Below, in pieces: positions 1 to 64,000 of a stretch of 64,000 nt of DNA. The DNA comes from Ananas comosus (Eukaryota > Streptophyta > Magnoliopsida > Poales > Bromeliaceae), in assembly GCF_001540865.1 (NCBI RefSeq), contig NC_033628.1:8091971-8155970 (forward strand), written 5' to 3'. The notes under the pieces are model-generated. The model ran no database searches and was not told the DNA's origin. It saw nothing but the letters and a program-made list of their open reading frames with translations. The translations under genes and the position numbers were made by a program. Every line of letters begins with the position of its first letter. Position 1 is the first letter of the stretch.

Positions 1-300
1 GAAAATGTCCGAGGGACGCCGGGGGGACGACGTCGACTAAGATGGCGTTACGGCGACGATTTTGGCGGTCGAAGAAGTCGTCGGAAAGGGGAACAAAGGC
101 GCTCAGGTACGCAAGTCGAGCGCACATTGCCCTGTATGCATTCAGCGGTAGGTGATCTATGTAGTGTCTAGCCTTGTGACCGGCCTTGAAGCACCGAACG
201 CACCAAAGGGGGTCGCGGCAGTGGGAAGCCCGTGATCTTTTGCCAAGCACCTGAAGCACTGACCCTTGAAGGAGAAACGGCCAGGGCTTTGTGGGAACAA
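1..300 (-). pseudogene. Double CCHC zinc-knuckle protein, LINE gag-like, partial at window edge
   Basis: The minus strand is open from the window edge to about base 202 and encodes a second zinc knuckle (bases 161-202) reading CVRCFKAGHKARHY. Its last metal ligand is Tyr rather than Cys. The first knuckle, CFRCLAKDH, lies at about 232-258 in another frame, so one base has been lost or gained between 202 and 232. Downstream of the knuckles the frame reads RRRNAILVDVVPPASLGHF before leaving the window. This pattern of two knuckles followed by a conserved basic segment is typical of the plant gag-like (ORF1-type) proteins of LINE elements and of a large uncharacterised plant family. The role would be nucleic-acid binding. 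The frameshift and lost ligand argue for a pseudogene; a sequencing indel is the alternative. Confidence 0.55.
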
Positions 301-1681
301 GGCAAAGGCTCTCAGTGGTGGGCGGGTACGAGGCAGGGGCAAGGAGGTGGGAGCGAGGGTGAGGAGAGCTTCACGGTACGTCTCCTTAAGAGGGGGTGGA
401 GTGGGTACTAGTTGATTACTTCTTAATTGCCTGTTGATCCAAGGCTTGTCCTTGGGCTGCAGATATATTTGAGTCCGAGGTAGGGGGATTAAATAACCTT
501 GGGCCGAATATGGGGCTTTCGTGGTTGAAGTAGATGGTCTTAGTTAATGCTCTGCCATCTTTGTCTGCCCAAAGAACTTTCTTGGCGGGGGGGTTGAGAC
601 TAGAGGGTCGAAGGTGGTTTGGCGCTGTACCATCATTCCCTAATGGGTAATTGGTTCCAATCTGTCTCGACTCCGGGGTAGAAACCGAGCCACCTACGGA
701 GGTGCTGTGGGGGGGTCTTCACCGAGCGCCTGACCTACGTCGCGGCTCCATGTTTGCTTCAAACCATTTTTCCTCCAGGTGCACCAACATGTCCTTTCCT
801 TTCCCCTCCAGCTTCGCCTGATTCTCATTTTCTATCCCCACCAGATGCACGATCAGCTTCTCCTTCCCCTTCCTGTCGACGTGTAGCTTCTCCTTTCCCT
901 TCCCATCAACGTGCAGCTTCTCCTTTCCCACGATGCTCATGACAGCTTCTACTTTTATATATCGAATGAAAACTTTAGTTCCAAGTGTCCTGCATTGCGA
1001 ATATTAATTTCTATTTTAATCAGATCACTCTATCAAACATGCTACAATGTTAACACACCATCTCCAGATCAGGGATGACCAGAAATAATCTAACATAGTT
1101 GATCAACCTGGCCCGATCCAAAAAATTACTAGATATGGACAAATTATTTTGTCCGAATTAAAATCCAAGTATGATAAGCAATTAAAAAAATTCTAACTAA
1201 GAGTTTAAATAGTAAAGTTAAATTATGGCAGGCTAGCTACTTTTTAAGTTTGAATAGTTCGTTTTAAAAAGATATATAAGGATCTCTGTGATTACAAAAC
1301 TTTTAATTTGAATACATTTTAATTTTAATTTTGATTTAATACACATTTTTACATTTTTTAGAAATTTGGAATAAAACGAAGTCCAAACAAGTTCGGATCA
1401 AGATACCTTATTTTAAATTGTGTTCCAATTTGAACACAATATATTGTCTCGTCTTGGTCTGAGTCATGCCCGGTAAAAAAAAAAAAAAATTCATTATACC
1501 TAATGACTGTCAGATTCATTTTTGTCCCGTACCCAAAGTTTTGCCGCGCCTACTAGTAATCAATGATATAATAGCTAAATCTGTTTCCCTACTGGTGATG
1601 AATGATGTAATAACTAACTCACTTTCCAAATTGTTCCTGGTTTAGAAAAAAATAGATAGAATGATCCAATTCAAATGAAAA
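301..1681. other. Non-coding stretch, no gene recognised
   Basis: Apart from the short tandem repeat at 855-932, this stretch is AT-rich and has only short unrelated ORFs. It ends at the GAAAA target duplication (1677-1681) of the solo LTR that follows. Confidence 0.5.
855..932. repeat. 30-bp tandem repeat, about 2.6 copies
   Basis: The phrase AGCTTCTCCTT recurs at 855, 885 and 915 with a constant 30-base period. On the minus strand it reads as ten-residue units of the type GKEKLHVDGK inside a 73-codon ORF (719-940). A repeat period divisible by three fits either a coding origin or chance; I do not recognise a protein. Confidence 0.7.
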
Positions 1682-2934
1682 TGTCACACCCCGGGGTCTC
1701 TTTTTGAAATCTAATTTGAAATCGGACTATCTTTATAAATCGGAGTTAGCGGAAAACTGGCCTCTTTTTTATTTTTTTATTTTTTGATCTTGACCCAGAG
1801 ATATAACAGCTCGCCACAAATACAAAAAATTTTCGAAACAAACGGACATATCTTTCCCCTATTTGCACGGTGTAACACATATACAATTAACAATTAGACT
1901 TCCACTCGTACACACAATAATACTAGAAGTACAAGGATCACTAATTTCGCATCATACAGCTAACGATCCTTAGTCACATCTATTCATGTTCATTCACATA
2001 TATCCTATTAGTTCCAAATGTCTCCCACACGAAGACTTTATTTGAAATTCTAACTTTCGAAAAGCCACAAGAAAACCATTTAAAAATCGTTCCCCACACG
2101 GGAGCCTTTATTTTGAAAATACTATCACGATAGGTAGAAAGCCAACATTCGAAAACTGAGACCAAAATCATAAGTGTTTAAAAGAAATGAAAATTTCAAA
2201 ACCATGAGTATCCAAAACTCATAAATATATCATCCAAAAATCCGCAAGTATAACATGTCAACTGAACCACATGTATCATCTACTAATAGGTGTAGGGGTA
2301 AACTATACTATCACATATATGTCTAATACTATGTATGAAGTAATCTAAAACATATACCATAGATCGAGACCTCTATGGCCGCCCACTACCTACAACATCA
2401 CGCTACATCCCGACCAATCTCATCTGCGTTACCTGAAAAAGAGTGAGGGGTGAGAACATGTAAACACATCTCCCCTTCCCAGTGGGTACCGCAAGCTGAC
2501 GAAGACAAGTGTTCTCACTGGTAACCAAGTATAGGTAAAGAAAGACCTACAGTAGCAATATAAGTGTAAAGAACAGAAAAACTGTAAGTAAGCATGCAAC
2601 AACCACTACTGTAACTATATGTGTCAACCGGATGAAAAGTCCAAATGTACCCAATCTATGTTGCCATGTCGGTCTAAGGACCTCAGGCAAGTGCCATGCC
2701 GCTCTAAATGGCATGTAACCCTAGCATAAGCTCCTGGGCTCACGAGTTGGCAACTAATCACTTTTTCGAAAAAGAACACCCTCCCGCTGGGGATCAGACT
2801 GCTGGTGTTCATGAAATGCTGTCAAACTGTGATGATCAATGCGACTATAATCAATAGCCAACCATCGACGAATGGCCGACAATCTCCGCCCCTCAGGGTA
2901 CACTGACCAATAGGTCATCGAACTGTAAGGGAAC

Positions 2935-3083
2935 ACGAGTACCGACCACTCAAGTCAACTAGGATGGGACAACCCAACATGCTTTCAAGTGTATGCAAGT
3001 ACCGACTACTCAGATCAACTAGTTGGTATGATGTCCATATCACAAAGGGTATTCAGGCACCGACCACTCAGGTCAACTAGAAG
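2935..3083. repeat. About 60-bp tandem repeat inside solo LTR
   Basis: Three copies of a unit beginning ACCGACYACTCA and containing TCAACTAG start at 2941, 3001 and 3059. The repeat lies within the LTR and has no coding significance that I can see. Confidence 0.65.
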
Positions 3084-5663
3084 GTGTATATCAATGTCAC
3101 TACTGCTCTACTCTAAGTCATGAATACAAGAGAGAATACACTAAGTAGAGCAAGATCAAAGTCATGTGATGAAAGGCTCAAGTACTGGATAGACAAGTAT
3201 ATGTAAACAATAAAGGATAGAGATGAAAGGAACATCATCTAGCGTGAACCACTAAACCGACTTCGGATCGAAGTACCCACCTGTATCCGTCGCTGCGGAT
3301 AGCTCCTACGAGACAAGTGAAGTCGACCGGACCTACGATAGGTCCACCGAGTCAGGATTTGATCCACATGACTCAAAACACAATGCTCACAAACCCAAAA
3401 CCATTCGCGGAATCGGTTTTCCAAAACCGATTCCCAAAACTCGTCGGGAATGTCAAAAACGCACCGGGATGCCCCTAGGACCCACGAAACTTTCCGAAAC
3501 ACATCGACTCATGCCGTGAGTCACCCACTACCCTGAAACACATCCATTTGAGTGTCCAAGCAGTGAACACAAGCACCAAGATCAACTCGATCATTGTCAG
3601 TCGACCACTTCGTTCTGGACTTCCGGAAGTGTCCACTTGGTCACCGGAAGCCTCCGCCGCTCACCTGTTGCCTTCGAATACACGAGGCGACCTTGGCAGC
3701 CAGCCAACGAGACTAGGCGATGATCCTTGGGGCGATCACGTAGCTAGAAACTCATCGCGACACGAACTCACGTTCTACCGATGATTTTGCCGAAAAACGT
3801 ACCGAAATCCCTCTGCCACTCATCCACCACCTCCGGACTTCGAAGATGGCAATAGCAATCAGCCAACAAGGCTTGGTGGGGTCTCTTGGGCATTCAAATG
3901 ACCAACTTACGAAAACTGCAACATAAATCGCTTCCAATCGACAAATTTCTGCCAAACGACGTTGTGGGACCCCATTACCTCTGTGCAACGGCTCCTGGAC
4001 CTCTTGACTGATTCGGACCTTTGACAATTAGTCAAGAGGTCGCCAACAGTGATTACACACTGTCCGAGGCTATGCGTGGGGTCCCCATTGCATACTAATT
4101 GGAATTAACCCAACAAAGCAACAACCACTATATAAATAATGCATAAAACATGAGTTTCACGCTCGTTATCCTAATCAGCAGTGCAGCGAATCAATCCAAC
4201 CAGTCGATTTGACTTGTCTCGACGCAAGGATCCTCGTTCTTACTATTCGGAGCGTGATCGACGACCAGACGGCTTCAAAACAACAGAAAAACCTCTCCAA
4301 CGGAATGCTTCCGAAAGTCGAAAAGTTGAAACTCAGTGACGAAAGGTCACCGGCAGCAATAGAGGTGAGCATCATGTTTAGCAAGTTGCGGGGATCGCCA
4401 TGCGCACTTTCGGATTGATCGGGAAGCGCCGGATGACCAGGAAACACCAACTGGGTCAAACCGACCCTAAGTGAGGCTAGGGCAGGGAGCAAAGGCTCCG
4501 ACCGACTGCCTGCGACTTACAGCGCCTGTGCCGGCAAGGGTCTGCCGCAGAGGGGAAGGGGAGCCCCTTCCTCTCGTCGGTCGGCGGTGGAGTGTAGCGG
4601 CGGCAATGCCTCAAGTAGTGCGGCCTGCGTGGCATGAGCTCGGGCTTGTAGGCCTGAAGCTGCGGGAGGCCGCGGTGGCGGCACGGTGGCGGAGCTCCCC
4701 ACACAAACGTGGCTAGGGCATCAAGGATTGTCGTAGTTGCAGGTCAGGACGGCAAGAGGCGGCGTCGGTGGACTTCCTTGAACCTCCGGCGTCGCCCAGA
4801 GGAAGAACGGCGCGGCGGCGGCAGCGATCGGGTGTCTTCCCACAGCCGCACAGCTCTATAGAGCTCCTTCTTAGCCACGGTCGCTCCCCAGGGCACGGGG
4901 TCACCGAGGAAGCATCGTGGACAACCACCCGAGGTGCAGGGGTTGTGCTGGCGTTGGTCTAGGTCGGCGGCGGCGCCGACCTAGGGGGCTCAGGCCCACT
5001 CCCCCCCACACACACCACATAATATTGGAGAGAGAGAGAAAGAGAAAGAAGAAGAAGAAAAGCTCATCTTCTTCTTCTTCGGCGGCAGTAACGACGGCAG
5101 TGGCTACCCTCTTAGATGGACAAGGAGGAGAGAAAGGTTGGGGGCTAGGGTTTTGGGTTCTCAAATCCCCAAAATCCAAAATCCAAAATCTAAACCTATA
5201 AACCACTAATCTCGGAGGATAATCACTCGAAAGTCCTCAAACTCTTGAAGTTTGCATTCTAATCCCTCTCCATTACGTTCCTCTCGCAAAAAGGTCCCTA
5301 CCCGCAAGTTTTCATGCAAAACGGAGCATCGTTCGCTTCAAAAAGGCAAGTTCAACCCAGATTAAATTCCCTCTCAGCAATAAAACCTATTTTTCTCAAA
5401 AACCGTGCGTTGAACATAAAATTCGTCAACACCATTGGTTCCGACACAATCAAACCATCGAAAATGAGCTATTGGATTGCCCGATATGGAGTTCAATTCG
5501 CGTCCGAAGCCTACCTCTCTCCTTGGTCATCGCCGAAACGCGGGTTACTATTCACTTTAAATGAAAAGTAATAATCGCGTAAAAACTTTACTTTAAATTC
5601 TTTTTCGCTTAAATTTGGTGGGCAAGCATAAAGTTAAAATACACATGATAATATTTAAGAATA

Positions 5664-6168
5664 GGAATAATTGCCTATATACCCCTCATGCGTTTGAAAA
5701 TATTTAATTTATCCCTACTTTTTTTTTCTTTCTAAAGTACCCCTTATATGTTCCACCGTTATTGCAAAATACCCCCATAGTTATCTCCTGTTAAGTTAAC
5801 TTGGGTTAAACGTGAATTAAATATCTACCACAGTTAAAAAAAATTAAAATATCAATTTTGCCCTTAACTTAAGGGCAAATAAGAAAGGTTGGTGACGGTA
5901 GAGGGTGTATTGGAAAAGACCAAAAGTCAAAATACTTTTTGTGCCCCTGACTTTAAGGGCAAATAAGAAAGACAGTGATGGTGGAAGGGTATATTTGAAA
6001 GGGCAAAATAGTAATTTTATAGAGATAACAGAGTTAATTAACAGATTTTAACTCTAGGAGTATATTAGAAATAGGTTGAAACATAGAAAAGGTATTTTCA
6101 ATATTAGCCTTCTAAGAGGGGTAAATCGGAAAGTCGGGAACTTCTCAGGGGTATATAAGCAATTGCCC
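5664..6168. mobile_element. Mutator-like MITE, about 505 bp
   Basis: The ends are inverted copies: ATTGCCTATATACCCCT on the left and AGGGGTATATAAGCAATTG on the right. The element is flanked by a perfect 10-base duplication TTTAAGAATA (5654-5663 and 6169-6178). A 9-10 base duplication and short ATTGC..ATATACCCCT termini fit non-autonomous Mutator-like MITEs of plants. Internally, a GGGCAAATAAGAAAG phrase recurs at about 5872 and 5958. It encodes nothing and sits inside the 1682-6216 solo LTR, so it inserted later. Confidence 0.8.
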
Positions 6169-6221
6169 TTTAAGAATATATCCAACAAACATAGGGAAAA
6201 ATTCTCAGTCCTCACAGAAAA

Positions 6222-7537
6222 TTAAAGTTTCAAAGACAAAATAAAAGTGGTACAAGTTCGATGACAAATGGTGTAATTTACCAAATCCAAGTTATGTTGG
6301 CTATCGAATCAATCCTATTTTAGGATCCAAAGTGGATAATCACAGTTGAACTCGACAAATAGATCAACCAACACTAGAGGCCCAATCTTAAAAAGATATG
6401 GCCTGATATCCACAAAAAATGCTAGAACTAGTAAGATTGAATATGACACCACAACCGCAATCATCTCATCAAAAAAGCACCAATTTGCCTTACAAGTAAC
6501 AAGTTTCTAAAGAGGGTATTGCTTAACATATGCTTGCAATATGACACCTTCTGCATTAGGAGAAAAAAAAGAGAAAAAAAGAGCAATCTGAATTTCGTAA
6601 TAGTAATTTTTCAAAATTGAAACAATTTGATCCATCATTCTCGAATCAAAATCATAATTGGTACACAATCAAGAAATGAAGACAATTCCTACTACATAAG
6701 ATTACAACAATATTTGCAATGTCAATCGATAGTGTAGAGTGAATTTCTAAGCAAGAGAAGGTTGTCGCCCACAAAAGCAAACAATCTAAATCCTTCCAAG
6801 AAAAGAAACTTTAACAATTAAATTCCGTTTAATCATACCCCCAAACAATCTCAAGCAATTTTAAGTGCATATCCTTTAATTTAACTTGAATGCTGACTAT
6901 AAGAATGTGGATCCAATCCAGCAAATGAGCTATTAAAAGGGCGAAACACCTGCAAATTAGGAACTACTTGTATTCTTGAAGAAATCGAAGTTTTTTTCTA
7001 TATTGCTCTATTTTTCTTTTAATTTTTCCTGTATGAACGACACTGTGCAACAGTCAGGAGGAAGGATCTGAATGCAAGCCGTAGATTGGGCTTGAAGGCG
7101 ACAATCATTACCACCTAGAGTCGCTTATTATTATTCATTGGATTTCAATTAAACCACATGCATCACGGCCATTCAAGTTCCCTACAAGATTGGGTAAAAC
7201 CATCAAGGCACCCTTTAGGGTTTCCAGTCAATATGTAGTGAACACAATTACAAAAAATACCTTATAGTATAGGTTGTATTAAACTAGACCTTGTACAAGT
7301 AAAGTACAACTAACAATAGTAGTAATCACATAAATACATAAGTGATTAGACTCTAACATGTGATGCCCTTCTTCTTTTAGGGGGATCACCTATCCTAAAA
7401 CTACTCTAGTGCTAGCGTGCTTATTCTTCTTAACCTCATAGGCCTAACCACTGCCTAAAATACTATAAAAGGGTTAATAGATATAGTCCCATTATACCTT
7501 ATATATAGGAATTCCAAATCCTAGGAGTGTCACATAA
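6222..7537. other. Non-coding; may include remains of a copia 3' LTR
   Basis: No ORF or domain is visible. On the minus strand, a purine-rich GATTGTAGGGGATGT phrase lies just below the copia RNase H remnant (about 7535-7550), followed by TATGTGACACTCCTAGG. That is where a polypurine tract and the start of a 3' LTR would be expected. A TATA-like CCTATATATAAGG follows at about 7500. I could not find the other end of this LTR. Confidence 0.3.
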
Positions 7538-7539
7538 CA

Positions 7540-9045
7540 TCCCCTACAATCTGAGTATCCCGAGGTTGGATGTGAGATTGATATGAAGCGCAGTAAAGCG
7601 AGCAGTAAACAAAGGTTGTGTGAAGATATCAGCCAACTTTTTATCAGAAGGAATGTGCATTAAAGAGAGATCACCCAGTTATACTTTCTTGTGCAGAATA
7701 TGATGGTCTAGTTCAATATGCTTTGACCATGTATGTAATATCAAATTGGCTGCAATGTATGTTGTACTAAGATTGTCACAATAGATAATGAGAGGATAAC
7801 ATAGAGACACACCAAGATCCTGGAGGAGACGACAAATCCAAATGCTCTTAGCAATAGTGAATGCAACACTATGATACTTAGATTTAGAGCTACAGCAAGA
7901 GATTGTCGGTTGTTAATTTCTTGGCAAACTACAAAATTAGATTGGAACCAAGAAAAACACAAAAACCAAAAGTCGAGCTTCGAGTGTCAGGATAAGCAGC
8001 ACAATAAGCATCAAAGTAGGTGATAAAAGAGGGAGAAGTACAACTTGAAAAATAAAGGCTTTAATTGATTGTCCCTCTAATATAACATAGAATGTGCTAA
8101 AAAGCTTGAAGGTGAGGGTCCCAAGATGCTTGTAGAAACTGAGCAACTAGATTCATAACATATGAGAATATATGGTATAATGAAGGTAAGACATTCGAGC
8201 CCACCAATGATCTGATGCTAAATATAAGAATCCTCAAGTAGGCGACCCTCATAAGAAGACATCTAAGTAGCAGATGCTGGCGGAGTAGAAATAGACTTGT
8301 TGGAAAACATACCAAGCCTCTCAAGTAGCTGTTGAGTATATTTCTTTCGATTCAGCCAAAGACCACGAGCTGAAATAGTAATTTCCACTCCCAAGAAAAA
8401 AAAATAAAGAGGTCCCAAATCTTTCAAAGCAAATTCTATCTAGAGTGTGAACATTAAAGAATTCAACATAGAGGACGAGCTGCATGTGATGATAATATCA
8501 TTAACATAGGAAAGGAGAACGAGAATTCATTCCTTATTATAGAACTCCCAGTAATCCTAACTTAGATAAACAACATGTGAAACATTGAAACCAAGCACCA
8601 GGCGCTTGTTTGAGTCCATAGATAGCCTTGCAAAATCTGCAAACATGATTAGAAAACAAAAGATGAATAAACCCACGAGGTTATTTCATATACACTTCTT
8701 CACTTAGAGCATTATAAAGAAATGAATTTTTCACATCAAGTTAGCGAAGAGGCCAACCAAAAGATAAAGCAATAGAAATAACTATTCAAATAGTAATTGG
8801 CTTCGCAACAAAAGGAAAAGTCATGACAGAAGAAAAAATCTCGTCAAAAAATCAATCCCTTATTGCTGCTTGAAGCCTCGTACAACAAGACGAGCTTTCA
8901 GATGCTCCAATGAACTATCTACTTTCTGCTTTACTTTATAGACCTATTTCAATAGATTAAAAGAGGTTGGTGGTGGAATTAGGTCCCACATAGAGTTAGA
9001 AAGAAAGCTTGAAATTCTTCTTGCATTGCCTAACACAAACCTACT
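7540..9045 (-). pseudogene. Ty1/copia reverse transcriptase-RNase H remnant
   Basis: Read on the minus strand in shifting frames, this matches the C-terminal half of a copia polyprotein. An AMQEEF start of the RT region lies near 9010, and LKARLVVRGFKQQ near 8870. GWPLRQLDVKN is near 8750, followed by KAIYGLKQAPGAWF near 8600. At the RNase H end KHIELDHHI lies near 7710 and DKKLADIFTQP near 7630. These are family signatures of the copia RT palm and the RNase H tail. Frameshifts and stops are frequent and no ORF exceeds 75 codons, so it is dead. It could be the 3' half of the copia element whose gag-integrase half lies at 37840-39600, but about 0.9 kb of integrase/linker is missing at the junction. 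Confidence 0.75.
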
Positions 9046-9192
9046 ACCTAAAATGCTTCAAAGAAAATATTAGGATCCGAACCCGAACAGAGCGGATTTT
9101 ACCCGATGTAAATGAATATGGATTTGGATATGGATATTTTTTAAAAAAATCCGATGGATTCAGGTTCGGATATGGATATTAAAAAAAATCCA

Positions 9193-9264
9193 AACCCGAA
9201 CCCGAACCCGATCCCGATCCGAACCCGAACCCGAACCCGATCCGAACCCGAACCCGAACCCGAA
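9193..9264. repeat. CCCGAA hexanucleotide array (left subterminal repeat)
   Basis: The sequence is composed of CCCGAA/CCCGAT units, mirrored by GGGTTC units at about 37690-37801 on the other side of the gypsy insertion. Not telomeric: the plant telomere unit is CCCTAAA. Confidence 0.75.
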
Positions 9265-9764
9265 AAATTTAATATAATGTAATATATAAAAAAAATTCAA
9301 ACCATTAGATCTGAATCTAAAGGCCAAAAAATCTCATACTTTTATAACCCAAATCCTAATAGTCAAAGCTTCCCAAACCCTAATAATAAAAACCTCAAAA
9401 GAGAGGGTCCTTGTATCTCCCTCTTAATTCCTCCCCATTCCCCAAGAGGCCAAGAGGGTGGCCATTCTCTTGTTGGCTTCTTTAGCTTGTTGCTTCCTCC
9501 CCAAGAATCACAAACTCAAATCTAAGGGAAAGATGGTAAGAATTTTTTTCAAAAAAAAAATTGATGTGGGTTTCTAACTTTCTTAGATTTTTAATATTTA
9601 TGTATCTTTTTTTTTCTTACTTTTTAATTTTAATCTCTTAGTTCTTATGGGTTGTTGGGCAATAGAACTTTGTTTTTCCTTTTTAAAATTTTTTATTTTA
9701 TTTTTTTTAATTAGTATTTTTAACTTTAGTCTCTTCATTCTTATGGGTTGTTGGGCAATGGAAC

Positions 9765-11851
9765 TATAGTACACTGAACTTTAGCAAATTGAAAGATTCT
9801 AGTGTTAGAATAGTAATTGAAACTATTCTAGCTATTTTGAGGATTGTCGGGAGTGTACTGGCATTGAACTTAGGTGTTCTAAGTGCCAGAATGGGTTACT
9901 GACACTAAAACTATCAATTTTAGGTTTTGAGTGTTGATTACCAGTACCTGATTGGGGTACCGATACCTCAGAGGGTTGCCAAATTGGGTAGCTCTCGAGT
10001 TTGAGAAATTGGAGCTGGGTACTGGTACTGCATTGAGCTAGTACCGGTACACCGCATTAAACCCAGCTATCCAACGCTTGGGTTTTAGCTGTTTAAGTGC
10101 CGGGTAACAATACCTCAACCTAAGTACCGATACTCAATGCGGCAGTTTGAGTTGGTAAAGGAATTTTTAGTAATTTTGCAATTGTGGTTATCCTTATTAA
10201 TCCCAAACCAACCCCAAGCTGGTTTCTTTGTGTTTGAGCTTGGAGAAAACAGGATAAGCCTTTCTCTTTCTCTCTCTAGGTTCCATTGCAATTTTTGGGT
10301 GGAAAGTGATGGAATTGGGTTCTTTTCTTTTATCCTTTTCATGCTAGCTGGTCTTGAAAGCTTTGAAGGAACTGTGGAAGTGAAGAAGGAGATATTCTGA
10401 GGATATAGTTTTCGATCTTAGCTCAAGGGTGAGCTTGGCTTGGAGTTTTGTAAGGTTGGCTTCTTAATTGCTACCCTATATATGATTTTTGGTTGATTTA
10501 GAGTTTAGCTTTGGGTTAACTCTTAGCTAAGTTGTAGAACTCATTTGGTTGAGTATTTAACCTTCTTTTAGGTTGGTATTGGAGGGTCCAACCTGAAGTG
10601 AAGTGTGGATTAGAGTTTTACTCTATATAAGGTACGACTCTACCAATGTTAACTGGATTCTTAAGGTTCTTGGTAGGAGGCTTTGTAAAAGCTCCTAATT
10701 AATCTAAACTGGTTATTAGGGTGCTTGAAGGCTTCAAGCAATCGGAAGGAGTCGTCGTGTATCATCTAGCACACTTGTGTAGACAAGTTAAAAAGGTCAT
10801 TGATATAATAGAGCTAGCATGAATTTCATGTTAATGTTTATAACCTAGTTAAATAACTAGCATTTGACATGGGGACTTAGACTTCGACCTATGAGTCGTT
10901 AGAGGATATGCCATGTTTTAGACATGATGATTGAGAGCTTTATATTGTGAATCATGCTTGTTTGCCATTGTGCTCATTCGCACATGCTTGTGAGGGTCGC
11001 TCCCCACAAACCGGCACTCCAAAGTTGGCCTATGTGACATCATGCTCACCCGTGCGGGATTGAGTGTCGAAGTGGATTGCCGTAGGGAGTTAATACAACC
11101 ACGGGCCATTAGGCACGGCGCAAGCCAGACTACTCATGTGTTGGTCCTTGTAAATTGGGTAAAGATAACCAAATGTGTTAATTAAATGATCACTACTAGA
11201 TAGTGTACATTCATGGATATATTCTAGCATGCTTACTCATTTAGAGTAGTTTTATACTTGTTGCATATTATTATTTGCATTGGAGGCATAACAGTTCTAG
11301 TATTCATTAATTGTTTAATGTTTATATCATGGTATAGTGTACATGTTTACTATTTGTGTCTCAGGGACCAAGTGGTGTAATTCGCTGACATCGGCGGCTT
11401 ACCCATTGAGAACTATTGACTAATAGTTCTGATGACCTATTTGTTGTTGTTCTATTTTCATAGCCATCCACAACAGGAGAGGCTAGGAATCACGACAAGG
11501 GGGTCGCATCTAGCTAGACATATCCGGAGTTACCGCTAGGTGATCACCTCTCTATTTGAGTGAGCTGGAGAGGTTTATGTACTCATTGTATACAGACCAC
11601 CACATATATTTTAGTTGTTTTTGTGACCGATGGATGTATGTATTACTTTGGGAATTGTTCATGTTAGTATTATATTTTTCGTTCTACTTGTTTAGAGAGT
11701 AGTATTTGTCATATACTCTGATATCATGTTAGATGCTTCTATTTCTTTATGCTATTTCTAACATGTCTATTGTAGACGCCTTGTATACTCTGGGTATATG
11801 GCGGGTCTGTGTGCGTACCGGGTAGACTTCCGCTGAAGCCCGGGCGTGACA
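9765..11851 (+). repeat. 5' LTR of the gypsy element
   Basis: It begins TATAGTACACTGAAC (canonical TG mutated to TA) and ends GGGCGTGACA. Compared with the 3' LTR it lacks about 202 bases; in the 3' LTR that segment lies between two ATGTAT hexamers (36101 and 36303). A TATA-like CTATATAAGG lies at about 10623. The GAACTATT hairpin is at 11410-11429 and a pyrimidine-rich AG ends at 11463. The conserved core block runs about 10964-11147. Palindromic ACCGGT-like sites at 9940-10131 are more decayed than in the 3' LTR. Confidence 0.92.
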
Positions 11852-11859
11852 GATTATAG

Positions 11860-11872
11860 TGGTATCAGAGCC
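11860..11872 (+). other. Primer-binding site, initiator tRNA-Met type
   Basis: TGGTATCAGAGCC lies eight bases after the 5' LTR. It is the usual plant PBS complementary to the 3' end of initiator tRNA-Met, used to prime minus-strand DNA synthesis. Confidence 0.93.
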
Positions 11873-12196
11873 TAGGGTTAAGTCTTAGTGGACCTAGTAA
11901 ACCTTAAGCTAGTTGGACTATAAGAAAATAGGCTCGTGAGAGACGGGGTCTAATTGATTTTGGAGTGAAAGTATTATGATTGGGTATTTAATAAACTCCG
12001 AATGATTGGAGATTGATTAAAATGTACAATTTCTAACTTCGCAGAAGGTCACATTGGCGGCTGACAACGTGACATCGGAAGTTAATTGTGTAGGTCATTT
12101 CATTACTTTCACATGATTGGGTAGTTATTTTGTTGAGTTGGGTTATGATAGCGTGGGTTTTACTAACTTACGCTTGTTATGTTGTTGCAGCTCAAA

Positions 12197-12582
12197 ATGC
12201 CTACGACTCGTTCTAGGACCGCCGGAGCGGCCGAGGCAGCCGATGTTGAGGAGGTGGAGGCCTTCGTTACTTCCAGATCTAGTGAGGTCCATGAGTTACG
12301 AGATCAGCTTGCAGTGTTCACAGATCTAGTGGCATAACAGGTGGCGGCGGCGCAACGACAGACAGATGCTGCGCGCCGACAGGAAGCGAGGATGAAGCAA
12401 TTGGAGAATTTATTACTACAGCAGGCAGCTACCAGGGAGGTTTAGGATCCTACACCGCTAGCACCAGACGTGGATGTGCCTGCGATGGCACCGTCACCAA
12501 CGCCAGGCACTTCGCGTGCAGCTCCAAGTGTCTAGAACAGGCAGAAAACGGTGGTAAGCCCACCAGTTCATGCGACTACCAC
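12197..12582 (+). pseudogene. gag: gag, N-terminal part (gypsy)
   Basis: The frame opens with MPTTRSRTAGAAEAADVEEV just after an acceptor-like TTGTTGCAG (12182-12190). An Ala/Gln/Arg-rich, probably coiled-coil segment follows (AAAQRQTDAARRQEARMKQL), then a Pro/Thr-rich linker. Three in-frame stops are present: TAA at 12335, TAG at 12443 and TAG at 12533. The frame is cut at 12582 by a minus-strand solo LTR and resumes in phase at 17660. Gag is the structural protein that packages the element's RNA. Confidence 0.8.
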
Positions 12583-13807
12583 TGTCACGCCCCAGGACCT
12601 AGCAGAAGCCCGCCCGGTGCGTGTCTAGACCCGCCATATGCCTACAACATATAAGGCGTCTACAACAATACAATAAATAATACGAGAGAATAAAAAAACA
12701 CCTAGTGCGATATCAGAGCATAAATACAACTAATTTCTAATGACAAGTAGAGGTATATAAAACTGAACAACTAGAGTAAACCATCAAGTAATACATACAT
12801 CCCAAGATCTACATAAATAAAAACTAAATACAAAAATGGTGGTCTCTATACATAGGGAACAAAAAGTCTCTCTCCGAACTAAAACAAAAGAAGAGAAGAC
12901 CACCTAGTACAATCACCAAACTGTCTAGCTTGAGGCGACTCCCTTGCCGCGGTCCCTAGCCTCTCCCGGAGTGGATGGCTCTATAAACAAAAACAACAAC
13001 ACAATAAGAATGAGAACTATTAGTCAATAGTTCCCAGTGGGTAAGCCGTCGACATCAACAAAATACACCACTAGGTCATGGAGGCATGAGTAGTATAATT
13101 CAACATGTAACTGAAATAAACAACATGTAAATTGAGCAATTAATAAAATTTACTAAACTACTATGCCTCTACTTAGCATGAAGTTTCACATGTATAAGTG
13201 TTATTCTAGTATGAATGAGCATGTACAACTAGTATGCACTAACTAGTATGATGTCCATATTTCACTTTTATTTACCATTGTTCCCATCAATTAGGACCTA
13301 CACAAGTATAGTCCGACTTGCGCCGTGCCTAATGGCCCCGTAGTTGTCAACATTCTCACTCTAGGAATGAGCCTCCCCCACGGCATCCTATTTCGGCGCC
13401 CAATCCCGCACGAGCGAGCTTGTGTTACATTGGCTATCTCCGAAGTGCCGGCTTGTGGGAGCGACCCTCACAAGTATGTGCGAATGAGCACAATGGCAAG
13501 CAAGCATGATCATCCATCCCAAGTTCACTGTCATCATGTCTAAAACATGGTATAAATGCTAATGACCCAACGGTCTATCTTTATGTCATCATGTAAAGGT
13601 TTAACCATTTACTACGTCAAGTGTCACTATATGACATTAATGTTTACTATGTCAAGCATAAGTTCTATATCTAAGAGCATGTCAAACTTATCATTTTCAC
13701 TAAATGAAATATGATTTCAACCATTTATAAAGAATGCTATTCACATGCAAGTTTACTATACACTTCTCTCTCTACTACATAGAGGTTACGAATCATGATA
13801 CATGACA

Positions 13808-16454
13808 TGTCACGCCCCGGGACCGGCGGAGGCCCTCCCGGTAGCATGCCCAGACCCGCCATATGTCTACACATATAAGGCGTCTACAATAAAAGCGGAA
13901 GTAAAAGCAAGAGATGGGGCAAGTAGAAGCAGTGCAAGAACTAGCAACTAATGATATCAGAGCAGTGATTCTATCTTCTATAACAATAGGAAAAGAGCAT
14001 AACTAGACCATAAAAGTGAAACATAAGTTATACAGTATCAACCCCTAATACAAAAATGGTGGTCACTAGTACACTGGTAAAACTCTCAACCTCTCCCAAA
14101 ATAAAATGCGACGAGAGGTAGACCACCTAGCAAAACATCCTCAAAGGAAGCTAGCTCGAAGCAACTCCCTTCCCGCGATCCCTGGCCTCACCCTGAGTGG
14201 AAGGCTCTGAAAAACATCGAGAAAAAGAGGGCGTGAGAACTATAATTTATAGTTCCCAGTGGGCAATTACTGACCTCAGCTCTTGCTCCACTAGGCCCCG
14301 AAAATAAGGGTAAGTAATGCTAATAGCAATAAGCGATAAAAGGGAGCATGTAAATAGACTGCTGAAAGAGAGAGCATAAGTAAATTGCTATACTACCGTA
14401 TCCCTCATAAGCACAGAGTCAAAAAGTTGTACATCTATTCTATCATAAGGCAAAGTAACCAATGGCAATAGTTTACTGTTACAACCCTTTATTCAAACAT
14501 GATATATAAGCTCTATCGTGGCAACCAAGTATACTACATGTCTCATCCCTATGCTATATGCATGTAAATGTAATCCAACTACTAAGCCTATCTAGTAGTG
14601 ATTGTTCATTCTCAAACCGCGTCGATTTCCATTTCCAATTAAGAACCTACCCAAGGTAGTCCAGCTTGTGCCGCCTAAGTGTCTGTGGTAGCCCGACATT
14701 CCTATTCATGGAATGTGTCTGTCCCACTCGACCCCGTAGGCTTCTCGATACCGCACGAGCGAACATAAGTCGCGTAGGCTAACTCCAGAATGCCGGCTTG
14801 TAGGGAGCGACCCTCACAAGCATGTGCGAATGAGCACAAATGGCAAGCAAGCATAGTCCAAGTCTCAAGTACCCAATCCTCATGTCTCTAACATGATATA
14901 GTTACTAGTATCCCGAAGATCTAGTTTGAGTCACAATGTGAAATTTCAACATTCTCTAGGTCTAGTGCCCCTTTATGACACTTAGACATTTAATGTTCAA
15001 TATGTATTCCAAATCCCTGATGGCCCTATCCACTAGGTTCCCACATGTCCCGAGCTCAATGCCGCTTGATGACAATAGCTCCCTAATTCACTTAGCTTCT
15101 AAATGGCAATCTTGTCAACTTTCATGTCACAAGTAAACTTAGGTTTAAATGCATGAATCCAAACTCATTTATACAATAGAAGCATGATACCACGTCTCAT
15201 ATAGAATGCTAAATGCAACTATGGGCCAAACCAGCTACTCTCTACTACATAGAGGTCCAAAATTTCATCATATATAACATGTGCCTTTTAGGCATTCTAA
15301 AATTCACAATAAATACATATAATAAGAATATGCATGCTTTTTCGTTTATCGATACTTAATTAAGCACAAATGAAAATTTCTCATAGTGTGGCTAGGTCAA
15401 ACCCACCGAACCGTCGCGTAGAGCCTCGTTTCGCCGAACCAAGTTGTCCCCGAGTCTCAAAATACCCTAAAAGTAATCAGCGAAGAGATACGAGGGCATT
15501 ACGACCATCCTATAACATCAAACTTTAACCTAGAAGCAAAAAGGTCAAAACTCACCTCAAGAGTAGAAATCTCTTCCCAAGCTCTAAAAGAGAGCTAGAA
15601 CCCTTCCAATCCAAGCCCTAGGAAGGTTCTAAACCAATCAATTTAGCCTCAAAAGCCCTAGATCAAAAAGCCCCAAAAATCAACCCTAATACCCAAAACT
15701 AGGGTTTCAACACAAGAAGAATCTCAAATCCAACGTCTAGATGGAGAGAAAGGGCTACCAACCTCAAAGAAGCTTCAAACCAAGCTCAAAGGGTGAGAAT
15801 CTTCACTCTTGCAAGCTCCAAGTCCAAGCTCCAAGCACCAAGGAAGAAGAGAGGGTGAGGAAGGTACTCCAAGTCCTCTAAAAGCTCTAAATCTTCTTCT
15901 TCTTCTTCCCTCCTTCTCCTTCTTCTTCTCCTCCTTCTTTTCTCTCTAAGAAGGTTAACGAGGGAGTGTGAGGAGAGAAATGAGAAAGAGAGGGGGTGGA
16001 AGGGCTATTTAGGCCATCCAAAGTAACAAAATCCTGGGAGGTCCCTCAAAAATCCAATATTGCATCAGCCCGGTCTGGGCAATTTTCGCCCAGAGGGACC
16101 GGTCTCTCCCCAGCAGGGACCGGTCTCTCGCTGCGAACCCGAAAAACCATCGTTTGGGAACCGGTCTCTCCCTGCGCGGGACCGGTCTCTCACTGCGAAA
16201 ACGCGCTCGGGGACCGGTCTCGCCTGCGAGGGACCGGTTGCCTCAGGCTGCCTCGACACTGCTCACTGGGGGAACCGGTCTCTCCTTCCAGGAACCGGTC
16301 CCCGAGAGTAAAAACTCTCAGGACTTGTCCAAAGTTCCAAATTTTGAACTTTTCGGGTCGGGAAACATTTTACAACCCTCCACCAAGTGTGGAAAATCTC
16401 GAAATACATCCAAACACTCGAACCTCGCAATTCGCAAAGGTCCAGTGTGTTACA
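13808..16454 (-). mobile_element. Solo LTR B nested in solo LTR A
   Basis: It begins TGTCACGCCCCGGG and ends CCAGTGTGTTACA, with the perfect duplication TGACA on both sides (13803-13807 and 16455-16459). Length is 2,647 bp, minus orientation. It belongs to the same family as the 61388-63829 solo LTR: both start, in their own orientation, with a CACACTGGACCTTTGC phrase. It carries the hairpin (14237-14255), the core block (about 14641-14855) and an eight-site ACCGGT array (16098-16299). Confidence 0.92.
16098..16299 (-). promoter_or_regulatory. Array of eight ACCGGT palindromes in U3 of solo LTR B
   Basis: Exact ACCGGT sites start at 16098, 16119, 16160, 16181, 16213, 16233, 16274 and 16294. 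Spacings are 21, 41, 21, 32, 20, 41 and 20, all close to whole turns of B-DNA. Most sites sit in a GAGACCGGTCCC context in LTR orientation. The array is 155-356 bp from the LTR 5' end, where enhancers of LTR promoters normally lie. The binding protein is unknown. Confidence 0.6.
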
Positions 16455-17251
16455 TGACATATGCATTTTAAGTATTCCAAAATTCATTTATGCTCTATCT
16501 AGCATGAATATGCATGATTTTCTATTTTATAATAAAAGCAATGGCATAGGAGGAGTTCACCTATTTCGGTGAGGTCAAACCCACCAGATACCCCTTGAAT
16601 CCTCTTCGTTTGCACGAATGAGGATGCCCACGAGTCTCCTAACTCCCTAACAAAAATTCTAAGAGGGTTAAGAATTTTGAACGAACACCCCACAAGATCC
16701 ATAAAATTTAACCTATAAATAGATAAAAAATTACCTTATATGGTGAAGAACTCTTCCAAACTCCAAAGAAAGCTAGAACACCTCTATTCCAATCTAAAGG
16801 AAGGCATTGGAACCATCAATTAAGCCCCTAAGGTTCTACCAAGAAAAACCCCAAAAGAAATCCTAATTTTCCAAACTAGGTTTTCATCTCTAAAAACCCA
16901 ACAAAACATGATCCATGGAAGAGATCAAAGCTACTAACCTCTCTTTAAGCTCCAAACCAAGCTAGAATGGTGCTAGGGCTGGAGTTCTTCCCTCAAGCAA
17001 GCTCTAATCCTTCTCTCCAAGACTTCTCCATGGTCTAAAAAGCAACACCCATAAAGAAGAAGCAAAAAAAGGAGATCAAACCAAGTAATTCCACAAGAAA
17101 AAGGGAGGAAATCAAGAGAGGGGGACACTTACCTCATCTTCCACAGTTTAGGGCTCAAAAGAGCCCTCATGGGGACTGTGGGGATATATATAGAGTTGTA
17201 ACAATCCCAAAAAGACCCCTCAAAAAGATGCAATCTACAACTGCACTACGT

Positions 17252-17482
17252 ACCGGTACACTGGCTGGAGTACTGGTATCCCGCGACCGAACGCGTAAAC
17301 CCGATCCTCTATCAAACAGACAGACTGCAATGTACTGGTACTCGCGCGATGCAGTACCATACCAGGCCCCAATACCGGTACTCGGGCGATGCAGTATCAG
17401 TACTCTGCCTCGCAGAGCTCAATCCTAAGAGCTCTCCTCTCGGTTATGCGATGAGGTTCCGGTACCCTTCTCTGGTACCGGT
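17252..17482 (-). promoter_or_regulatory. Array of GTACCGGTAC-type palindromes in U3 of solo LTR A
   Basis: ACCGGT or one-base variants start at 17252, 17272, 17334, 17356 (weaker), 17374, 17396, 17457 and 17477. They occur as pairs 20-22 bp apart, with pair-to-pair steps of 82, 40 and 83. A TATATATA stretch at about 17186-17197 follows in LTR orientation, consistent with enhancer then promoter. Confidence 0.5.
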
Positions 17483-17659
17483 ACCTGGCACCCCAAAACC
17501 TGCAGTTTGGAGGTTTTGGTGCTAAGTACTCATCTTCGCTCCTTAAGACGCGAGTAATAGGTTGAAACACAGTCAACGACCCTCAAGAATACTAGAAAAG
17601 TCTCGGTATACTATTCCAACACTAGAACCTTACAGTTTGCTAAAGTTCAGTTTGCTACA

Positions 17660-18121
17660 ACCGTAGGGACAGTTTTACCGACGATGGTGTCGGGCGAGGA
17701 GCGAGATCGACTGATGGATCGTTTGAATGAATTCAGGAGATGCAACCCCCGCATCTTCGATGGGGAGAAGGCAGATCATTGGGTCGTGGAAAAATGATCG
17801 ATGCATATGGAGAAACTATTTCTTGATACTTTTGTTGAGAAGCGGGACAGAGTCTCACTTGCGACACACCATTTAGATGGCGAGGCCTATCGTTGGTGGA
17901 CAGATATCTGTGATGATCCTCATACTGATTTGGCCACTATTACATGGAAAAGGTTCAAGGAGTTGTTACTGACAACATATTTTCCTCACAGTGTTAAGAG
18001 GCAGATGGAGAACGATCTGCGTGGTCTGCGACAGGGGGACAGAACTGTGGCTGAGTATGAGCAGGAGTTCTCTCGGCTTTTGCATTGTGTACTATTTGTA
18101 GTCAGGGATGACGAGGATAAG
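17660..18121 (+). pseudogene. gag: gag, central retrotransposon-gag domain (gypsy)
   Basis: In phase with the N-terminal piece, the frame reads RLMDRLNEFRRCNPRIF then the classic gag core: DGEAYRWWTDIC, TWKRFKELLLTTYFPHS and LRQGDRTVAEYEQEFSRL. One conserved Trp codon has become TGA (17795), just before the 17801 restart. The piece ends at 18121 where the ATAAG target of the next solo LTR begins its duplication (18117-18121). About 150 codons remain of this domain, which forms the capsid-like shell. Confidence 0.88.
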
Positions 18122-21100
18122 TGTCACGCCTCAGGGCCGATTTTAAAAGCCTTTTTAAAATCCATTATCATATTTGAAATCAGAGTTGCGGAAAACGTGC
18201 TATTTTTTTTTTCCAACTTGGCCCACATGACGTACAAATCCGCCACAAATACAAAGTTCCTCTGCCCACTCGGACAGAGTCTCCTTTGTATTTGCACGGC
18301 GTACCAACAGCTACATCAGGATCTCAACCACAATCTATATTTACCAATCAATAATCATCATGCCATACATTTTCATACAGCTAGCAATCCTTACAGATGA
18401 TGCATGCCTCTAAGCATTCCTTAGGCGCTGGATGATACAATGCACAATACAACAGTCATCCTATTAAAAGTGCTCCCCATCCAGAAGCTTTGCTTTTAAA
18501 ACTCTAATTCAAACATTCACGAAACCCAATTCGAAAATATTTTGAAAACTGTTTTCCATGCGGAAACTCTATTTTGAAAATCGGCTACCTCGAGGGGTAG
18601 AAAACCATAATATATAAATCAGTAAATATATAAATCGAGAATCAACCAAAACCAAGAATCTGCAAATCTCTAATCTCATATCCACAATCTCATGGATAGG
18701 AGGAAAACCAACTCATTCAAACATTCAAACATCAGTAATGATCATCTAACTGAACCATTTATTATTAACAACTACTAAGAGCAGGAATGAAATAAAACCA
18801 GGGTGACGGTCGGTACTGCCAACTAGCTAGATCGTCCTCCCGTCGAGCCCAAAAACCAATTCCTCGTCTATGTCACCTGGGGGGAATGGGGGGTGAGAAA
18901 CCGCAACCATGATTTTCCAGTGAATACGACAGAGCCACGAAGGCAAGCCGCAATCACAGGAAACCAAAGGAGATAGATAAACAAGTATAGATGCTGATAT
19001 ACGAAAACGAACTATAGTAGCTATAACAGATATGAACATGATAAGATATAAGAGCAACTACAATAGTAATAGAAACAGGATAATAACTGAGCAAGAACGA
19101 AACTACTACTGTAATAAAAACTCAACTGAACGGATGCCTCAAGAGTAAATAGTCCGAAATCAAACCCAATCTGATGCTGCTATATTGGTCCACAGACCTC
19201 AAGCGTTGCCTGTCACAGAGCAGACACTGTCAACTTATTCATGCGTCATCGACGACCTATTCGGAGGCGTATACCCCTTGGTTGGTGACCAAACCAATCT
19301 GGTGTCTAGAATACACAGTGCTGTGACTAAATCATACTGATATGCTCAAAACGAAAATCGGCAAAAAGAGACCGGTGTCTTGGCCGAAGCCAGGTGCAAA
19401 GGCGTACAACGCCGAACCACGATCAACCAGATCGAAACACCCGACAAAGGAGTCGATGTGTTGCCTGGACCCAAGGTCCACAGAGATACAATATATATGC
19501 AACGTGCTCTTCATGTCTATCCACAACTATCCAAATGCAATCAATGAGATACGATAAACAAACGATAAACAATCAACTGACATGTAAGGACTACGATACT
19601 GATATGAAAGAAGAGAGGAAGGGTGAAACGATCTCACCGACTACCAGCTCGAAGCACCCACCTGTCACAAAAGCGCCGAAACCTGGGTGCGTATAGTCAA
19701 CCGGACCTACGAAGATCCACCAGGTCAGTATCCAACCCACTAACCTGAAGCACGAGACTCACAAACCCCCCACACAAGATCCCCGTAATCGGTTTCCCAA
19801 AACCGATCACCGTAACTCACCGGAAGTCCCGAAAACCACACCGGGATGCCGTCGGGACCCACTAAGTGTCCCGAAACTTACCGACTCGTACCACAAGTCA
19901 CCCGCTGCCACAAAACACACCAATTTGAATGTCTTAGCAGCAAACACAAGGTAACACAACCCAACAATTATCGTCGGATAATTGTTCGGATCCGGGTTCT
20001 CGGAAGTGTCTATTTCGACACCGAAACCCACCGTCGCTCACCCATCATCACCGAACCCATAGTATGATGATAGTGACCAGCCAACAAAGCTCAGCGACAA
20101 TTCACGAGACAACCAAACCACATCGAAAGAAATCCGAACCGAAACCACGTTCTTTCGGCGAATTTCGCCGAAAAACGGACTGAAATCGACTCTTCGATTT
20201 CTATGAAGACTAACGGATCATGGACAAGTAGTCCAGAGGTCACCACACACGCCTACACACTGCCCACAGTAGTCACAAGGCACACAATTGCACAAAAGTC
20301 CCTGTATTTACATAAAATCCCAATATTTTATGTAAATCGGGCAATAACATGGCTCGTTCACGCAAACCGAGGACTTTCAAGGTCCACCGAGACACGTACT
20401 GACAGGTCTCGATGTGCCGGAGGCCGTGCTCCTGGTCCGGAGCACAATGGCTCACTGTGGGAGGTGCGGGAGCAACCCGAAACTTCTACGAACAGCACGC
20501 AATCGAGAAAAATCGCGCCAAACAAAACTAACCGGAATCCGTTGATCCAAAGTGAGGTGAGCACTGTGATCGGCACTGACCAACGATCACCGTGCTCACC
20601 TCCGGAGGCATCAGGAAAGCCTCGAATCGCCGAAAAAGTGCGCGCAAACCCGCAACAGCAGCCAAAAAGGCTCCACAGGGTCGACACCGCCAAAATAGTG
20701 GAACGGAGTCTCCCCGACAAAATCTAAGGTGAGAACGATGATCAGAAATTTGCCACGATCATCGTGCTCCCTTCCGCAGAGATCGGGGAGGCTCGGGTTG
20801 CTCGGAACAGCAAACCGCCAAGGAATAGCCCTATTTCAGGCTTGGCCGGAGCAAGCTTGCTCCGGCCGGCTTCCGTCGGCACGGCGAGGCACGCGCGGGC
20901 TAGGCATGGGTGCCGGGGAAGAGAGGAGCACAAGGCTCACCTTAGCTGGTGGCGGGGAGCGGCGGCGGCGTCGGCGGAGCCAGCTAAGCCCGCACGAGAT
21001 CGGGCTCGGGTTCCAAGTGCAGCGGCGGCCACGGCGGCCAGCGGGAAGCTCAGGGGCGACGGNGCGTGATCAATCCCGTGGGTTTTTCACTCCGGATTGG

Positions 21101-22470
21101 AGTTTTCTCACGTTAAAATCTCGGTGTGCTATTTTTATTTTCCGCTATCTCTTTTATTTGCATCGAGAGTTTTTGTTTTTGCCGTTTTACACCTATTCAC
21201 CCCCCTCTAGGTGTTATTTACCTTTTAGATCCTCGGGATCCATATCTTACACGTTCGGCGACGGCGGCGGGCGGCGAGGAAGGTCGCCGGGGCTCCGAGA
21301 AAGGCGGTGGGGGCGGCCACAGGCGGCGGCGGCGGTGCGAGAGGAAAAGCCGCAAGATGCCTCGGCCTGGGCTCGGTCTGGCAGGCTGCAGGCTGGCAGT
21401 AACGGCGCGGAGGCACTCGGGGCTGCTTGGGGCGGCGGTGACTAACCACCTGAGGTCGGAGCGACGCCGGCAGGGAGCAGGGAGGCAATGCAACCTCAGA
21501 TGCTATCTTAAACCCAAGGGAAAGAGAGAGAGGGAGAAAGAAAGATGGAGAGGGAGGAGAAGTAGCTAACTCCGACGGCTGAAGACACGCGCCGACGGCC
21601 GGAGACGCGCCGGCGGCCGGGGTACGTGCAGTTAGGGCATGGGAGGTAATGCGGCTCCTTTCCAGCGGCCGGAGGCACTCGACGGAGGCCGGGATGCGGG
21701 CGGCGAGGGCAGAGGAGAGAGATGGAGGTGGCTGGGGGCGCAGTAGGGCTACGATTAGGGTTTGCATAGTGCAAACCCTAAAGCAAACATATATACTAGG
21801 TGCAATTTTGCACAAAAGTCCCTGAAAACTCAGAGTTTCATACTGAGCCCTCCCCCGCGTGAGTAAAACGTACAAATACACTTTCACATCTGGTTTCATG
21901 CGAAACGGTACATAAAATGTCGCACCTTTCGCAAAAATACCGTTTAGCCATCTCAGACCCCTCCTCGAACAATGCGCATTATCTGCAGATCCGTCCGTCA
22001 GATTTGCGAACGGATTGCGCCAGTGCGATCAACACAACGGAGACAACAAACCCACGATTTTGGTTCACCTCAATCGCTCACGGATTCGCAGCGGAACCCG
22101 TTCTCTCTCCGAAAGGCGAAACGACGCACAAATACATATAATACATGTATTTTTTCGGAATTTCTCAAAATTCGTGCATCAAACCCAAAATCCGTCAGCG
22201 CCATTGGTTCCAGAATGGCTGAACCGTTCGAAATGAGCTATTGGATCGCTATGAACGAAGTCCGATACGAGCCTGAAGCCAACTTCACACCGTTGCTTCT
22301 CCGGAAAAACCGAGTTACTATTCACTTTAAGTGAAACTTGGAGATCGCGTAAAATCTCCATTCTAACTCGTTTTCTCCCGAAACATGACGAGTGCTTTTG
22401 TAATTAAATTACACACAAAAACATCGTCAACAGAGAGTCTGACTGTACAGTCAAATTCTCAGTCCTTACA
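18122..22470 (-). mobile_element. Solo LTR C inserted in gag (large family)
   Basis: It begins TGTCACGCCTCAGG and ends TCAGTCCTTACA, with perfect ATAAG on both sides (18117-18121 and 22471-22475). At 4,349 bp it belongs to the same long-LTR family as 1682-6216. The part from 20500 to 21750 is GC-rich with overlapping long ORFs on both strands (up to 238 codons), but none shows a domain and they cross an N at 21063. I treat them as composition artefacts. No PBS or pol is present. Confidence 0.88.
21063..21063. other. Single N in GC-rich part of solo LTR C
   Basis: One of four isolated N bases (also 39906, 44984, 46843). It lies in a GC-rich stretch that is hard to sequence; text on each side may not be truly adjacent. 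Confidence 0.6.
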
Positions 22471-22475
22471 ATAAG

Positions 22476-23039
22476 GCTCGTATTTTTTAGGTGGGTTTTC
22501 GACCATTGATCTTCATGTTGGTTCAGGCGTCGAATTTGCCTATATATTGGAAAGTGGTAAATCATGCACTGATTGTGGAGAAAGGCACAGAAATCTCTAA
22601 GAAGGAAAGGGAAGCATTTGATCGAGAAAAAGAAAAAAGGCAAGCGGCTAAGGGTAGCAATCAGACACACTCTAGGAGGCCGCCGAAGCATCCGAGGAGT
22701 CAGTCTAGAGGGCGTGGTTCTGCAGTGACCCATGGAGCGCCGAATCGTCGCCGGGCACCATGTTGTGCGATTTGTAGTGGTCTCTATTTTCCATCGCAGT
22801 GTCCACAATGTGGGAGCAAGTGCTTCACTTATAGCAAGGAGGGCCATTTTCGTTCTGAGTGCTCGAGGAGTTCTTCTCCAACGCCATCATCTGCATCGGC
22901 ACCTGCATCACCAGCACCGAGTTAGGGGACTCCATCGACACACTACCAGACCGGGCGACCACTCGTTCAGCGTCAGTCTAAGGTATCGCGCCAGGCACCG
23001 AGTGGGCGTATATATGCCACCCAGACTAAGAAGGCAGCA
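22476..23039 (+). pseudogene. gag: gag, C-terminal basic and zinc-knuckle part (gypsy)
   Basis: Gag resumes after the duplicated ATAAG. A lysine/arginine-rich stretch (KEREAFDREKEKRQAAKG) leads to CPQCGSKCFTYSKEGHFRSEC-type sequence (about 22800-22862). There the CX2CX4HX4C knuckle has its second Cys replaced by Tyr. A TAG at 22923 interrupts the following Ser/Pro linker. The frame then runs to GRIYATQTKKAA and is cut at 23039 by solo LTR D. The knuckle would bind element RNA; the missing ligand and the stop show decay. Confidence 0.85.
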
Positions 23040-23577
23040 TGTAATATACCGGATTTTAATATATAAGTAAATATAAAAAAATATAGTGTGAGATACTATT
23101 TTTATTTGACTTAAAGAAGTAAAATATAAGTCAGAAACGACTTGTGCTGAAATCGGAATGAAAACAGAAGATTTAGAATTTTCTGTAAGAAACAGGGCTC
23201 ATATTTTAGCAGAAAATAGACAGTGTCAGAAAATTATGAAAACTAGAGAATATGTCAGAATTATTTTTATGAGGCTAGATTTAAAGTTTCATATCATTCT
23301 GACACCCGGAAGGTGGAAAATAAAATCCGACTACTATCTGCTAAGATTTTAGTTTGGTAGAGCTTTCGGTGACCAAAAAGGTCAAAACTGAAAAGTTAAG
23401 ATATATTCCGTTTATTTAGCAAAAATCGAGTCTGACTGTCAAATTTGAGCGAAAACGGACATTTAGAAGGGCTGGCGAAAAGTATCTGATTCTGAGCTGC
23501 TAAACTGAAAGTAAATTATATTTAGTTGAGGGGGCTAGTTGTGTAACAAAAGGGCTTTTCCCTTTATTTTGTTCAAC

Positions 23578-23578
<1 letters not shown>

Positions 23579-23614
<36 letters not shown>
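23579..23614. repeat. GA dinucleotide microsatellite
   Basis: About 17 uninterrupted GA units precede a CT-rich stretch (23615-23690), within solo LTR D. In LTRs such CT/GA tracts often lie near the transcription start. Confidence 0.85.
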
Positions 23615-23616
<2 letters not shown>

Positions 23617-23695
23617 CTTTCTCTCTTGCTCTTTAGCCCACTCCTCACATTTCTCTCTCTCCTTGCTTTCTCTCTCTAGCTAGTTTCTCCATTAA

Positions 23696-23770
23696 AGATG
23701 AAGTTAGAGAAGATGAAGTTAGAGAAGATGAAGTTAGAGAAGATGAAGTCGGAGAAAATGAAGTTGGAGA
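23696..23770. repeat. 15-bp tandem repeat, about five copies
   Basis: GATGAAGTTAGAGAA is repeated with a 15-base period, the last copies diverged. It would encode Met-Lys-Leu-Glu-Lys units but sits in an LTR with no supported gene. Confidence 0.75.
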
Positions 23771-23913
23771 TGAAGCTTGGAGCTCTCCAATGGTAAAGCA
23801 AGCTCTTTAATGGTGGAAAGCTATATAGCCATGGTGAGTTTTGTGATTTAAGCTAGGGTTTGGATTAAATCTTTTGTAAATGAAATGTTTAGGATCTCTA
23901 GATGATACTAAAC

Positions 23914-26605
23914 TGTCACGCCCGGGTATCAGCGGAAGCATACCCGGTACATGCACAGATCCGTCATATACCTGCAGTATATAAGACGTCTACAAAATCA
24001 TATATAACAAGTAAAGATTGCAATAAGGTCCTAACATGATATCAGAGCAAAGTACAAGTCGATAATACTGTTGTTAGAAGAAAAGTAAGTGTAAACAACC
24101 CTGAATCTCAACTCCATAGAGAAACATCAACACTGTAATCCCAGGTGCAAACCACAAATGCATCACAAGGTCAGTCAAAATGTATGTACAATGGTAGTCT
24201 CTCTATACACGGGTACATCACCCTCGGCCGTAGCCCGAGTAGCAAGGTGATCATCTAGTCAAGCTCCAAGCTATATCTAGTTAGACGCGACTCCCTTGCC
24301 ACGATCCTTAGTCTCTCCTGTAGCAGCTGGCTCTATAAAAACAACAATAAAAATGGCATGAGAACTATTAAACAATAGTTCCCAGTGGGTAAGCCGCCAG
24401 CCTCGGCGAATTATACCACGAGGCTCATGATGTACTATCTAGAAAGTAAAAACAGTTATAACATGATAGTTTATCAACGATAAATAACTATGAATGTGTA
24501 TCATGCTGTCAGATATATCTGTCAAGTAATCACAATGAACGAGTAAAGTAATCACAATGAACATAAGTATGTCAATTAACTGTACACTACTCAGTGATAA
24601 TTAGCTATTGTTACCATTTAACACTTTGGTTTAATTCATAGGGACCTATTCAAGGTAGTCCCGCTTGCGCCGCGCCTAATGGCCCCCTAGTAGTATGCAC
24701 TCCCCACGGCAATCCACTTCGGCACCCAATCTCGCACAGGCGAGCAATCTGTCGCGTAGGTCAACTCCGGAGTGCCGGCTTGTGGGGAGCGACCCTCACA
24801 AGCTTGTGCGAATGAGCACAATGGCAAGCAAGCACGATCCATAGTCTAACAGTTCTCGGTTGTCATGTGTTAGCATGTAAGATTCTCACTCTCGAGCTTT
24901 AGGTCGGATTTCAACATAATATATCACGCTAGTATTCACTAGGTTAAATAAACATATAAAGGCAAGGTACAATTACATATGTCATTGTATCCGTTACTAG
25001 TCAATAATAATGTATGAATATACTATTAACCAAGTCACAAACTAATTGTCTTGGCCTTTATTTAACAGAAGCATAATAGATCATCCTTGTCTATGCATTC
25101 AAAATGAGGATGAAGACATGATTACACATGATTAGCAGTTCTATAACATCATCTAGAACATAGAGGAGAGTCACTTGCTCTGGTAAGGTTCAACCCACCT
25201 ATTAGTCGACGATTCACGTCCAACCTGCAGGTATGAATCTTCACAATTCTCCAAAAGCCCTAGCAACCGATACAAGATCAGCTAGGAGCATTCTTCAAAT
25301 CCTATGTAATTCTATCACATTAACACTTCTAGAAGGTAGAATTTCACCTTGTACCCTTCGATAGTTGAACCCCTGGTTCAGATTAGATGAATGCTCCAAG
25401 TTTCAGCTTCAAAAGCCTTCCAAAATCAGCCGAGATCTAACACACAGTCCGCTGCGAGCCTGCTACGAATTAGCTATAAAACTACATTGAAGTGCTTACT
25501 AAAATATCCTATTTCAGCAACTTCTCACTTCGTACTCAGTTATAGTTTTAGCCCATGTTTAATCCAGCTTAAAACATCAAATTCCACTTTCGTAAGTTCC
25601 CAGAAGTTAGCCGAGTGCCACCAAATACCCTGTCGCAAATCAGCTACACATTAACATCAAATCTGCACCACACTATAGGTAGTATCGTCTAATTCAAAAA
25701 GATTTTCACCTTATGTCAGGTTATAGCTTAGATCCCTGTCTTGGTTCAGTCCATGGCACTCAGTGTAATCTCCAAAGACTTCTAAATATCAGCCGAGATC
25801 AATTTATTGACCTCGCTACGAATTAATACCAAAACAGTCACCATACTTACTAATAAGCCTTATATAGTCATAATAAAAGAGTAATTAATCAGTTAATTAC
25901 CTTCTTAAGGCTTTGAATCCGCTTTTCCTTGAACTAGAATAGAGAAATTACAGCTAGGTATTTCCTTTCTCACTGCTGCAACCACTTCTCAACCAGCTGC
26001 GGTCACGATACAAAGAATAGGTTCAACTTCAGCACTAGAGCTTTAAAATCAAAACTAAATTAGGTAGTTTACCTTTCTAAGCCTCTCTTTAGCCTTTCTC
26101 TGCAGTAAGGATGAAGAACTCTGTCACAACACCTCCCCCTTAGCTCCAGAAGCTATCCCTCAAGGTTCCAAACCAGCTAGCACCAAGGAGAAGAAGGAAT
26201 CAAGCCAAATCAACCATTCCTTGCATTAGGAGAGAGAAATCTAGAGAGAGAAAATTAGAGAGCATCAACCCTTATCCCCTGGACTCCAGCACCCTTTGGG
26301 GAGTTGCTGAGGTTGTGCAAGAAGGATAAGGATAGAGATAGAAGGGGAAAAGACCAAAATGCCCAAATTGCCACGCACCTGCTGCTGCTGCTGCTTGCTG
26401 TACCGATACAACATTGAGGTTGTACCGGTACACAATGCAGGAAAATGCAAAACTTGAAATTGCAATGCACTTTCTCGTCTCCTACACTCCGATCACTCTC
26501 AAACTTATCCGTAAACATCTTTATACTCTTAAAAACATGTAGGATGGTTCCAATTATTATTCCCATACTCGAACTTCGCAATTTGCTAAAGTTCAGTATA
26601 CTACA
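23914..26605 (-). mobile_element. Solo LTR E nested in solo LTR D
   Basis: It starts TGTCACGCCCGGG and ends GTTCAGTATACTACA, with perfect TAAAC on both sides (23909-23913 and 26606-26610). Length is 2,692 bp, minus orientation, and its ends resemble the host gypsy element's LTRs. It carries the hairpin (24362-24381), the core block (about 24635-24835) and a single palindrome pair (26402 and 26424). Confidence 0.93.
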
Positions 26606-27044
26606 TAAACTAGCTTGGTTAAAGTTTAACCATGAGATTTGGTGTTCTTGAGGATTCATGAAACCCTAGGCTTAGAAAATGAGGGTTATGGGTAAATGAG
26701 GGTTTTGATCTCATTTAATCCTATTGTTCTCTAATTGAAGGTTAGAGATGAACCTTTGATGACCCTACGTTGCGGATTGTTGGGCGTTCGGCGATCAATC
26801 GCGAGTTGGAGCCGAACCGGGTCACGTGTGCTGCGGAAGCCCGATTGCAAGTGACTACAAGTAATCGGAGAGCGTGACGAGGTGGGTTATGCTCACCGAA
26901 GCGATTAGGTCGCTTCCATGCCAAAGTGTAGTGTGTTTCATCGTTGATGCATGTAATGCTAGTTGATTGCAAGGCTAATGAATGCATTGTACGCTAAATA
27001 CATATGAATGAGAAGGCATAATAGAGATGCTAATAGTGAATGAA

Positions 27045-27260
27045 AATGCATGAGTTAGATTCTAATTGTAAATGCATAGGATGTATGCTAGTAAATGCTA
27101 ATTGGGTATGCATAATGTATGCTAAATGAATGCATGAGTTTAAATGCTAAAGTTAATGCATGAGTTAGATTCTAACTGTAAATGCATAGGATGTATGCTA
27201 GTAAAGGAATGCATGATTGAGATGTGCTAATTGGGTATGCATGATGTATGCTAAATGATT
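27045..27260. repeat. 110-bp duplication in an ATGCATG-rich region
   Basis: A roughly 50-base segment around TGAGTTAGATTCTAA (27051) recurs 110 bases later (27161) with one change. The surrounding 26940-27500 is a degenerate array of ATGCATGAG and ATGCTAA words. It lies within solo LTR D. Confidence 0.6.
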
Positions 27261-27788
27261 GTATAAGATAGAGGCTAATAAATGAATGCATAGAGTATAT
27301 ACTAAATAAATAATATGAGCTAGATGCTAATGAATGTATAGAGTATATGTTAAGAGAATGCATGAGTAAATGCTAAATGAATGTATAAGCCGTATGCTAA
27401 TCAAGTATGCATGAGACATATGTTAGAAAAATGCATGAACTAGATGCTAAATACATGCATGACATAGATGTTATACAAATGCACGTGAAATGATTGTAAA
27501 CTAGTGAGAACATGTAAAAACCCTATGTATGCATGAATGATGATAAGAACCTAGAAAAGGTAGAGAATCTAGTGACATTGAGAACAAATGACATTATGAC
27601 ATCAAAGGAAGAGTGGCATGAGTTTTGAATGCTAGTGTTACAATAGTAACATTAATGGGTCAAAAATGCTAGTGTACAAGTGTGGCATTAATGAGTAGTG
27701 AATGCTAGAAAGAACACTTAGTGTGTGTGGCATCATGAATATTAAAAAAATGCAAGTAAGTGAGATTGATGACATAATGACATAGCAA

Positions 27789-27867
27789 CCTTATAGTTAA
27801 GGGTCATATGAGCATTGCTTCCTTATAGTTAAGGAACGGATTGAACTTGAAATCCTTATAGTTAAGG
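27789..27867. repeat. Three CCTTATAGTTAAGG dyads, 32-33 bp apart
   Basis: The same 14-base near-palindrome (arms CCTTA/TAAGG) starts at 27789, 27821 and 27854. Spacing is about three helical turns. It lies within solo LTR D and may be a protein-binding array. Confidence 0.6.
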
Positions 27868-29241
27868 ATTGGATCATACTCGCCTATAAGTCCTTGCTCG
27901 GAAGGTGGTAGCTCCCCCTCGAGCGATGAGCTCCGGAGTTGTTATTACTGGGTCGTAGTAGTCTCCCCAGAGGACGGTCCCATCGGGTTGTAGTAGTCTC
28001 CCCGATATTTGGGATTATGAGTTGGTGAGTCTATTGAGGGCGAAACCTACGGGTTAGCCGAGAGGATTGACTATTGATAGGGGCAATTGCCATACACCAT
28101 GAGCAGTATATATGTTGGTCCATTGAGCTTGAGCGACTTGCGGTCCGGGGTTGACGGTATATCCTTACTTTGTAGTAGACCTATAGTCATGGTCCGGGTG
28201 TGCAGGTATTTTCCTCCCCCGTTGGTAGACTTATGGTCGAGAGGATTTAAGGCTAAGGGTTGTGAGAGTTCCTTCACCTCGAGCCTGACTGAGCGTGGAT
28301 TATCCGCAGTTGATTGACTCAAGACCGAGTCGAGTGGCATAGTTGGCTAAGGTAAAGTAACCTTAGAAAAGAATGATAAATGAGTATAATATGGCTAAGG
28401 TGTAAATACCCTTAGTAAAGAATAAACAATAGCTAAGAATAAAGAATTGCTAAGAATAGAGTGTTGCTAATAAAAAAGAATGTCAAAGAATAAAGAATTT
28501 CAAGTAGTAAAGAATGACAAGTGATAAAGAATTGCTAATAACATAATGAATGGTAAATGATAGAGAGTATAACCAATTAATCTACTTGCATGAGTTGCAT
28601 GATTTGCATATTGCATATTGTGAGGTATGAATATGATAATTGTTAGTTGCATAAATTATATACATCTGTGGATATTTATTGGACTAATATGTTTGCAGTG
28701 CCTCCTTTGGACCTGGTGGGTCGAGCTCTTCCCTTGAGTGGCCGTACCCATTAGGAACTATGGACAATAGTTCTCACCCCCGTGTTGTTTTTGGGGGTAC
28801 AGGTTCACACGTAAGCGGCGCAGTGGCGCGAGGAAAGGGCGTAGCTCCGTAGTTAGCGCCCTACCACCGAGACCAGAGATAGCAGTACCCTGAGTCGACT
28901 ACTTAGGGATGTAAAAGAAAGGATAAAGAACAATGTTGTGATAATCATGTTAAATCGGATTGTATTTGGAAGCTATAAAGAGTTAAAGAATGCAAAATGT
29001 GTATATAAAATGTAATGTGAGATGAATGCTTGTAATAGCATAGATGTATTTATGTTTTCGATACCTTCCTTATGCAATCTTTATTGTATGCTGTTCCTGG
29101 TTGGAACCTCACGCATTATATGGATTGTGACGCCTTGGACGTACAGGGGAGACTCTGTCCGTGGTACAGGAGAAACTCTGTCCGTTCGGCGGTCGTTGGC
29201 GTGCCCGAATCCGACCAAAGAGGCGGGCTCGTGGCGTGACA

Positions 29242-30930
29242 CAGCAGCAGCAGAGGAGGTCGTTGTAGGTATCATTTTAATTAATGATGTCAGAGTTCGT
29301 GCATTATTTGATAGCGGTGCATCACATTCCTTTATTGATCGGCTATTTGCTAAGTTGCATAGCATTGAGCTAGTACCTAATTTGCATCCGGGACAAGTGA
29401 TTGTACCCGACCTCATCTTGGATATTCGAGAGTTTTGCCCTAGTTGCCCTGTTCGGGCAGGGGACTAGATTATGCCGGTTGATCTGTTGGCGCTATATAA
29501 GCTAGGCGAGTTTGATGTAGTGTTGGGTATGGATTGGCTTACGCGGTATTATGCCACTATCGATTGCAAGAATCGAACGGTAACCTTTCGGGAATCGGGA
29601 CAGGAGGAGATAGTGTACAGAGGATGCCAGAGTTTATTATTTGCGATGACCATTAGCTCTTCGCGAGCTAGGCAATTGATCAGGAGATATTGTGTAGCCT
29701 TCTTGGCTAGTATTACTGTGAGGGATGGAGATATCCCTAGGATTGATGACATTCCGGTGGTACGGGAGTTTAGTGATGTGTTTCTAGCTGAGTTGCCAGG
29801 TATGCTACCTGATAAGGAGGTTGAGTTTATGATAGATCTTATTTCTGGGACTACCCCAATCTCAAAAGCACCCTATAGGATGGCGCCAACTGAATTGAAG
29901 GAGCTGAGGGCACAGTTACAGGATCTGTTGGATAAAGGTTTCATCAGACCAAGTGTATCACCTTGGAGAGCGCTGGTTTTGTTCGTCAGGAAAAAGGACG
30001 GATCTTTCCGCTTGTGTGTCGATTATCGGGAGATTAATAAAGTAGCAATCAAGAATAAGTATCCGTTACCAAGGATTGATGACCTATTCGATCACTTCAA
30101 GGATTGAAGGTATATTCCAAGATCGATTTGCAATCGGGATATCACAACTCAAGATCAAGCCTGAGGATGTTTCCAAGACAGCTTTTCAAACACGGTACGG
30201 GCATTATGAGTTTACTATTATGCTGTTTGGGCTTACCAATGTCCCGGCATCTTTTATGGACCTGATGAACCGTGTTTTCAAGTCTTATCGGGACAAGTTT
30301 GTAGTAGTGTTCATCGATGATATTTTGATCTATTTCTAAAATGACGAAGAGCATGAAAATCATTTGAGATTGGTGTTGTAAGTATTTTGGGAAAAGAAGC
30401 TCTTCGCCAAATTGAAGAAATGTGAATTTTGGTTTCGTAAAGTAGCCTTTCTGGGGCATGTGATTTCAGAGGCTGGTATTGTAGTGGATCCTAAAAAGAT
30501 TGAAGCGATCAAGGAATGGCCTAGACCGACTAATGTCGCTGAGATTCGGAGCTTTCTCGGGCTAGCAGGATACTACCGGTGGTTCGTTAAAGGGTTTGCT
30601 AAATTATCTACACCCTTCACCCAGCTAACACATAAAGGCACTAAGTTTCTGTGGAATGATATGTGTGAAAGAAATTTCCAGGAATTGAAAGAACGATTAA
30701 CAACCGCCCCAATTTTGGCACTGCCAATTACTGGAGTGGATTATGTGATCTTTAGTGATGCGTCACTGAATGGATTAGGATGTGTCCTGATGCAAGATGA
30801 AAAGTTGATTGCTTATACCTCTCACCAGCTAAAGGATTATGAAAAGAACTACCCTACCTATGATTTGGAGTTGGCAGCTGTAGTTTTTGCATTAAAACTA
30901 TGGCGTCATTATCTATATGGCGAGCAATGC
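29242..30930 (+). pseudogene. pol: pol part 1: protease, reverse transcriptase, start of RNase H (gypsy)
   Basis: Protease appears as VRALFDSGASHSF with active-site DSGA at 29310-29321, followed by [14 protein letters not shown] at 29466 separates this from the RT frame. RT motifs in order: [49 protein letters not shown] (after a frameshift near 30100), [12 protein letters not shown] and the catalytic FIDD at about 30310. [17 protein letters not shown] and [11 protein letters not shown] follow. RNase H begins [17 protein letters not shown] and includes the [13 protein letters not shown] glutamate. At least two frameshifts and a TAA near 30379 break it. It is cut at 30930 by solo LTR F. Confidence 0.92.
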
Positions 30931-33321
30931 TGTCACCCCCGGCGACCGCTACCAATTTGGCCAGCCCGGGCACGTCGAACAGATGCTGAACGGACAGCAC
31001 CTCCCCTGTCCGCCCAAGGCTAAGCATCAACAATCATGTACAAGAGTTACCAAGGAAAACTCAAACACATACATGATCATACATGAAGCACCACAAGTGC
31101 TATACAAGTAAAAGCAAGAATCACAAGTACATACGAGTGAATAAAAGAGAGAACATTCTATCTATTACATCACATTCACCATATTTGATTCACCTTTACA
31201 ACTTCCAAAGTACGGATACAAGTTCACCTCATCATGATATAAGTGTGAATACAACTCTCCAAAAGTATTTCACAACCTATACATCATCTACACTCACATA
31301 CATAGGGTGCTACTAATGCAAAAAAGGAAAGCTGCTAATGCTACTAGGGCGCTATGCCCTTACCGCGATCCTCGTCCGGAGCGCTCGAACTAGGCCCTGC
31401 AACAAAGTAGGGTGAGAACTATATAAATATAGTTCCCAGTGGGTTCGGCCGCCGACTCCGCCGATCTTCCCACTAGGTCTAAACAGGCATAAGTAGATAA
31501 ACAGATAGATAGATATGAAATCAACTAATGCATAGTAACGAAACTTACAAATATTCTACTATGCCTTAATCGATGATAATATATGCATGAACAATATAAT
31601 AGCGAAATATGCTAGCATGACACTATGTTCAAGAGTTGATGCCATTCATTGTTTACCCAATCACTTGGCTAACCCAAAGGTTTACCCTCGACTCACATCT
31701 CGAATCCCATAGGTGAGGAGTCGCACCTGCTCAACTCACCCGAGACCGCCTGCGGGACAACTAGCTTCTACCCCTTATGTGCCATACTCCGGAATGCACG
31801 GCTTGTGTGGAGCGACCACCCCAAGCTCAAATAGATAATGTGAGTATGATCTAATCCTCATCACTGAGGATGCCCTGTCAACTAGGGTCACGATCACTCG
31901 GGACTCCAACTATCCCTATATTCAATGTCATACTGTTTTAACTACACTAAGTTCTCATATCACAATTCACAACTAGGGAATCCACATATCCCTAAGTTTA
32001 ATATCTCAAGTGTTTCTCTACACTATGTTCAAATGCCACTCATGATGCTCGGATACAAATACTAAGTTCCTCACATATTTAGCACTATAGGTTTCCAATG
32101 TCATCACCCAATCCTTATGTCCCTTACATCTAGTATCCATAACATAATACTATTTCAACTATGGAAATCATACAAGGAGTAGGAATGCATATGTCATCAT
32201 CTTATAATGCATAACAATATACAACATGCAAGTCGACAATGCACTAAGACATAGAAAGAAGCTCAGATGCTTCGGGATGACACACCCCCACTTTTTTGTG
32301 ATACCGCGATCCTAGGAACACGATTTGGCGATTCTACGACGTCGCCTCGGCCTTCCAGGTGAAAACGAAACTTCGACCGCCCCCTTTTTGCCGATATCTT
32401 TACACCGACTCGACGGATTGTCGAACCGTCTTCGCCAACGTATTTAAACACCTAACAATTAGGTTTATACACGATCAATTTGGATCAAACCCTACCATTT
32501 ACCAAAAACCCATTTTGAAGCCCTCGGTGATAACTATTGCAAGAACACATCAATACCACCTTTGATTCATGCAATAATCAACTCACTAGCACCCCAGGGT
32601 TCAACCAAAACTAACTCTAGAGTATAAGATGCAAACCCTAGAAATTCACCATTAAAACTTAGAAGCTTACCTTCACAAGCTTCTCCTCCCAAGCCTCCAA
32701 GCCAAGGAAGAAGATAAAGAACCTTCTTCTTGCCCTAATCTCCACCAATTTCTCCTCTTTTCCCACCTTCTAGAGAGAGAGAAAGAGAGCTTAGAGAGAG
32801 AGAGAGAGCTTAGGTTTAGGGTTAGGTTAGAGGAAAAGTGAAAGAAGAGAGAAAGGCCACCCTCCACTTAACCCCACACATGCACAATTGCTCAAAACCC
32901 CCTCAACAATGCAAGTTATGCATAGCCCAACCTGAGCATTTTCGAGCTACGGGGACCGGTCTTTCCCTAGAGGGACCGGTCCCCGAGAGCAAATTTTGCG
33001 GGCAGAGCTATTCTGCCCATTCTACTCGTACGGGGACCGGTCCCCTCCTCCTGAGGGACCGGACCCTGAGAGCAAAACTTGTGCGTAGCATTTTCCTGCC
33101 ACACACCATGCGTAAGGGAACCGGTCCCTCCCGCCAGGGACCAGTCCCCGAGAGCAACTTCTGCGATTGTGCAGATTTGCACTAGCTTGCTCTCCGAGGC
33201 CCTCTACAACGCACTTAAACACTTTTTGACGCCTTCGGCCTTTCCGAAGTGTACCAAACTAACACTCGGTCGATTTGAATCAAAGTTCAACTCTCGTATT
33301 TCGAGAATTCACTTCCTTACA
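30931..33321 (-). mobile_element. Solo LTR F inserted in RNase H
   Basis: It begins TGTCACCCCCGGCG and ends CACTTCCTTACA, with perfect AATGC on both sides (30926-30930 and 33322-33326). Length is 2,391 bp, minus orientation. The RNase H frame continues across it without loss. It carries a divergent hairpin (31416-31435) and three pairs of ACCGGT-type sites (32955-33145). Confidence 0.93.
32955..33145 (-). promoter_or_regulatory. Three ACCGGT pairs in U3 of solo LTR F
   Basis: Sites start at 32955, 32975, 33036, 33058 (ACCGGA), 33120 and 33140 (ACCAGT). Pairs are 20-22 bp apart and pair starts are 81 and 84 bp apart, so each pair belongs to an approximately 82-bp tandem unit. The first site is about 180 bp from the LTR 5' end. 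Confidence 0.55.
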
Positions 33322-33326
33322 AATGC

Positions 33327-35041
33327 AAGGTGTACACAGATCATAAGAGTTTAAAGTATTTATTTATCCAGAAAGAATTGAACTTGAGACAACGCAGATG
33401 GCTAGAATTGCTCAAGGATTATGATCTGACGATTCTCTACCACCCAGGAAAAGCGAACGTGGTGGTGAATGGCTTAAGTCACAAATCGACTGAGAAGTTG
33501 GCAATGCTTATAGCATCGCAACCACCGTGGAGATGAAACGGTTGGAACTAGAAGTTGTGACTCCCGATACGCCTTTACGGCTAATGTCTTTGGTGGTACA
33601 GCCTACTCTAATGGATAGAATAAAGGAAAAGCAAGTTCTTGATGAACAACTGCAAAAGATTCGATTGAAGATCACTGAAGGATATACCAGTGACTTTCAT
33701 GTGGATGATCAAGGATTATTGCGATTTCGCCATTGGATTTGTGTACCAGCGGAATCATGCATTAAAAAGGAAATTTTGATAGAAGCTCATCGTGCACCTT
33801 ATGCTCTACATTCAGGAGGTACAAAGATGTACAAGAATTTGAAATTAGTATATTGGTGGCCCGGAATGAAAAAGGGGATTGGAGAGTTTGTAGCTCAATG
33901 TTTGACATGTCAACAGGTAAAAGTTGAACATAGACTACCAGCGGGAAAGCTTCAGAGTTTGCCTATACCTGTGTGGAAATGAAAAAGGATTACCATGAAT
34001 TTCATTGTGAGCTTGCCTCGCTCACAAGCTTGTCACGACGCGATCTGGGTAATCGTGGATAAATTGACAAAATCTGCCCATTTCATTCCGATTCACATTG
34101 TTTGGACGGGGGAGAAAATCGCACAAGTGTACCTTGATGAAATTGTGTGACTGCATGGAGTGCCTACTTCTATTTTATCAGATTAAGATTTTTTATTTGT
34201 ATCACATTTTTGGAGGAGCCTGCACGACGCATTAGGCACTCAACTGGATTTTAGCACTACTTTCCACCCCCAGAGTGATTGGCAGCCTGAGCGTACTATT
34301 CAGATTCTTGAGGATATGCTTCGGGCTTGTGTGATAGATTTTTAGGGCGGATGGCCACAGTATCTACCTCTGACAGAGTTTGCTTATAACAACAGTTATC
34401 AAGCAAGCATTAAAATAGCGCGTTTGAAGCCCTCTATGGCAGGAGGTGTAGATCACCACTTCATTGGAGTGAAGTAGGTGAAAGGCTGAAGTTGGGTCTA
34501 GATGTGCTTCAGGAGGCTGAAACTAAGATTCGACTTGCACGAGAGCGATTAGTTACAGCTCAAAGTAGGCAGAAAAGCTACGCTGATAAACGTCGATGAG
34601 AATTAGAATTTCAAGTGGGAGACCACGTCTTTTTGAAAGTCTTGCCGACAAAGGGGATCAAAAGATTTAGTATTCAAGGAAAGTTAAGTCCTTGATTCAT
34701 TGGACCCTATGAAGTGTTGGAGCGTATTGGCCCGGTAGCGTATCGGCTTGCGTTACCGCCGAACCTATCAGGGGTGCATAATGTATTTCATGTCTCAGCA
34801 CTTCGGAAATACATTTTCGATCTAGCTCATGTATTAGATATTACACCAGTAGAGCTACGAGGATTTGCGCTTCGAGAAGCGACCAGTGCAAATTTTAGTT
34901 CGTGAGGTGAAAAGGCTTCGGAATCATGATATTCCTTATGTGAAAGTACTTTGGAGCAACCACGACGAGCGCGAAGCCACCTGCGAACTAGAAAGTGCAT
35001 TGCAAGAGCACTATCTCCATCTTTTTCAGATTGAGGCATGA
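33327..35041 (+). pseudogene. pol: pol part 2: RNase H end, integrase, chromodomain-like tail (gypsy)
   Basis: RNase H resumes with [12 protein letters not shown] and ends with [16 protein letters not shown]. Integrase has the H2C2 zinc finger (HRAPYALHSGGTKMY and CLTCQQVKVEH, about 33785-33925). The catalytic core follows: first Asp in WVIVDKLTKSAHF, second Asp in ILSD, and Glu in PERTIQ (about 34290). The C terminus reads GPYEVLERIGPVAYRLALPP, then SALRKYIF, then VKRLRNHDIPYVKVLWSNHD. This is the chromovirus-type end that would tether integration to chromatin. Stops include TGA near 34148, TAA near 34183 and TAG near 34343; most can be explained by C-to-T or G-to-A changes. Confidence 0.92.
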
Positions 35042-35080
35042 GATACTTGATTTCTAGTTTCATGAACGAAACTCCTTTTT

Positions 35081-35092
35081 AGGAGGGAAGAA
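35081..35092 (+). other. Polypurine tract
   Basis: AGGAGGGAAGAA lies directly before the 3' LTR and would prime plus-strand DNA synthesis. Position and composition fit; no other purine run is as close. Confidence 0.85.
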
Positions 35093-37396
35093 TGTAGTAC
35101 ACTGAACTTTAGCAAATTGCAATGTTCTAGTGTTAGAATAGTAATTAAAACTATTCTAGCTGTTTTGAGGATTGTCGTGAGTGTACTGGCATTGAACATA
35201 GGTATTCTAAGCGCCAGGATGGGTTACTGACACTAAACCTGTAAATTTCAGGTTTTGAGTGTTGAATACCGGTAACTGATTGGGGTACCGGTACCTTAGA
35301 GGGTTGCTAGATTGGGTAACTCTCGAGTTTGAGAAATTGGAGCTGGGTACTGGTACTGCAATGAGCTAGTACCGGTACACCGTATTAAACTCAACTATCC
35401 AGCGCTCGGGTTTTAGCTATTTAAGTGCCGGGTACCGGTACCTCAACCTGAGTATCGGTACTCAATGCGGCAGTTTGAGTTTGTAAAGGGGTTTTTGGTA
35501 ATTTTGCAACTGTGGTTATCCTTATTAATCCCCAAACCGACCCCCAGCTAGTTTCTTTGTGCTTGAGCTTGGAGAAAACAGGATAAGCCTTCCTCTTTCT
35601 CTCTCTAGGTTCCATTCCAATTTTTAGGTGGAAAGTGATGGAATTGAGTTCTTTTCTTTTCTCCTCTTCATGCTAGCTGGTCTTAAAAGCTTTGAAAGAA
35701 CTGTGGAAGTGAAGAAGGAGATATTCTGAGAATATAGTTTTCAATCTTAGCTCAAGGGTGAGCTTGGCTTGGAGTTTTGAAAGGTTAGCTTCTTAATTGC
35801 TACCATATATATAATTTTTGGTTGATTTAGAGTTTAGCTTTTGGTTAACTCTTGGCTTAGTTGTAGAACTCATTTGGCTGAGTATTTAACCTTCTTTTAG
35901 GTTGGTATTGGAGGGTCCAACCTGAAGTGAAGTGTGGATTAGAGTTTTGCTCTATATAAGGTATGATTCTACCTATGTTAAGTGGATTCTTCAGGTTCTT
36001 GGTAGGAGGCTTTGTAAAAGCTCCTAATTAATCTAAAATGGTTATTAGAGTGCTTGAAGGCTAGAGAGCTTCTTCATTCAATCAATCGGAAGGAGTCGAC
36101 ATGTATTCGATGGGTTTGACCTCACTGAAATGGATAAACTTTCCCTATGTTCTTGTTAGTGTTATGAAATTGGAAAGCATATATATGTATATATGCTAGT
36201 AGCATCATAAATGAGTTATTGGATGTATTAAATATACATATATCATGTGGCAAAGATATATCTTTATGTAGTAGAGAGTAGTATGCATTAAATTCATGAA
36301 ACATGTATCATCTAGCACACTTGTGTAGACAAGTTAAAAAGGTCATTGATATGATAGAGCTAGCATGAATTTCATGTTAATGTTTATAACCTAGTTAAAT
36401 AACTAGCACTTGACATTGGGACTTAGACTCCAACCTATGAGTCGTTAGAGGATATGCCATGTTTTAGACATGATGATTGAGAGTTTTGTATTGTGGATCA
36501 TACTTATTTGCCATTGTGCTCATTCGCACATACTTATGAGGGTCACTCCCTATAAACCGGCACTCCAGAGTTGGCCTACGCGACATCATGCTCGCCCGTG
36601 CAGAATTGAGTATCGAAGTGGATTACCGTGGAAAGTTTATACTACCACGGGGCCATTAGGCGCGGCGCAAGCCGGACTACGCATGTGTAGGTCCTTGTAA
36701 ATTGGGTAAAGATAACTAAATGTGTTAATTAAATAATCATTACTAGATAGTGTACATTCATAGATATATTCTAGCATGCTTACTTATTTAGAGTAGTTTT
36801 ATACTTGTTGCATATTATTATTTGCATTAGAGGCATAACAGTTCTAGTATTCATTAATTGTTTAATGTTCATATCATGTTATAGTGTACATGTTTACTTT
36901 GTGCCTCAGGGACCTAGTGGTGTAATTCGCTGACGTCGGCGGCTTACCCACTGGGAACTATTGACTAATATTTCTGATGCCCTATTTGTTGTTGTTCTAT
37001 TTTCAGAGCCATCCACAGCGGGAGAGGCTAGGGATCGGAGTAAGGGGGTCACATCTAGCTAGACATAGCCGGAGTTATCGCTAGGTGATCACCTCTATGT
37101 TTGAGTGAGCTGGAGAGGTTTATGTACTCATTGTATAGAGACCACCACATGTATTTTAGTTGTTTTTGTGACCGCTGGATGTATGTATTACTTTGGGAGT
37201 TGTTTATGTTAGTATTATATTTTCCGTTCTACTTGTTTAGAGAGTAGTATTTGTCATATTCTCTGATATCATGTTAGATGCTTCTATTTCTTTATGCTAT
37301 TTCTAACATGTCTATTGTAGACGCCTTGTATACTCTGGGTATATGGCAGGTCTGTGCGCATACCGAGTAAGCTTCCGCTGAAGCCCGGGCGTGACA
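35093..37396 (+). repeat. 3' LTR of the gypsy element
   Basis: It begins TGTAGTACACTGAAC, ends GGGCGTGACA and is 2,304 bp. It is the better preserved LTR and keeps the segment (36101-36302) missing from the 5' copy. It shows a CTATATAAGG box at about 35951, the core block (about 36510-36695), the hairpin (36955-36974, one mismatch) and a TTTTCAG at 37001-37006. Confidence 0.93.
35268..35459 (+). promoter_or_regulatory. Three GTACCGGTAC-type palindrome pairs in U3 of the 3' LTR
   Basis: Sites start at 35268, 35287, 35349 (ACTGGT), 35371, 35434 and 35454 (ATCGGT). Pairs are 19-22 bp apart and pair starts are 81 and 85 bp apart. This is nearly the geometry of the array in solo LTR F, although the bases around the core differ. 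Confidence 0.55.
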
Positions 37397-37689
37397 GGAA
37401 CTATTAATTTTTTATTTTTTTAGAAATTTTTTATTAAATATTTGAAAATTGTATTACTGTTTTTAATTATTTAAGTTTATATTTTTCATATTTGGATGTA
37501 GCTATTATATGGCATAAATACTTAATAGTGTACTTGAATATGTATTTTAGAACTTTAGTTTGTTGTATGATATGTTTCGAAATTTTGAAACTTGGAGAAT
37601 CGGGTTTCGGGTTTTTGGTCGGGTTCGGGTTTGTTCCGTATACGGGTTCGGGTTTTCGAGTTCGGGTTTCGAGTTTTTGGTCCGGTTCG

Positions 37690-37801
37690 GGTTTGGATAT
37701 GGATTTTTAAAATCCGTCGGATTCGGGTTCGGGTTCGGGTTCGGGTTCGGGTTCAGGTTCGGGTTTCGGATTTGGAGTCGGGTTCGGGTTCGGGTTTTTG
37801 A
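37690..37801. repeat. GGGTTC hexanucleotide array (right subterminal repeat)
   Basis: Repeated GGGTTC units are the reverse complement of the 9193-9264 array. The minus-strand translation is a run of Asn-Pro dipeptides, which explains the long Asn/Pro-rich ORFs here as repeat artefacts. Confidence 0.75.
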
Positions 37802-37839
37802 AAACCGGCCGCGAATCCGACCCGTTGACATCCCTAAGA

Positions 37840-39600
37840 GCTCCCTTTTGATTCCTTGTTGGTGACAAAAAGAGAAGAACTCATTTGAAGTGAACTCGCC
37901 ACTGTTGTCGGTACGCAAACATTTGATCTTACGGTTGAGCACACCTTCAACGGTCTCTTTGAACTCTATAAACTTAGAGAATACCTTGGACTTCTCCTTG
38001 ACAAAATACACCCAATTGTAAAATCATCAACAAACAACATGTAATAGGAGCTGAGTACATACTTGTTAAATAGAAGCCGATGTGCCTTTCCATATTGACG
38101 TCCTTCATAAAATTCATCACTACCAAAGGTAGCAAGATTAGGCAAACCATTCACCAAATTTTTTGACACCATAACTTTAAGCTTATCCATACTAAGGTGT
38201 TCCAAATTGCATGCCATATGGCAGCCCATTCACCAAATTTTTTGACACCATAACCTTGAGCTTATCCATACTAAGGTGTTCCAAATTGCATGCCATATGG
38301 CAGCCCGATCATTTGTTTTCATCTTATCAACATAAGAAGAAGAAAATAGAAGAAAATAAGACAAACAAATCATTTACCCTTGCACTGGTATGAACTATCT
38401 CCATCTATAAGTCGGTGATGTTCTTGAGAAACTTCACATCTTTAGGCCCAAACAAGGTGTTGTGTCCCGCGTCCATGACATTTGCAAGAGAGAAAAGATT
38501 CTTCTTCATCCTCAGCACATGTTTGAGAATGATAGGATTGTCATTGTTGCTGCCTTTGATGGTAATAGGACCTTCCTACTCTACCGAGTGAATGATGTTA
38601 TCCGCCATAATGATACCATCATTGCCTTCGTGTCATCGAAGCCTAGAGAATTTAGAGTCATTGCTGGTGAGATGATGACCGCATCCGGAGCCACAATTAT
38701 AATTAATAGAGGCCGAGGCTCCAATAGAAGAAGACTCCACCATGAAGTAATGTCCCCGATCTTCAATTTGACTCAACAATTTTTCTTGACATGGCCTAGC
38801 TTGCCACATCAATAGCACTTGATCACTTTCTTCCACTTTCTCTTGCCATTAAAAGTAAACTCTCCATCTTTTTTCTATTCTTCTTCTCCTCTTTGTTGTG
38901 ACCCTTTTTATTTCTGGTGAACAAGATGTCCCCATTGCCCACCGAAACAAAACACCCGTCCATTTGTCGAGAGAGGAACTCTTGTGAAGCAAGAAGATTC
39001 TCAAACTCCATTGAAGAAGGTTGCCTTTGGCACCGCTGAATAGAGGTAACATAAGCATGGTACTCCTTGTTGAGATTGCGAATAATATAACTTTTTATTT
39101 GCGTCTCCAAAATAGGCTCGTCAGAATCCAATGCGAAATTTCCGAACAAAGATTTTTTTACCTTCAAAAAATATTGAGAGATAGAGATTACCTTGAATGG
39201 TGTTAGTTAAATCATTCTCAAGTAGTTGTAGCCAAGCACTATTCTTTTTATTCATCAACCCGTCTAGAGTCTCATAACTTTCTTGCACAAACTTGCACAC
39301 AATAATGTTCTCGAACAAGTCATGAGAGATGGACCTCTTCAAGATGAACTCCACCTTTGCATTCAGTCTTCCATCTCTTCAAGGCCTCCCTTTCTCAAGA
39401 GTATTTGCCAGAGCCTATCAAAATCCACTGTCAAGGACATTCCAAAGGTCTTCGTCGACAACGTATGACTCGAAACACGACTTCCAAACTTTGTAGTTAG
39501 ATTGGTTGAGAATCTCCACCCCGAGTCCAACAACACAACTACTTGCCTCTATCTTCCACACCGTCTTCTTCTCTAAAGGAAGCCTTGCAACGCACCACAT
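37840..39600 (-). pseudogene. Ty1/copia gag-protease-integrase remnant
   Basis: Read on the minus strand. The gag start GVEILNQSNYKVWKSCFESY is near 39510, and gag core sequences lie at 38823-39354. A CCHC knuckle has one Cys changed to a stop, seen as CGKLGHVKKNC near 38800. A degenerate protease region follows (38400-38760). The pre-integrase segment LEHLSMDKLKVMVSKNLV lies near 38180. The integrase start reads YMLFVDDF (about 38030) and then LRTDNSGEF (about 37905), with the second catalytic Asp in RTDN. Homology stops at about 37840, where the DNA transposon begins. The type resembles TNT1/Tork-like copia elements. Multiple frameshifts and a 79-bp duplication show it is dead. Confidence 0.8.
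38147..38304. repeat. 79-bp tandem duplication inside copia remnant
   Basis: The segment beginning CCATTCACCAAATTTTTTG at 38147 is repeated at 38226 with about two differences. Because 79 is not a multiple of three, it disrupts the pre-integrase frame. Confidence 0.88.
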
Positions 39601-40002
39601 AGAGCAAGATCCAAGTCGTGCTTCTCAAATAGTGCATTAAGAAGACTACTAACCCAAAGTTATACTATACTTGAGAAGGAAGAACAAGAGAAATGGGGAA
39701 CAAAGTAACAATTGTTTTGTATTAAAAATAGAAAGATTCTCACGCATTTAATCTAAGTCCAAAAAGATGGTATAACTTTGGGTTAGTAGTCTTCTTAATG
39801 CACTATTTGAGAAGCACGACTTGGATCTTGCTCTATGTGGTGCGTTGCAAGGCTTCCTTTAGAGAAGAAGACGGTGTGGAAGATAGAGGCAAGTAGTTGT
39901 GTTGTNGGAAGAACAAGAGAAATGGGGAACAAAGTAACAATTGTTTTGTATTAAAAATAGAAAGATTCTCACGCATTTAATCTAAGTCCAAAAAGATGGT
40001 AA
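39530..40002. repeat. Inverted plus direct duplication around an N
   Basis: Bases 39530-39665 are the reverse complement of 39771-39905. The 97-base segment at 39677-39773 recurs directly at 39907-40002. A single N (39906) sits at the joint. The order A, B, A-reversed, N, B is typical of a misassembled fold-back, although a real inverted duplication is possible. Confidence 0.85.
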
Positions 40003-41190
40003 AATACTACTAAGTACATGTATTCTCATAAAATGCATGCATACTACTCATATACACCAACAGAAGTGGTGGGTTCAAGAGAGTTTGCTCTTGAATTAAA
40101 GATTAAAAAATAAGAATGTGAAAAGATGTATAAAGGTTCAGAAAGGTGGTATAATTTTGAATGATTGTTGAGGGTTGGAAGATAAAGTAGAAAGTCCACA
40201 TGTATAAATGGTTTTGTACTATATGAGTCGCATGAGGAAATTATAAGAACACATGCAAATACATAATTTGCTTAACCATAGAGAAACTGCTTTCAGGTTC
40301 CGAACTTCGAAGAAAAAGTCTAGACTTCCTTTTAAGAAACTTGAACATGGTTCTGGTTTCAGTCTTCAGATGTGGAGCCCAGACTCTCATGTAAAAACAT
40401 GAAATCCGTGGTTCGGTTTCCAGGCATCGGATGGAATTTAAGGACTTCCAAGGTAGAAAAGTTCCATAGAACAGAATTTTAAATCCAACTTAAAACAATG
40501 TAAATAACTTCCAAAGTTGTAAATATGCATTAAAATCACCATGAACACTAATCTTAACTTACCGAGCACTGGGAACGTGAATTATAGGTTTTCGAGTCTT
40601 CAAAAATGATCTTCTCATCACGAACTCTCCAAGACTTAAAACTCAAACCACGTGAAATGCACCAACAAATAAATCTCTAATAATTTCCCCCTTCGGCTAT
40701 TTCGTGGCAAAACCCAAACTTACAAGAAAACACCCACCGCAGTCACCTCACAAAGATAAAACAAACAGCGCTCATCACAATCACCAAACAATAAACTCCT
40801 CGCATGATTGTTCCCAAAACACAAAAGACTTTATCACTTTAACACAATGGGAGTTTTGAAGTCTTAATAAGAGTTTTGAAGTCTGATACGCCCTGTGAAA
40901 AGAAGCAAAGAAACAATCTCCGTGAAATAACATTAAAAATCAAGATTTTCCCTTTGCATGTTGTGTTCACTGGCTCCCTCTTTTTGTCAGCGAAATCCCA
41001 ATAACAACACAAAATACCACAACAAAGGAAATACCAAAAAGCATAATAGAAAGTGATAATCCAGACAAAACAGACATTCGAAGCATAAAGTAAACATGAA
41101 AGTAAACTACAATGCAACTAATGCAATGTACCCAAATTAAAAATTACATACAATGCAGTCCTAGATAACATGAAGTACGAGGCATCGCAA
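40003..41190. other. No gene recognised
   Basis: AT-rich DNA with short ORFs only. A phrase near 40400-40440 (AACATGAAATCC, GGTTCGGTTTCCAG) resembles one near 43165-43205 on the far side of the following gene. This may mean the gene lies inside an element with related ends. Confidence 0.35.
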
Positions 41191-41192
41191 CA

Positions 41193-42570
41193 TCACTCAG
41201 AATACTCAGAATCCCATTCTGGAGCATGAACATGATCATGTCGACAGCCCAGCTTGTCGAAAATTGCTTGAATCATCCTGGAAACTTTGCTAAGGTTCTT
41301 TGACATTTTTTGTCGCTCCTTGTAGAATTTTCGTTGCTCCTTATAGAACTTTCGTTGCTCCATGTAGAATTTCCATTGCTCCTTGTAGAGAGATGTGATT
41401 CTACCAGTTGGATCATCTGATAGTGAAGAACCGGAGGGCTGAGCAGGAGCGCTAATGGACGCTGCTGCTGGCTGAGGTGATTTTGGTGGAGCTGACTTGG
41501 CAACAGTTGAAGCATCAATCGTGCCAAGACTGTTCATAAGTCGAACATGAAGTATCAACACAATGTGGTCGCAGAATCCGCATAATCAACATTGGATACG
41601 GTAATCATTCATGCGCACTGGAAGATTTCACATCGCGAGCCATCCGATGCCATATGAGGAAAGGTACGTTGATGTTTAAACCTTCAGCTTCAGCCGGATG
41701 TCCAACCAAATACATATACAACAATCGATCCCAACGAACAATCTTGGTATTCATTGTTGGTAGAATGTTGTAATCCACAATGAAATTTAAAAATTGATAC
41801 TCAGTTTCAGCTCCTTCGAGTAAACTGAATTTCTAGCACCCTGAGTACCAGGTAAACATACACCATTAACTACCTTCAATCAACTGAAGCATCAAATCCT
41901 CCATGAAGATAATAGACTCCACTAGTGTCCGCTAGAAGTTGAAACACTGCACCAATAGTATGTGGAGTGATAGTAAGTGCAACTCCACGAACCGTTGTCT
42001 CAAAACTGTAGACTCCACTTCCAGGTTGATCGTGAACATGCCTGGCATTCATATAGAAAGATCGAATCAACTCCAGACAGTATCCACCTTGTTCAGCAAA
42101 AGAACAAATTGGTCCAAGATTGGCTAGCTCAAACAGTGTAGAAAACTCAGGAGCTGCATCCATCAAAGCCGCAACATCCACACAACGCTCCCCAATACAA
42201 AGTCGTTTGCCATAAAGATCCAGGCGCCTCTGACTCGACAGTGCACTTTCGTCGTCAAACTTCGTGCATCGTTCATGTTCCTGCTCTGAGAAGGTCACTT
42301 GTGAATAAAATTTCCTTTCTTTTTATGAGCAGACACTGGAGCTTTTTCTTTCCCTTTTGCATAACTATCAAGAGATTTTCCTTTTCTTTTAGCCGAGCTA
42401 GTTTGAGGTGGTGAAGGCTCAAGATCAGACAATTCGACAGATTCGGCTCTCAAATCATCAATAGCAGTATATTCACTGCTAGAGGCTTCTTCTTCATCAA
42501 TTTCAGGCCGTGCCCTCTTAGTCACTTGAGGCTTCTTTCCATGCCCTCGACCACGAGTCCCTCCAACCAT
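41193..42570 (-). pseudogene. Plant transposon-type protein (putative Transposase_32-like), degenerate
   Basis: Three minus-strand ORFs run in order: 42295-42585, 41876-42298 and 41193-41561, with homologous-looking sequence between. The first is a basic/acidic low-complexity head (KRARPEIDEEEASSSEY). The second has a globular part (NLGPICSFAEQGGYCLELIR, then SFYMNARHV and VRGVALTITPHTIGAVFQL). This layout resembles the putative plant transposon proteins in which a FYAN-like helix precedes a V.G..I..TP motif. The gap 41562-41875 reads LLEGAETEYQFLNFIVDYNI and YLVGHPAEAEGLNINVPF. The end has a Pro/Ser linker and repeats of FYKEQRK (about 41310-41390). Stops and a frameshift separate the pieces. 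The family's function is unknown and the assignment is from memory. Confidence 0.5.
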
Positions 42571-42585
42571 GAGCACCACAAGCAC

Positions 42586-43870
42586 CAGGAATCAAGATGA
42601 CAACATGGTAGGTAATTCCGGTTAATTTTCCTGAAAGCACAAATATATATTTTGGTCATAAGATCACGATAAAGAAAGATAATGTCTCCAAGGCCTTAAA
42701 AAGCATGTTTGAATAAGCAACCAATAATTTCTAACAAAAATTTCACAACGAAGCAGAAAAATTGAAGACCAGTGCAAAAACCCTAAAAATTTGTCATAAA
42801 AGCACAAAAGATAGTAGTTGGAAGATGAAATCCCTAAATCTCGTGATAAAGTTGGTTAAAAAACCTAGAAAAATAATTAGAAGCATGCATAACCATAAAA
42901 ACAAACCAATTTTCAGAAAAGTTTACTACAAAAACCATGAAAGAACTAGTGAGATAAAACACTAGAGTTAGAGAAGCACAAACATGATGAAGAAATAAAA
43001 AACTTAACAGATCTTAGAAATTCAACAAGATTTGGAAAAGAAAATACTTATAGAGAGAGGATGAAGTTTGAGAAAGTTTAAAAGGAAGTTGGGAGAGAGA
43101 TCAAGTGAAGATCAAGTAGTCGAGCGGAAAATTTGGACTCTCTATGGGAAGTCTTGATTTCCATGCAGAACATGAAAATCCCCTGTTCGGATTCCAGACT
43201 TCCACCAGCAAAGTCCAGAACCTGAACCCATCAACCTTAAAAATTTAAAAAGAAAACGCATCCAAGTTTCAAAATTTTAAATTTTAAAATATGTGACCAA
43301 TAAAATCCACAAAAATGAATCATCTTAGTATTTAAACACTATAACTTTACACAAAAATGCTTCAAATCACATTAAGTTCACAAAAGTTGTAAATCTTATA
43401 ATAAATACTCCAAATATTGAGATAAAAGTCTATAAAAAATTCTTATTACCTGCATTTTTTGACTTTAAACCATCAAACAAAATCTAAAGGTAATAAAACT
43501 ATCAAGACATAATGGTTCAAGAAGATAATAAATGGAAATTCCTATATGACTCAAATTTCACAAATAAATCTTCAAATTAGATGAATGCAGCATATGTAAC
43601 CAGAAGGTTGCTCTTTGAGCTTCTTTTAGCATATCCCACTGTACACCAATCAAGATTTTTTTAAAATATTAGATTACTTATGGTATGCATTAAATTCATA
43701 TGATAGTTGCACGTAATTACCAGACGACCGGAATAGTAGCTCTTTCCAACATGTGACGGTAGTTTTTACACTCCCATTGGGATGTAACTCTTTCCATATC
43801 TTTTATGCATACAAAACACTACATTTATACACAACTCTCTCCTTCAATATGCAATCCCAAATTCGGTGTG
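42586..43870. other. No gene recognised
   Basis: AT-rich DNA with no domain in any frame. It lies between the transposon-type gene and a copia integrase fragment. Confidence 0.5.
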
Positions 43871-43874
43871 AAGT

Positions 43875-44835
43875 CATATAGGAGGCTAGGACATCCTAGT
43901 CAAGACGTTTTAGCTAAGTTTGTTAGAGGAAATAAAACTTTTGCCAATAGTAGTTCTGAATTAAAGCTATCTTAATGCGATGCTTGCAACATTGGAAAAC
44001 GTGTAAAACTAGCTTTTCATGAATCTGAATCCCGTTGCACTTTTTCTTTTCAACTTATTCATTGTGATGTGTTGCAAGCTCTTGTTGATTCTGTCTCTGG
44101 TTTTAAATACTACGTATGTTTTGTGGATGATTTTTTAAGGTATTCATGGATCTTTCTTTTGACATTTAAACATGAAGTACTTGACAAATTTTTGGAATAC
44201 AAAGTAATGGTTGAAAATACTTTTTTAAACAACAATTAAATTCTTTCAATGTGATGGTAGTAGGGAGTAGATTAATGGAAAATTCACCAAGCTATTTTCA
44301 AAAGTGGTATACTTCATAGAATTTCATGTCCTTACGCATCCCAACAGAATGGTGTTGCTAAGAGAAAACATAGACATTTGGCAAATGCGGTACGAAGTCT
44401 TCTTTTCAATCACACATGCCTATTCTTTTTTAGGCTGATTGAATTCATATTGCCGTATTTTTAATAAATCGCCTTCCTTCTCTTATTGTTTCACAAGGCA
44501 AATCTCCTTATTATATGTTACATGGCCACTCTCCTCCTGACTTGCAATAGATTAAAGTTTTTTGGACACTATATTAGCCTAATCTGCAGGACACTACGAG
44601 TCACAAACTCTCTTCTCACTCTTTTCCTTGTGTGTTCTTGGAAGTCGCTGACAAACATAAAGTTTTTCATTGCCTTTATCCAGGTATTGGTAAAGTGTAC
44701 ATTCCTCGTCATGTTACTTTTGTTGACTGCTTTTCCCTATTCGTCTTTCCAAATTTTCTAACAGCTCTACTCCAATTGCAAAGGATCAGATCTTCAATCA
44801 TTTCAAGACTTTTCTTTCTAATCCTCCTGTCTTAG
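43875..44835 (+). pseudogene. Ty1/copia integrase fragment
   Basis: Plus-strand copia integrase in broken frames. GHPSQDVLAKFV starts the pre-integrase segment and CDACNIGKRVKLAF supplies its Cys pair. HCDVLQALVDSVSGFKYYVC contains the first catalytic Asp and FVDDFLRYSW follows. SCPYASQQNGVAKRKHRHL lies near 44330, then INRLPSPIVSQGKSPYYML. The distal part reads HVTFVDCFSLF near 44720. Gag, protease and RT are absent, and at least four stops and shifts are present. Its orientation is opposite to the 37840-39600 copia remnant, so it is a different copy. Confidence 0.8.
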
Positions 44836-44962
44836 GCAACAGCCCTTCTACTCTTGAGGCAATTTCTAGTTTTGAGTTTACTCTGTTAGTAGTATGCGCT
44901 AATAGCTAATAAGCCGATGCACATTATACTAGTGGTTGTCTAATTGTACTGGACATTTATTT

Positions 44963-45003
44963 AATATTATATATATATATCTANTATATATATATATATA
45001 TAT
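44963..45003. repeat. AT dinucleotide repeat with an N
   Basis: An ATATAT run is broken at 44981-44984 by CTAN; the N probably reflects uncertain repeat length. Confidence 0.8.
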
Positions 45004-46598
45004 TGAGTTTTTATTCCATTCTGTTATGTGTTCGTGAATTGTCCAAGTATTAACAAGATGAGTGCACGTGTTCTCAAGAGTTGAAATTTTGGAACGTGTG
45101 TTATTGGTGGTTAATTCATAAAGGCTCTTGATCGATGGATCACCATAGGAACGGTGGTGCATCCACTGAGATTGGCGCATTAGAAACTTCCTTCTCTACA
45201 GTGGAGACACAAGAGTTGATGTGCAGGTAGCTGTTAAGAAAAAGAGTACCAAGCATGACCAACACGAGAAGTCAGATGGTAACCTACTTGTCAGTGACAT
45301 TCTTGATGATGCAATTGCGTTTTTGATTCTTTGACTTGCGGAACCTCGACTACTCACTTATACGGTTGTTGTAGTTCGACTGCACAATATCTCAAAAATT
45401 AGCCAACATCTTCCATTAGTGCATGTTGGCTACAGCAGGTCTACAAGAATAGAAGTGTTCAAAAGGATCTGTTGTCCTTAATGGAAAGGTTACAGTCCTA
45501 TGTAATTTATAAGGACCTAGTTTAGGAAATCTCTGGCCAAAGTAGATTGATATATCAGAAAGAAGTTTTTCCTGGAATACCACATAAGCTAAGGTCAAAT
45601 AAAATTTACATATGATTGGTGATGGGATTTGACGAGCTACCATAATCTCTACTATGTCAAGACTTACAGTAGAAAAATTGCATCACATGCTAACTACACC
45701 TAGAGGTTCCGTTATTTGGTTTTATCGGATTGCCAATATATGCTACTAGGCATCACTAATGGATTGTGAGAGCCTACAGAATGACGCGCGGTTGGTTATT
45801 CTCAAAGGCTGCATTTGGAAATGGAATAGTGTTTAGGGGGATAATATTTTTTATTCTTGAGATTAGGATGTATTGTAGGATAATGAGGAATAAAATGAAA
45901 TGTATGTTTGGTACGAAATTCTCTTATTCCAAAGAATAAGCAAATTTTTGTTTGGTTAATTTTATGATAAGAGTTAGAGAATACTAAAAAAGGTAGATTG
46001 ATACTTTCTAAAATGCCAATATTGCCCTTGTGAATGCCTCCTTTACATGTAATATTAATATGCACATGGGTTCATAAAATATATAATAATTGTATTAAAT
46101 CTTACCTTGGAATAAATTACATTTTAATTGGTAATTTAAAAAATATTACATAAAATACAATAATAATTAGGAGTACAGTAATTTACCTTAGGTTAAATTA
46201 ATAGAAAATAATATATATTAAATATGAAAGCGTGGTACGAGGTGTTACACAGGAAGGTTGGTGGCACATGGTACGCAGGAGGGTGGGCGGGCGTGTGGTA
46301 CGAGGCGCCAGTTCCACATGATGCCATGGAATAAATTCTAGGATACCACAATTCCAGGGGTATTGATGAATTGGTCTTAACGGGTAATTCTAGAATAAGC
46401 TAGAATTACCCGCTTTGATCGGAATTAATTATTCCTATCATTTTTTACCTTGTTTGGCAAGATTTAGGGAATAAAATGCTTTATTCGATGATTTTAATAG
46501 GGATAAGATCATGATATCACTACAAGTCAAAACTGAACCTATGAGGTCATGCATATGGAGTCGTGGCCATTTGAGTGTGGATGAGATAGAAGCAGGGT
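45004..46598. other. No gene; contains a strong hairpin
   Basis: No coding sequence recognised. At 46381-46412 a perfect 12-base stem, CGGGTAATTCTA against TAGAATTACCCG, flanks an 8-base loop. The words TTTGGAAATGGAATAG (about 45812) and CCTTGTTTGGCAAG (about 46450) resemble MITE termini, but I could not pair them convincingly. Confidence 0.4.
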
Positions 46599-48013
46599 TT
46601 AAAGTGCCACCCCGTGCTGTACAACATGGGGCGGCATGTACCGTGCCCCCAAGAAGAGAGCACGGTACGGGAGGGTCTCGCACCCAAACACCCTCCCCCC
46701 CCTGCGACCATGTTGCGGTACCCTCGCGGGTATCACGCGGTGGCATTGTGCCATGCCGTGCCGTGCCGTGGCCTTTTTTTGTGTTTTTTGCTTCTTTTTT
46801 TTCTTTTTGGGTACCCGAAGCATCTCGGATAGGACACCCCCCNCCACCCCAAACTCCTTTTCTTTTTTGGTTTGTTGCACTTTTTTTTTTATTTGGCTTT
46901 TTCTTTGGATTACCCCCCTCCTCGGGCCCCCCCTTCCTTTTTCTTCCTCTTCTTTTTCTTTCTTCCCTCTCCCTTCCTTCTGTGCCCGGCTATCTTCCTA
47001 TGATCTCTTCTCTTTTCTTCTTAATTCTTACGTATTTTCCTAAAATTATTTTTCTCCCTTTTTTTTCTTTTCTTCGTCTCTTAAAAAGGAGGCAAAGACA
47101 TTACAAACCGAAGATCTACTTGTTAAGTAAGTCAAAAAAATTATAGTTTAATTTTTTGCTTATATATTTTTACTATTTTTTATTTGTAAAGCTTATTTTT
47201 TGAAAAAATATAAAATTAGGCAACTTATAAAGTTCATAAAAAGTTGAAAAAAGATGTACTTGATTTAATCATTATACAGGAAAATTTTAAATTTACATAT
47301 CTGATCCATACTGCAAGGGGCTTCGCCCCCTGCACCCCCCTCGATATCAGTCCGAGTCCGCAACCAATCATTGACATCTACTTTTTCTTCGCAAATTATT
47401 TTATCAAAATTTGTCACACCACGAAGCGTTTAGCGAATCAGGGGAACAAAAATCAAACTTGATAAACAAATTTTGAAGCACATCTAACATAAAATTTTAT
47501 TTTTTTATTAGAAGATTGAAAATGGTGATAAAATTAAAAATTAAATTAAATCAATTGATACTTAAAATTTATTTATACCAACATTGTCAAGTAAATCTTG
47601 TATCTGCATATGACAATATGACATATGATCTACCGTGACGATCTATATAGAACTAAGCAGTCATCTCTCTATAAAGATGTAAATTTAAATAATTATTGCA
47701 CTTATGAATTTTATTATTGTATTTTAATTCCTATTCTCTATCAGGTATAGTTGTACTTTACATACAAAAAGGCTTACCAATATGTTATTTGATGAGTATA
47801 GTAAGCTACACATAACAAATATTCCTAATTATTTGACTAAATCTTTCAAAAAAATATTATAAGAGTTTATTGGAATAAAAAAAAATTAAAATAAGTCTGT
47901 GTCAAAGCATGCCAGTAGGAGGTCATGCATATCCATCGGCACGCAAGCGTACCAGGTATCGGCATTGAAGCGTGCCAGTGTCATACCGTGCCAGGTAGTG
48001 AGCGGCACTTTAA
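46599..48013. mobile_element. Non-autonomous hAT-like element, about 1.4 kb
   Basis: The ends are inverted: TTAAAGTGCCAC at 46599 and GCGGCACTTTAA ending at 48013. Subterminal DNA is dense in CCGTGC/GCACGG words. Internal blocks match the larger 56204-60440 element in the same order: the CCTAAAATTATTTTT region (47040 versus 56710), AGGCAAAGACATT (47091 versus 56751) and AAATTATTTTATCAAAATTT (47392 versus 56890). It is therefore a deletion derivative of the same family without transposase. No clear 8-bp target duplication is visible. It contains an N at 46843. The 211-codon ORF here is low complexity. Confidence 0.65.
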
Positions 48014-48099
48014 TCCTTGGATAGAAGTGTACAATTTAGTAGCCAAATACACTATATGTTTCATAGTGTGACTATGATTGTATTATGTAAATATGTAAC

Positions 48100-50496
48100 A
48101 CTGCAAGGACTAAAGTGCAAAAATTGTATTACGAGTTTATGGACAAATTGTAAATGTTACAATGAGTTTAACGGATAAGATTTCGCGCAAATCAGAGACT
48201 ACTATTTTGTAGGAGATATATTATGACATTTTAATTAATCCTATAGGTTAGGAGAATCTATATCTATATATATTAATCCTCAATAATTTGCACACGGGCC
48301 ATCACCCGTAATGCCCCATTCTTTTATTTTTTGTTTTTTTTTACTTTCAACTTTATTTTGTTATTTTATAGAGGACTATTTTGCTTAACTTAAAAGCTGA
48401 TGGGTTTAGGTGAAATTTTGCAGCCCAAATTAATAAAAAGCTCCCAATCCCTTACTTTTCTTTCTTGTACGGCAGCCCCACCACACAGCACCCTCTCTCT
48501 CTCTCTCTCTTGTTCTATTTGCATGCCTCACCCGCACGCGATCTCTTCTCTTTCTCGTGTGATCCTTGACCCTCGTCCTTCGACGCCGCCGCCTCCGCCG
48601 CATTCCTTGTTATCCATCGGTGTCATTTCATTCGTTACCAATGCCATTTTATTCGTCAAAGGCACCTCATTCGTCATTGTATTCGTCATTGAAAAGGTTT
48701 CCTATTTGTTCTCTTTATCTCTTTTTGTCTATTTTTCAAAGTATCCATCTTTTGATAGATTTTAGATCTAAAAACTATTTTTTTTTAGAATCTGAAATTT
48801 ATGATCTTGAATGAATAAAAATTTTGAAATTAGTTTGAATCTTTGTACACCCATTAGATTCTAATGTATAGATTTCTTACATTTTATATGTTATTTGGAA
48901 CGCCTACCAAGTGTTCTACTTAATGCCTAAGAGAATATAGATATGAATTTTGCTTCCGATGGCCTATTTGGATTACAAGTAGTTCATATGTGTTCCTATT
49001 TGAAAATTATCCTTCCAAGCATTTAAGCCTTCATTTTATTTTTTTCTTTAAAAGTTTAATCCTATTCGTGTTGCACTACCTTTTTGAATAATATAGCCCA
49101 TAGAATTCTTCCTATTAATTGATAGTTGAGATTCCTCAACTTACTATTTTCGAAGTCTTTTTCCGATGAGATTGGCCTTTTTGCAGCTAATTTAGACTTG
49201 TGCTATTACTCTTTTGAGCCCATCCGAATTATTTTGTTAGGTGTTACTTTTAAACACCATATTTCTTATGAAGTAATTAATGCTATGTTAGATGAATTGG
49301 ACATCTTTTTAGAAACTCAATCGAAACCTAGTAAGCTTTGGCTATTTTATGTTTTGCGCTTGTAATGATATTTTGTTCTTGCATTAGGTTCCGTTGATTA
49401 ATTTGATACCCGATGTTTGACGAAACGATACTCGGGTTAATTGGAGGTAAGTGACCTAACGCTTGTTTGTTTATTTTTTGATAAAATTGTAGCAATATCT
49501 TATGAAAACAAAAATTCTCTTTTGCACGGATCTTTTTTTCAAATGGGTAAAGCATGCTTATATAAATTACGAATCATTGAAAGATTTCTAAAAGGTTTTG
49601 CTCTAATTGCTATGCAATTTAAGAAAATGTGAACTTTAGATTATGTGCTTATTTGGCAAAATTTAGTATTTGATAATTGCTTTTTTAAAAAAATATTGAC
49701 TGGGTAAATAATCTCAAAATGTGATGTCTCTTGGTATATTACTATAGTTATGTTGGCCATGTCGACATAAAATTTTGTGATAAAAACTAGCTTCGATTTT
49801 GTGATGCACCACTGAGCGCAATTTTGTGACACGCCTTTGAGTGCAATTTTGTGATGCACCTTCGAGTGCTATTTAGATACACCTTCAGATACACCTTCAG
49901 GTGGTTTTGCTCTGCAATCGCGCCTTTGGGTGCCTTTGATGTGTGCTTAGAACCTTTGCCAACAGGTCGCTAGTTACCGGAGACTTTCGTTTTAAAATTC
50001 TAATTTTAGAATAAGAATGCTTTTGTTTAAATTTCGCTCTTTGCTTTTTTGCGAAATACATTTATTTTTGTAACAAAGTTACAACTCAATATTTATAAAA
50101 TATTTTGGTTGCATGCTTAATCCAACTAATGTGGTGTATGGTTGCTTATTCAGGTATGGAGTCTGATAAACTTGTAGGGGATGGGACTGAGTGGACGCTA
50201 AACACTAAGAATTCTTTTGTTTTCGAACTATTGTTAATAAAATTAGATAGTTTAGTTTGTTTAAATTTACTTAGTGACTGACATTTAGTATTTTTGCTTC
50301 GTTAGAATTATTACGAAATTTTTGTGAACTTTCAACTATAGATATAGTTTCATGGATTCAAACCTGATAAATATTTAATTTGATTTCGTGATAGATTATG
50401 TTGTTCGATATCAGCATTGTTTGTTGCCTTGCATATTTGTGATTGAATAATTACAAATATGTGACGTCTATTACGTCTCGGATTTGGAGCATGACA
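48100..50496 (+). repeat. Possible diverged 5' LTR of the second gypsy element
   Basis: The region ends GGAGCATGACA and is followed eight bases later by a PBS-like TGATATTAGAG. It contains a CT-rich stretch and a GC-rich leader (48500-48600) in an order like that of the 53065-54868 LTR. I could not locate its 5' end, and direct similarity to that LTR is weak. It may belong to another family. The 121-codon ORF at 48400-48765 has no recognisable domain. Confidence 0.3.
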
Positions 50497-50503
50497 GAAA
50501 TTG

Positions 50504-50520
50504 TGATATTAGAGATAGGT
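50504..50520 (+). other. Degenerate primer-binding site
   Basis: TGATATTAGAGATAGG resembles the TGGTATCAGAGC PBS with transition changes, at the right distance after a TGACA end and before gag. Confidence 0.5.
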
Positions 50521-50689
50521 TTAAGGTCCTAGGGTAATAAGTTATAGAATTGAGAGATTAACCTTAGGACGTGTGAGATGGGTAGAAATAGGTTATTTTT
50601 TAGTTTGTTTCTTCTATAGAACTCTATTGATACTTGGTATATTTACACCTAACTTCTTAGTTCTTTTATTTCATTAGATGACTCACTAG

Positions 50690-53045
50690 TATCATCGTAT
50701 GCGCCTAAACAACGAACAACCCGAGGACCATGCCTATCCATAGGCCTGGTAACACAAATCGAAATCCACCAGTCGCTCCTCAATCTGCAGATTTGCCTCC
50801 GCCAATAAATCTACTTCAACATATAGCGGCATCTACAGCCCCACCTTTGCCTACAAATTCATCTTAGCCTGCAGCATCAGTTCCCCAAACGCAACAAGAC
50901 AGCGTGGTGGGCCCTACAGTTGCACAATTATTACAAGCTATGATGGGGCTTATGCAAACCAACAGCAACAACTTCAACAACACACACCTCCCGTTTCTTC
51001 CGAAGCAGGTCCTCGTGCCGTGCGAGGACCATAAATGAATTTAAGAAAGCTGCCCCCTCATCTTTTTCGGGCACCACCAATCTAGATGAGGCAGAACTTT
51101 GGGTTGAGGAAATGGAAAAGCCTTTTACAACAATGAGATGTGACAAAAAGGAGAAGGTAAGGTTTGGAACATATATGCTTCACGGTAGTGCAAATAATTG
51201 GTGGAAGAGTGAACTGCATATCCATAAGGGCGACCCTAGGAGATATACCTGGGAGATGTTCAGAACGGCCTTTTATGCCAAGTACTTCCCTGTAAGCAAA
51301 TTACGACAACTTGGGAAACAATTTCTTGATCTAAAGCAAGGCTCAATGTCCGTGAAGGAGTACGAGGCACAGTTCGACCAATTTTCCCGCTTTGCTCCTA
51401 TACTCGTTGAGGACGACGAGTCTAAGGCCAAAAAGTTTGAAGAAGGCCATAACGCACATATTCGTACCGGTTTAGATGTGCTACACTTGGATAGCTATGA
51501 CGACGTTGTGGGCCGAGCAAAATCCTTGGATGTTGTGTGGAGGCAAACACGTAAAGAAAGAAATGCGACTTCGAAGAAAAGGAACAGAGAATCATTTTCA
51601 AAAAGTGAACAAAGCAATAAAAGGTCAACCAAATCTCTAGCTTCAGAAAGGCCTCACCAAAAAGATAGAAGTTGTGGCTAATTGGCTGAGCCTACTAGCG
51701 TTAGCGAGATCCGAAGTTTCTTAGGTTTGGTGGGATACTATAGGAGATTTGTAGAGGGCTTCTCTCGCATTTGCAGTACCTTTGACTCGTTTAACTCGAA
51801 AGGGAGTCAAATTTCAATGGTCTGATGAGTGTGAGCAAAATTTCAAGGAGCTAAAGAAGCGACTTGTGTCGGCGCACATCCTCACCTTGCCTGTTAGTGG
51901 TGAGAAATTCACTATTTATAGTGATGCTTCAAAGAAGGGATTGGGATATATTCTAATGCAAAATGAAAAATATTGCTATGCCTCATGACAATTAGAGCAA
52001 TTTGAAGAGAACTATCCCAAGCACGACCTAGAATTGGCAGTGGTACTCTCTGCACTAAAAATGTGGAGACGTTACCTCTATGGCAAATCGTGTGAAATTT
52101 TTACAAATCATAAAAGCTTAAAATATATTTTGAACTCAACATAAGGCAAAGGAGATGACTAGAGTTATTGAAAAATTACGATGTAGCCATGGGTCTGGTG
52201 TCCAATTGGCCAATTTACGGGTTCAACCCACTTTGATTGATAGGATTAAAACTGCTCAGATGAACAACCCCCAACTACAGAAGATTCGACAAGTAATGGA
52301 ATCACGTGCACAATCAGAATTCAAAAGTCACGACGACGGCTCTTTGAAATTTGAAAATCGCTCATGTTCCTAAGGATCCAGAACTCAAACATGAAATCCT
52401 GAAGGAAGCCCACTATTCAAGATACTCTGTGCACCCAGGAGGTACCAAACTGTACAGAGACTTAAATATCACTTTTTGGTGGAATAATATGAAACGGGAG
52501 ATTGCAGAATTTATGGCCAAATGTTTAACTTGTCAACATATCAAGATTGATATGCAAAGATCGACCGGTCTCCTTCAACTACTTCCAATTCCCGAGTAGA
52601 AGTGGGAGCATATAACTATGGATTTTGTTACTAGTTTACCTAGAAGTAGAAAATGGTAATGATGTTGTTTGGGTTATAGTCGATAGGTTGACTAAGTCAG
52701 CTCATTTTTTGGCCATAAAATCGATATGACATTAGAGAAACTGGCAAAGCTTTGTATTGGGCAGATAGTTCGATTGCATGGCGTTACTATCTCGATCATT
52801 TCTGATTGTGACCCAAGATTTGTGTCTTAGTTCTGGCGGAGTTTACACAAGGCTCGTACAAGGAGCAGCCTATCGGGATCTTGGATCGGAGGGAAAAGAT
52901 TTTGCAAGAAGGACGGTCCAGCTGGTACGGGTGCTGTGGAGGCATCACACGGAGAATGCAGAGATATAGGAACTTGAAGAAGAGAGACGAAGCAAGTATC
53001 CTCAGCTCTCCCAAATTTTGGTGAGTAAATTTTGAGGACGAAATT
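50690..53045 (+). pseudogene. Second Ty3/gypsy gag-pol, internally deleted
   Basis: Gag is recognisable: FKKAAPSSFSG (about 51040), LHGSANNWWKSEL, FYAKYFPVSKLRQLGKQF and SVKEYEAQFDQFSRFAP, with an open frame 51112-51681. At about 51680 it jumps straight to the end of RT ([20 protein letters not shown]), so knuckle, protease and RT palm are deleted. RNase H follows (FTIYSDASKKGLGYILM, about 51910). Next is the integrase zinc finger (HYSRYSVHPGGTKLY, CLTCQHIKID) and a fragment of the core (VVWVIVDRLTKSAHF). A second deletion joins this to the chromodomain-like end (LVRVLWRHHTENAE, about 52925). It is clearly defective. Confidence 0.88.
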
Positions 53046-53064
53046 TCTTTTAAAGGGTTTGAGA

Positions 53065-54868
53065 TGTAATATCTGTACCCAATTAAATTAAATTAAAATT
53101 TTAAATATGCAGGCGTGATTGTTGTATTGAGACGAACCCGAAATTATAAGTTTCGATTTATTTGTGCCATCGAATTAAGCCAATTTGACTGGATTTAATT
53201 TGGATTAATTAAACTCCAATTTTAATTAAACTAAGATTATGATTGCCCTAATATTTACCAATAAATATGTGCTTGAGGTTATGAACGGCTAGCGTTGTGG
53301 CCGGCTTCTTCGCGGGTATGTGAAAGATCGACAACAACCAGGAGCAAATCAGGCGATCACAAGACAGAAAAACGAGAGAGGTGAGTCCTCTTTATTCTTC
53401 TCTCGTTCTTCATTTTCTCTTTCACCTCCTTTGTTTTCCAACCTTCTGTTCCATGGCCGCCGCCACCGCACCTATGGCAGCCAGTGCCGCCGAAATGCTG
53501 TCAGTGCCGTGTGTTGTGCCGAGTGAGGCCATGGAGCTAGTGGCCGCACATGCTCAAAAGATGTAGGTTTAGGAGGTTTGATCGGAAGTGAATAGAAGGG
53601 GCCAGATAAAGTATTTTATATCTGCCTGGACCCGGTTCACAGTGGACCGCATTAATTTTTGGATAATTTAGTCTATATTTATGGATTAAATCTAAAATAA
53701 TGATTTTTAGATGTAATTAATTATTATTTAGTGTGTTCTAACTTTGTTTTGGGAGAAAAAATAGACCGAAAAAGCCTCTGGTGCACACTGCTAGTGTTAA
53801 ACCAGGTGCAGCAAATTCTGAAAACTAATAATGGCTTAATGGAGCAGTAGGGGACTAATCTGTAAGTAGCGGTTTTGGTTTCAGAGACTAATTCGTAAAG
53901 AAAGCATAACATTTTATCTATAAGGCGGAATCGGGTGACTCAAGCGTCTTTGGACTCCTCTCGGAAATATGGGTAATCATACGGTCTAATTGGGCATATT
54001 TATGGTATATTTTTCACAGAATTTTTAATAGTTCAAGAGTTTGCTTGAAAATTTATTTTAGGGGCTTTGGGTCTTTTCGTCGTTCTAGGTGCTGCTAGTA
54101 GTGTGAAACCACAATCTTAAACCGTGATGAATTTTTTAGCGCTAATAAAAGTAAATAGCTACATTTCTATAAGCGGTAGAAAATATACAGATCCGAGTGG
54201 GTTTGGGGCACGATTATTATCGGTTTTGTTTACTAGTTTGAACACCGGAGTGAGTTTTATGATATATATTGGCTGTTGTAGCTTATTTACTCTTGCACAT
54301 TATTATATTTATCATTAAAATGATCAATTGTTGTTTACGACCATTGCGGTCAGGTACCTCAGAAGAGAGGAATTTATTCTGTATGCGCTTCCCGATGGCG
54401 GACGACACATAATTGTAGCTTTCATGGTTAGACCAATGGAGTCAAGGCACTCTGACTTATAATTGTTGCAGTTTTAATTTAAATTTTCTGCTTATTCTTG
54501 AAAGTAGAATACTTGTTAAGCGTTGCACTTACTATTGGTTATCTACCATTGCAGGTAACGAGAGTCGGGGCGTGTGAGATAATCGATGGGCAATGACTCA
54601 TTAGATAGATTTCATTTCATAGACACTTAGTTTATTCTAATTAGAGTTTGATCCAATAGAACGATTTATTTATTCTTATTCACTATAATTGGATACTTAC
54701 TATTTATTGTTCAGCTTCGTTTTAATTAACAAGTTATTTTATTTAGTCCTTGACCAAGAGTGTGGCTTTGGATCTACTTAATGCCTTCCAATTTCGAAGG
54801 CTCTTCCTTCATATTCGTGGCCGGTTGTTGCGATTCGTATCCAAGTAATTCAAATCCGCGGCGTGACA
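53065..54868 (+). repeat. 3' LTR of the second gypsy element
   Basis: It begins TGTAATATCTGTACCC right after the pol end and a TTTTAAAGGGTTTGAGA purine-rich tract, and ends CGCGGCGTGACA. Length is 1,804 bp. A CT-rich stretch and a GC-rich leader around ATGGCCGCC lie at 53390-53470. Its partner on the left is uncertain. Confidence 0.65.
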
Positions 54869-56203
54869 AATGCGACGCCACCAAGTATTATATCACATAT
54901 CTCTGTCAAGCTCAATTTTGCTTTTGCATGCTGTAGTCACATGTGATGATCAACAAGATCATAATAGTACTGTCCGGGTGTCCTCTAATATTATAATCTC
55001 ATGTCACACTATCTGTTTGCTGTCCAACGACACATTAGCCCTCTCTCAATCTTTACATATAACAGTACATAATCAATATACAGACATGATCTCAGAAGAG
55101 GAAAAGGTATTCTATGTGTAGCTTATCATACTGACAATACCCATCCAACAGAAATCTCCTCACATAATCACAAAAATGTCCGAATAATAATATCCCCACA
55201 ATAACACTAACCAAAAGTCACAATCATATCAAGCATGCAAGAAATAGACATAGGAGTTAATTCAACTTTTTCGGCGACGGAGTACCTACCTGGCTAAGCT
55301 CCAAGAAAAGTGGAAAAGAAAACACGCTCAACACCTCCTCAACAACCCAAAAATCTAACAAACAACCCCAAAAACTTAGCTCCTAAATCAACAAAATCCA
55401 CTTGCTATAACACAAAATCCCAATAAAATCTGAAGTTCTATCTTTATTTGTATTCAACACTTATCTCTAATCTCAGATGAAGGATTAATTACTTCAAACT
55501 CTCCTCCTCCACACTCTATAGGACCTCCCTTCAGCTACAAATGCCTCCCAGACCATCAACAGGTCTCCAACAAAGAAGAAGATCACCTTCAGGCTCACCT
55601 CATCTGGGTCCTAATCCTTACCAATGGAGGAAGAAGCAAAGAAGAAGAGCTCAAATCGGCTAGGTGAAAAGAGAAAAGAACAGCACCCCTAGACTATTTA
55701 AAAGCTGGAAGGAAATAGCAGAAAAGCCCTCCTATTATCAGAAATCAACCTCAGCCAAAAACACCAGATTCTGATGCCAGGGACCACTTTCGGGTATCCG
55801 AAATCTCATAGCCAAAGGACTCCAGGCACTCGCAACTTGCAATAGGCCGCCCAAACCTGTCGTAGCTGCCCCCGCAATCTTTTGGGCAACGAGACCAGCG
55901 CCCTCAACTTGGTGAATCACCTTACTGAGTCACTTGCTTGTCGCTTACTGTCGCATCCACATCCAGGCTGCTATAGTAACGCAAACAGTGCCCTTAATAC
56001 ATCTGAATCCATCTACAATGGAATTGGGCATCCGGAATCACCTTTCAGAACGTCGGAAACAACACTCCTCAGCTCACCACTTCTGATTGCTTTTAACCCA
56101 ATCCGGCATTCAAAACAGCTCAGCCGAGTTCACTTCCTGAGTCTGTTTCGCCTCCATTTCGTGCCAAAAACGGCTACAACCCAATCTGACACTCTATAGA
56201 AGT
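54869..56203. other. No gene; possibly part of a minus-strand LTR
   Basis: No domain is visible. ATCCGGAA/ATCCGAAA words recur at about 55795, 56028 and 56100, and splice-like and CT-rich stretches resemble other LTR interiors here. Boundaries could not be set. Confidence 0.3.
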
Positions 56204-59200
56204 GCCAACCAAGGATGGAAGTGCCGCCCCATGCCGCACGACACGGGGCGTGCGGTACAGGGTCGGACCCCCCCGGGTGCCGCTGCACATGGCCGCGTGC
56301 CGCACGAGACAAAGCGGCACGCGCCCATGTGCCGCGGCATTGTGCCGCGTTCCGCTGCATTCTTTTTTTTTTTTTTTTTGCTTTTTTTTTGCTTTTGCTT
56401 TTTTTTTTCTTTGGGTCCCTTTGAAAGTGCTATTGCCTATTCGCATCATGTCACATGCCCACAACCTGATACTTTTTTCTTTGTCTTTTTGTGTTTCTTT
56501 TTTTTTTGTTTGGCCTTTCGGTAACCCAAAGGCCGGCCTTTGTGTAACCCAAAGGTAATCTCACATATAAATTCATGCAAATCCGCCTCCCGACACCCAC
56601 GCCCCATCTTTCTTTCCTTCTAATTCTTTCTTCCCCTTTCTTTCTTTTGCCGGTGCTTAGATATCTTCTCATCTCTCTTTTTTTCTTTTTAGTTCTTACA
56701 TATCTTCCTAAAATTATTTTTGTCCTCTTTTTTTCGTTGCTTGAAAAGAAGGCAAAGACATTTCATATCGCAGATTTGCTTGTTAGATAAGTCAAAAAAA
56801 TTATAATTTAATTTATTTATTTATATATATAGGGGCTAATTTTTAATTGACATATCTGATCCAACACAGACATCCACTTTCTCTTCGTAAATTATTTTAT
56901 CAAAATTTCTCGCACCGTGAAGCGTTCGGCGAATCAGGGTAAACAACATCAATCATAATTTCTTTTTTTGCATTAGAAAATATAAAATATTGTTAAAATT
57001 AAAAGCTAAATGAAACCAATTGATATTTAAGTTTATTTAATTTATTTGTCATTTAATTTATTGCTATTTCTTTTGATGATCTAACAATTTTTCAAAAAAA
57101 TTTAACAAAAAAGTACTTAAAAATAATTACAAAAATAATTTTTAAAATAATTTTAAAATTATGTTTTTGTATCTTATAAAAGAAAGACAGTAATACGATC
57201 AAAAGAAATAGCAAAAAAAAAGATGTCTTTGTATTTTGAAAATTATAACCTGCAATAATTTTAAAAAAATAATATAAATAAGTTTAAATTAATTTTAAGA
57301 AATTATAATTTTTAGAAAACTATGTCGCTAACTTTGTATTTTATACTATATTTTTTAAAAGAATAAAAAAGAAAAAAATTATGGATGTAATTGCGGTCCT
57401 ATTTGGGTTGTTCTAGTCATTATATACTTTATAATTGAATCAATATACAGATCTTGAAAAGTTTTTAGAAAAAAATAAAATTTTCTATAATTTATCTGTT
57501 ATAATTTTTTCAAATTTATCAAAAATAAAAATAAAAACAAAAGAATTTTCAAAGTTGGTACTTGGTAGATATGATACCTTTTTCATTATATCGTTTTTTC
57601 TTATTTTTCTGGAATAGATTTTATTTTATTGTTTGTATGTCAATAGTTATAGATAATAATGCCACCTAAACGATCAGAAGATTATGATTGGTAATATGGA
57701 CAAATGATTTATGGGAATAGGTTTCATTAGAAGTGCAATTATTGTAATATGGTCAGATTGGGCGGAGGTGTCACTCACCTAAAGAAACATATTGTTGGGG
57801 GATTTTCTGAAGTATCGAACTGCCCTAAAGTCTCTCAAGAAATAAGACATGCAATGAAAATTGAGTTAGAATCTTCAAAATTTGCTAAAAAGAAAGCAAG
57901 AGATGATCGAGATGAACTAGATAAACGAGCGGCAGAATATCCCCCTATTGACCCATATGAAAATATAGGTGATGAATTAGATGCTGATACTAGAGCTGCC
58001 ATGGAAGCATCTGCACAAGAAAGATGGCAGCAAGATAAAGTCCAACGACATAGAGCACAATTTGGAAGCTCTCAGTTTGATGCCGGTGGTGGGTCTGGGT
58101 CTGGGTCTGGGTCTGGGTCTGTACCATCTGGTTTAGCTCACAATGGTTCTGTTAGCCGCATGTTCGACAGATTTAAAAAAGGACCAAAAGAAAAAAGTGG
58201 AGACATCCAAATATTATAAATATAGACCCAATGGCATTTCCACACTCAGATGCTCAACAGCAGCATATAAATACAACGTTAAAAAAAGATAAAAAAAGGT
58301 AGAATTGGTAAAGCAATAGAAAAGTTTTTTCACTTTAGTCATATTCCTTCCCATGCAGCAAGCACTCCATATTATAGATCAATGATTGCTACCATACAAA
58401 AAGACGATCTAGGAGTTGAACCCCCAATGCCGTATGAGATCTCTAGCAAATACCTTGACGCCGAGGTCAATGATATTCATGTATGGGTAAAAAACTTGAA
58501 ACAACAGTGGGAGATGTATGGTGTGACTTTGATGTGTGATAGTTGGACAAGACCAACAAAAATGAACATTATAAATTTTTTAATTTATTGTAATGGCAAG
58601 GTGATCTTTCACAAATCAATCGATGCAACCGGTTGATTTGAAGATACTGACTATATATATGCATTATTGGAACAAGTGTTACGTGAGGTTGGTGAGAAAT
58701 GTGTGGTACAAGTTGTATCGGACAATGATGCAAACTTTAAGAAAACTGGCAAACTATTAATGCAAAGGCATCCACATTTATTTTGGACTCCTTGTGCAGC
58801 GCATTGCATCAACCTAATGATGTCCGACTTTGGTGAGATAAATCGAATGAAAAAAACTGTAGATACTACACAACGTATATCTAAGTATTTGTATAATCAT
58901 CTTTGGGTCCATGCTTTAATGGTGAAATTCACAGGACGAGAACTCGTACGTCCCGGTATCACACGATTTGCAACAAATTTTATTGCTCTAAACAGTATCC
59001 TTCAAAATAAAAATGGATTAAAGTCCATGTTTGCATCAGATGAATGGCAAACACCTCGTTATGCCTCTACGGCTGATGGAAAATCGATTGAGCAAATAAT
59101 TCTGTCTGCCAAGTTTTGGGATTACGTGAAAGAGATTGTTGATATTGTGGAGCCACTATATGTGGTCCTCCGTTTAGTGGATCAGAAAAAAATACCTCAA

Positions 59201-60440
59201 ATGGGACATGTCTATTATAAACTAAGGATGGCTAAAGATAATATTAAAAAAAATAATCCGCTACGGTGTCAATCTTTTCTAAACATTATTGACAGACGTT
59301 GGGACGTCCAGATGAGCCGGGATCTACACCTAGCAGGTAAATTATAAATTATAACAAAACTATTTATTACTGATTGTTCATTAGTAGTCTTGTATTGTTA
59401 ATGGAGTGATTTCTTTCTTCATGATAGGTTATTATCTTAATCCGTCGTACCATCATCGTTATAATCTTGGATTTGATGATGAACTGTTGAAGGCATTACG
59501 AAACGTTATCAATAGATTGGAGAGGGATCCAACACATGCTGCTCTTGCCATAAGTGAGGTATAATATTTTTTCAATGTATTATTAATTTGCTAGATGTTA
59601 ATATGCTGATTTCTAATTATTATACTATCATAATAAAAGGAAAAATATTTCGTGAATCCTCTGGAACTTTTGGTGAAGCGGGTGCAATTAACAAAAGACA
59701 CTACCGATCCCAGTAACTCCATAATTTGGACAGTTTACAGCTGACAATAAATCTTATTTGATATATTTTTAACTTTTAATTGTATAGCTGAGTGGTGGCT
59801 ACAATATGGTGGATCAGCAAAGCATTTAAAAAAGATTGTTGTGCGTGTCTTATCTCAAATGACAACGTCTAGCGGATGTGAATGTAACTGGAGCACGTTC
59901 GCACTGATACATACCAAAGTACGTAACCGATTAGTGTACGCTCGATTAGAGAAGCTAGTTTATGTCCACTATAATATGAGGCTCCGTTTAAGATGCATGC
60001 AAGAGTATGATAAGGAAAAAGAATTAAAAACTTATGATCCCTTGAATGCAAGTTTTATCAATGATGAATCAGACCCCATACTTGATTGGCTACAAGATAG
60101 AGACAATCAAGAGGACCGATTACTCGATGAGCCTGGAGATCCACCACGACCATTCAGAATAATTGCTAATGAAGCAGGAATTAGTGATATTGAAAGATAA
60201 GCTGACGAGAACATAGGAAGATCTCAAGGTAATATGCAAAAACAAACAGCTTTGGATGAAGAATCCCAAAATCCTGCACGTGACTCTGATGCAAAATTCG
60301 AACGTCTTATGAAAAGACCTGGATATGGTCGTTCACATCATACTCAGAGTCAATCTGGAAAGGAGAAAACGTCTTATACCGCAAAGAGGCCTTCAACGAC
60401 AGTCCGAAATGGTAGCAGAATTCATCCTAATTTAATTTAA
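56204..60440 (+). mobile_element. hAT-family transposon with transposase, right end not found
   Basis: The left end, near 56204-56260, has AAGTGCCAAC and GGAAGTGCCGCCCCATGCCG, like the start of the 46599 element, and is dense in GCACGG-type words. Noncoding DNA shared with that element runs to about 56950. A transposase pseudogene occupies 57659-60440. I found no GGCACTT right terminus before the solo LTR at 61388, so the 3' end may be lost or diverged. Confidence 0.6.
57659..60440 (+). pseudogene. hAT transposase (BED finger, DUF659, dimerisation domain), broken
   Basis: The frame opens MPPKRSEDYDW at 57659. A BED finger follows (KCNYCNMVRLGGG, then THLKKHI), and a Gly-Ser run lies at about 58082-58120. 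The DUF659 part includes KAIEKFFHFSHIPSHAAS, YGVTLMCDSWT (first catalytic Asp) and VVQVVSDNDANFKK (second Asp). The C-terminal dimerisation region has AEWWLQYGGSAKHLKK, SSGCECNWSTFALIHTK and RLEKLVYVHYNMRL. Introns with GT-AG ends are visible at 59337-59427 and 59559-59639, and an acceptor lies just before 59789. In-frame stops at 57692, 57728, 58217, 58634 and 60198 show it is dead, the second and probably the first replacing conserved residues of the BED region. When intact the protein would cut and paste the element. Confidence 0.88.
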
Positions 60441-61387
60441 TTAATATAGCCATCAAATATTTTGAATCCAAATGTGATCCAAGATAACTTAATTGATCTA
60501 TTAACAAGAGAAATAGTAGGAACCGGCAAGGACAATAACTGTTGAGAAATGTAGAGGAAATAACAAGAAACCCATTATTGATTACTCTTGATGAAAATCT
60601 GACTAAACAATAAAATTTTAAAAACATAGTAGAAAAGGGGTACAACTAATCTTATGATTCTAAGTAAGATAAAGAGGAAAACTAATCTTATGATTTTTTC
60701 TAAGCACTATCTCACTATATGCTTTTAGTTTCTTTCAAACTATTAATAGTCGCCTTGCAAATTAGGTGAAGGCTAAAATATTAGCTACAGCTTTAAAGAA
60801 AAACTTCAAAAACAGCCTATTGTGAGATAGCCCATTTCAAATTTACTACCCTACTATAAAAGTATAGCCGTTTGCCCGCTTGCAGTTGTTGTTTTGGTTT
60901 TTCTTGAGGGCTTGCTATTACAACAGGTGGCAAGTTAGTATGCTTACCACAAAGTAGTAAAGTGGAATTAGGTTGTACCAGAAGGAGTTCTAAAGTTTCC
61001 AGGTAAAGTGTTCTAGCGAGTTATGCTTTTTCTGTCTTTTGAAAGAATGAGAGTGACACGGGAATTAACTAGCTTTCATCCGTGATAAGTCTCTTAATAA
61101 ATTTCAGAGCTATGTTTTCATCTGGCCAAGTTCAGATAACTAAACCTACTTAAATCCCCTAATTGCACTAAGCCAACTTTCCTAAGCTGAAAACAAAATC
61201 TAAGAACAAAATCAGTTGGCTGGATTTTGAAATTCAAATTGGAGAGATGAGAGATCTGCGCCAGCCTTCCTAAACTGAAAACAGAATCTGAAAAAGAATT
61301 CAGTTGGCTGTATTTTGAAATTCAAATGGAAAGATATTCACAACAAAGTGGTGGTTCAAATCTAATTTTGAAATGGGAGATAATTAA
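60441..61387. other. No gene recognised
   Basis: AT-rich DNA. It holds an 88-bp-period duplication (61173-61331) and ends at the ATTAA target duplication of the next solo LTR. Confidence 0.5.
61173..61331. repeat. Diverged direct duplication, 88-bp period
   Basis: The phrase TCAGTTGGCTG followed by ATTTTGAAATTCAAAT appears twice, with matching upstream CTTTCCTAAGCTGAAAAC and CCTTCCTAAACTGAAAAC, starting at 61173 and 61261. Confidence 0.75.
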
Positions 61388-63829
61388 TATAGCACACTGG
61401 ACCTTTGCAAATTGCGAGGTTCGAGTGTTTGATATGGATTCCGAACTTTTCCACACTTGGTGGAAGGTCGTAGATGGTATTCCGACCTAAAAGTTCGATT
61501 CCTGGAGTTTTGGCATTGTCCTGAGAGTTTTCACTCTCGGGGACCGATCCCTGATAGGAGAGACCGGTCCCCTCAGAACAGTGTTGCGGCAGCCTGCGAG
61601 GCAACCGGTCCCTGGCAAATGAGACCGGTCCCCGAGCGCGACTACGCGGGGAGAGACCGGTTCCCGAACGTTGGATTTTCGGGGCAGGCTGAGAGACCGG
61701 TCCCAGGTCGGGGAGACCGGTCCCTCAGTCCAAAAACTGCCCAGACTGGGCAGTGCACAGTGTTGATTGTTGAGAGACCTAAGTGGATTTTGTTACTTGG
61801 GATGGCTTATATGGTCCTCTCTCTTACTCTCACTCTCATTTCTTTCCCTCACACCCACACTAGAGAGAGAAAGAGAAGGAGAAGAAGAAGAAGGAGAGGA
61901 GAGGAGCTTACTTGGAGGCCTTGGAGCATCTTCTTCCTCTCATCACACATTGGTGGCTTGGAGCTCGTGATTGAAGCTTCGTGGAGGATCAAGCTTCAAC
62001 CCTTCTTGGTTTAGAGCTTGGTTTGGAGCTTCTCTTGAGGTTGGTAGCTTGTATTTTCCATTTAATACAAGTTTTTCTAGATTTTACTAGATGACACCCT
62101 AGATTGTGGAATTAGGGTTTATTTTGGGAATTTTTGATTTGAGGGCTTTGAAACCTAATTGATGGGTTTAGAACCTTTATTTAGGTTGGATTTGAAGAAC
62201 TCTAACTCCCATTTGGAGCTTGAGAGAGGATTTCTTCACTTGAGGTGAGTTTCTCCACCTTAGCTTAAGATGGCTAATGATCGATCACTTGGGTGTTCGT
62301 AAGACTCGTTTGACTCTCTTTTCTATACCTTTAGGGTACTAGGAGAGTGGTGGACACCTTCGTTGGAGCTTACGAAGGGTTTCGATAACTTCGGTGGGTT
62401 TGACTTCATGAATCGGGGCTAAATGGCCCTTAAGTATTCTATACTTGTCGTAACGTCAATTTGATTGCATATTCATGTTAAATGGGATTTATGTGAATTT
62501 TAGAACACTTAAAATGCATGTCTTATGTATCATGAAAATTTCACTCTATATAGTAGGGCATTCTGGGCATTTTTGCATGCATGTGAGAAGTGTTCGTGTT
62601 AGCGACTTGAAAACATGTCTCTTATGTTAGAATTTGCTCAAATTATGTATTTATAAACAATAAACTCATGTTTGGACTTAGTGGACAAAAATGCCATAAA
62701 GAGGCACTTGACATAGTAAACTGTGAAACTGCAACATAGAGACATACTGATAGGCCATTGAACATCTGCTATATTCCATGTTAGAGACATGATGACATAG
62801 AGATAGGCCTTTGAGACATTCGACGTACATTCCATGTTTTTAGATATAAGGACTTAGTACTTGAGACAGATCTTTCGCTTGCTTGCCATTGTGCTCATTC
62901 GCACATGCTTGTGAGGGTCGCTCCCTACAAGCCGGCACTCCGAAGATAGCCATCGCGACATATGCTCGCACGTGCGGGATTGGGCGCCGAAATGGGATGC
63001 CGTGGGGGAGGCTCATTCCTAGAGTGGGGATGTTGACTACCACGGGGCCATTAGGCACAGCGCAGGCCGGACTACCCACGAGTAGGTCCTACAGGATTGG
63101 ATCATTGATGACTTAGCATACCGACTGGACATTGACTAGAATAGTAAACAAGACATTTTACTATTTAGCTTGTGGACATCATGCTAGTGATACTTTGATA
63201 CATTCATGTTAGAATAGTCTTTTATTACTTACGCAAATTCATGCTAAGTAGAGATATCATATTGTAGTAAGTTTACATGTTTACTTACATATCGATTCTA
63301 TTGCTTTTATTGTTACTTACCTATTTAGCTCTTTTGGGCCTAGTGGTGCTTTCACTGAAGTCAGTAATTGCCCACTGGGAACTATTATTTAATAGTTCTC
63401 ACGCCCCCTGTTTTATGGTTTTTCTTTTAGAGCCCTCTGCACCAGCGGAGGCACGGGACCGCGGCAAGGGAATCGCTGGCTAGATAGCGAGGATTTACTG
63501 TTGCTTAGGTGGTTTTCTCTCTTTTTGTTGTTGTTAAGAGAGAGAGAGAGAGGGGTTTTGTATCCATGTATAGAGACCATCTATGTATTTACTTATAGCA
63601 CTTGCTTTGGGATTCTTCTTGTACTACTTTATGTTTTCATCTAGTGGATTTTAGTTTTATGGTTCTTTTTCTCTATTGTAGCATCTAGATATACTTGCTC
63701 TGATACTCCTAGATGTTCTCTTTTTACTGCTTCATCTATCGTTTTGTTTTAGACGCCTTATATGTTTTAGACATATGGCGGGTCTGGACACGCGCCGGGC
63801 GGGCTTCCGCTGGGTCCCGGGGCGTGACA
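61388..63829 (+). mobile_element. Solo LTR, same family as solo LTR B
   Basis: It begins TATAGCACACTGGACC (canonical TG changed to TA), ends CCCGGGGCGTGACA, and has perfect ATTAA on both sides (61383-61387 and 63830-63834). Length is 2,442 bp, plus orientation. It carries the ACCGGT array (61543-61721), a TTATATGG box near 61808 followed by CT-rich DNA, the core block (62881-63092), the hairpin (63379-63398) and TTTCTTTTAG at 63421-63430. Confidence 0.93.
61543..61721 (+). promoter_or_regulatory. ACCGGT palindrome array in U3 of the right-hand solo LTR
   Basis: Sites start at 61543 (ACCGAT), 61563, 61604, 61624, 61656, 61696 and 61716. Spacings are 20, 41, 20, 32, 40 and 20. Aligned to solo LTR B, one 21-bp unit is missing, so the remaining sites keep the same helical face. 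The TTATATGG box lies about 85 bp downstream. Confidence 0.6.
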
Positions 63830-63834
63830 ATTAA

Positions 63835-64000
63835 GCAACAAAGTACAGTTTGAAATACAAATTCAAGCAAGATATTCATGAGATTTCAGAGAGAAAATAC
63901 GGCTGTACCAAACTGAATTAGAAGTTCATAGAAAGGGGCTACCAGATTAAAGAAAATGACAGATTTTGATGGTTAATCCTCCAAAATTTACATGTTTTGT
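63835..64000. other. Host flank after the solo LTR
   Basis: AT-rich DNA continues the sequence interrupted at 61387. No gene is visible before the window ends. Confidence 0.5.

Follow-up and report, generated by a model that had tools for sequence, protein, structure and literature searches.

ACCGGT palindromes form helically phased arrays in the U3 region of LTRs of pineapple (Ananas comosus). Judging from the sequence, these arrays probably serve a Ty3/gypsy lineage as enhancers, or as anti-silencing platforms, in the U3, and a putative palindrome-reading factor would assemble on them cooperatively along one face of the DNA. The window, that is, the whole stretch of 64,000 nucleotides that was analysed, contains 32 copies of ACCGGT against 6.8 expected, and the maximum of 100 dinucleotide shuffles was 16. 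Some copies are isolated and scattered; the others lie in arrays. The array sites occur in two dialects, T (mainly T...A flanks) and G (mainly G...C flanks), and the arrays of the window are the following.

9940..10131, plus strand: decayed T-dialect array, 1 exact and 4 one-mismatch sites, spacings 19, 62, 22 and 83 bp
16098..16299, minus strand: G-dialect array in the U3 of LTR B, 8 exact ACCGGT, LTR on the minus strand with its 5' end near 16453
17252..17482, minus strand: T-dialect array of six sites (three exact, three with one mismatch), followed by a TATA-like word; LTR 5' end near 17659
26402..26429, minus strand: single T-dialect pair, 1 exact and 1 decayed (one-mismatch) site 22 bp apart, LTR 5' end near 26605
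32955..33145, minus strand: G-dialect array of six sites (four exact, two with one mismatch), spaced 20, 62, 22, 61 and 20 bp when read in LTR sense
35268..35459, plus strand: T-dialect array of six sites (four exact, two decayed by one mismatch), spaced 19, 62, 22, 63 and 20 bp; LTR 5' end near 35093
61543..61721, plus strand: G-dialect array, 6 exact and 1 decayed (one-mismatch) site, TATA-like word downstream

The eight exact sites of LTR B, spaced 21, 41, 21, 32, 20, 41 and 20 bp, were as described in the first-pass annotation. The further arrays that it had named are also real, but their sites are not all exact, since exact and one-mismatch sites are mixed in them. The array at 9940-10131 was absent from its list and has the layout of the 35268 array minus one site. 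Eleven of the 13 one-mismatch sites counted in the window arrays are C-to-T or G-to-A changes. Words with at most one mismatch to ACCGGT (exact ones included) are not in excess over the window as a whole, with 154 found and 168.5 expected, so the decayed sites rest on their place within the arrays and not on their number.

The array-bearing stretches are LTRs of related families. When the LTR stretches of the window were compared with each other, they shared blocks at 65-93% identity, some of which span the arrays. Four of the six LTR 5' ends read TGTA and, a few bases on at most, ACTG; two have a decayed start, and the 3' ends read GGGCGTGACA. Three further features of these elements were mapped.

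9765..11852, plus strand: LTR in which the 9940 array lies; its start is decayed and its 3' end reads GGGCGTGACA
11860..11871, plus strand: primer binding site TGGTATCAGAGC, directly after the 9765..11852 LTR
33279..34902, plus strand: broken pol upstream of the LTR that bears the 35268 array, coding in this order for RNase H, an integrase zinc-binding domain and an SH3 domain of Tf2-1 type

We take TGGTATCAGAGC to be the usual plant initiator-Met tRNA primer site. In the broken pol, the open pieces of which were searched separately, RNase H stands before integrase, which is the Ty3/gypsy order, as read from this one element. The C-terminal pol piece near the same LTR, which is short and broken, gave no match to a chromodomain. 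The array carriers probably belong to a Ty3/gypsy lineage, Del in particular, a lineage name that we infer. Del accounts for 16.4% of the 382-Mb pineapple assembly, according to the accessible part of PMC6022998.

A larger sample was assembled from the window and 63 loci. Twenty of these loci lay at fixed places, 40 had been chosen on contig 1 for visible arrays and 3 came from the first search, while loci L002-L005 were left out because they overlap L001. The sample contains 57 arrays with 302 exact sites, from 2 to 10 per array, and at least eight in 6 of the 57 arrays. BLAST grouped the arrays into sets of 33 and 20 plus 4 singletons, and they are thus far from independent.

The sites in this sample are palindromic over up to 12 bp and are written in the two dialects, GTACCGGTAC and GRGACCGGTCYC, which almost never occur in the same array. 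Among 178 non-identical array sites, from loci up to L047, the flanks were symmetric at positions 1, 2 and 3 in 79%, 62% and 71% of cases, against 40%, 59% and 38% when the flanks were redealt. Symmetry is accordingly clear at positions 1 and 3 but not above the shuffles at flank position 2, and it is weak at position 4 (39% vs 30%). The T dialect comprises 36 arrays with 166 sites (143 full, 12 half, 1 of G kind and 10 others), and the G dialect 21 arrays with 136 sites (83 full, 49 half, 0 of T kind and 4 others), the latter including by default the two-site array L014, which has neither flank. Imperfect symmetry at position 2 is frequent in the G dialect, where GGG.CTC flanks stand at 25 sites, GAG.CCC at 19 and GGG.CCC at 16. 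The T-dialect array at 35268 and the G-dialect array at 32955 have almost identical spacings and different flanks, and the self-comparison (matches over 60 bp at E 1e-6) listed no alignment of the one with the other at these positions. Their likeness is best read as one ancestral layout that was retained while the letters flanking the core were replaced at every site.

The spacing of the sites follows the turns of the helix. With transition-decayed sites counted, 158 of the 289 neighbour gaps in the 57 arrays measure 19-23 bp. Gaps of at least 25 bp number 101, and 97 of them deviate from a multiple of 10.4 bp by no more than 2.5 bp; chance alone would give about 48%. Counted in turns, the 101 gaps correspond to 3 (8 gaps), 4 (36), 5 (13), 6 (23), 7 (12), 8 (5), 9 (2) and 10 (2) turns, and their periodicity reached an R of 0.76 at 10.6 bp. 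Restricting the count to exact sites left 99 gaps and the same picture, the observed value being reached in 0 of 2,000 jittered sets. Both dialects obey the rule, with 45 of 50 gaps in T and 45 of 49 in G lying within 0.2 turn of a whole turn. Per array, the mean R at 10.4 bp was 0.79 over 50 arrays, against at most 0.49 in the jitter null. For the 6 fixed-place and 4 window arrays taken together it was 0.88, a value that none of 1000 jittered sets attained.

Counts over the whole genome agree with the sample. ACCGGT pairs numbered 7,336 at 71-74 bp, 866 at 66-69 bp and 440 at 55-58 bp, and the corresponding reversed-word controls gave 188, 70 and 53. The odd class of 7 turns is thus common genome-wide, and distances about half a turn off are rare. 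The first-pass annotation had proposed spacings near whole helical turns, and the 57-array sample and the whole-genome counts both bear this out. The helical phasing of the ACCGGT arrays is real, and kinship by descent limits the independence of the arrays that display it.

Some gaps depart from the rule. Gaps of 14-18 bp, or about 1.4-1.7 turns, are present in both dialects and run counter to strict phasing. They usually lie within clusters of four sites (19-15-19 or 23-17-22), the ends of which are about 5 or 6 turns apart. The signal was also weaker among the 94 listed distances of 24-54 bp, neighbours and others, for which R was 0.39 and the maximum of a uniform null 0.38. Taking one array per BLAST group left 23 gaps with an R of 0.72, which still exceeds the jitter maximum of 0.66.

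The arrays are abundant. Genome-wide, at least 43,127 pairs of ACCGGT stand at distances of 10-40 bp, while the reversed word gives at least 1,219; at distances of 24-54 bp the two counts are 22,879 and 897. A three-site ACCGGT pattern was found 12,478 times and its control 264 times. Among palindromes with four G/C, ACCGGT was the most frequent in the 200 kb sampled at fixed places (20 stretches, contigs 1-10), with 54 copies; GAGCTC (45) and GCATGC (41) came next, and ACGCGT had 20 and TCCGGA 18. The proposal that this U3 feature is common to several LTR families holds in the wider sample and in the whole-genome counts.

The arrays also keep a fixed place in the LTR. LTR starts of a first type were flagged in 29 of the 57 arrays. 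A second type, TGTRRKATCCCTGG, gave 15 matches where about 1 was expected by chance (background 12 in 400,000 bases). One of these is doubtful and two are shared with the first set, which brings the located arrays to 41 of 57 in all; starts matched to the LTR of the 32955 array are uncertain by about 12 bases. In 37 of the 41 located arrays, 153-210 bp separate the LTR start from the first exact site. The offsets cluster at 153-156, 174-178, 188-190 and 196-199 bp for the first start type, and at 167-169 and 184-185 bp for the second. In the window, an array start 155-182 bp from the LTR 5' end had been claimed for every case. The first exact site was found at 154-178 bp in four arrays and at 209 bp in the 32955 array, where the LTR start is uncertain by about 12 bases and the first site of the array, at 33145, is decayed.

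The TATA-like sequence noted in the first-pass annotation is partly confirmed. With 4 of the 41 oriented arrays left out for short or masked flanks, such a word was found 40-140 bp downstream in 21 of 37 arrays and upstream in 0 of 37, on a word list that was fixed after examples had been viewed. As for the window arrays, the expected TATA-like sequence is present after the 17252 and 61543 arrays, but was not found for those at 16098, 32955 and 35268. A helical phase between array and TATA had seemed likely by eye, but the array-TATA distances proved to be unphased.

These features suggest how the arrays might work. Each ACCGGT palindrome, of up to 12 bp with its flanks, would be one site for a symmetric, presumably dimeric, DNA-binding factor; the palindromic form of the sites agrees with the dimeric factor that the first-pass annotation proposed. 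Site pairs about two turns apart, and longer gaps of three to ten whole turns, would place the dimers on the same side of the helix, where they could touch and act jointly on the core promoter, the TATA-like word of which would lie 40-85 bp downstream. A symmetric protein with its dimers on one face could explain jointly the symmetry of the sites, their pairing, their phasing and their fixed place. Activation, or the holding off of silencing, is suggested because the sites were retained in elements that multiplied. Cooperativity, activation rather than repression, and a single factor are features that we infer from the sequence patterns. As to a candidate factor, a plant motif dACCGGTw is labelled MYB94 in one table in the accessible part of PMC8725346, which we regard as a lead only. 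In the accessible part of PMC6300899, ACCGGT was met in a cloning primer only.

Other explanations were weighed against this one. The spacing could be a by-product of tandem duplication in units of about 20 bp and about 60-80 bp, its phase being unselected, and Tandem Repeats Finder did detect a 21-bp repeat (2 copies) and an 83-bp repeat (2.5 copies) in two window arrays. The array plan is common to both dialects, and therefore much of the spacing must be inherited. Moreover, all 8 long gaps that remain with one array per BLAST group are even (4, 6 or 8 turns), so that this reduced set cannot separate a helical rule from a 20.7-bp unit. In the full sample, however, an odd number of turns is nearest in 35 of the 101 long gaps, and a 20.7-bp unit, at which R drops to 0.29, does not account for the phasing by itself. 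The genome-wide frequency of the 7-turn class and the rarity of half-turn distances argue in the same direction. Tandem duplication has surely helped to build the arrays, but it does not by itself give odd turn numbers; a plain 20-bp tandem repeat as the only source of the spacing is out, because odd turns are common in the full sample, and unselected phase as the whole account is improbable. The period of nucleosomal DNA is close to 10.4 bp as well. The GC-rich palindromes might fix the rotational setting of a U3 nucleosome, with no sequence-specific factor involved, and the larger arrays do span the length of a nucleosome. Such a rotational signal would need only a GC rhythm, not an exact word with matched flanks. 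In the sampled loci, most of which had been chosen for ACCGGT, twelve other CpG palindromes gave 0-3 close pairs each, against 165 for ACCGGT. This explanation seems very improbable.

The sites might also pair with each other as hairpins, in the U3 RNA or in extruded DNA, and so serve the biology of the element or small-RNA silencing by the host, an argument that has been made for LTR palindromes of maize Sireviruses. This reading is weakly supported and we consider it unlikely, if somewhat less so than the others. For 19 of the 57 arrays, the predicted stability of the RNA exceeded that of its dinucleotide shuffles at a mean z of -5.0, and the main partner of a site in the predicted folds was another site for 241 of 294 sites. 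When only the gaps were shuffled, the sites and 4 flanking bases being held, a small excess persisted (mean z -1.40, with 20 of 57 arrays below -2). Self-complementary gaps are visible in some of the listed examples, the first inner base matches in 0.87 of close pairs vs 0.61 of far pairs, and a surplus of matches in the outer flanks of close pairs survives at positions 3 and 6 when flank classes are taken separately (z 3.0 and 2.1). Against this, the inner surplus vanishes within flank classes (z -1.0 to 1.2), separate hairpins would need no whole-turn spacing, and no Rfam family reached its gathering score in the window. Summed over the first four inner bases, the match rates came to 2.30 in close pairs vs 2.44 in neighbouring pairs, so there is no extra complementarity, and the hairpin between paired sites is out as the main reading. 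It is retained as a rival because the first inner base, the two outer positions and some of the folding energy favour it. Finally, the host could have a repressor or silencing factor that binds these sites and recognises the lineage by them. Such a factor would share the sequence evidence of the cooperative activator, and the CCGG in the sites is a target of CG and CHG methylation. A purely harmful target would, however, be expected to be lost from elements that have multiplied so far. Departures of single copies lean to decay of the methylation type, with 44 transition-type words (4 of 18 possible) vs 29 other one-mismatch words in the same stretches, and we count this against a repressor, which we hold to be decidedly improbable.

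The preferred reading, a palindrome-reading factor assembled along one face of the U3, allows a bolder and more doubtful extension. A large retrotransposon lineage may depend on one dedicated protein of this kind, of host or element origin, and may have split into the dialects GTACCGGTAC and GRGACCGGTCYC, the flanks of all sites in an LTR changing together while the helical layout was kept, as would be expected of co-evolution with a changing reader. We offer this as a tentative possibility. The arrays bear on how plant LTR elements gain transcription under silencing. The sequence yields a quantitative grammar made of a site, a flank dialect and a whole-turn spacing. With this grammar, and with site pairs numbering in the tens of thousands in a single genome, the factor can be sought and the spacing rule tested directly.

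Related systems are known. Plant LTR retrotransposons such as tobacco Tnt1 have tandem activator boxes in their U3, and these repeated activator motifs are alike in kind to the sites described here, with a different motif. To our knowledge, neither a word shared by many families nor a helical phase is described for such boxes. VANDAL elements, which are DNA transposons, offer another parallel. In the accessible part of Hosaka et al. 2017 (PMC5735166), the targets of VANC proteins are likewise short motif repeats in non-coding DNA of mobile elements, and the units of an array diverge together, but there the protein acting on the motifs, VANC, is a product of the VANDAL elements themselves. The words 'palindrom' and 'spacing' are absent from the accessible main text of PMC5735166.

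A further likeness is to Sireviruses. The first-pass annotation knew of no such U3 code in plant LTRs, a statement that does not hold, since clustered palindromes of the CGG-CCG type are known upstream of TATA in the LTRs of Sireviruses (PMC2829016). Bousios et al. 2010 described these repeated palindromic motifs (RM) as clustered in the first half of the LTR in 13 elements from different plants (PMC2829016). As in the pineapple arrays, the palindromes are near-identical, built of CCG/CGG and clustered, with TATA downstream (here, for part of the arrays), and the half-site ACCG/CGGT also occurs in several Sirevirus RMs (CGGTCTGACCG, CGGTCGACCG) (PMC2829016). The two systems differ in that Sireviruses are Ty1/copia elements, whereas the pineapple carriers have the Ty3/gypsy gene order, as read from one element. 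The half-sites overlap here in the order ACC-GGT with a CCGG core, and the Sirevirus RM reads CGG...CCG; the RM cluster starts 200-400 bp into the LTR, and the arrays here mostly at 153-210 bp (PMC2829016). The RM section of PMC2829016 gives no spacing rule. RM clusters have at least 8 copies per element; counted per array, the pineapple arrays have 2-10 exact sites. Palindromes in maize Sirevirus LTRs were tied to small RNAs in a 2016 paper in Genome Research, as cited in the accessible part of PMC10760457. There, too, the palindromes are clustered in the cis-regulatory LTR portion, for which a strong RNA structure is predicted; the differences lie in the motif (CACCGGAC...GTCCGGTG) and the Ty1/copia class (PMC10760457, same part).

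The kind of array is thus already known from Sireviruses, and what is new here is the Ty3/gypsy carriers, the helical rule and the dialects. In the open-access literature, which lacks most subscription papers, no description of these three was found. Clusters of CCG/CGG palindromes at a similar place in the LTR, in elements of Ty3/gypsy order and in Ty1/copia Sireviruses, hint that the two have converged on one shared class of host factor.

A second recurrent word, CCCGAGAGC or its complement GCTCTCGGG, was found within or adjoining 30 of the 57 ACCGGT arrays sampled, including those of the genomic loci L036, L030 and L041. Both dialects are represented among these carriers, 20 having ACCGGT flanks that are mainly T...A (T dialect) and 10 mainly G...C (G dialect). 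Measured start to start from the nearest ACCGGT site, the word is offset by +7 bp in 9 of its 40 occurrences and by +28 bp in 6 of the 40. In L033, L041 and L042, one site apiece is the perfect 24-bp palindrome GATGGCTGTACCGGTACAGCCATC, which far exceeds the usual ACCGGT site length. Among the matches listed for ACCGGT pairs 71-74 bp apart, additional inverted repeats are frequent within the long gaps, such as GACTTAGCC...GGCTAAGTC and CCCGAG...CTCGGG.

The LTR that carries the minus-strand array at 32955-33145 seems to lie inside the RNase H region of an element whose 3' LTR begins at about 35093. It appears to be a nested insertion on the strand opposite to that of its host element (window stretches 32500-33340 and 33279-35090). 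The window also contains the following repeats:

9193-9264 and 37717-37796, runs of the hexamers AACCCG and TCGGGT, matching each other in inverted orientation

39526-40004, containing a self-inverted repeat of 384 bp with 85% identity

Immediately behind this 384-bp repeat, 98 of its bases are repeated with 99% identity.

Among the matches listed for ACCGGT pairs 55-58 bp apart, at least nine places derive from a single repeated 63-base stretch with a spacing of 57 bp, which looks different from the LTR arrays.
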